Assembly: GCA_945861155.1 (NCBI GenBank)
Contig: CAMATN010000042.1
Coordinates: 1 to 35,493 of the forward strand
Length of the DNA stretch: 35,493 bases
Source of the DNA: Rhizobium sp. Q54
GTDB taxonomy: Bacteria > Pseudomonadota > Alphaproteobacteria > ATCC43930 > CGMCC-115725
Reading direction: 5' to 3'
Part shown: positions 1 through 35,493 of the stretch, piece by piece
Position numbering within the stretch: position 1 is the first letter of the stretch
Layout: each line of letters opens with the position of its first letter
Notes under the pieces: generated by a model
Told to the model about the DNA's origin: nothing
Seen by the model: only the letters and a program-made list of their open reading frames with translations
The model's database searches: none
Program-made: the position numbers and the translations under genes

Positions 1-1712
1 GTGCCCTGCCCGGTTTCCTTGGTGGTGAAGAACGGCTCGAATGCCTTGGCGATGACCTCCTGCGCCATTCCGGTCCCGGTATCGCTGACGAAAATCCCGA
101 CGTACTGACCGGCGCGCACCTCGCCGTGCCGCATCGCGTAAGCGTCGTCGAGGTAGCTGTTCGCCGTCTCGATCGTCAGCTTGCCGCCGTCTTGCATCGC
201 GTCCCGCGCGTTGACCGCGAGGTTGATCAGCGCGTTCTCCAACTGGGTCCCGTCGGCGAAGATCGGCCACAGACCGCCGGCGAGGACGGTTTCGATCGCG
301 ATCGCTTCGCCAAGGGTCCGCCGCAGCAGGTCCGACATGCCGGCGACCAGCCGGTTCACCGCGATGACCTGCGGCGCCAGCGGTTGCCGCCGCGAGAACG
401 CCAGCAGCCGGTCGGTCAACAGCGCCGCCCGGGTGACGCCGCGAAGCGCCCCGGCGACAAGCCGCTGCAACTCATCGCCGGCGGGCAGCCGCAGCCCCAA
501 TTGCTCGACATTGCCCATGATGATTGTCAGCAAATTGTTGAAATCGTGGGCGACCCCGCCGGTCAGCTGACCGATCGCCTCCATTTTTTGCGAATGCCGC
601 AGGGCCTCTTCGATCTGTTGACGGCGCTCGATTTCCTCGGCGACGCGCCCCTCCAGCGTCTCGTTGAGCAGCGTCAGCTTCTGCTCGGCGGCACGGCGGG
701 CCGCGAGTTCGCGTTGGCTCGCCTCATAGAGGCGGGCATTGTCGATGGCGACGGCGGCTTGTGCGGCGATGCCGACGAGTATGCCCTCCGACCGCATCGT
801 GAAGATTCCGGGCTCGGGGTGGCCGAAAAACAATCCGCCGATGACTTCCTTCGAGCGCGAGACAACCGGCACGGCAAGGTAGCTTCGTACCGGCAAATGC
901 CCATCCGGCATGCCGTGATAGGGCGGGTTCTGCCCATAGCGCGGGTCGGCGAGGATGTCGTCCGAGCGCACCGGTCCGAGCCCGCGAAAGGTCGTCCCGA
1001 AAACCGCCGTGTTACGCGGCATCGGAAAATGCTCGAATGCCGAGCGTGGCGCGCCGGACAGCGTATACAGCGTGTAGGATTCGCCCGCCACGTCGGTGAC
1101 ATTGTAAAAGAACGCGCCGAACTGCGCCCCGCTCAGCTCGACACCGGCATCGGTCACCGTCTGGACCAACCTCTCCAGACTGAGTTCTCCCGTCAGCGCC
1201 GCGCCGGTGCGGTTGAGGATTTCGAGGGTGCGCGCTTCGTCGCGGACCTCGGCGACCCGCGCCTCAAGCGTCTCGTTCAGCGCCAGGAGGCGGGCTTCGA
1301 GCCCCTTGCGCTCGGTAATCTCGTAATAGACGCCCGAGATCCAGTGCGCCTGGCCATTTGCGTCGCTGGCGATTTCGCCCTTGCCGGCGATCCAGTGAAG
1401 GCTGCCATCCGGGTGGCGTACGCGAAACTCGGCGCTGTAGGCGCCGCTTTGCGCCGCCGCCGCGACGGCAGCGTGCAGCTTGGGCACATCGTCGACAAAA
1501 ATCGCGCGCTCCCATTCCGCGAACGAGCGGCTCGGGATTTCGGGATCGAAACCGAACAGCGCGGCGATGTGGGGCGTCCATTCCCACTCGTTGGTCAGGA
1601 GGTCCCATTCGAACCAGCCGATGCCGCCGGCGATCTGCGTCTGGCGGAACCGCGCCTCGGTGTCGCTCAGCCGGCGCTCGATCTGGTCCCGGTTGGACCT
1701 GTCCTCGCTCAT
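1..1712 (-). CDS. PAS-GAF sensor histidine kinase (C-terminus cut by window edge)
   Basis: Signal-transducing histidine kinase; 570 codons are visible and the reading frame is still open at the left edge. Reading from the ATG at 1712, a PAS domain lies at about residues 25-135 and is followed by a short coiled coil. A GAF domain spans about 160-325, followed by a second coiled coil (about 330-375). The HisKA dimerisation domain carries the phospho-acceptor His389 in a VAHDFNN motif. An HATPase_c domain follows, with an N box near 497-503 (NLAVNAR), a G1 box DTGTGM near 544-549 and an F box FEPFFTTK near 558-565. There are no membrane segments, so it is probably a cytoplasmic sensor. The HisKA type and layout resemble kinases that often end in a receiver domain, but that part is outside the window. 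It begins 13 bp after the core-MetE-like gene and is probably co-transcribed with it. The ligand is unknown. Confidence 0.9.
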   Translation of the reverse strand, partial: MSEDRSNRDQIERRLSDTEARFRQTQIAGGIGWFEWDLLTNEWEWTPHIAALFGFDPEIPSRSFAEWERAIFVDDVPKLHAAVAAAAQSGAYSAEFRVRHPDGSLHWIAGKGEIASDANGQAHWISGVYYEITERKGLEARLLALNETLEARVAEVRDEARTLEILNRTGAALTGELSLERLVQTVTDAGVELSGAQFGAFFYNVTDVAGESYTLYTLSGAPRSAFEHFPMPRNTAVFGTTFRGLGPVRSDDILADPRYGQNPPYHGMPDGHLPVRSYLAVPVVSRSKEVIGGLFFGHPEPGIFTMRSEGILVGIAAQAAVAIDNARLYEASQRELAARRAAEQKLTLLNETLEGRVAEEIERRQQIEEALRHSQKMEAIGQLTGGVAHDFNNLLTIIMGNVEQLGLRLPAGDELQRLVAGALRGVTRAALLTDRLLAFSRRQPLAPQVIAVNRLVAGMSDLLRRTLGEAIAIETVLAGGLWPIFADGTQLENALINLAVNARDAMQDGGKLTIETANSYLDDAYAMRHGEVRAGQYVGIFVSDTGTGMAQEVIAKAFEPFFTTKETGQG

Positions 1713-1725
1713 CGCGGATGTTGGT

Positions 1726-2784
1726 CTATTGGACGCCGCCCAGGATCGACTTCGCCTCGGTCATCGCGCGCAGCTTGCCGAACGCGATGTGCCGGGGGAG
1801 GTGGTTGAAGCCGCACGAGCTGGTGATCAGGGTCTGCTCCGGAGGGAGCCACCGATAGGCGGCAATGCGTTCGGCGACCAGCGCCCCGGTTTCGATATTG
1901 GGCGCCTGGACATCGACGGCGCCGACCCCGAGCTGCTTGTTGCCGAGCAGCCCCTCGTAATGGTGGGTCATGTCGTGCTCGATCAGGTAGGAGTCGCAGT
2001 CGATCTTGCACACCAGATCGGCCTTGTAGCGGCCCGTGTCGAAATAGCGATGCCCGATCTGGCCATCGTAATCCGGCCCGACCGCATAATTTCCCTGGCA
2101 GATATGCACCGACACGTGAACGTCGTCGGGCAGACCGTCGATCGCCAGATTGATCGCGTCGACCGCCGACCGCACCTCTTGATCGGACGACATCGTAAAC
2201 AGCGGTTCGTCGATCTGGATGTTCTTGCAGCCGGAATCGGCCAATCGGCCGAAATTCTGATGCAGCAGCTTGCCGAGATCGAGCATCATCGGGGCGAGAT
2301 CGCCGTAGTGCTCGTCAAAGGCGACCGCCGCCAGCATGTGCGGCCCGGTCATCGTGACCTTGACCGGCCGGCGCGCAACGGCGGAGACCGAACGAAATTC
2401 CTCGACCAGACCCAAATCCGTCATTTCGCCGATCGGGCCCCGGCACGTCGCCGCGGGGTGCGTCACGTTCGGGTCATGCCGGGTGATCGCCTTTGGGCTC
2501 GTAACACCCTGAAAAGCTGGAATTTTTTTCCAGAAATAGTTCAGCATCGCGTTTGGGGGCGAATGGCGGTTATGGGTTCGCCGGTGCATCTCGCCGCCGG
2601 TGATCACATCGATGCCGGCGATCTCCTGCTCCGTGACGGCGGCTTGCATCGAGCGATATTGGGCATCGGCCATATCCGCCGGCAAGAGCTGTCCCATCGT
2701 GACGAGCCGATCGAGCGCCTCATACCATCGCGGGATGCTGTGCGCCCCGACAACGGTGGTGGTGTATTTCGGATGTTGCGGCAT
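1726..2784 (-). CDS. Core-MetE-like cobalamin-independent methionine synthase family protein
   Basis: A 352-residue TIM-barrel protein matching only the catalytic C-terminal half of MetE (full MetE is about 750 residues). Zinc ligands of the family are visible: His227 and Cys229 (HICQGN) and Cys324 (SSCGF), with Glu269 a plausible fourth. An IDEP motif is at 191-194 and a GPHM motif at 147-150. Family members transfer a methyl group to homocysteine or a related thiol. Short 'core' forms lack the N-terminal half that helps bind polyglutamyl folate, so the methyl donor here cannot be assigned. The ATG at 2784 is preferred because AGGAAGG lies just upstream; an in-frame start 7 codons earlier lacks this. 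A histidine kinase gene follows closely. Methionine synthesis is a reasonable role but is inferred. Confidence 0.85.
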   Translation of the reverse strand: MPQHPKYTTTVVGAHSIPRWYEALDRLVTMGQLLPADMADAQYRSMQAAVTEQEIAGIDVITGGEMHRRTHNRHSPPNAMLNYFWKKIPAFQGVTSPKAITRHDPNVTHPAATCRGPIGEMTDLGLVEEFRSVSAVARRPVKVTMTGPHMLAAVAFDEHYGDLAPMMLDLGKLLHQNFGRLADSGCKNIQIDEPLFTMSSDQEVRSAVDAINLAIDGLPDDVHVSVHICQGNYAVGPDYDGQIGHRYFDTGRYKADLVCKIDCDSYLIEHDMTHHYEGLLGNKQLGVGAVDVQAPNIETGALVAERIAAYRWLPPEQTLITSSCGFNHLPRHIAFGKLRAMTEAKSILGGVQ

Positions 2785-2849
2785 CGGCCTTCCTGTTGAC
2801 CGCAAAAGCGAGCGGCATCAAGCCGAGCTTTTAACGCGGAAGGTTCGCT

Positions 2850-3157
2850 TTAGTCGTTCAGCGAATCAACATTGCCGATTTCGGAATTGTCCGCAAGCGA
2901 ACCCCGCTCGCGGGTTGGCTTCCGGTTGGCTGGCGGCCGGCCATTAAACCGCATCCGCAGGAAATCCCCGGCCGAGCGCGCCTCCTCGCCCCGGATGACA
3001 CTCTGCTCGTGCAGCGAGCCGCTCAGAAAAAGCCCGCGCCTCGCCCCCTCGATCCGAGACAGCAGCAATTCGCCGGTCCCATCGGTATGGCGGTCGAGCC
3101 GGCGAAAGCTGATTTCGGCGGAATAGGGATCGCGGGATAGGGACAGGGTTCCGCCCA
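2850..3157 (-). pseudogene. Out-of-frame C-terminal segment of the glycosyltransferase
   Basis: About 100 codons in the -1 frame relative to the upstream glycosyltransferase gene, ending in TAA at 2850. Codon use here is clearly coding-like (third positions mostly G or C) and the peptide is a mixed, soluble sequence. By contrast, the annotated frame over 3023-3150 gives a proline/cysteine-rich, non-protein-like tail. The frames can be joined by restoring one base near 3150-3156, in the Ala-Trp-Ala codons; the -1 frame is closed upstream by a stop at 3198-3200. I read this as the true C-terminus of the glycosyltransferase, separated by a single-base deletion or a sequencing/assembly error. No recognisable domain is visible in the tail itself. 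Confidence 0.65.
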
Positions 3158-4525
3158 CGCGGTGTCGGGAGCGGCAAGGCAGGCCGCGATAATCTTTTCA
3201 GCGGCCGAACGCCAGGTCACCGGCTTGTATCCGCGGCGGATCCTGGCCTCGAGCTTTTCGCGCGCCGGCGCATCGGCGATCAAACCGCGGATGGTCTTTA
3301 GCGATTGCTCGACGCTGGCGATATCGATGTAGACGCCGAATTCGCCGGCGATTTCGGCTACCGAAGCGTGATCGCTGCTGACGCAGATTTTTCCCATCGC
3401 CAGCGACTCGCCGACCGGCAAGTCCCAGCCCTGGTCGGATGTCGGACCGACGGTAAACAGGCACCGGCTGTACAGCATCTTCAGATCGGCGTTGCTGACC
3501 GCGCCCAGCAGCCGCACCCGGACATCAAGATAACCGGCCTCGGCCAGCGAGCTGATAAAGGCGCTCGAGTTCCAGCCGAGACGGCCGACGCAGACCAGAT
3601 CGGGCGGGTCATCGCCGTCCTCGATCATCCGGCGCCAGATGTCGAGCATCAGCTGGTGGTTCCCGCGTCCCTCGATTGTCGCGACGAACAGGACGAACCG
3701 TTCCGGCACATTGTAAGGCCTGATGGCGCCCACCGCGCCGCCTTGCGGCAGAAATTCGGCGAAAGAGGAGCCGTTCCGGGTCACCGTCATCGGCGGCTCG
3801 GAGATCTGCAGCGAGCGGACGTAGCGTTTGACGTCGGTAGCCGTGTTCTCGGAGATGCTGAGGACATGGTCGGCATGCCGCAACGCGCGGCCCATAAACT
3901 CCTCGAACACGCTGGCGTCATCCCGATCGCCTGTCTCGCGGGCGTAAATCGGCATCAGATCGTGCACCGTCATGACAAACTTGGTGCCGAAGCGCCGCTT
4001 GAAATCGAGCACGCGATACAGATAGTCCTGGTGGACCCAGGCCGTGCCCAGCAGGCAGAGAACCGAGGCGTTGCCGTCGTCGAGGATTCCGGCGCCGTCA
4101 AATTCCTGGGCTCCCGGCAAGTGCCCGTGGCGCGCCTCCTCGGCCGGAAAGCTGACAAGCCGCTGCGATTTCGGCAGCAACAAATCCTCAAGCAATGTGA
4201 AGAGGAACCCGGTCGGGATGGCGACCAGGCTCCGTTTCTTGTGATCGAAGCTGAGAAAAATCAGGTTTGCGTGCGGCAACAGCTCATTGGTCAGGATCGA
4301 CAGGACGATACTCGACTGGACCCGCGCGATGCCGGTCAGATCGGCATGCTCGCCGATGTCGTAAACCAGATCGGAGATATCGAAGAGGATCCTCGTTCCG
4401 GCGACCGCCGCCGCATGCGGATGACGGCGCGCGGCGATCCGCCGCCCCGGCTCGTCGGCGCGGCGAGGCTCGCCAGATTCGGGGTCGAGATGTTTCGGGT
4501 GGGGGCGGAATTGCTCCAAAGTCAA
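3023..4525 (-). CDS. Glycosyltransferase family 4 (GT-B) with apparent C-terminal frameshift
   Basis: Retaining GT4-type glycosyltransferase, 500 residues in this frame, probably acting at the cytoplasmic face on a surface polysaccharide. The N-terminal Rossmann half starts near residue 44, where a TRILFDISDLV segment precedes DLTGIARVQ, as in family-4 enzymes. The MTVHDLMP segment lies near 190 and SISENTATDVKRY near 230. The C-terminal half contains the E-x7-E type nucleotide-sugar site in GWDLPVGESLAMGK (about 380-395) followed by SVAEIAGE. It starts with TTG at 4525, preceded by GGGAG; no ATG is available before the conserved region. The last ~40 residues look non-native, and a better tail continues in the -1 frame to 2850. 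No other polysaccharide gene adjoins it, so the acceptor is unknown. Confidence 0.8.
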   Translation of the reverse strand: MTLEQFRPHPKHLDPESGEPRRADEPGRRIAARRHPHAAAVAGTRILFDISDLVYDIGEHADLTGIARVQSSIVLSILTNELLPHANLIFLSFDHKKRSLVAIPTGFLFTLLEDLLLPKSQRLVSFPAEEARHGHLPGAQEFDGAGILDDGNASVLCLLGTAWVHQDYLYRVLDFKRRFGTKFVMTVHDLMPIYARETGDRDDASVFEEFMGRALRHADHVLSISENTATDVKRYVRSLQISEPPMTVTRNGSSFAEFLPQGGAVGAIRPYNVPERFVLFVATIEGRGNHQLMLDIWRRMIEDGDDPPDLVCVGRLGWNSSAFISSLAEAGYLDVRVRLLGAVSNADLKMLYSRCLFTVGPTSDQGWDLPVGESLAMGKICVSSDHASVAEIAGEFGVYIDIASVEQSLKTIRGLIADAPAREKLEARIRRGYKPVTWRSAAEKIIAACLAAPDTAWAEPCPYPAIPIPPKSAFAGSTAIPMGPANCCCLGSRGRGAGFF

Positions 4526-4587
4526 AGTTTCGCTCCCGGTACGCTTGCGGAATGCGCGGTCTGGTTTTAGCAGCGGCGGCCTTAATG

Positions 4588-4614
4588 GTTAAAGATACCC
4601 GTATAAGGTGTCAA
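4588..4614 (-). promoter_or_regulatory. Possible sigma-70-like promoter of the glycosyltransferase
   Basis: On the minus strand a perfect TTGACA (4609-4614) is followed after 15 bp by TTTAAC (4588-4593), about 60 bp before the TTG start. The surrounding 4560-4750 stretch is noticeably more AT-rich than the flanking genes. The spacing is shorter than the optimum of 17, so this is a weak call made from pattern only. Confidence 0.3.
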
Positions 4615-4767
4615 TAGACTTTATAAACACGCCAGGATCGCGGATTGCAGCCGGCAAAATTACGGCCACCCGAAAAAAACCTGGCGGATGTGAGCAGCGT
4701 CACAGGCTGCGGCAGCCGCGCGGCGCTAAGTTAACCAAAGAATCGTGCTTAACGAGGAGGACGGACA

Positions 4768-5037
4768 ATGCGGGATCAGATGCCGCTGCGGTGGATTGAA
4801 CATGCCGAGGCAAAGCGCGCGCTCGCCGCGGCGCTGTTCGAGCGAGCGTCGGGGCGGTCCTGGTATGGAATGGCCGGCGAGGAGATCGCGGATTGGCTGG
4901 CGCGGCTCCACCGCTGGCTTGCTCCAGGCGCGACGGGATGGAAGCTGATACAGGCGCAGCCGGCCCTGATCCGCCGCCCGGCCTGCCACCGCGCCCGCCG
5001 CCGTGGCGACGACGGGGGCTATTCCTGCGATTGGTGA
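4768..5037 (+). CDS. Small protein of unknown function (89 aa)
   Basis: I do not recognise this protein. The call rests on a very strong ribosome binding site (GAGGAGG, 7 bases before the ATG at 4768), a leading AT-rich intergenic region, and a stop only 8 bp short of the convergent panC stop. The first ~55 residues look like a folded helical segment (charged and aromatic, with RSWYGMAGEEIADWL). The last 20 residues are Arg-rich with two cysteines. There is no signal peptide or membrane segment. It is divergent from the glycosyltransferase and may share a control region with it. It could be a regulator or a spurious ORF. Confidence 0.5.
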   Translation: MRDQMPLRWIEHAEAKRALAAALFERASGRSWYGMAGEEIADWLARLHRWLAPGATGWKLIQAQPALIRRPACHRARRRGDDGGYSCDW

Positions 5038-5044
5038 GCGCGGC

Positions 5045-5926
5045 TCATCCGCCTGGCGGCGGCACGGGAATGTTGTCGATCAGCCGGGTACGGCCGAGTC
5101 TTGCGGCGACAAGAAGCCGCGCGGGGCCGTCGAGCCGGGCGCCCGGCGCCGGATCGACCGGCCCGAGATCGGCCGCGTCGCGCAATTCCAGATACTCGAC
5201 CGCGAAACCGCCGGCGCGCAGCGCCGCGATGCCGCGTTCGAGCGCGCCGGCGAGGCCGTCCGGATGTTGCGCGATAAGGGAAGATGTCTCGCTGAGCACC
5301 CGATAGAGCAGCGGCGCGATCTGACGCTCCGCGGGCGACAGATAGGCGTTGCGCGACGACAGGGCGAGACCGTCGCCGGCGCGCACCGTCGCCACCCCCT
5401 CGATGCGGACCGGAATGTCGAGGTCGCGCGCGAGGCGCCGCACCACCAGCAGCTGCTGGTAATCCTTTTCGCCGAAATAGGCGGCGTCCGGAAGGCATTG
5501 CAGCAAGAGCTTGGAGACGATCGTGGCGACCCCGTCGAAATGCCCGGGCCGAACCGCGCCGTCGAGGGTCTCGCTGATCCCACCGACATGAACATTGGTC
5601 ACAAAGCCGGGCGGGTACATCTCCTCGACCGGGGGCATGAACACGAGGTCGACCCCGGCTGTCTCAAAGGCGGCAAGGTCGGACGCCGCGTCGCGCGGAT
5701 AAGCGGCGAAATCCTCGGACGGCCCGAATTGCTTGGGGTTGACGAACAGCGAGGCAACGACCCGCTCGGCTTGTGCCCGAGCCGCGCGCACCAGCCCGAG
5801 ATGGCCGTCATGGATCGCGCCCATCGTCGGCACCAGCCCGACCCGCTCGCGCCGCGCCCGCCACGAAGCGACCGCCCGGCGCAGCGCCTCGACGCTGCGC
5901 GCAACCTCCATTCCGCCGGTCGCCAT
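5045..5926 (-). CDS. panC: Pantothenate synthetase
   Basis: Pantoate--beta-alanine ligase, 293 residues, which condenses pantoate and beta-alanine with ATP to make pantothenate for coenzyme A. The nucleotidylyltransferase HIGH-like motif is seen as MGAIHDGHLGL (residues 35-45). FVNPKQFGPSEDF and the YPRD segment follow, then RPGHFDGVATIV, FGEKDYQQL and SSRNAYLS, which is the KMSKS-equivalent region. The ATG at 5926 is preceded by AGGAGGG and matches the family start; the open frame extends far upstream but is antisense to the neighbouring reductase. No panB or panD is in the window, so panC stands alone. Its start is divergent from the reductase gene, 69 bp away. Confidence 0.97.
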   Translation of the reverse strand: MATGGMEVARSVEALRRAVASWRARRERVGLVPTMGAIHDGHLGLVRAARAQAERVVASLFVNPKQFGPSEDFAAYPRDAASDLAAFETAGVDLVFMPPVEEMYPPGFVTNVHVGGISETLDGAVRPGHFDGVATIVSKLLLQCLPDAAYFGEKDYQQLLVVRRLARDLDIPVRIEGVATVRAGDGLALSSRNAYLSPAERQIAPLLYRVLSETSSLIAQHPDGLAGALERGIAALRAGGFAVEYLELRDAADLGPVDPAPGARLDGPARLLVAARLGRTRLIDNIPVPPPGG

Positions 5927-5995
5927 CGCCGCCCTCCTGCTGCTGCGTCCCGGAATTGTGGCATGATCGAGAGCAGCCCTGTCAGGAGAGAAGAT

Positions 5996-7012
5996 ATGCC
6001 CGAGCGCAACCGACAAGTCGTGCTGAAACGCCGGCCGAACGGCATGCCGGTCCCCGAGGATTTCGCGATCGCCGAGGGCGCGCCGCCCGAGCCGCAACCG
6101 GGCGAGGTGCTGTTGCGCGGCCTCTATCTGTCGCTCGACCCCTATATGCGCGGCCGCATCAGCGGCCAGCGTTCCTATGCGCGCCCGACCGGGATCGGCG
6201 AGGTCATCGAAGGCCGCGTCGTCGGGCAGGTCGTGCGCTCGCGCGACCCCGCCTTCGGCGAGGGCGATTACGCGTTCGGCGGCTATGGCTGGCAGCTTTA
6301 CAGCGCGGTGCCGGCGAGCGGCCTGCTCAAGCTCGATCCGGCCGAGGCGCCGATCTCGACCGCGCTCGGCGTCCTCGGAATGCCAGGCATGACCGCCTAT
6401 ATCGGCCTCGCCGATATCGGCCAGCCCAAGGCGGGCGAGACCGTGGTCGTCTCGGCCGCGTCGGGCGCGGTCGGCGCGGTCGCGGGACAGCTCGCCAAAG
6501 CCCAGGGCGCGCGGGTTGTCGGCATCGCCGGCGGCGCCGACAAATGCCGCTATGTCGAGGCGGAGCTCGGCTTCGACGCGGCGGTCGACCATCGCGGCGG
6601 CGATCTGGGAGCCGCGCTCGACCGGGCCTGCCCCAACGGCATCGACGTCTATTTCGAGAATGTCGGCGGCGCGGTGCAAGAGGCGGTGTTCCCGCGCCTC
6701 AACGATTTCGGCCGCATCGTGATGTGCGGCATGATCTCCGAATACAACGATGCCAGCCCTCGCCCCGGCCCCAATCTCGGCGCGGTCGTGCGCAAGCGGC
6801 TCAAGATCCAGGGCTTTATCGTCAGCGACCAGCGCCAGCGCTACGGCGAATTCCGCGCGATGGCGGCGCCGCTGGTGCGCAGCGGGCAGCTCAAATACCG
6901 CGAGGACATCGTCGACGGGCTGGAGCGCGCGCCCGACGCGTTCATCGGCCTGTTGCAGGGCCACAATTTCGGCAAGCTGCTGGTCCGCCTCGCCGACGAC
7001 CCGACCCGGTAA
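5996..7012 (+). CDS. NADP-dependent oxidoreductase (zinc-independent MDR, CurA/PTGR-like)
   Basis: A 338-residue medium-chain reductase of the leukotriene-B4 dehydrogenase/prostaglandin reductase/CurA group, which reduces alpha,beta-unsaturated carbonyls with NADPH. The signature SLDPYMRGRIS is near residues 43-53. The nucleotide-binding loop SAASGAVGAVAGQLAK (about 153-168) fits AxxGxxG, and FENVGG is near 220. The zinc-ligand cysteines of alcohol dehydrogenases are absent, as expected for the group. The start is the ATG at 5996, preceded by AGGAGAG; an in-frame ATG 33 bp upstream has no ribosome site. The natural substrate cannot be deduced. A palindromic repeat lies just after the stop and probably ends transcription. 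Confidence 0.92.
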   Translation: MPERNRQVVLKRRPNGMPVPEDFAIAEGAPPEPQPGEVLLRGLYLSLDPYMRGRISGQRSYARPTGIGEVIEGRVVGQVVRSRDPAFGEGDYAFGGYGWQLYSAVPASGLLKLDPAEAPISTALGVLGMPGMTAYIGLADIGQPKAGETVVVSAASGAVGAVAGQLAKAQGARVVGIAGGADKCRYVEAELGFDAAVDHRGGDLGAALDRACPNGIDVYFENVGGAVQEAVFPRLNDFGRIVMCGMISEYNDASPRPGPNLGAVVRKRLKIQGFIVSDQRQRYGEFRAMAAPLVRSGQLKYREDIVDGLERAPDAFIGLLQGHNFGKLLVRLADDPTR

Positions 7013-7030
7013 TTCCGTTCATTCCAAAAC

Positions 7031-7102
7031 GTCATGGCCGGGCTTGTCCCGGCCATCCACGAAGAGAACCACATGGATGCCCGGCACAAGGCTGGGCATG
7101 AC
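7031..7102. repeat. Dispersed palindromic element A (GTCAT...ATGAC ends)
   Basis: A 72-bp element between convergent genes, with GTCAT at the left end and ATGAC at the right. It contains a perfect 9-bp stem (ATGGCCGGG / CCCGGCCAT, loop CTTGT) and a second imperfect hairpin at the right side. It can fold as strong RNA hairpins in either orientation and probably serves as a transcription stop for both the reductase and mdh. The same end motif recurs at four other intergenic sites. Confidence 0.75.
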
Positions 7103-7136
7103 GAATTTATATAAGACGAGATCGAGAGAGCGCTGG

Positions 7137-8153
<1,017 letters not shown>

Positions 8154-8332
8154 TTAGCGCGAATCTCGGGGTCCGGCAACGCGGAACGGCGGGCGCCGCC
8201 AATTAGATCGTGCGCGCCGAGCAATCGCTGGCGCGGCGGAACAGCCGACCGCTAACGCGCGGCTCCCGTTCGCTTGCCGCGAGAGTAGGGTCGGCGCAAA
8301 CTCGCGTTGGGTCCCTGCGGGAGTCCGGCAGC

Positions 8333-10603
8333 ATGCGGGTGCGGGTTACAGGGTGCGGCGGCGAGGTTCGACATCGCTCACGCATCGGGCGGCTACCGGG
8401 TCGCTGGCTCAGGGTTAGCCGGCTCGGGATTAGCCGGCTCGGGGTCAGCCGGCTCGGGGTCAGCTGGCTCGCGATCGCCGTTTGGCTCGTGTTTTCAGTC
8501 GCTTCGTGGGCAGCCGATCCGCCACCGGTGCCTCCGCCGCCGGTGCCCGGGCCGCCGGCCGGGGCTGCCGCCGCCACGACGCCACCCCCGGCCGGCGACC
8601 GGATGAGTTCCGCCGGCTGGTTCGAGCACATCGCGATGAAGCTCGAGCGCCAGGCGATGGCCGATCTCAGCATGCTGCCGGACACGCCCGCGGCCATCGT
8701 GCGTCAATGGCGGGCGTTCGACCGCAACGGCTCCGAATTGGGCGCGCTGGTCAATGTCGGCTGGGTCGTGCTGGCGGCGTGCCTCGCGTTATTGGCGGAA
8801 AAGGCGGTTGCGCGCGGGCTGAGCCTCCGGCTGCGCCGAAACATGCGAATGCAACCAGCTGGACCGCCAGCTGGACCGACCGCGGGGCCGCCAGTTGGAC
8901 CGACCGTGATTGGCCTGTTGCTGTTGCTGCTGTGCGATCTGGCCGGAATCGCCATTTTTGCCGGGGTTTTCGTCTACAGCCGCCACTGGCTGATTGACCT
9001 CGGCGTCACACTCAATCTGATCCTGCTGGCGGCCCATGTGCTGATCCGCTGGCGTGCCGCGTGCCTGGTCGTCCGCGCGTTGCTGCGACCGCACGAACCG
9101 GCCGCGCGGCTGATCGATCTGCCCGATCGGGAAGCCCGCAACCTGTCGCGTTTTCTCTCCGGCGCCTTGCTGGCGATCATGGTGCTCGTCGGCATTGGCC
9201 GCACCGGTCTGGCCGACGAGGACAGCGGCGCGCCGCACATCATCGGGCTGATCGTCGCGGCGCTGGTGTGCGCGCTTTACGCGCTGATCGTGTACCGGGC
9301 GCGCGGCGTCGCGGAAGGGCTGATCCGCGGACGCAGCAGCGGGCTCTCCGGCGCGTTCCGGGCGGCGATCGCGCGGGCCTGGCTGGCCATCGGCATGACC
9401 GCGGTCGCCGGATTGTTGCTGTTCTTCGTGTTCGGGCTGTCGCTCGGGCTCTTGTCCTACTATCACGCCGCTATCTCGACGGTCGGCGTGGTGCTGGTGC
9501 TGCTTGTGCTCGAGCGGCTCACCGAGCGCGCGCGGCATGAAGCGGGGCCCGGCGCCCAGCGGAGCGCGGTCGACCGGCTGGTGGCGCGGAGCTTTGAGCG
9601 CATGCTGCGCGCGACGGTGTTGCTCGTCGCGGTCTTGAGCCTGGCCTGGATCTGGATCGAGGCGTTCGAAATGACCGCCGCCCATGCCACGCGCGCGATG
9701 GTGTCGGCGGGGACCGCCGTCGGCACGCTGTTCGTGGCTTATCTTGGCTGGGAGCTGGCCCGGCTGGCGATCGACCGCCATCTGCAGAGCGTCGGCGTCG
9801 GGCCGAAGCTGCCGGGAACCGACGACGACAGCGAGTCGGGGCCCGGCTCGCGCCTGCAAACCGTGCTGCCGATGCTGCGGGCGGCCTTCGGGGCGGTGAT
9901 CGCGATCATCGCGACCCTGATCGTGCTGTCGCATCTCGGCATCGATACCGCGCCGTTGATTGCCGGCGCCGGCGTCTTCGGCCTGGCGATCTCGTTCGGC
10001 TCGCAATCCCTGGTCAGAGACATAATTTCCGGCCTCTTTTTCATGTGGGACGACGCATTCCGCGTCGGCGAATACATTGATACCGGCCGGCTCAAGGGCA
10101 CCGTCGAGTGGATCGGCGTGCGCTCGGTCAAGCTGCGCCATCACAACGGGCCGCTGCATACCGTCCCCTATGGCCAGCTCGGCGCGGTCACCAATCAAAG
10201 CCGGGATTTTGCCACGATAAAGTTCAATTTGAGGCTCGAACCGGGGACCGATATCGAACTCGTCCGCAAGACGGCAAAGCGGATCGGCCTCGATATGCAG
10301 GAAGAACCCGAGATCGCCGCCGAAGTAATTTTGCCGCTGAAGCTGCAGGGCATCGTCGAGGTCGCCGATACCGCGGTCGTCGTGCGCTTCAAGTTCACCG
10401 CGCGTCCGGTCAAGCCGAGCTGGATCCAACGCGAGTACCTGAAACGGGTGTACCGGGTCTTCGCCGAAAAGGGGATCGTCTTCGCCTCCGGCGCTCTGAC
10501 ACTGAAAACCGGGGCAGGCGCCGAGGCCGAGCCGGCACGGCTGACCCTGGCCGAATCCCCGGCGGCGCCGATCGCCGTTCCGGCGGCCAGCCGTGTCGCC
10601 TAA
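8333..10603 (+). CDS. Large MscS-family mechanosensitive channel
   Basis: A 756-residue inner-membrane protein. The C-terminal third is the MscS core: a pore-lining TM3 region near residues 535-565 with alternating Gly/Ala (IAGAGVFGLAISFGSQSL), RDIISG, then the beta domain (EYIDTGRLKGTVEWIGVR, PYGQLGAVTN). The N-terminal part has a signal-like hydrophobic stretch (about 50-62), a Pro-rich linker, and roughly ten membrane helices, so it belongs to the large YbdG/MscM-like group rather than the 286-residue MscS type. It probably opens under membrane tension to release solutes. The start is uncertain: the ATG at 8333, with GGGAG upstream, is chosen over a GTG at 8210. A 15-bp tandem repeat and a PAGP-type repeat lie in the N-terminal region. 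Its stop interlocks with that of the next, convergent gene. Confidence 0.9.
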   Translation: MRVRVTGCGGEVRHRSRIGRLPGRWLRVSRLGISRLGVSRLGVSWLAIAVWLVFSVASWAADPPPVPPPPVPGPPAGAAAATTPPPAGDRMSSAGWFEHIAMKLERQAMADLSMLPDTPAAIVRQWRAFDRNGSELGALVNVGWVVLAACLALLAEKAVARGLSLRLRRNMRMQPAGPPAGPTAGPPVGPTVIGLLLLLLCDLAGIAIFAGVFVYSRHWLIDLGVTLNLILLAAHVLIRWRAACLVVRALLRPHEPAARLIDLPDREARNLSRFLSGALLAIMVLVGIGRTGLADEDSGAPHIIGLIVAALVCALYALIVYRARGVAEGLIRGRSSGLSGAFRAAIARAWLAIGMTAVAGLLLFFVFGLSLGLLSYYHAAISTVGVVLVLLVLERLTERARHEAGPGAQRSAVDRLVARSFERMLRATVLLVAVLSLAWIWIEAFEMTAAHATRAMVSAGTAVGTLFVAYLGWELARLAIDRHLQSVGVGPKLPGTDDDSESGPGSRLQTVLPMLRAAFGAVIAIIATLIVLSHLGIDTAPLIAGAGVFGLAISFGSQSLVRDIISGLFFMWDDAFRVGEYIDTGRLKGTVEWIGVRSVKLRHHNGPLHTVPYGQLGAVTNQSRDFATIKFNLRLEPGTDIELVRKTAKRIGLDMQEEPEIAAEVILPLKLQGIVEVADTAVVVRFKFTARPVKPSWIQREYLKRVYRVFAEKGIVFASGALTLKTGAGAEAEPARLTLAESPAAPIAVPAASRVA
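8417..8476 (+). repeat. 15-bp tandem repeat, about four copies, inside the MscS-type gene
   Basis: Four consecutive 15-bp units (consensus AGCCGGCTCGGGGTC) encode SRLGI, SRLGV, SRLGV and SWLAI at about residues 29-48, immediately before the hydrophobic signal-like segment. The first three units are nearly identical and the fourth is diverged. A unit length divisible by three keeps the frame, so copy number could change without disrupting the gene. Confidence 0.85.
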
Positions 10604-11175
10604 TACATCCCTTGGGCGACGCGGCCCAGCGCAATCCCGAGCACCAGATCGACCACGACGACAAGCATCGCCTGGGCGCCGGTAACGGAAAGCGCGACGC
10701 GGGCGATGTACCATTGGTAGAGCAGCACCGCGACGGTCGCGGCCAGCTCGGCGAATTGCCCCGCCGCTGACGGTAGCAGGCCGGTGGCGCGATTGAGGGC
10801 GACGATCGCGATCAGCGCGGTCAGCGGTATCTGCGACCAGTTATAGGCGACCATAAAGACCAAAAACCGGGTCTCGCGGCCGAGCCAGCGGGCGAGCGGC
10901 AGGATCAGCAACGGGAACGCGACCCAGGAAATAACATAGGCGATCGTCTCGACGGCAAGGATCGGCGCGACCCCGGTCGCGGTCCATTGCGCCGGGGTTA
11001 CCCGAACGCTCAACAGCACCAAATAGAGCGGAAAGCAGATCATCGCGGCGCGGTACGAGCGCCAGAACCCGTCGATCGAGGTGTCGAACAACGCAAGCCC
11101 GCGCCGGTCGCCACGGGCCAGCAACAGCGCGCCGCCGATCGCCAGCTGTACCTCGGTCCAGGCCGGAATGGTCAT
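10600..11175 (-). CDS. Polytopic membrane protein of unknown function, in the dap operon
   Basis: A 191-residue protein with about five hydrophobic segments and an ATG at 11175 that overlaps the dapE stop by 4 bp (ATGA), so translation is probably coupled. After an amphipathic N-terminus (residues 1-40), helices fall near 41-55, 65-95, 100-125, 135-160 and 165-185. I do not recognise a family with confidence and see no catalytic motif. Its position as the third gene of dapD-dapE suggests co-expression with lysine/diaminopimelate synthesis, but a role there is only inferred. Its stop codon overlaps that of the convergent channel gene by 4 bp, so no terminator fits between them. Confidence 0.8.
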
Positions 11176-12368
11176 GAAGCTGCGAAGAAGCGGTCGAGGA
11201 AGGCTTCGTAGATCGCGGTCAGCTGGGCGATGTCGGCGATCTCGACGCGCTCGTCTGCTTTGTGCATCGTCAGCCCGACCAGGCCGAACTCGGCGACCGG
11301 GCAATGCGCGTGGATGAAGCGCGCGTCGGAGGTGCCGCCGGTCGTGCTGAGTTCCGGGGTACGGCCGGTGACCGCGCCGATCGCGGCGCTCAGGCAGTCG
11401 CTGACCGGGCCGGGCGGCACCAGGAACGATTCGCCGCTGACCTCCCAGGCGAGCTGAACCCGCCCGCCGACCGCGGCGAGCCGGTCGGCGGCCCAATCCT
11501 TCAAGGTCGCGCTGGTCCACAAATCGTTGAAGCGAATGTTGAAGGTGGCGCGCGCCACGCCGGGAGCGACATTGGTCGCCGGATTGCCGATGTCGATCGT
11601 CGTGACCTGCAGGCTCGACGGCTGGAAATGCTCGGTGCCGGCATCGAGCGAGGTCGTCGTCAGAGCATGCAGCAGCGCCACGATGCGGTGCGCCGCGTTG
11701 TCGACCAGATGCGGATAGGCGACGTGGCCCTGCACGCCCTCGACGGTAAGACGGCCGGTCATGCTGCCGCGCCGGCCGATCTTGATCATGTCGCCGAGGG
11801 AGGCGGCCGAAGTCGGCTCGCCGACGACGCAGGCGTCGAGCACTTCGCCGCGCGCCCGCAGCCAGTCAAGCACCTTCTTGGTGCCGTTGACCGCGACTCC
11901 TTCCTCGTCGCCGGTGATCAGGAGGCTGATCGATCCGGCGAAACCATCCTCGCGCGCCGCCAGAAAACGCTCTGCCGCGGCGATGAAGGCGGCGATCGCG
12001 CCCTTCATGTCGACCGCACCCCGGCCGCACAGCGCGCCGTCGCGCACATCAGCGGCAAACGGCTCGAACGACCAGCCCTCTTCCGGACCGGTCGGCACGA
12101 CGTCGGTATGGCCGGCGAAGCACAGATTGGGCCGCCCGGCGCCCCGGCGGGCATAGAGGTTGACGATCGGCTCGCTGGTTTGGCCGTTAGGACCCGGATC
12201 GTCGAACACCAGGCGATGGCAGGTGAAACCGAGCCCTTCGAGCCGCGCCGCGACGATGTCGAGCGCGCCCTCGTCCTTCGGCGTGACGCTCGGCCGGCGG
12301 ATCAGCTCGGCGGCAAGCTCGACGGCGTCGATGCCCCAATTTCCGACATTGGGCGCAACCTCGCTCAT
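11172..12368 (-). CDS. dapE: Succinyl-diaminopimelate desuccinylase
   Basis: M20 family zinc peptidase, 398 residues. It hydrolyses N-succinyl-L,L-diaminopimelate to diaminopimelate and succinate, for lysine and peptidoglycan synthesis. Metal and catalytic motifs are present in order: GHTDVVP (first zinc ligand His plus Asp), GRGAVDMKG (bridging Asp), and TGDEEG (catalytic Glu and the next zinc Glu). The dimerisation (lid) segment is in the middle, with [11 protein letters not shown], and a C-terminal TGGTSDARF and MHKADERV carry the last ligand. The ATG at 12368 overlaps the dapD stop (ATGA). It is slightly longer than the usual ~375 residues because of a short N-terminal extension. Confidence 0.97.
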
Positions 12369-13222
12369 TCGCGCAACAATTCGTTGATTGAGGTGCGGGA
12401 GCGGGTCTGCGCGTCGACCTGCTTGACGATGACGGCGCAATAGAGGCTCGGGCCGGGGCTGCCGTCGGGAAACGGTCGGCCGGGAAAGGAGCCCGGCACG
12501 ACCACCGAATAGGCCGGGACCCGGCCCATGTGGATTTCGCCGGTGTCGCGGTTGACGATCTTGGTGGTGGCGCCGATGAAGGTGCCCATCGCGAGGACCG
12601 CGCCCTGCTCGACGATGACGCCCTCGACGACTTCGCTGCGCGCCCCGATAAAGCAATCGTCCTCGATGATGACGGGCTCGGCCTGCAGCGGTTCGAGCAC
12701 GCCGCCGATGCCGACCCCGCCCGACAAATGGCAATTCTTGCCGATCTGGGCGCAGGAGCCGACCGTCGCCCAGGTATCGACCATCGTGCCGCTGCCGACA
12801 TAGGCGCCGACATTGACGAAGCTCGGCATCAATACGACGTTCGGCGCGATATAGGCCGAGCGCCGCACGATCGCGCCGGGCACCGCGCGAAAGCCGGCGT
12901 CGCGGAAGCGGTTCGACGACCAGCCGGCGAATTTCGACGGCACCTTGTCCCACCATTTCGAGGCGCCGCGCTCGGGATCGACCGGCCCGCCCGGCACCTC
13001 GACCATGTCGTTGAGGCGGAACGACAGCAGCACCGCCTTTTTCAGCCATTGATGGACCACCCAGCCGCCGCCGCTCTGTTCGGCGACGCGCAGCGTGCCC
13101 TCGTCGAGCCCGTCGAGCGCCGCTTCGACGGCCTCGCGCCAGGCGCCCGTGGTGGAAGGCGAGATCGAGTCGCGCGCTTCCCACGCGGCATCGACGGTCG
13201 CGGCAAGGTCGGATTGGGTCAT
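12365..13222 (-). CDS. dapD: Tetrahydrodipicolinate N-succinyltransferase
   Basis: A 285-residue trimeric left-handed beta-helix enzyme that succinylates tetrahydrodipicolinate with succinyl-CoA, the step before DapC and DapE in the succinylase route to diaminopimelate. Hexapeptide-repeat character is clear from about residue 105 onward ([20 protein letters not shown], then [14 protein letters not shown] and [18 protein letters not shown]). The N-terminal helical domain has the [16 protein letters not shown] opening typical of the family. Three in-frame ATGs exist (13264, 13231, 13222). The last gives the usual family length, though none has a strong ribosome site. It heads a three-gene operon with 4-bp overlaps. 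Confidence 0.95.
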
Positions 13223-13360
13223 GTTGTGCATCCGGGGAAGGCTGAAAGCGGCGGACGGCACCATGAGCGAGCCGGCCCGGCAGTGTCAACCAAGGCCGCG
13301 CTTCAATCGAGCCGGTGGTTTCCGGTATGATCTGTTCGACCTGACCGCGAGGAATGCCGC

Positions 13361-14317
13361 GTGGCGCTACCCGGCCTCCACCAGCATCACGCGCAGCCGC
13401 ATCATCACGGCCACGGCCATCATGGCCATTCCGGGGGCGCCGCGGATTACGGCCGGGCCTTCGCGATCGGCATCGGGCTGAACCTCGCTTACGTCGTGGC
13501 GGAAGCGATTTTCGGCGTGATCGCCGGGTCGCTCGCACTGCTCGCCGATGCCGGGCACAATCTCAGCGACGTCCTCGGCCTCGCGCTGTCCTGGGGCGCC
13601 GCAATTCTAAGCCGGAGGCAGCCGAGCCACCGTTACACCTACGGCCTCAGGTCGAGTTCGATTCTCGCGGCGCTCGCCAATGCCGTCATTCTGCTCGTCG
13701 CGACCGGCGGGATCGCCTGGGAGGCTTTGTCGCGGCTGTCGCAGCCGGTCCCGGTCGCCGGCGCCACGGTCGCCTGGGTCGCCGCGATCGGCATTCTCGT
13801 CAACGGCGCGACGGCGCTCCTGTTCGTGCGCGGCCGGAAAGGCGACCTCAACATCAAAAGCGCCTTCCTGCACATGGTGGCCGATGCGGTGGTCACGGCC
13901 GGCGTCCTCGTCGCCGGGATCGCGATCGTTGTGACCGGCCTCGCGTGGCTCGACCCCGCGGTCAGCCTCGTCGTCTCGGCGGTGATCGTCTACGGCACCT
14001 GGGGCTTGATGCGGGATTCGACACGGCTCGCGCTTGACGCGGTGCCCGAAGGGATCGACGCGATTGCGGTGCGCGCCCATCTCGCCGCGTTGCCCGGGGT
14101 CGCGGCGATCCACGATCTGCACATCTGGGGGATCAGCACGACCGAGACCGCGCTGACCTGCCATCTGGTGATGCCGCGCGGCCATCCCGGCGACGCGGTG
14201 CTGACCGGCATCGCGAGCGAACTCGACGCGCGCTTCGGCATCCGCCACGCGACGATCCAGATCGAGCTCGGCGACAGTGGTGACATCTGCGCCCTGACCC
14301 CCGAAACGGTCGTGTGA
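13361..14317 (+). CDS. Cation diffusion facilitator zinc exporter (CzcD/ZitB type)
   Basis: A 318-residue inner-membrane proton antiporter that exports Zn2+ and possibly Co2+ or Cd2+. Six membrane helices fall between about residues 30 and 215. The transport site is of the zinc-preferring HD-HD type: His66 and Asp70 in TM2 (ADAGHNLSD) and His171 and Asp175 in TM5 (HMVAD). The N-terminus is His-rich (residues 7-23), a likely metal-binding tail. The C-terminal ~85 residues form the ferredoxin-like cytoplasmic domain (HDLHIWGIS). Translation starts at GTG 13361, with GAGGAA just upstream. It is divergent from dapD. No metal-responsive regulator gene is adjacent. Confidence 0.95.
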
Positions 14318-14353
14318 GCCGCGCCTGCTCGCACCTGCACGCATCGGGGCCGA

Positions 14354-14380
14354 TTGCCCGTGCCGGGCTGTCCCTATAAA
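14354..14380 (+). promoter_or_regulatory. Possible promoter of the exported Ala-rich protein gene
   Basis: TTGCCC at 14354-14359 and TATAAA at 14375-14380, separated by 15 bp, lie about 40 bp before the chosen GTG start. The spacing is short; the call is by pattern only. Confidence 0.3.
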
Positions 14381-14421
14381 GTCGCCGATCACCCCAATGG
14401 TCTGGCGTTGTGGAGGCACTG

Positions 14422-15414
14422 GTGGCGGGACAGCGTATTCTGGGTCGGCTGGCGATCGCGAGCGTGCTTGTGTGCTGGCTGGCGGCGCCGGCTGCGGCTG
14501 ACGGCCTCAGCCGTTTCAAGGAGGCGATCAAGGACGCCCCGCCCGGCGCGCTGACCTACAAGACAGCCAAATCGCTCGGCGACAGCGGCTTTGTTCTCGA
14601 CGATGTCGTGGTCACGCCGCCGCCCGGCGCGACCCCCGGCAAGACCCAACCGATCCAGATCAAGCGGATCTCGGTCGAGGATTTCGACTTCGCCTCGATC
14701 GACAAGAACGCGCCGCCCAATTTCGCGCGGGTGCGGGTCGAGGGCATCGCGATCGGCGCGAAGCCGGCCGAGGGCATCGATTTGTCCCAACTCGCCGGGA
14801 TCGACAAGATCCTGGCCGATTTCCAGCTCGACTACCGGCTCGATCCCGAGCGCAAGACGATGACGCTGAACCGTCTCGAACTCGACCTCAACGGGCTCGC
14901 CCGGGTCGAGCTGTCGATGGTTCTCGACGGGGTCGGCGCCGATGCGGTCGGCAACCCCGACGCCGCGATGAACGATGCGACCCTGCGCACCGCGAGCTTT
15001 GTGTTCGAGGACCGCTCGCTGCTCAGCAAGGTGCTGCCCGCCGCCGCCAAGATGCAAAGCATCGAGCCCGACGCGCTGGTAAAGATGGGTAAGGTCCTGC
15101 TCGACGGCCTGCGCGCCGGGCAGGGCGCCGCGACCCTCGCCGTGCTCGACGCGGTCGCCTCGTATATCGACGATTACAAGCAGCCCAAGGGCTCGCTGCG
15201 GATCACGCTGAACCCGCCCGGCAAGACCTCCGCCGCCGCGTTCGCCGCAATGAAAAGCGCCGACGATGCGATCAAGGCGCTCGGGCTGGTGGTGTCCTAT
15301 GCCGGCACAAAAACGCCAACGCCGGCGGCGCCGGCGGCTCAATCTCCGGCCGACGCGGTAGCAGCGGCCGCCGCCGCAGCCGCCGCGGCCGCCAAGGCCG
15401 GCGCCGCGAAATAG
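14422..15414 (+). CDS. Exported protein of unknown function with Ala-rich tail
   Basis: A 330-residue predicted periplasmic protein. A signal peptide is evident: basic MAGQRILGR, hydrophobic core to about residue 21, AxA-type cleavage near 26 (APAAA/D). The mature part is rich in beta-type repeats (VRVEGIAIGAKPAEGIDL, then FVLDDVVVTPPP). It ends with an alanine-rich low-complexity run (about 305-330) after a Pro/Thr stretch. I cannot assign a family with confidence; the layout recalls alphaproteobacterial periplasmic or envelope-associated proteins. The GTG at 14422 is chosen because GGAGG lies 5 bases upstream (14412-14416); a GTG at 14410 lacks a site. A hairpin follows the stop. Confidence 0.75.
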   Translation: MAGQRILGRLAIASVLVCWLAAPAAADGLSRFKEAIKDAPPGALTYKTAKSLGDSGFVLDDVVVTPPPGATPGKTQPIQIKRISVEDFDFASIDKNAPPNFARVRVEGIAIGAKPAEGIDLSQLAGIDKILADFQLDYRLDPERKTMTLNRLELDLNGLARVELSMVLDGVGADAVGNPDAAMNDATLRTASFVFEDRSLLSKVLPAAAKMQSIEPDALVKMGKVLLDGLRAGQGAATLAVLDAVASYIDDYKQPKGSLRITLNPPGKTSAAAFAAMKSADDAIKALGLVVSYAGTKTPTPAAPAAQSPADAVAAAAAAAAAAAKAGAAK

Positions 15415-15431
15415 GGCTGGCGGGAGATCGG

Positions 15432-15456
15432 CCGGGCGTCAAACCTGGGCGCCCGG
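15432..15456. terminator. Hairpin between convergent genes, likely shared terminator
   Basis: A perfect 7-bp stem (CCGGGCG / CGCCCGG, loop of 11) lies between the stop of the exported protein gene and that of the 67-residue membrane protein gene. It is followed on the plus strand by a short T-rich stretch (TCGTCGTTT). It lacks a long U tract, so termination efficiency is uncertain. Confidence 0.4.
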
Positions 15457-15481
15457 TCGTCGTTTAACCGAAGCGCCTTCC

Positions 15482-15685
15482 TCAAGGACGGCGCAGCGGG
15501 ACCTCGATCGGCGCACAGTTGCGCCGTCCCGCCATCAGGCAGTCTTCGAGACTGGCGTTCTGCCGCAGTTCGCGCACCAGCACGACACCGGCGATCGCCA
15601 GGACCAGGATCACGATAAAGCCCATCAGCGCCGCCGTTCGGCGAGCCGCGTCCTGGGCGTCGCGAGCCCCGCCTCCTTGCCCCAT
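15482..15685 (-). CDS. Small single-pass membrane protein (67 aa)
   Basis: A 67-residue protein with a soluble Gly/Ala/Arg-rich N-terminus, one hydrophobic helix at about residues 18-38 and a short C-terminal tail containing Cys49 and Cys57 (LEDCLMAGRRNC), which could pair as a disulfide if periplasmic. The ATG at 15685 is chosen because AGGAA lies 9 bases upstream; the open frame continues 35 codons further up without a plausible start. The positive charges before the helix predict the N-terminus in the cytoplasm. The function is unknown. It is convergent with the exported protein gene and divergent from the amidase. Confidence 0.65.
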   Translation of the reverse strand: MGQGGGARDAQDAARRTAALMGFIVILVLAIAGVVLVRELRQNASLEDCLMAGRRNCAPIEVPLRRP

Positions 15686-15851
15686 CGGGGTGGTTCCTTG
15701 CGCGTCGTTGCGAGCTTCCCAAAATTTGTATGGGGATAATAGCGCGTCATCCGCGCCGATGGGCGCGCTTAAGTGTGCCCCGGAACGCATGGTGCTTTCG
15801 TGCGAGGCGCTCGGGCGTTAGTTTCGGGCGATTCTCTGCGAGGACGCCGCG

Positions 15852-17138
15852 ATGTCCGACCCGCTTTCGCTCTCCGCCCGCGCCGCCGCTCAACAGATTG
15901 CCGCCGGGCGGCTGAGCGCGCAGACGCTCGTCGCGGCCTGTCTCGACCGCGTCGCCCTGCGCGAACCGACCGTCGGCGCGTGGCAGCATTTCGACCGCGA
16001 TGCGGCGCTCGCCGCCGCGCGGCAGTGCGATGCGTCGGCGCCGCGCGGGCCGCTGCACGGCGTTCCGATAGCCGTCAAGGATTTGATCGATACCGCCGAC
16101 ATGCCAACAGGCTACGGCTCGGCGATCTACCAGGGCCACCGGCCGGCGGCGGACGCGGCCTGCGTTGCATTGGCCCGTAGCGCCGGCGCGATCGTTCTCG
16201 GCAAGACGGTCACCACCGAGTTCGCCTGTTTCACCGCCGGGAAAACCGCCAACCCGCGCAACCCGGCGCATACGCCGGGCGGCTCGTCGAGCGGGTCGGC
16301 CGCCGCGGTCGCCGACGGCATGGCGCCGCTCGCCTTCGGCTCGCAAACCGCCGGGTCGGTGATCCGTCCCGCCTCGTTCTGCGGAATTGTCGGGTTCAAG
16401 CCGAGTTTCGGCGTGATCCCGCGCGCCGGGGTCAAGATGCTGGCCGACAGCCTCGACACGATCGGCACGATGGCGCGCGATGTCGGCGACGCGGCGTTTC
16501 TGGCCGGGGTGGTCGGCGGCCGGACCGCGCTGTGCGATCTGGCGATGCCGGGCGCGCCGCCGCGTTTCGGGCTGTGCCGGACCGCGATGTGGGACGAGGC
16601 GGAGCCGGCCACCGCGGCGGCGCTCGATCATGCCCGCGCCGCCATCGAACGCGCCGGCGCCAGCGTCGCCGAGATCGTCGTCCCGTCCGAGCATCGGGGG
16701 CTGACCGCCGCGCAAGAGACGATCATGGGCTTCGAGCTGGTGCGCGGGCTCGCCTACGAGCGGCTACGCCGCAGCGCCGAATTGTCGCCTCGGCTCGCCC
16801 AACTGCTCGACGCCGGCATGAGTGTCGGGGCCGATTCCTATGATGCCGCACAGGCCGAGACCGCTGCGGCGCGCGCCCGGCTCGATGCGTTTTTTGGGCC
16901 GTGCGACGCGATGCTGGTGCCGGCGGCGCCGGGCGAGGCGCCGCTTGGGCTCGGCTATACCGGCAACCCGGTGTTCAACCGGATGTGGACGCTGCTCGGC
17001 GTGCCGTGCGTGACGCTGCCGGCGGTTTGGGGGGAGAGCGGGCTGCCGACCGGCATCCAGCTCGTCGCCAGGATCGGCGACGATGTCCGGCTGATGCAAG
17101 CGGCGCTGTTTGTCGAACGCGCGCTGGAAACCGCGTGA
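15852..17138 (+). CDS. Amidase signature family protein
   Basis: A 428-residue amidase of the GatA/FAAH-type signature family, which hydrolyses carboxamides or aryl-acylamides. The Ser-cisSer-Lys triad is complete: Lys76 (AVKDLID), cis-Ser145 (PGGSSSGSA) and nucleophile Ser169 (FGSQTAGSVIRP), with the spacing usual for the family (93 and 24 residues). It is shorter than GatA (about 480) and there is no gatB or gatC beside it, so it is a metabolic amidase rather than part of the tRNA amidotransferase. The ATG at 15852 is preceded by GAGGA. A small lipoprotein gene overlaps its stop by 4 bp. The substrate is unknown. Confidence 0.93.
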   Translation: MSDPLSLSARAAAQQIAAGRLSAQTLVAACLDRVALREPTVGAWQHFDRDAALAAARQCDASAPRGPLHGVPIAVKDLIDTADMPTGYGSAIYQGHRPAADAACVALARSAGAIVLGKTVTTEFACFTAGKTANPRNPAHTPGGSSSGSAAAVADGMAPLAFGSQTAGSVIRPASFCGIVGFKPSFGVIPRAGVKMLADSLDTIGTMARDVGDAAFLAGVVGGRTALCDLAMPGAPPRFGLCRTAMWDEAEPATAAALDHARAAIERAGASVAEIVVPSEHRGLTAAQETIMGFELVRGLAYERLRRSAELSPRLAQLLDAGMSVGADSYDAAQAETAAARARLDAFFGPCDAMLVPAAPGEAPLGLGYTGNPVFNRMWTLLGVPCVTLPAVWGESGLPTGIQLVARIGDDVRLMQAALFVERALETA

Positions 17139-17431
17139 GCCGGGTCGCCGCTGCGCTGTTGCTCGCCGGCGGCGCCGTGCTCGCCGGCTGCGGCGCGCTC
17201 GGCCCGTTCCCGACCGCGCCCCGGGTCGCGCAACCCGGCCAGCCGGCCGGCGCGCGGGTCGCGATCTGCTACAACACGCTGACCACCCCGCTCGCCAAGG
17301 TGCAGGCAGAGGCGCAGTCGGAATGCGCCGCGGGCACGGTTCCCGAGCCGGTCGACACCGATTGGCACCTGCAGAACTGCCCGCTGCTGCTGCCGGCCCG
17401 CGCCAGCTTCGTGTGCACGCCGCGGAAGTAG
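17135..17431 (+). CDS. Small cysteine-rich lipoprotein
   Basis: A 98-residue predicted lipoprotein whose GTG start overlaps the amidase stop (GTGA), indicating translational coupling. The signal has a hydrophobic core and an LAGC lipobox with Cys19 as the lipidated residue. The mature part has four further cysteines (45, 64, 82, 94) that could form two disulfides, and a conserved-looking VAICYN segment. No family is named. Because the residue after the lipobox Cys is Gly rather than Asp, outer-membrane sorting is the default expectation. A palindromic element lies downstream and separates it from the convergent tct operon. Confidence 0.75.
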   Translation: MSRVAAALLLAGGAVLAGCGALGPFPTAPRVAQPGQPAGARVAICYNTLTTPLAKVQAEAQSECAAGTVPEPVDTDWHLQNCPLLLPARASFVCTPRK

Positions 17432-17445
17432 GCCCATCGTTGCAT

Positions 17446-17514
17446 GTAGGGCGGAAAAGCGGAGCGCATTCCGCCGATGCTGATGGCGGATTACGCGTCG
17501 CTGATCCGCCCTGC
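17446..17514. repeat. Intergenic palindromic element B (GGGCGGA type)
   Basis: An inverted-repeat element between convergent genes. It contains a hairpin built on GCGGA...TCCGC on its left and a perfect 7-bp stem GGCGGAT (17485-17491) / ATCCGCC (17504-17510) on its right, with outer GTAGGGCGG and CCGCCCTGC arms. It belongs to a different sequence family from the GTCAT-ended elements in this window. It probably works as a bidirectional transcription stop for the lipoprotein gene and tctB. Confidence 0.6.
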
Positions 17515-17536
17515 GGGTCTGAAGCGGGAGAGAGGG

Positions 17537-18052
17537 TTAGAACCCGAAGAATTCTTCGACGGGCCCCTTGGGCAGCGGGACCAGGAACCAGATCTCGAAC
17601 ATGAGGAACAGGGAGAGCGATATGGCGGCGCCGATCGCCGCGCCCTTAAGCGGCGAATACCCACCGAAATACCACATGAACAGGGCGATATAGACCGCCG
17701 ACGCGATATAGATGCCGATGACGCTGAGAGCCGCCACATAGACGATGAGCGGCACCAGCACGGCCAGAACCTGGCGAAAGGCCGGTTTCGAGACGAAATT
17801 CGTTGCCGTGCCGCTCTTATCGAAGGCCGCGCGGATCAGCACGACAACGCTTGAGATCGCCAGCAAGACGCCGATGTAAAACGGGAAGTAACCCGCACCC
17901 GGCCCTTCGATCTCGCGCCAGCGCACACCGAGGCGCAGGCTGTCCGCGATCACGATTCCCGCCACCAGCAGCAGGATCAGCGCGACGGCGATTTCCATCG
18001 TCCGCGTCGAAACCAGCCGCTTCTCGCCGCCGCCGTCTTTGTTGTGGCTCAT
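17537..18052 (-). CDS. tctB: Tripartite tricarboxylate transporter small membrane subunit TctB
   Basis: A 171-residue membrane subunit of the TTT transporter, which works with TctA and the periplasmic TctC to import carboxylates using an ion gradient. Four hydrophobic helices are visible (about residues 18-37, 55-75, 92-115 and 120-160). The family-typical GAGYFPFYIGVLL segment sits at the start of the second. The N-terminus is short and charged. The start is the ATG at 18052, with an AGAGGGGG purine run just upstream. It is the last gene of tctA-tctC-tctB, 61 bp after tctC. The substrate cannot be deduced from sequence. Confidence 0.9.
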   Translation of the reverse strand: MSHNKDGGGEKRLVSTRTMEIAVALILLLVAGIVIADSLRLGVRWREIEGPGAGYFPFYIGVLLAISSVVVLIRAAFDKSGTATNFVSKPAFRQVLAVLVPLIVYVAALSVIGIYIASAVYIALFMWYFGGYSPLKGAAIGAAISLSLFLMFEIWFLVPLPKGPVEEFFGF

Positions 18053-18113
18053 GCCCCCTCTGGCGGCGCCGGGTAGCGGCTCGCCGGCCCCTCTTCCACC
18101 GCAATCGTCTGCG

Positions 18114-19145
18114 CTAATTGGCGAGAAAGTTCGCTTCTTTCATCAGGTCGTAGTGCAGTTTATCGGCCGATTCGATCCATTGGCGGTACTGAGGGCCGGT
18201 CATGACCGTCTGGTTGAACGCGCCCTGTTCCATGAATTGCCGCCAATCGGGCGTCTCCATGACCCGGGTAAACAACCCGACATAATACGCCACCTGGTCC
18301 GGCGTCGCGCCGCCCGCCATGAAAATGCCGCGCAGCATCTGGTACTCGATGTCGACGCCCGATTCCTTGCAGGTCGGGATGTCGCTCCACGCCATGGTCT
18401 CGGTCACCTTGGCTGTGTAGGTGCTGCGTTTGCTGTCGAAGATGCACAGCGGGCGCAGCGCGCCGGCCTTCCACTGCGCCACTGCCTCGATCGGGTTGTT
18501 GACCGTCGAGTCGACATGTTTGCCGACAAGCTGCACCGCGACGGCGCCGCCGCCGGCGAACGGCACGTAGGTCATCTTCTTGCCGCCGGTCAAGCGCTCG
18601 ATCGCGGCCGTGATGATCTGGTCTTCCTGCTTCGCGCCCGTGCCGCCCATCTTGTACTGGTGGTCGGCCCCGCTCTTGATCGCGTTGATGTAGTCCTGCG
18701 CGCTCTTGTAGGGCGATTCGGCGTTCACCCAGAATACGAACTGGTCGAGCGCCAGCATGGCGACCGGCGTCAAATCCTTCCAGCTGAACGGCGTGCCGGT
18801 GGCGAGCGGCGTGGTGAACAGATTGGAGAGGGTGATGACGAGCTTGTGCGGGTCGCGCGGCGTCCCCTTCATGTCGAGAAAGCCTTCGAGCCCGGCGCCG
18901 CCGGCCTTGTTGACCACCACCATCGGCTGGTTCATCAGATTGTGCTTCGTCACGATGCCCTGGATGAAGCGCGCCATCTGGTCGGCGCCGCCGCCGGTGC
19001 CGGCCGGGATGACGAAGGTCACCGGGCGCGTCGGCTGCCAGCCTTGCGCCGCGCTCGGCGAGGTGAAGGCGGCCAGCGCCGCCGCGACGCCCAGAGCGAT
19101 CCCGGGCAGCGTCGAACCCAGCGTCCTCAAGCGATGAAGCTCCAT
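18114..19145 (-). CDS. tctC: Tripartite tricarboxylate transporter substrate-binding protein (TctC/Bug family)
   Basis: A 343-residue periplasmic binding protein. The signal peptide ends near residue 33 (PSAAQ). The mature N-terminus has the family pattern RPVTFVIPAGTGGGADQMAR, in which the GGGAD loop helps to bind the carboxylate, followed by VVVNKAGGAGLEG (about 76-88). A KMGGTGAKQ-type loop near 175-183 and FAGGGAVAVQLVGKHVD near 205-220 mark the ligand cleft. It delivers substrate to TctA/TctB. GGAGAAGGAAC lies immediately before the ATG. A 78-bp spacer with a GC hairpin separates it from tctA, which could raise its expression relative to the membrane subunits. Bug proteins are diverse, so citrate is only one possible substrate. 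Confidence 0.92.
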   Translation of the reverse strand: MELHRLRTLGSTLPGIALGVAAALAAFTSPSAAQGWQPTRPVTFVIPAGTGGGADQMARFIQGIVTKHNLMNQPMVVVNKAGGAGLEGFLDMKGTPRDPHKLVITLSNLFTTPLATGTPFSWKDLTPVAMLALDQFVFWVNAESPYKSAQDYINAIKSGADHQYKMGGTGAKQEDQIITAAIERLTGGKKMTYVPFAGGGAVAVQLVGKHVDSTVNNPIEAVAQWKAGALRPLCIFDSKRSTYTAKVTETMAWSDIPTCKESGVDIEYQMLRGIFMAGGATPDQVAYYVGLFTRVMETPDWRQFMEQGAFNQTVMTGPQYRQWIESADKLHYDLMKEANFLAN

Positions 19146-19186
19146 GTTCCTTCTCCGGTTTTCTTCGGATGGTCCGTCAAATATTC

Positions 19187-19203
19187 GCCGGCGTGGGGCC
19201 GGC
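19187..19203 (-). other. Intercistronic hairpin between tctA and tctC
   Basis: GCCGGC-CCCAC-GCCGGC on the minus strand forms a perfect 6-bp GC stem in the 78-bp spacer between tctA and tctC. There is no U tract, so it is more likely an mRNA-stabilising or processing structure than a terminator. Confidence 0.3.
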
Positions 19204-19223
19204 CAGCGTCCGGCGCTGCGCCG

Positions 19224-20726
19224 TCACGCCGGCTTGGCCTCCCGGAATTTGTCGAGAACCCAGGCGATCACCGGCCACGACAGCAGGAGGGCGCCGAGCG
19301 TCATGATGCCGCCGACCAGTTCGTTCGACCAGAATATCGTCAGGCTGCCCTGCGACAGCAGCATGGATTGGCGGAAGGAACTCTCCGCCATGTCGCCCAG
19401 CACCAGCGCCAGGACCAGCGGCGGCAGCGGGTAGCCGAGCTTGTTGAACACGTAGCCGACGATCCCGAACATCACCATCATCCAGACGTCGAACATCGCG
19501 TTGTTGACCGTGTAGGCGCCGACGGCGCAGATCACCAGGATCGCCGGCGCGACGATGCTGAACGGGATGCGCAGGATCGCGGCGAACAGCGGCACGCAGG
19601 TCAGCACGATTACGAGGCCGGCCAGATTGCCGAGATACATGCTGGCAATGAGGCCCCACACGAAATCCTTCTGCTCGACGAACAGTAGCGGCCCCGGCTG
19701 CAGGCCCCAGATCAACAGACCGCCCAGCAGCACCGCGGCGGTGGGCGAGCCGGGAATGCCGAGGGTCAGCATCGGCAGCAGCGCGCTGGTGCCCGCCGCG
19801 TGGGCCGCGGTCTCGGGCGCCACGACGCCTTCGAGTTCGCCCTTGCCGAAACGCTCGCCATTCTTCGAGAACCGCTTGGCGATACCGTAGCTCATGAACG
19901 AGGCCGGTGTGGCGCCGCCCGGTGTAATCCCCATCCAGCAGCCGATGATGCAGCTGCGGATCGAGGTGGCCCAATAGGCCGGCAGCTTCTTCCAGGTCTC
20001 GATCACCGCGTTGAGACGCAACCTGGCGTGGGTCCCGGCGAACGAGAGCCCGGTCTCCATCGAGGCCAGGATTTCACCGATGCCAAAGAGGCCGATGACC
20101 GCGGTCAGGAACTTGAAGCCGGTCAGCAATTCGGCCGTACCGAACGTCATGCGGAGCTGCCCGGTGACCGTGTCGAGGCCGACCGAAGCCAATGCGAAAC
20201 CGAGGGTCATCGACGCCAATGTCTTGAACGGCGACCCCTTGCCCATGCCGATGAAGCTGGCGAAGGTCAGGAACTGGACAGCGAAGAGTTCCGCCGGACC
20301 GAATTTGAGGGCGAACTTGGCAACCACCGGCGCGAGGAACGTGATGACGATCACCGCCACCAGCGCGCCGACGAACGAGGAGGTAAAGGCGGCGGTCAGC
20401 GCCTCGTCGGCCTTGCCCTGCTGGGCCATCGGATGGCCGTCGAAAGTGGTGGCCACCGACCACGGCTCGCCCGGGATGTTGAACAAAATCGAGGTGATCG
20501 CACCGCCGAACAGCGCGCCCCAATAAATGCACGACAGCATGATGATCGCCGAGGTCGGCGGCATCGAAAAGGTCAGCGGCAGCAGTATCGCCACGCCGTT
20601 GGCGCCGCCGAGACCCGGCAGCACGCCGATGACCACGCCGAGCAGGATGCCGACGATCATCAGCGCCAGATTGAACGGATTGAGGACGACAATGAACCCG
20701 CCCCACAGCGCGCTTAGCTCTTCCAC
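19224..20726 (-). CDS. tctA: Tripartite tricarboxylate transporter large membrane subunit TctA
   Basis: A 500-residue polytopic membrane permease of the TTT family with about 11-12 helices. The diagnostic glycine-rich motifs are present: GVLPGLGGANGVAILLP (about 34-50) and its second-half counterpart GITPGGATPASFMSYG (about 265-280). GIPGSPTAAVLLGGL is near 338-352. It starts at GTG 20726, close to a GGTGGGGG purine stretch; the N-terminus aligns well with the family opening. It is the first gene of a tctA-tctC-tctB operon, where C-B-A is the more usual order. A terminator-like hairpin lies 33 bp upstream in its leader. No TctDE-type two-component regulator is in the window. Confidence 0.95.
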   Translation of the reverse strand: MEELSALWGGFIVVLNPFNLALMIVGILLGVVIGVLPGLGGANGVAILLPLTFSMPPTSAIIMLSCIYWGALFGGAITSILFNIPGEPWSVATTFDGHPMAQQGKADEALTAAFTSSFVGALVAVIVITFLAPVVAKFALKFGPAELFAVQFLTFASFIGMGKGSPFKTLASMTLGFALASVGLDTVTGQLRMTFGTAELLTGFKFLTAVIGLFGIGEILASMETGLSFAGTHARLRLNAVIETWKKLPAYWATSIRSCIIGCWMGITPGGATPASFMSYGIAKRFSKNGERFGKGELEGVVAPETAAHAAGTSALLPMLTLGIPGSPTAAVLLGGLLIWGLQPGPLLFVEQKDFVWGLIASMYLGNLAGLVIVLTCVPLFAAILRIPFSIVAPAILVICAVGAYTVNNAMFDVWMMVMFGIVGYVFNKLGYPLPPLVLALVLGDMAESSFRQSMLLSQGSLTIFWSNELVGGIMTLGALLLSWPVIAWVLDKFREAKPA

Positions 20727-20758
20727 GCTCCCCCACCGATTTCGCGGCTTCGCTGTCC

Positions 20759-20787
20759 AAAAAGACGGCCCCGCTGCCGGGGCAGTC
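20759..20787 (-). terminator. Intrinsic-terminator-like hairpin in the tctA leader
   Basis: On the minus strand a 10-bp stem with one mismatch (left arm GACTGCCCCG, right arm CGGGGCCGTC, loop GCAG) is followed directly by TTTTT. It points toward tctA and ends 33 bp before its GTG. No minus-strand gene lies immediately upstream, because hemA is on the plus strand. It therefore cannot simply end a neighbouring gene on that strand, and is a candidate attenuator. Confidence 0.55.
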
Positions 20788-20952
20788 TCGCACGGTCGCC
20801 GGTATTTGCCTAAAATACAGAATACTAAGTCTTGACGCGCCGCCCAACCACGCGACCACCGACACGGATTTTGTTAATGCCGCGACACCGCGCCCGATGG
20901 CGAAATCCGCGATATATGCTATCGTTGAGGTTCTCCGGGCAGCGGCGGCGAC

Positions 20953-22158
20953 ATGGATTACGAAGCTTTTTTCAGACAACGCCTCGATGTGCTCCGCGCC
21001 GAGGGACGTTATCGCGTGTTTGCCGATCTCGAACGGCGCCGCGGCCGCTTTCCACGCGCTTTCGATCATCGGATCGGCGCCGAGGTCACGGTGTGGTGCT
21101 CGAACGACTATCTCGGCATGGGCCAGCATCCGGTGGTCCTCGCGGCGATGACACAAGCGATTGAGGCGCTCGGCGCCGGCACCGGCGGCACCCGCAACAT
21201 CTCCGGCAACGGCCACCTGCACCTCGAACTCGAACAGGAGCTCGCCGATCTGCATGGCCGCGAGGCGGCGCTGGTCTTCACCTCGGGCTATGTCGCGAAC
21301 GAGGCGGCGCTGTCGACGCTGGCGGAGGGTATCCCCGGCACGGTCGTGTTGTCGGATGCGATGAACCACGCCTCGATGATCGCCGGCATCCGCAACAGCC
21401 GGGCCGAGAAGCAGATCTTCCGCCACAACGATGCCGACGACCTCGCGCGCCGCCTCGCCGCCCTGCCGCCGGAGCGGCCTAAGCTGGTCTGTTTCGAATC
21501 GGTCTATTCGATGGATGGCGACATCGCGCCGATCGCGGAATTGTGCGACGTCGCCGACCATTACGGCGCGATGACCTATCTCGACGAGGTGCACGCGGTC
21601 GGGCTTTACGGACGGCGTGGCGGCGGCATCGCCGAGCGCGACGGCGTGCTCCGGCGCCCGAGCGTGATCCAGGGCACGCTGGCGAAGGCGTTCGGGGTCA
21701 TGGGCGGCTATGTCGCCGGCTCCGCCGCGCTCGTCGATTTTCTGCGCAGCCACGCGCCGGGGTTCATCTTCACGACCTCGCTGCCGCCGGCGCTGGTGGC
21801 GGGCGCCCTCGCCGCGGTGCGCCACCTGAAAGAGAGCCAGGCCGAGCGCCTGCGCCACCAGGACCGGGTGGCCCTGGTCAAGCGTCGCCTGGTCGAGGCG
21901 GGTCTGCCGGTGATGCCGTCGGAAAGCCATATCGTGCCGGTGCTGATCGGCGACGCGGCGTTGTGCAAGGCGGCCTCCGACGCGCTGCTGCACCGCCATC
22001 GCCTTTATGCCCAGCCGATCAACTACCCGACCGTGCCGCGCGGCACGGAGCGGTTGCGGCTGACCCCGACACCCTTGCACAGTGACGGCGACATCGAGAC
22101 GCTGGTCGCCGCGCTCTCCGAGGTGTGGCAGAGCCTGACCCTGCGCAAGGTGGCCTAA
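20953..22158 (+). CDS. hemA: 5-aminolevulinate synthase (C4 pathway)
   Basis: A 401-residue PLP enzyme of the alpha-oxoamine synthase family. It condenses glycine and succinyl-CoA to 5-aminolevulinate, the first step of tetrapyrrole synthesis in alphaproteobacteria. It opens with [20 protein letters not shown], typical of bacterial ALAS rather than KBL or BioF. Asp211 ([12 protein letters not shown]) contacts the PLP ring and Lys245 ([13 protein letters not shown]) forms the Schiff base. CSNDYLGM (49-56) and [10 protein letters not shown] (76-85) complete the substrate site. The region upstream is AT-richer, but I cannot define a convincing promoter or FNR-type box. It ends 17 bp from the convergent lipoprotein gene. 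Confidence 0.96.
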
Positions 22159-22175
22159 CCAGCGGCAGGACACGG

Positions 22176-22484
22176 TCAGCGGGCGCGGCTGAAGCCCTTT
22201 GCCTGCATGCAGCGATCGATGATCGCCGCGGCGCGGTCGCCGGTCTGCCGGTGCATGGTCTGGGTCCCAGGCCGAGCGATATTGTTGCGCTGCCAATCGC
22301 GTTGTCGTGTCACCAGAATGTCCTGGTCGATGTCGGCATCGGTCTTGGTAGCGGTCGCGGCCAGTTCGCGGCAGTCCTGATACTCGCGCGTTCCGGCCGC
22401 GTCGTCGGCCCCGGCTTTGGCCCAGTCGCCCGCCGCACAGCCGGCAAGCAGCATCGCGCCGGCGAGCACCCAACCGCCTTTCAT
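22176..22484 (-). CDS. Small lipoprotein, third gene of the DUF4340 cassette
   Basis: A 102-residue predicted lipoprotein: short basic start, hydrophobic core and an LAGC lipobox with Cys16. The mature protein is hydrophilic and probably helical, with two further cysteines (Cys38 and Cys92, in IIDRCMQAKGF) that could pair. I cannot name a family. The ATG at 22484 overlaps the stop of the DUF1289 gene by 4 bp (ATGA), so its translation is probably coupled to the two upstream genes. It is convergent with hemA. Confidence 0.75.
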   Translation of the reverse strand: MKGGWVLAGAMLLAGCAAGDWAKAGADDAAGTREYQDCRELAATATKTDADIDQDILVTRQRDWQRNNIARPGTQTMHRQTGDRAAAIIDRCMQAKGFSRAR

Positions 22485-22699
22485 TGCCGGGCCGGCAAGG
22501 CGGCGCGGCGAGCGGCCAACCGGTCGAGGATCGCGCGCTTGTCGGCCGGGCTCGATTCGTACCATCCGGCGATCTCGGCGATCGTGCGCAGACAGCCGCG
22601 ACAAATGCGCGTCGCCGGGTCCATCAGGCAGATCCCCAGGCACGGCGACAGGGGAATGGGTTCGCTCGGCGCGGGTTGCGGGAGATCGTTCGCCATCAT
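22481..22699 (-). CDS. DUF1289 protein (small four-cysteine protein)
   Basis: A 72-residue protein of the DUF1289 family. The core is PCLGICLMDPATRICRGCLR, with Cys20, Cys24, Cys33 and Cys36 arranged as two pairs, followed by the family's conserved Arg-Thr-x-x-Glu-Ile-x-x-Trp pattern. The cysteine arrangement suggests a metal or Fe-S site, although the biochemical role of the family is not established. Two ATGs are adjacent (22699 and 22696). The first overlaps the upstream DUF4340 stop by 4 bp and is preferred. The rest of the C-terminus is an Arg/Ala-rich helix. Confidence 0.88.
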   Translation of the reverse strand: MMANDLPQPAPSEPIPLSPCLGICLMDPATRICRGCLRTIAEIAGWYESSPADKRAILDRLAARRAALPARQ

Positions 22700-23718
22700 G
22701 AGCCTTTCGCCGGCTCGACCAGATCGGCGAGCCGGGTGCGCAAAAGCTTCGCCCGAGCGGCCGGGATCGCGTAGCTCCAGCGCGCGACCCTGTCGTTGAT
22801 GGCCTTGGCGTCGCTTTCGGCTGCCCCGCTCCCCGACGCCGCAATCGCGACCCAATCGGCACTCCCGTGCGTCAACAGCCGCAGCCTGATCGTCAGCCCG
22901 TCGAACGTCGCGTACTCGGCGGTCGCGGCGCCGCTTTCCGGGATCGTCAAATCGGCTTCCGGCTTGACGTCGTCGAGGTCGAGGCCGGCGAGCGCCCCGG
23001 CCGCCTCGGCGAGCGCCGGATCGGGCTTAAAGCTTGTGTCCTCGGGCGGATCGGCGACGGCGAACCTGCCGCCCGGCGCATCGCGCCGCAACACCAGCGC
23101 GGCGCCGTCGCCACCGCTCAGCGTGACCGCGGCGATTCGCGATGGCGCGATGTCGAGGATTCGGCGGTCGAGCCAGCCCGTCAAATCATCGGCCAGATCG
23201 AGTGTGCCGCGCGCCAGCCAGGCGCGGTCCTGGCCGGGCCTGCGCACGTAAACCCCGTCATTGCCGCCGCCAAACCGGTCGGGCCGGCGCTTCCCGACGA
23301 TCAACTCCGCGACGTTGTTGCCGGTCGGGTCGCGCAAGGTGATCAGGGTCGACTTGCCGTTGCTCGGGTCGTCGAGGTCGAGGCGTCCCAACAGTTCGGG
23401 CCGCGCGGTCTTGGGCTCGACCAGCGCGAGCCCGCCCAGCCCGAGCAGCAGGCGACGCATCTTGCCCGACGCCGCCGGATAATTGCCCTTCTCGATCAGC
23501 ACCCAGCTTCCGCCAATCGCGGCGAAGTCGATCCTGGTCGCGCCGTGCGACAGCCGCATCCAGGCGAGGTTGCCGAGCCGGTTCGCGAGGTCGGGGAAGA
23601 CACGCTCGTCGCGCGCGGCCGGGCTGGCGGCACGCTCTCCGCTCAAGACCGCGAACAACGCCGCCGCGACAAGCACGATCGTCGCGCCGACCAGGACGAG
23701 GAAGCTGCGCTTCTGCAT
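22696..23718 (-). CDS. DUF4340 domain protein (membrane-anchored)
   Basis: A 340-residue protein with one N-terminal membrane helix (about residues 6-25) and a large extracytoplasmic part. The latter fits the DUF4340 pattern: repeated modules reading 'W.LI.KG.YPA....' (WVLIEKGNYPAASGKMRRLL), then LDDPSNGKSTLITLRDPTGN, ELIVGKRRP and VYVRRPGQDRAWLARG. Such proteins usually accompany GldG/GldA-like ABC transporter genes, but none is present here. The ATG at 23718 has AAGG upstream. It leads a tight three-gene cassette with DUF1289 and a lipoprotein. Its molecular role is not known. Confidence 0.8.
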   Translation of the reverse strand: MQKRSFLVLVGATIVLVAAALFAVLSGERAASPAARDERVFPDLANRLGNLAWMRLSHGATRIDFAAIGGSWVLIEKGNYPAASGKMRRLLLGLGGLALVEPKTARPELLGRLDLDDPSNGKSTLITLRDPTGNNVAELIVGKRRPDRFGGGNDGVYVRRPGQDRAWLARGTLDLADDLTGWLDRRILDIAPSRIAAVTLSGGDGAALVLRRDAPGGRFAVADPPEDTSFKPDPALAEAAGALAGLDLDDVKPEADLTIPESGAATAEYATFDGLTIRLRLLTHGSADWVAIAASGSGAAESDAKAINDRVARWSYAIPAARAKLLRTRLADLVEPAKGS

Positions 23719-23859
23719 CGGACCTTACAAATCCAGGCGGCAGCGTATCCTTCGAGACGCGCCGTGCGGGCTCTTCAGAATGCGGGTCTTTCTAAATGCC
23801 ATCAATAACATAACCTCTTGTGTGGACGGCCCCGGCCCGCGGGGGCCATGACGCTCGGA

Positions 23860-24201
23860 TTATGGCAGCGTGTCCCATCGCCAGTCGAGCAGCCGGCGCA
23901 TTGCGGTTCGCAGCGCGTCGTGCGGGCGGGTCAGGCCGAGCCGGTCCATCGCGCCGTTCCACTGCGCCGCGGCGTGCTGCAGCGGCTCCAGCACCGGCCC
24001 GCCGCCGAGCCGATCGAGCCAGGTGGACAGGTCGCGCGAGGCAAACACCGCCAGCGCCAGGGCGCCGATCAGGCTGAGCGCCAGCACCTGACGCGCCGAG
24101 CCGCCGCTCCGGCGCAGGGCCAGCGGGATCGCATCGGCGGTGGCGGGCGCGGCGGCGGGGCGCGCGGCGACGCTCGGCAGCTCCTTTTCGATCGCGACCA
24201 T
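23860..24201 (-). CDS. Small single-pass membrane protein following the MBOAT gene
   Basis: A 113-residue protein starting 3 bp after the MBOAT stop, so clearly in the same operon. An acidic/Ala-rich N-terminus (1-34) is followed by one hydrophobic helix (about 38-55). The ~58-residue tail is amphipathic and ends in RLLDWRWDTLP. The tail has a repeated 'LDRLG' and 'MDRLGLTRP' flavour but no catalytic motif. By position it is a likely accessory subunit of the acyltransferase, perhaps a membrane anchor or adaptor for the periplasmic partner. That is inference; no family is recognised. A GC-rich inverted repeat (GGCCCC / GGGGCC) lies just after its stop. Confidence 0.7.
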   Translation of the reverse strand: MVAIEKELPSVAARPAAAPATADAIPLALRRSGGSARQVLALSLIGALALAVFASRDLSTWLDRLGGGPVLEPLQHAAAQWNGAMDRLGLTRPHDALRTAMRRLLDWRWDTLP

Positions 24202-24204
24202 CGC

Positions 24205-25617
24205 TCAGAACCGGAAATAGATGAACGGGGCGACCCCCTCGGGGCCGAGTGCGCCGATCGCGGCGATTGCGATGCCGGCGGTCGCGCCGAGACCCCAGAC
24301 CGGCATATGGCCGAGCGCAGCGGCGGCGCGCTCGAACAGCCGGTCCGGGATGAACTGGCCGGCGAGGCCGAGCGCGATCAGCCCGACCATCAACGGCCCG
24401 GCCTGCCGCAATCCGCCGCTCCAGCCCTGGCCCAAGCCGGCAAGGTACAGCCAGGCCACCTGGAAATCCTCGGCGCGGAAGAAGATCCAGGCCAGGCACA
24501 CGAAATGAAACACGACCAGGGTCGCGACGATGCGGGCGGGCAGCGTCCGGCAATGCCGGCCGAGCCAGGGTTCGAGCATGCGCTCGACCGCGAGCCCGCC
24601 GCCATGCAGCGCGCCCCACACGACGAATTTCCACGCCGCCCCGTGCCAGATGCCGCCGAGCAGCATCGTCAGCAGCAGGTTGCGGTAGGTCTTGAACCTG
24701 CCGTGCCGGTTGCCGCCGAGCGGCCTGTAGAGATAATCGCGCAGCCAGGTCGACAGCGAGATATGCCAGCGCTGCCAGAACTCGCGCAGCCGCTCGGCCC
24801 GGTAGGGCTGGTTGAAATTGGCCGGGAAGCGGAACCCGAGCAGCGCCGCCAGCGCGATCGCCATGTCGCTATAGGCGCTGAAATCGCAATAGATCTGCAC
24901 CGCATACCCGTAGGTCGCGAGCAGCAAATCCGGGCCGCCATGGCTGGTCGGCGCGGCGAATACCGGGTCGACCAACCCGGTCGCGAGGTAGTTGGCGACG
25001 ATCACCTTCTTGAACAGGCCGAGGAGGATCAGCAGCAGCGCCGGCGCGATCGGGATCGGCTCGGGGGATGGGCGCTCGAGCTGCGGCAGGAAATAGGCGG
25101 CGCGCACAATCGGCCCGGCGACGAGCTGCGGGAAGAACGACATGTAGAGCGCCATGTCGAGCGGGTTGCGGCAGACCGCGACATCGCCGCGATAGACGTC
25201 GACGACGTAGGAAATCCCGTGAAAGGTGAAAAACGAGATGCCGACCGGCAGCAGGATTTCGAGAAACGGCAGCTCGTGCTGCATCCCGAGCATGCGCGCC
25301 AGTTCGTTCGCCGACAGCACGAAAAAGTCGAAATACTTGAATATGCCGAGCAGTCCAAGATGCAGCGCGACGGCGATGCCGAGCACGAGGCGCCGGCGTT
25401 CCCGGTCTGCTGTCGCGCCGATCAGCCGGCCGGCGAGGTAGCTGAGCGCCGAGCTGGCCGCGAGCAGAAGACAGAAGCGCCAGTCCCATTGCGCGTAGAA
25501 ATAATAGCTGGCGACGACCAGCACCGCCTTCTTCGCCGTGAAGCGGGTTTGCAGCGCCGCCATCGCCGCGGCGACGACGAGGAAGAACAGTAGAAAGCCC
25601 GAGGTCGGAAACAGCAT
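24205..25617 (-). CDS. MBOAT family O-acyltransferase (AlgI/PatA-like)
   Basis: A 470-residue membrane-bound O-acyltransferase with 10-12 helices, which moves acyl (usually acetyl) groups across the inner membrane for O-acylation of a polysaccharide, peptidoglycan or lipid. Diagnostic features: FFTFHGISYVVDVYRGD (about 155-172), SFFPQLVAGPIVRA (about 184-197), YCDFSAYSDMAIALAALLGF (about 252-271) and WQRWHISLSTWLRDYLYRPL (about 288-307). The invariant catalytic His is in GGIWHG (about 330-335). The ATG at 25617 lacks a strong ribosome site. It is followed by a small membrane protein, with a secreted SGNH hydrolase gene divergent, the classical transferase/esterase pairing. The acceptor is unknown. 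Confidence 0.95.
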   Translation of the reverse strand: MLFPTSGFLLFFLVVAAAMAALQTRFTAKKAVLVVASYYFYAQWDWRFCLLLAASSALSYLAGRLIGATADRERRRLVLGIAVALHLGLLGIFKYFDFFVLSANELARMLGMQHELPFLEILLPVGISFFTFHGISYVVDVYRGDVAVCRNPLDMALYMSFFPQLVAGPIVRAAYFLPQLERPSPEPIPIAPALLLILLGLFKKVIVANYLATGLVDPVFAAPTSHGGPDLLLATYGYAVQIYCDFSAYSDMAIALAALLGFRFPANFNQPYRAERLREFWQRWHISLSTWLRDYLYRPLGGNRHGRFKTYRNLLLTMLLGGIWHGAAWKFVVWGALHGGGLAVERMLEPWLGRHCRTLPARIVATLVVFHFVCLAWIFFRAEDFQVAWLYLAGLGQGWSGGLRQAGPLMVGLIALGLAGQFIPDRLFERAAAALGHMPVWGLGATAGIAIAAIGALGPEGVAPFIYFRF

Positions 25618-26034
25618 CCGCGCTCAGCCGGACAAGCGCGCGACGAGAAGCAGACCGCCGCCTTTGCTGTCTCCAGCTTCCCCTTTCTTGTCATGCCGGC
25701 GAAAGCCGGTAGCCACGGCCGCCGTGGATCCCGGCCGCCGCCGGGATGACACTGAATTGGAACCGGCCATTACCCCCCAACATGCGACCTGCGGATGGTT
25801 GCCGCGACGCGGTTCTATCGGGTGGTGCGATGCCGGGCAAGCGACCGATCGGGGAGCTGGCGTGGTTCTGCCGTGGCGGCCAAAGTGGCAGGGCTTTGCA
25901 GCTGCTTTGCGGCAATTCGGTTTGCATCGCCTGCCGCGAGCGGCGAGTATTCGACGTGCTGTCGGGGGTGGTGGTTGCGGGGGAACGGCGCCGTGCACGA
26001 GTGGAGTCGGCTTTGCGGCACCGCGCGTCCTCTG
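25618..26034. other. 417-bp divergent intergenic region (MBOAT / SGNH)
   Basis: This stretch separates the divergent acyltransferase and SGNH hydrolase genes. It holds palindromic element C (25690-25750). Right of it, 25751-26034 contains short open frames without ribosome sites or family resemblance. A GTG at 25993, with GGGGGAA upstream, is a possible earlier start for the SGNH gene. I see no RNA gene or clear promoter. Confidence 0.5.
25690..25750. repeat. Dispersed palindromic element C (GTCAT...ATGAC ends)
   Basis: A 61-bp element with GTCAT and ATGAC ends. The arms (GTCATGCCGGCGAAAGCCGG and CCGGCCGCCGCCGGGATGAC) are an imperfect inverted repeat, and the centre carries a CCACGG/CCGTGG stem. 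It resembles a diverged copy of the element at 34957-35036. Confidence 0.7.
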
Positions 26035-26748
26035 ATGCGATTGGCGATCCCTGTCGTCGTGTTGGGCCTTGTCGTCCTGTTGAGCCTTGCCGGCCGGCCG
26101 CTCGCCCAGGAGCCGGACGGCCGGACGACGGTCGTCGTCTTCGGCGACAGCCAGGCGCAGGGCCTCGCCGTCGCTCTGCAGCGGGTGTTGATCCAGGACC
26201 CACGCTATCGGATCCTCAACCGCACGCATCCCGGCGCGGCGCTGGTGCATGGCGAGAACGAATGGCTGGCGCCGGTCGCGCGCTTCGCCTCGCGCGAAAG
26301 AGCCGATATCGCGGTGGCCATGTTCGGCGCCAATGACCGGCTCGATATGCGCGTCGAGCGCGGCGCCATCCTGCGTTTCCGCACCGATGAATGGCGCGCG
26401 GCCTATGCGGCGCGGGCCGACAAGATCCTCACATTGCTGGGCAATGCCGGGCTCCGAGTGATCTGGTGCGGCAACCCGATCGCGCGCAGCCCGATCTATT
26501 CGACCGATATGAGCTACATCAACGATATCTATGCCGAGGAAACCGCGCGGTTCGGCGCCCAATTCGTGCCCTTATGGTCGGTCATCGCGGACGAGCAGGG
26601 CCGCTTCGCCGCCTACGGCAAGGACCGCCTTGGGATCACGCAGCGCCTGCGCGGCGATGACGGCATCCATTTCACCGCCGCCGGCTATGAGCTGATCGCC
26701 GAAAAGCTGATCGGCATGCTGTCGGCCAACGCCGCGAACGCGCGCTGA
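26035..26748 (+). CDS. Secreted SGNH/GDSL hydrolase (DUF459-like)
   Basis: A 237-residue protein with a signal peptide (hydrophobic residues 3-20, cleavage near ALA-type LAQ at about 25) and an SGNH fold. Block I is VVVFGDSQAQGL (nucleophile Ser of GDS), block III is MFGANDRLDM (GxND), and block V is GDDGIHFTAAGY (Asp-x-x-His dyad). The catalytic residues are complete. It is expected in the periplasm, acting as an acyl-esterase or as the second-step acyltransferase that receives acyl groups from the divergent MBOAT protein. The ATG at 26035 is chosen. A GTG at 25993 has a better ribosome site and would add 14 residues before the signal, so the start is uncertain. PaaI-like and NlpC genes follow on the same strand. 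Confidence 0.88.
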   Translation: MRLAIPVVVLGLVVLLSLAGRPLAQEPDGRTTVVVFGDSQAQGLAVALQRVLIQDPRYRILNRTHPGAALVHGENEWLAPVARFASRERADIAVAMFGANDRLDMRVERGAILRFRTDEWRAAYAARADKILTLLGNAGLRVIWCGNPIARSPIYSTDMSYINDIYAEETARFGAQFVPLWSVIADEQGRFAAYGKDRLGITQRLRGDDGIHFTAAGYELIAEKLIGMLSANAANAR

Positions 26749-26791
26749 GCCGCTCCGCCGCCGGACCGCGGTCCCGTACAGGAGAAACACG

Positions 26792-27196
26792 ATGGCATCG
26801 CCCTACCTTTCCGGGATGTCGCAGCATTTCGGCATCCGCATCGTCACCGCCGACAAGGACAAGGTGGTCGGCGAGATCGACGCCGACGAGCGCCACCTGA
26901 ACGCCGGCGGCATCGTGCACGGCGGCGCCTACATGGCCTTTGCCGACGAAGTCGGCGGCCATGCTGCCGGCTTGAACCTGGCGCCGGGAATGCGAACGAC
27001 GACGATCGAATCGAAGACGAATTTCTTCCGCGCCTGCCGGCCCGGCCGCCTTGTCGCCGAGGCGGTGCCGTTGCATGTCGGGCGCCGCATGATCGTGGTC
27101 CAGACCTCGATCTTGGGCCCCGACGGCAAGCGGGCGGCGCTCGTGACCCAGACCCAGCTTGTGTTGCCGCGGGAACCCGCCAACCCGCCGGAGTAA
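26792..27196 (+). CDS. PaaI-type hotdog-fold thioesterase
   Basis: A 134-residue hotdog thioesterase that hydrolyses acyl-CoA, often aryl-CoA, thioesters. The signature HLNAGGIVHGGAYMAFADEVGG lies at residues 35-56; the HGG turn and the downstream Asp/Glu mark the active-site helix of PaaI/YbgC-type enzymes. A basic segment FFRACRPGRLVAEA is near residues 76-90. The start at ATG 26792 is supported by AGGAG 8 bases upstream. It lies 43 bp after the SGNH hydrolase and 8 bp before the NlpC/P60 gene. The substrate is not deducible; co-expression with envelope genes could be incidental. Confidence 0.9.
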   Translation: MASPYLSGMSQHFGIRIVTADKDKVVGEIDADERHLNAGGIVHGGAYMAFADEVGGHAAGLNLAPGMRTTTIESKTNFFRACRPGRLVAEAVPLHVGRRMIVVQTSILGPDGKRAALVTQTQLVLPREPANPPE

Positions 27197-27204
27197 CCGA
27201 AAAA

Positions 27205-28089
27205 ATGCAACTCGACCCGCGGCTCAACGCCTATCGCGGCGACCTCGCCGACGAGCGGCTGCGCGGGGTCGTCGCCGCGCCGCGCTATGTCGCGGGGCGG
27301 GAGGCGCGGGTTGTGGCCGGCCGCGCCCCGGTGTGGCGCCGGCCGGCGGCGGGCGCCGAGATCGACAATTTCTACCATTACGGCGAGCGGGTGCTCGTTT
27401 TCGACGAGGCCGCCGGCTATGCTTGGTGCCAATCGCTGTTCGATTCCTATGTCGGCTACGTCGAGCCGCGCCACCTCGCGATCGGCGCGGCGGCGGAGCC
27501 GACCCATGTCGTCGCGACATCAGGATCGTATGTCTACGACGCGCCAGACCTGCGAAATGCGGTGACCGACTTCCTGCCGCGCCATAGTGCCGTCACCGTC
27601 GTCGAGAGCGGTCTCCTGACCCGCGGCTCGAATTATGCCCGGCTCGACACCGGCGGATATCTCCCGCTCGCCTGCCTGTCGTCAGAGCCGCCGCGAGCCC
27701 CCGATATCGTCGCGGCGGTGACGCTCTATCTCGGCTGCCCCTATCTGTGGGCGGGCCGCGGCTTTCTCGGGATCGATTGCTCCGGGCTGGTGCAGAGCGC
27801 GTTCCGCGACCTCGGCATCACCGTGCCGCGCGACACCGACATGCAGCGTGACGCGATCGGCGAGCTTGTGGCTGCCGGCGGTCTCACCGAGCTGCGGCGC
27901 GGCGATTTGCTCTACATGCCCGGGCATGTGCTGATCTACGCCGGCGATGGCATGGTCATTCACGCCGATGGCGCGAGCATGATGGTCCGCCGCGATAACC
28001 TTGCGACATGGATGCGTACCCGCGATTTCACCCTGGCGAGCTTTGTCGTGCGCCGCCATCCGGTTGCCGGCGGGGCGGGGGCCGGTTAG
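27205..28089 (+). CDS. NlpC/P60 family peptidase with two SH3-like domains
   Basis: A 294-residue cysteine peptidase. Two bacterial SH3-like domains span about residues 33-95 and 100-160, followed by the NlpC/P60 domain (168-290). The triad is Cys192 (GIDCSGL), His241 (MPGHVLIY) and His253 (VIHADG). There is no signal peptide, so it probably acts in the cytoplasm, like YkfC-type gamma-D-glutamyl-L-amino acid endopeptidases that trim recycled muropeptides. The SH3 domains restrict access to small peptides with a free N-terminal alanine. The start is ATG 27205, 8 bp after the thioesterase stop. Its stop interlocks with that of the convergent PuuE-like gene. Confidence 0.93.
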   Translation: MQLDPRLNAYRGDLADERLRGVVAAPRYVAGREARVVAGRAPVWRRPAAGAEIDNFYHYGERVLVFDEAAGYAWCQSLFDSYVGYVEPRHLAIGAAAEPTHVVATSGSYVYDAPDLRNAVTDFLPRHSAVTVVESGLLTRGSNYARLDTGGYLPLACLSSEPPRAPDIVAAVTLYLGCPYLWAGRGFLGIDCSGLVQSAFRDLGITVPRDTDMQRDAIGELVAAGGLTELRRGDLLYMPGHVLIYAGDGMVIHADGASMMVRRDNLATWMRTRDFTLASFVVRRHPVAGGAGAG

Positions 28090-28979
28090 GCCGGCGGAAA
28101 CTGCGTCATCCAATGCCGGGCGATGTCCGAGCGGCGGCAGACCCAAACGCGGTTGCGGCTGCCGATATGCTCGATAAAGCGGATCAGTGCCGAGGCGCGG
28201 CCGGGATGGCCGGTGAGCCGCATGTGCAGCCCGATCGACATCATGCGCGGCCGCTCGGCGCCTTCCTCGTAGAGCAGGTCGAAGCTGTCGCGCAGATAGG
28301 CGAAAAAATCCTCGCCCGGCCCGAACGTGCCGCGGCCGAATTTGACGTCGTTGGTCGACAGCGAATAGGGGATCACGAGGTGCGGCTTGTCGCCCACGCG
28401 CGCCCAATACGGCAGTTCGTCATTGTAGGCGTCGCTGTCGTACAGAAAGCCGCCATGCTCGACGACGATCCGCCTGGTGTTCTCGGAGGGCGCGTAGCGG
28501 CAATACCAGCCCTCGGTCGGCTTGCCGGTCGTTTGGCGGATCAGCGCGACGGCGCGGGCGATCTGGTCGCGTTCCTCGGCCTCGCCGAGTTCGTAATGCT
28601 TGATCCAGCGATAGCCGTGGCCGCAAATGTCCCAGTCGCTCGCGGCGATCGCGGCGGCGGCCGGCGGGTTGGCCTCCAGCGCCCTCGCGCAGGCGAACAA
28701 GGTCACCGGCAGCTTGAACCGGGTGAAAATCCGGTGGAGACGCCACCAGCCGACCCGCGAGCCGTACTCGAACATGCTCTCGGCGGCGAGGTCGCGGCGG
28801 TTGCCGGCATCGGTGCTGGCGCTCTCGATCAGGCCGGTTTCGCTAACCCCGTCGCCGGCCGGGTACGACAACTCCGAGCCTTCCTCGAAATTGATCACGA
28901 AATTGACCGCGACGCGCGCCTCGCCCGGCCAGCGCGCATGCGGCGGCGCGGCGCCGTAGCCGACGAAATCGCGGGTCAT
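28086..28979 (-). CDS. PuuE-type polysaccharide-deacetylase-fold allantoinase
   Basis: A 297-residue NodB/polysaccharide-deacetylase-fold enzyme of the PuuE (cofactor-independent allantoinase, urate catabolism) group. Its start RDFVGYGAAPPHARWPGEARVAV matches the group, as do NFVINFEEGSELSYPAGDG (about 26-44) and the WDICGHGYRWIKH block near residues 115-127. GLHMRLTGHPGRASAL lies near 250-265. In PuuE the usual deacetylase metal site is altered, so hydrolysis of allantoin does not need zinc. It overlaps the DUF29 gene by 4 bp (ATGA). No other purine genes are in the window, so the substrate could also be a different amide. Confidence 0.85.
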   Translation of the reverse strand: MTRDFVGYGAAPPHARWPGEARVAVNFVINFEEGSELSYPAGDGVSETGLIESASTDAGNRRDLAAESMFEYGSRVGWWRLHRIFTRFKLPVTLFACARALEANPPAAAAIAASDWDICGHGYRWIKHYELGEAEERDQIARAVALIRQTTGKPTEGWYCRYAPSENTRRIVVEHGGFLYDSDAYNDELPYWARVGDKPHLVIPYSLSTNDVKFGRGTFGPGEDFFAYLRDSFDLLYEEGAERPRMMSIGLHMRLTGHPGRASALIRFIEHIGSRNRVWVCRRSDIARHWMTQFPPA

Positions 28980-29494
28980 GTCGCGCCTCCTGGCGGTTCG
29001 GGGTACCAGTCGTCGCGAGAGATGTCATCGAGTGAGTATATCGACAGGGTGGGCAGATTATCAGCAGCCGCGGGCTCACCGAGCCCGCGCAACTTCAACC
29101 CCGCAATCTCCCGTGCGTTGTCGTAGAGCTCCGGCAATTCGGACTGCGTAAGCAGCCAAATCGTCGGCGAAATTTTATCTTCGAGATCAGCGCGAGCGCC
29201 GGCGATCTCCTTCATCCAGCCCAAGCGGCTCCGATCGACGGGGCCGAGTGCCAAGAGCAGGAGGTGCGTGAGAATGAGCCTCACGAACCCGTAGACATCA
29301 TGAAGCTCGTTACGGCCAAGGGCCTCGATCTCCTCGGCCACATTTTCACGATCGAAGCGGTTGTCGCTGCTCGGCATCGAGCGCACCACCTCGGCCTGGT
29401 ACTGGGTCCAGGCATAGAAATCGTCCTCGTAGCGGGGTCCGTTGGGGCGCGGTCCGTCGGGCATGGTCGTCAGAGCCTCGAAGCCTCTCTCCAT
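28976..29494 (-). CDS. DUF29 family protein
   Basis: A 172-residue soluble protein of the DUF29 family. It has the typical YEDDFYAWTQYQAEVVR opening at residues 22-38, then FDRENVAEEIEALGRNELHD (about 47-66) and a long helical stretch including LILTHLLLLALGP (about 72-84). It is expected to be an all-helical protein of unknown function. Two starts are possible: ATG 29494 and ATG 29464. The latter removes ten residues and is closer to the family opening. It lies 30 bp after the MFS gene and overlaps the PuuE gene. DUF29 proteins are usually scattered in genomes, so the operon link is noteworthy. Confidence 0.82.
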   Translation of the reverse strand: MERGFEALTTMPDGPRPNGPRYEDDFYAWTQYQAEVVRSMPSSDNRFDRENVAEEIEALGRNELHDVYGFVRLILTHLLLLALGPVDRSRLGWMKEIAGARADLEDKISPTIWLLTQSELPELYDNAREIAGLKLRGLGEPAAADNLPTLSIYSLDDISRDDWYPEPPGGAT

Positions 29495-29524
29495 ATTACG
29501 CCGTTTGCGCCGGATTCGGGGTTC

Positions 29525-30730
29525 TTAGACGGCGGCAGGCGTCTTGGAAGCGCGCCGGGTGAGCCAGAGGATCGGCACGCACATAGCCAGGAGGAAAACG
29601 CCGAGCACGACAAAGCTCTCGGTCATGCCCCACCAATCGGCGATCAGGCCCATGACTATCGGAATGACGATCTGGGCAAGCCGGTTCATCGTCTGGCGCA
29701 GGCCGACCACCGACCCCTGGCGATAGCGGCCGACCGCCTTGGCCTGCACCGAGAACATCATCGGCTGGACGACGCCCTGCAGCCAGCCGCGGCCAACCTG
29801 GGCGATCAACAACAGGGCGAAGATGCCGCCGAGAAACGGGGTGGCGCAGATGAACAGGATCGACAGGACGGTGCCGCTCAGCATTGTCTTCTGCGGGTCT
29901 CCGAGGCGCATCGCCCGCCCGGCGAACAGGGAGCCGAGCCCGCTCGCCGTCTCGACCGCGGCGAACAGGATGCCGATCGCGGTGCCGGTCAGCCCAAGCC
30001 CGTCGAGATAGACGATGTAGAGCGAGAACTGCACCCCGTTGGTCGAGGTGCGCAGGAACATGATCGCCATCGTCGCCAGCACCGCGGGGATCGCCATCAA
30101 GGCGAAGCTGCTGACATAATCGGAAAATCGCGGCAGCGCGTCGCGCACTCGGAAGCGGACCGGCAGCAGCGCCGAGGGCCCATCCCGCGGGGCGGTCTCG
30201 GCCTCGGGCGCGCGCAACAGGGTAATCGTCAGGACGATCCCCCAGCAGGCGCCGATCAGATAGGCCGGCCAGGCGCCGCCCAGATCCCATATCAAGCCGA
30301 CGATGATCGGACCGACCGCCGAACCGATGCGGGCGAAAAAGCTGAACCGGCCGATATACCCGGCGTCGCCCTCGGCGACTTGCGCGATCAGGGTCTGCGA
30401 TCCCGACCAGGCAAAGGTCAAGGCGCCGCCATTGATGATCTGCAGCAGCAACAGCGCCCAGAACCACGGCACCAGCGGAAAGATGGGCGCGAGGCAGATC
30501 CCGATCCACACGAAAAACAGCGTGACCCGGCGGGTGCCGAAGCGGTCCATCAAGACGCCGACATGGATCGACAGAAATACCGCCAGCACCGAGCGGGCGC
30601 CGACGATCATGCCGACCTCGCTGGCGCTCATGCCGAGCGACAGGCAATAGAGCGGTATCAGGAAGATGTAGAAATCGACATAGCCCATGCTGAACAGGCC
30701 GACGAGGTACAGCGGCGCCGGGTTCTTCAA
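29525..30730 (-). CDS. MFS transporter
   Basis: A 401-residue major facilitator with 12 hydrophobic helices. The conserved loop 2-3 motif is seen as GVLMDRFGTRRV (about 58-69), with the second-half equivalent SLFAGRAMRLGDPQKT. Both halves and the central loop are intact. The only usable start is TTG at 30730, just before TM1; upstream codons in that frame offer no ATG or GTG before a stop. It is the first gene of the MFS-DUF29-PuuE operon, so import or export of an amide or ureide compound is a reasonable guess, but the substrate is unknown. Confidence 0.9.
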   Translation of the reverse strand: MKNPAPLYLVGLFSMGYVDFYIFLIPLYCLSLGMSASEVGMIVGARSVLAVFLSIHVGVLMDRFGTRRVTLFFVWIGICLAPIFPLVPWFWALLLLQIINGGALTFAWSGSQTLIAQVAEGDAGYIGRFSFFARIGSAVGPIIVGLIWDLGGAWPAYLIGACWGIVLTITLLRAPEAETAPRDGPSALLPVRFRVRDALPRFSDYVSSFALMAIPAVLATMAIMFLRTSTNGVQFSLYIVYLDGLGLTGTAIGILFAAVETASGLGSLFAGRAMRLGDPQKTMLSGTVLSILFICATPFLGGIFALLLIAQVGRGWLQGVVQPMMFSVQAKAVGRYRQGSVVGLRQTMNRLAQIVIPIVMGLIADWWGMTESFVVLGVFLLAMCVPILWLTRRASKTPAAV

Positions 30731-30934
30731 GGCGCGAGATTCGTCAAGCGGGCAGGATGGGAGCCGGTCATCTCAATCGGGCAGCTATTTCGGGGGCAAT
30801 TCCGCGAAGCGAGGGCGCCGGCGGCCATATCGCTCGCGGCGGAAAGCCGCGGGCGTCCCGCTTGCCGTCATGCTATAGGCCGCTGGCGGGAACGCCAATC
30901 GCAAGCAATGCCCGATCGGTCGGGAGGTCTTTGG

Positions 30935-31249
30935 ATGAGCCGGAATGTGACACGGGCCGCGGCGGTGGCGACGGCGATGGCGTTGCTGAGCCCGCTTGCC
31001 GCCCGTGCCGACGCCGCCAATGGCGAGCGCCTGGCGCGGCAATGGTGCGCCAGTTGCCATGTCGTCAATGGCGGCGGCATGGCAGCCGCGATCCCCCAAG
31101 GCCCGCCGAGCTTTCGCACGATCGCTGGACACCTCAACCCCGACCAGACGCGCGCGTTTCTGTCTCGCCCGCACGGCGCTATGCCCGATTTGGCGCTGAC
31201 CCGTGCTGAAATCGACGATCTGGTCGCCTATATTGGGAATTTGCGGTAG
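30935..31249 (+). CDS. Small c-type cytochrome
   Basis: A 104-residue periplasmic monohaem cytochrome c. A signal peptide covers about residues 1-26 (AMALLSPLAARADA). Haem is attached by CASCH (Cys38, Cys41, His42), and the likely sixth ligand is Met83 (GAMPDLALT). The C-terminal helix (EIDDLVAYIGNLR) is typical of class I cytochromes. The ATG at 30935 is chosen because GGGAGG lies upstream; an in-frame ATG at 30908 would give an implausible signal. It is divergent from the MFS gene, and its redox partner is not apparent in the window. Confidence 0.92.
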   Translation: MSRNVTRAAAVATAMALLSPLAARADAANGERLARQWCASCHVVNGGGMAAAIPQGPPSFRTIAGHLNPDQTRAFLSRPHGAMPDLALTRAEIDDLVAYIGNLR

Positions 31250-31369
31250 TCTTTTTCGCCGAGGTAGAGCCGCCGCGATGCCTTTGCGAAACGGCTGGTT
31301 GCTGTTTATGAAATCTAAACCCTGCCTGCAGGATTATTGACCGCTCCCGACGACAACGGATACTCCGCG

Positions 31370-31672
31370 ATGGCCGCTGCATCCATACACCGCACGATTA
31401 CCGACGATTTGTTGGCCGTCGCCGTCCGCATCAAGCGCGACGCCGGGGTCAGCCATTCGCAGATCCAGACGGTTATCGACCGGTTCGCCTCCCAACAGCA
31501 ATGGCACGACCGCACCGGCGGCATCGGCTATCCGCTGGTCGAGGACATCCCGCAAGACCACCGCGGCGAGTTCCTGGCGGCGCTCGCCGAGCTTGCCCCG
31601 GCGCCGGACCGCCGCGAGGAGACGCCGCGCACCCTGTCGGCGGCGCATATCTGGCCGTCGCGAATCCTTTAG
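31370..31672 (+). CDS. Small protein of unknown function (100 aa)
   Basis: A predominantly helical, soluble 100-residue protein with no signal peptide and no family I can name. There is a hydrophilic heptad-like stretch near residues 15-40 (LLAVAVRIKRDAGVSHSQIQ) and aromatic residues near WHDRTGG and at the C-terminus (AAHIWPSRIL). Codon use is GC3-rich and coding-like. The start is uncertain: a TTG at 31337 would add 11 residues, and the ATG at 31370 has only GGA upstream. It lies 120 bp after the cytochrome c gene and could be monocistronic. Confidence 0.6.
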   Translation: MAAASIHRTITDDLLAVAVRIKRDAGVSHSQIQTVIDRFASQQQWHDRTGGIGYPLVEDIPQDHRGEFLAALAELAPAPDRREETPRTLSAAHIWPSRIL

Positions 31673-31720
31673 CGGCGCGGATACCGGCTGTCGCCCAAAG
31701 GCGCTGACTTCCACTCCATT

Positions 31721-31821
31721 GTCATTCCGGGGCGCCGTGTAGCGGCGAACCCGGAATCCATATTCCAGAGGCCTGTGTTTATGGATTCCGGGTTCCGCCC
31801 ATGGGGCGGCCCCGGAATGAC
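31721..31821. repeat. Dispersed palindromic element D (GTCAT...ATGAC ends)
   Basis: A 101-bp element with GTCATTCCGGGGC at the left and GCCCCGGAATGAC at the right, an exact reverse complement over 13 bases. An inner stem pairs AACCCGGAATCCAT with ATGGATTCCGGGTT perfectly. It lies between the unknown 100-aa gene and the convergent GST gene and may end transcription on both sides. Confidence 0.75.
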
Positions 31822-31854
31822 AATTACCTAATTGTTAGCGCGGCATCGGACAGG

Positions 31855-32439
31855 TCACACCGGCAGGTTGTAGCCGACCCCGGCTTCGGCCTCCAAGGTC
31901 CGTTGCACGGCCGGGCGCGCCATCATGCGGTCGTAATGCGCCGACAGGTTCGGGTGGCTCTCGGGCGGCGGCTCCAGGGTCCGCATGAAACGCCAGTAGA
32001 GGCGGAACAGGTGGATATCGGCGATCGAATAGTGCCCGGCCGCCCACTCGTTGCCGCCCAACCGCTGTTCGGCGATGACAAAAACCTCCCGCCAGCGCTC
32101 GACGCCGATACGGCGCGACGGGTGGATCGTCGCGGCGATGAACGACATCCACGAGATAACCTGCGCCTCGGCCTCGATGTCGCCCAGCTGCGGCAGCAGC
32201 CCGGCCTCGGGATAGCGCCGCGCCAGATACCACAGCGTCGCCGCCACCTCGGTCAGCACCCGCCCGTCGATGATCAGGGCCGGCACCTTGCCCTCGAGGT
32301 TGACGGCGAGATAGTCCGCCGCGCGGTTTTCGAGCTTGTGCAGCGCCGTCAGCTTCAACTCGAACGGCGCGCCGACCTCGTGCAGCGCGATGTGCGTCGC
32401 CATCGAGCTGGAGCCGGGCGAATAGTACAGCGTCAGCAT
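31855..32439 (-). CDS. Glutathione S-transferase family protein
   Basis: A 194-residue GST. The N-terminal thioredoxin-like domain starts LTLYYSPGSSSMATHIALHE, with a Ser in the catalytic loop (residues 7-12, beta-class style), and has the cis-Pro motif GKVPALI at about 51-57 and LTEVAATLWYLA near 64-75. The helical C-terminal domain follows (residues 85-190), with SIADIHLFRL as the N-capping/hydrophobic-staple-type segment. It probably conjugates or reduces electrophiles. The ATG at 32439 is 14 bp after the LLM oxidoreductase stop, so the two are likely co-transcribed. Confidence 0.9.
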   Translation of the reverse strand: MLTLYYSPGSSSMATHIALHEVGAPFELKLTALHKLENRAADYLAVNLEGKVPALIIDGRVLTEVAATLWYLARRYPEAGLLPQLGDIEAEAQVISWMSFIAATIHPSRRIGVERWREVFVIAEQRLGGNEWAAGHYSIADIHLFRLYWRFMRTLEPPPESHPNLSAHYDRMMARPAVQRTLEAEAGVGYNLPV

Positions 32440-32453
32440 CGCCGCCGCCGCGC

Positions 32454-33293
32454 TCAGCCGCGCAGCTGGCGGATATGGCCGACCCAGCGGTCGAGCACCG
32501 GCAAAATGTCGTCGCGCTTGTCCGACGGCAGCGTGACGTTGACGGCGTCGACCCCGATGTCGCGGAACCGCTTCAACTTGTCGGCATCGTCCGGCGCGCC
32601 GCCGAGGCGCAGCGACAGCGAGGAGGGATCGCGTCCGGCTTCCTGGGCCATTTTGCGGAACGCCGGGATGTATTCCTCGGGATTGCCGCTCGACGCGTTC
32701 GGATACCAGCCGTCGCCGTAGCGCACCGCGCGCCGCGCCGCCCACGGGAAGGCGCCGCCAAGTATCACTGGCGGGTGCGGCTTCTGCACCGGCTTCGGCC
32801 AGGTCATCATCGTGTCGAATTTGACGATCTCGCCGTGATATTCCGGCTTCGACTTGGTCCAGATTTCCTTCATCGCCTCGATCTGCTCGCGCATCTTCAG
32901 CATGCGGGTGGCGAATTCGGTGGCGTGATTCTCGATCTCTTCCTGGTTCCAGCCGCCGCCGATGCCGAACAGGAACCGGCCGCCCGACACCTGGTCGATC
33001 GAGGCGACTGATTTGGCGGTCTGGATCGTGTCGCGCTGGATTACCAGGGCGATGCCGGTCGCGACCTTAAGAGTCTTTGTCGCGCAGGCCGCGGCGGTCA
33101 GCGTGACGAACGGGTCCATCACGTCGTAGTATTTTTTTTCCAGTTCGGTGTCGGCCCGCGTGCGCCGCGGCACTGGGATGTGCGAGTGCTCGGCTGCCCA
33201 CACCGAGTCGAAGCCGCGTTCCTCGAGCGCGACGGCCAGTTCGGCCGCGCTGATCGAATAATCGGTGAAAAAGATCGAAGCGCCGAATTCCAT
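32454..33293 (-). CDS. LLM-class oxidoreductase, F420-dependent type
   Basis: A 279-residue luciferase-like TIM-barrel flavin/F420 oxidoreductase. The N-terminal MEFGASIFFTDYSISAAELA opening and EERGFDSVWAAEHSHIP (about 29-45) match the family usually listed as F420-dependent. RFLFGIGGGWNQEEIENHA (about 125-143) and KPHPPVILGGAF (about 171-182) bind cofactor. In alphaproteobacteria these may use FMN or F420; F420-synthesis genes are not visible here, so the cofactor is not settled. The ATG at 33293 has GGAGG 7 bases upstream. It heads a two-gene unit with GST. Role: oxidation or reduction of an unknown organic substrate. Confidence 0.88.
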   Translation of the reverse strand: MEFGASIFFTDYSISAAELAVALEERGFDSVWAAEHSHIPVPRRTRADTELEKKYYDVMDPFVTLTAAACATKTLKVATGIALVIQRDTIQTAKSVASIDQVSGGRFLFGIGGGWNQEEIENHATEFATRMLKMREQIEAMKEIWTKSKPEYHGEIVKFDTMMTWPKPVQKPHPPVILGGAFPWAARRAVRYGDGWYPNASSGNPEEYIPAFRKMAQEAGRDPSSLSLRLGGAPDDADKLKRFRDIGVDAVNVTLPSDKRDDILPVLDRWVGHIRQLRG

Positions 33294-33344
33294 TGGGGAT
33301 CCTCCCGACCGCACGTGCCTCGCACGCCATATGTCCCGATGCTG

Positions 33345-33429
33345 TCATTGCGAGCGAAGCGAAGCAATCTCGATCAGCAGCGCGCACTCGGATCGACATC
33401 GCTTCGTCGCCGCGCTCCTCGCAATGACG
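33345..33429. repeat. Dispersed palindromic element E (GTCAT...ATGAC ends)
   Basis: An 85-bp element with GTCATTGCGAG at the left and CTCGCAATGAC at the right, an exact reverse complement of 11 bases. It contains a tandem GCGAAGCGAAGC and an inner ATCGCTTCG arm. This TCATTGCGAGCGAAGCGAAG-type repeat is widespread in proteobacterial genomes. It sits between the divergent LLM and lipocalin-like genes. Confidence 0.75.
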
Positions 33430-33488
33430 GCGAAATCGTCCATGCTATGGTGCGGCGATCCCGTTTTTGAACCGCAGGAGTTTGCCAA

Positions 33489-33881
33489 ATGCCATCGATC
33501 GTCGGAACCTGGAAACTGGTCGCCGCCACCGCACGCGACGCTGGCGGCAAGGTCCTGCCGGCGCCTTATGGCGGGAAGGGGTTGGGCCGCGTCATGTTCA
33601 ACGCCGACGGGCGGATGATGGCGGTGACCTGCGACGGAAGGCCCGAATTGCCGCCCGGAACCGAGCGCGGCTACAGTTCCTACATCGGCAGCTATATTTA
33701 TGACGGGACCCGGCTGGTCACCCGGGTCGACGGCTCCTCGGACCCAAGCCGCATCGGCAGCGACCAGGTGCGCGGCGTGCGCTTCGAGGGCGAGCGCATG
33801 ATCCTCTCTCCGCCGCCGCGGGCGACCGGCGCCGGCGAGGAATACCGCGAATTGACGTGGGAACGCATCGCCACGGAATAG
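33489..33881 (+). CDS. Lipocalin-like domain protein
   Basis: A 130-residue cytoplasmic protein with the Lipocalin_5-type pattern: IVGTWKLVAA at the start, YGGKGLGRVMFNADGRMMAV (about 27-46), then YIGSYIYDGTRLVTRVDGSSDP (about 65-86) and a C-terminal ELTWERI strand. It is predicted to be a small beta barrel that binds a hydrophobic ligand. There is no signal peptide. The ATG at 33489 is preceded by AGGAG. It lies 12 bp before the second LLM gene and likely forms an operon with it. Confidence 0.82.
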   Translation: MPSIVGTWKLVAATARDAGGKVLPAPYGGKGLGRVMFNADGRMMAVTCDGRPELPPGTERGYSSYIGSYIYDGTRLVTRVDGSSDPSRIGSDQVRGVRFEGERMILSPPPRATGAGEEYRELTWERIATE

Positions 33882-33893
33882 GAGTGCCGGCCG

Positions 33894-34922
33894 ATGACGG
33901 CGCCGTTTCAATTCGGGCTCGTCGTGCGCGGCCAGGCCGAGCCGGGCGAGGACATCGCGCGCCGTTTTCAGGAGACGCTGGCGTTTGTCCGGCTGGCCGA
34001 CCGGCTCGGCTACGATTCGGTCACCAAGACCGCGCATTACAGCGCCCACCCGTTCCAGATGCTGCAGCTGGTGCCGATGCTGGCGCGCTTCACCGCCGAG
34101 GCGCCGCGGCTGCGGCTCAACGCCGGCGTCGTGCTGCTGCCGCTGTTGTCGCCGCTGCATGTCGCCGAGGAGTTCGCCACCCTCGACGTGATGTCGGGCG
34201 GGAAGATCATCCTCGGTGTCGGGCTCGGCTACCGCGATGTCGAGTTCAAGGCGTTCGGGGTGCCCCGGGCCGAGCGCGCGCGGCGCTTCGAGGACAATCT
34301 GATCGCGCTGCGGCGGCTGCGGACCGAGGACAAGGTCACGATGACGGCCAAATCAGGCCATTTCGAGCTGGACGACGCCTCGTGCCTGCCCAAGCCGCTG
34401 CAAAAGCCGCACCCGCCGATCTGGGTCGGCGCCAATGCCGACCCGGCGATCGCGCGCGCGGCGCGCCTTGGCGATTGCTGGTATATCGGGCCGGGGGTCG
34501 AGATCGCGACCGTCGAACGCCAGATGGCGCTGTACCGGCGCGCGCTCGATGGCGCCGGCAAGCCGTTTCCGGCCGAGTTGCCGATGCGGCGCGAGGTGTT
34601 TGTCGCGAAGAGCCGGGACGAGGCGATCCGGCTGTGCGCGCCCTATCTCGGCGCCAAGTACAAGGCCTACCACGCCTGGCACCAGGATTTGCCGCCGGAC
34701 GATGGCGGCTTCGACCAGGAGTTCGCGAGCCTCGTCGGCGACCGCTTCCTGATCGGCTCGCCCGACGAGGTCGCCGAGCAGATACTGGCGATCCACCGCC
34801 GGCTCGGCGTCAACCATTTGGTCATGAGCACCGAATGGGCCGGCATGCCGGAAAGCCTCGCGCTCGACACCGTCGAGATGATCGCGACTGAGCTGATCCC
34901 GCGCGTGCGCCAGGGCCTCTAA
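33894..34922 (+). CDS. LLM-class flavin-dependent oxidoreductase
   Basis: A 342-residue luciferase-like TIM-barrel enzyme, distinct from the shorter LLM protein at 32454-33293. FQFGLVVRGQAEPG opens the first strand; RLGYDSVTKTAHYSAHP, TLDVMSGGKIILGVGLGY (about 97-114) and KPHPPIWVGANADP (about 169-182) are the cofactor-binding elements. The C-terminal GSPDEVAEQILAIHRRLGVN is the typical phosphate/tail helix. It is an FMN-dependent monooxygenase or F420-dependent reductase; the substrate is unknown. The start ATG 33894 has AGGAG 9 bases before it. A palindromic element follows the stop. Confidence 0.9.
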   Translation: MTAPFQFGLVVRGQAEPGEDIARRFQETLAFVRLADRLGYDSVTKTAHYSAHPFQMLQLVPMLARFTAEAPRLRLNAGVVLLPLLSPLHVAEEFATLDVMSGGKIILGVGLGYRDVEFKAFGVPRAERARRFEDNLIALRRLRTEDKVTMTAKSGHFELDDASCLPKPLQKPHPPIWVGANADPAIARAARLGDCWYIGPGVEIATVERQMALYRRALDGAGKPFPAELPMRREVFVAKSRDEAIRLCAPYLGAKYKAYHAWHQDLPPDDGGFDQEFASLVGDRFLIGSPDEVAEQILAIHRRLGVNHLVMSTEWAGMPESLALDTVEMIATELIPRVRQGL

Positions 34923-34956
34923 CGTCCGGGTCGGGAGTCTTGCGACCAAGCAGATT

Positions 34957-35036
34957 GTCATCCCGGCGAAGGCCGGGATCCACCCCTCAGCCGCTCGTGC
35001 GGTTGCTCCGTGGATCCCGGCCTTCGCCGGGATGAC
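34957..35036. repeat. Dispersed palindromic element F (GTCAT...ATGAC ends)
   Basis: An 80-bp near-perfect inverted repeat. The left and right arms are exact reverse complements over 28 bases (34956-34983 and 35010-35037), starting GTCATCCCGGCGAAGG and ending in ATGAC, with a 26-bp centre containing CCGCTCGTGCGG. It ends 24 bp before the next start codon. It could form a very stable hairpin, as a terminator for the LLM gene or an mRNA 5' structure for the molybdoenzyme gene. Confidence 0.85.
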
Positions 35037-35060
35037 AGTTGATCGACGGGAGAAACGCGG

Positions 35061-35493
35061 ATGCACGGCTCAGCGGGCGGGTCGAACGGAATCGGTCGGC
35101 CGGTTCGGCGCAAGGAGGATTTCCGGCTGCTGACCGGCCGGGGCTGTTTTGTCGACGATGTCGCGCCGAGCGGCCTCGCGCATGCGGTGATCGTGCGTTC
35201 GCCCCATGCCCATGCGCGAATAGCCTCGATCGACACCGCGGCGGCGCGTGGCATGCCGGGCGTTCTCGCCGTATTGACCGGCGCCGACGCCATCGCCGAT
35301 GGGCTCGGACCGATCCCGCACAATGCCGGGCTGATGGGGCCGCCCGATGTCGCGGTGCGGCTCGCCGGCATCGGCCCGATCGCGACGCGGCACCTCCCGA
35401 TGGCGGCCGACCTTGTGCGCTTTGTCGGCGAACCGCTCGCGATGGTCGTGGCCGAGACGATCGCCCTGGCCAAGGACGCGGCCGAGCGGCTCG
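35061..35493 (+). CDS. Xanthine/CO dehydrogenase-type molybdopterin-binding subunit (C-terminus cut by window edge)
   Basis: The N-terminal 144 residues of a molybdenum hydroxylase large subunit (CoxL/xanthine dehydrogenase family). The family opening IGRPVRRKEDFRLLTGRG is at about residues 12-29, followed by FVDDVAPSGLAHAVIVRSPH (about 31-50) and ARIASIDTAAARGMPGVLAVLTG, the alpha/beta hammerhead domain. LVRFVGEPLAMVVAE is near 120-134. The active-site Mo-pterin domain lies outside the window. The ATG at 35061 has GGGAGA upstream. It probably oxidises an aldehyde, aromatic heterocycle or CO; CoxM/CoxS-type partners would be expected further right. Confidence 0.9.
   Translation, partial: MHGSAGGSNGIGRPVRRKEDFRLLTGRGCFVDDVAPSGLAHAVIVRSPHAHARIASIDTAAARGMPGVLAVLTGADAIADGLGPIPHNAGLMGPPDVAVRLAGIGPIATRHLPMAADLVRFVGEPLAMVVAETIALAKDAAERL

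Follow-up and report, generated by a model that had tools for sequence, protein, structure and literature searches.

A terminator-like hairpin in the leader of the relocated tctACB operon of Rhizobium sp. Q54: probably a plain damper or a chance product of the move, not a switch

What is a structure built like an intrinsic terminator doing in front of the first codon of a transporter operon, pointing into the genes? Such a hairpin precedes tctACB in the window, the stretch of 35,493 nucleotides of Rhizobium sp. Q54 that was analysed here, and the initial annotation took it as a sign of conditional read-through. The identity of the operon was confirmed by Pfam for all three genes on the minus strand, namely tctA (19224..20726; PF01970), tctC (18114..19145; PF03401), and tctB (17537..18052; PF07331). 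It also proved right that no minus-strand gene lies directly upstream of the hairpin; the neighbour is the divergent hemA on the plus strand (20953..22158; 5-aminolevulinate synthase, TIGR01821, 639 bits), at the place where relatives carry gntR. The position of the tctA GTG start was supported by aligned relatives, and the Shine-Dalgarno-like G run before it, GTGGGGGAGC (20727..20736, minus strand), is conserved in them. The dN/dS values of tctA between the window and nine relatives were 0.10–0.18, similar to those among the relatives themselves, and this purifying selection indicates that the TctA protein is still in use. With tctA intact and selected in this way, the view that the operon is decaying into a pseudogene was rejected.

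The terminator-like hairpin is real. By direct reading, the minus strand from 20789 is GAGACTGCCCCGGCAGCGGGGCCGTCTTTTTGG, which folds as GAGAC-U-GCCCCG-[GCAG]-CGGGGC-C-GUCUU-UUU with an energy of −19.3 kcal/mol. The earlier count of ten stem positions with one mismatch, a loop of four, and then TTTTT was correct; if the outer G-U and A-U pairs are counted, the stem (20789–20762, minus strand) has 11 pairs (5 + 6), one U/C mismatch, and a GCAG loop. Two sequence hallmarks of an intrinsic terminator are present, a G+C-rich stem of at least 5 pairs with a short loop (11 pairs, loop of 4) and a U tract immediately 3′ of the stem (TTTTT at 20763–20759, minus strand), of which the first two bases are paired at the stem foot and which is followed by GG. 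The tctA GTG (20726) lies 32 nt past the end of the U run and 35 nt past the end of the hairpin. On the opposite strand, no T run follows the hairpin, and the element is therefore one-directional by sequence. Its inner part is a perfect palindrome, GCCCCG-N4-CGGGGC, located about 20–50 bp past the predicted transcription start, a usual place for a roadblock, and might thus be the DNA binding site of a dimeric regulator, with the hairpin form incidental. This reading is highly improbable, for it leaves the T run without use, and the leader region has no second copy in its own genome, where beyond itself only matches of 17–23 nt with E values of at least 0.16 were found. A repeated element was rejected on the same lack of a second copy. 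Another strong terminator-like hairpin (−19.8 kcal/mol) was observed elsewhere in the window, at 7030–7061 on the minus strand, 75 nt behind a called gene (7137–8105).

Dinucleotide shuffling of the 226-nt intergenic region produced an equally strong compact hairpin with a T tail once in 2000, while −15 or better was reached in 37 of 2000. A genome has thousands of leaders, and an event with odds of 1 in 2000 for each of them is unremarkable genome-wide. A simple consensus scan of 14 kb gave 13 terminator-like sites against 8.5 ± 3.4 expected, which by itself is weak evidence, and the 124-nt leader as a whole folded no better than shuffles (z 0.93); only the local hairpin therefore stands out. 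Comparable hairpins were sought in 60 stretches of the same genome (1.198 Mb, 192 divergent gene pairs), with gene neighbours taken from a crude caller based on G+C content by codon position, so that neighbour classes are approximate, the same hairpins changing class between two analyses. On these calls, a T tail followed 47 intergenic hairpins with energies of −15 or stronger. At −19 or stronger there were 19, with the upstream gene on the same strand in 14 and both neighbours on the opposite strand in 5; the arrangement of the window, in which the hairpin shares its strand with the downstream gene but not with the upstream one, occurred in none of these 19 and in 6 of the 47 (strongest, −18.8). 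A leader location is thus rare for such hairpins in this genome. Several strong ones lie 24–39 nt behind a gene on the same strand (e.g., 25, 26, 28, and 39 nt) and are built like the window hairpin, which suggests that the organism probably uses terminators of such build.

Related operons were collected with TctA as the query, and 80 loci at 74–89% identity were kept, plus loci from further genomes. The search for nearer TctA orthologues covered the genus, the family, a class sample of 385 genomes, and the family of the nearest relatives. Orthologues were found in none of 7 relatives from the same genus and, besides the own genome, in 1 of 38 from the family (77% identity); the nearest copies are 86–89% identical, and in the family of these nearest relatives 5 of 7 genomes have the gene. 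Hairpins were counted at 124 loci obtained by tblastn, two of which are the window itself, including 26 led by tctA and with a divergent GntR-like gene that were chosen by blastp (one of the 26, L118, duplicates L040; of the loci compared, L161 and L162 repeat L038 and L044, and L047 and L163 have only 87 nt of leader). In the 150 nt before tctA, none of the 26 has a hairpin that reaches −15, and a weaker one (−8.4) occurs in L072 only; stronger matches in L072 and L078 lie at 194–197 nt, far from the leader. For several tctA genes of other types, matches to the hairpin search fall within the tctB that precedes them. Among the genomes examined, the hairpin was found in one only. The conservation on which a regulatory reading would lean is missing: none of the close relatives found has the hairpin or its U tract, although the nearest of them have only 86–89% TctA identity, no congener having the gene. 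Likewise, no shared RNA structure appeared, the consensus of 7 aligned leaders containing 0 pairs.

The nearest leaders share another architecture, consisting of TTTACA or TTTACC, a spacer of 16–17 nt, TATTCT or CATTTT, GTATACCAAATAC, about 80 nt of little conserved sequence, the G run, and the start codon. The promoter scan recovered TTTACA-16-TATTCT in L043 (9 of 12 positions) and nothing above threshold in L044. Small hairpins of the form GGGTGG...CCACC(C), without a T run, follow ATAC at the predicted start in L037 and L043 and were not seen in the others. The palindrome GGTAT-N5-ATACC occurs with 0 or 1 mismatch in 21 of the 26 related leaders (best match with 0 mismatches in 5, 1 in 16, 2 in 3, and 3 in 2), and its position in the six nearest leaders coincides in part with the −10 region and the predicted start. 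Among 130 stretches taken from the tctA coding sequences of these loci, a control for background only, none contained it with 0 or 1 mismatch; the motif was derived from the same leaders, and the 21 of 26 is therefore descriptive. The gene divergent from tctA in the 26 loci is GntR-like, with 53–62% identity to a protein of the own genome that has FCD and GntR domains. The tctACB operon divergent to a GntR-like gene, with the shared palindrome, was seen in L037, L038, L040, L043, L044, L117, and further loci. By eye, an oxalyl-CoA decarboxylase-like gene lies behind gntR in most of these loci (in L038, TIGR03254, 946 bits). With gntR and often such a gene as neighbours, the TTT transporter is a predicted importer of oxalate, and tctACB would import oxalate or a related acid.

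In Rhizobium sp. Q54 this neighbourhood has been broken up. The window tctACB adjoins hemA instead of gntR, gntR-frc lies on contig C7, and contig C55 carries an oxc-like gene (63%). On C7, the sole perfect palindrome of the genome, GGTATACCATATACC (C7:51930–51944; loci L130 and L147), abuts the start of gntR, which is followed by a formyl-CoA transferase gene (TIGR03253, 623 bits); the GntR protein of this genome is accordingly predicted from sequence to bind the palindrome. Apparent formate dehydrogenase genes were noted by eye after the formyl-CoA transferase gene. In the window leader, the best match to GGTAT-N5-ATACC has 3 mismatches within 250 nt and 4 at the aligned place. Relocation of the operon and loss of the operator are thus established.

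The window keeps the −10-like hexamer TATTCT (20819..20824, minus strand), aligned with TATTCT/CATTTT of the relatives, and has TTGGGC (20842..20847, minus strand; 17-nt spacer) in place of their TTTACA/TTTACC −35. About 98 nt separate the −10 region from the start codon, against 88–99 nt in relatives; the leader length has hardly changed, which indicates that the hairpin arose by change in place. Next to the hexamer, the inverted repeat GTATTTTAGGCAAATAC (20802..20818, minus strand) has 4 bases more than the relatives, and the right half of GGTAT-N5-ATACC is gone. This perfect 6-bp inverted repeat at the predicted start, GTATTT-TAGGC-AAATAC, is the sole perfect copy in the genome. As the operator of a regulon, GTATTTNNNNNAAATAC was rejected: it matched perfectly at one place, the window itself, and at one more with one mismatch, and since a reversed control pattern also gave 2 places, such a regulon is unsupported.

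A promoter core upstream of the hairpin thus appears to be inherited, judging from the alignment, yet the TTGGGC/TATTCT pair falls below the threshold of the promoter scan. The promoter is weak by sequence, and the leader may hardly be transcribed. No promoter-like match was found by the scan anywhere in 20700–20960, including between the hairpin and the GTG. This bears on the idea that the hairpin is an insulator that stops transcripts arriving from upstream, antisense to hemA, while tctA is expressed from an unrecognised promoter downstream of the hairpin. The orientation of the element, towards the operon, and the damaged look of the old promoter speak for this, but the U tract and the GTG leave only their 32 nt for such a promoter, and the next upstream gene is not on the same strand; we regard this as quite improbable.

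Folding of the leader was informative on whether the hairpin could be switched. Its stem pairs were nearly all formed with a probability above 0.95 in every leader length tried. For RNA ending before the 3′ arm, the best fold reached −6.7 kcal/mol (predicted starts 20815–20808), and in the full leader a competing fold that pairs the 5′ arm with tctA codons was 3–6 kcal/mol weaker than the best fold. These codons are made after the termination decision, and the competitor therefore comes too late to decide termination. Accordingly, no alternative anti-terminator was found, the stem dominating all leader lengths with a single late and weaker competitor. Riboswitches and leader-peptide attenuators have a terminator hairpin with a U tract in the leader, a feature that the window shares; unlike them, it has no aptamer space, Rfam match, anti-terminator, or conserved leader structure. 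From the predicted start (about 20812–20808) to the stem there are about 22 nt, so that room for a usual aptamer is absent. Rfam gave no match at the gathering threshold, and up to E 10 only RT-17 was reported in the region, at 16.5 of the required 40.4 bits and on the other strand. A riboswitch was rejected on these three grounds: Rfam, space, and conservation. Leader-peptide attenuation was rejected by reading of the sequence, as no short ORF with a start codon and ribosome site lies between the predicted start and the stem.

What stands of the initial proposal is therefore that the leader contains a terminator-like hairpin, preceded by a promoter core that appears to be inherited, while conditional read-through is unsupported. 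Control of read-through might still lie with an RNA-binding protein, a small RNA, or the speed of polymerase, and have taken the place of the lost GntR operator. Such a role would suit a terminator-like element in the leader of genes that stay conserved after losing their ancestral control point, but it fits poorly with the lack of an upstream anti-terminator, of aptamer room, of an Rfam match, and of conservation, and with a competitor that needs later-made codons, and we consider it improbable. Its evolutionary form, a replacement in one lineage of operator by attenuator, in which tctACB, for an oxalate-type transporter, left gntR-oxc and lost the GntR operator, and a promoter-proximal terminator became the control point with read-through set by a trans-acting factor, is also improbable.

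We favour, at a probability of roughly 0.45, a lineage-specific intrinsic terminator that arose in place in the 5′ leader of a tctACB operon displaced from the gntR-oxc neighbourhood, and that serves as a fixed damper and not as a ligand-operated switch. Polymerase would start at the inherited promoter (about 20812–20808) and make about 22 nt before the hairpin folds; a substantial share of the rounds would end at the U tract with release of an RNA of roughly 50–55 nt, and read-through would yield a basal tctACB mRNA, so that the hairpin would act as a constant damper on the operon. An active promoter, a terminating hairpin, and a constitutive effect are all predictions from sequence; with a dead promoter, the hairpin might do nothing. 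The late, weaker competitor and the −6.7 kcal/mol fold before the 3′ arm are better accounted for by a fixed terminator than by a switch.

A neutral origin is the other account to be weighed. After the move and the loss of the −35 and operator, drift would have made the hairpin by chance; it may form but would have no regulatory role, and the real expression would come from elsewhere or be very low. Absence from all relatives, the lack of conserved structure, the decayed operator and −35, a leader no more folded overall than shuffles, and the share of shuffles already at −15 all agree with this, whereas the combination of strength and immediate U tract is rare, none of the 19 strong hairpins in 1.198 Mb has the window arrangement, and the coding genes are conserved; we hold it to be rather unlikely. 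Overall, since no related operon examined has the hairpin, it can probably be put down to plain damping or to chance in the moved operon, and not to a switch.

Premature intrinsic terminators in bacterial 5′ UTRs are described, on the basis of 3′-end mapping, in studies on E. coli (PMC7815308) and P. aeruginosa (PMC8297930). As in those cases, a terminator-like structure lies between promoter and first codon and points into the gene; the window hairpin differs in being known from the sequence of one genome and in having no upstream ORF with a role. At best, it is a premature leader terminator of a known kind, as in PMC7815308. Compared with the related tctACB-gntR-oxc loci, putatively controlled by GntR/FCD proteins, the window agrees in its −10 region, in the length of the leader, and in where tctA starts, but lacks an operator half site, the TTTACA −35, and a neighbouring gntR, and has the hairpin instead. 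TctDE/CitAB two-component control of tctCBA, which likewise concerns regulation of a TTT operon, acts at initiation according to a review of the TTT family (PMC5812351), in whose main text the terms "attenuat-", "terminator", and "untranslated" do not occur. A literature search of open papers found no TTT operon described as controlled by attenuation, by a riboswitch, or through its leader.

If the hairpin terminates, it would add one more premature leader terminator, in a transporter family for which we found no such report. The more useful result is comparative. The shared palindrome beside a GntR/FCD gene names a testable regulator of the related tctACB operons and, together with the oxalyl-CoA decarboxylase-like gene that is often present, predicts oxalate as the substrate, while the genome of Rhizobium sp. 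Q54 shows the fate of such a leader once the link to gntR is broken.
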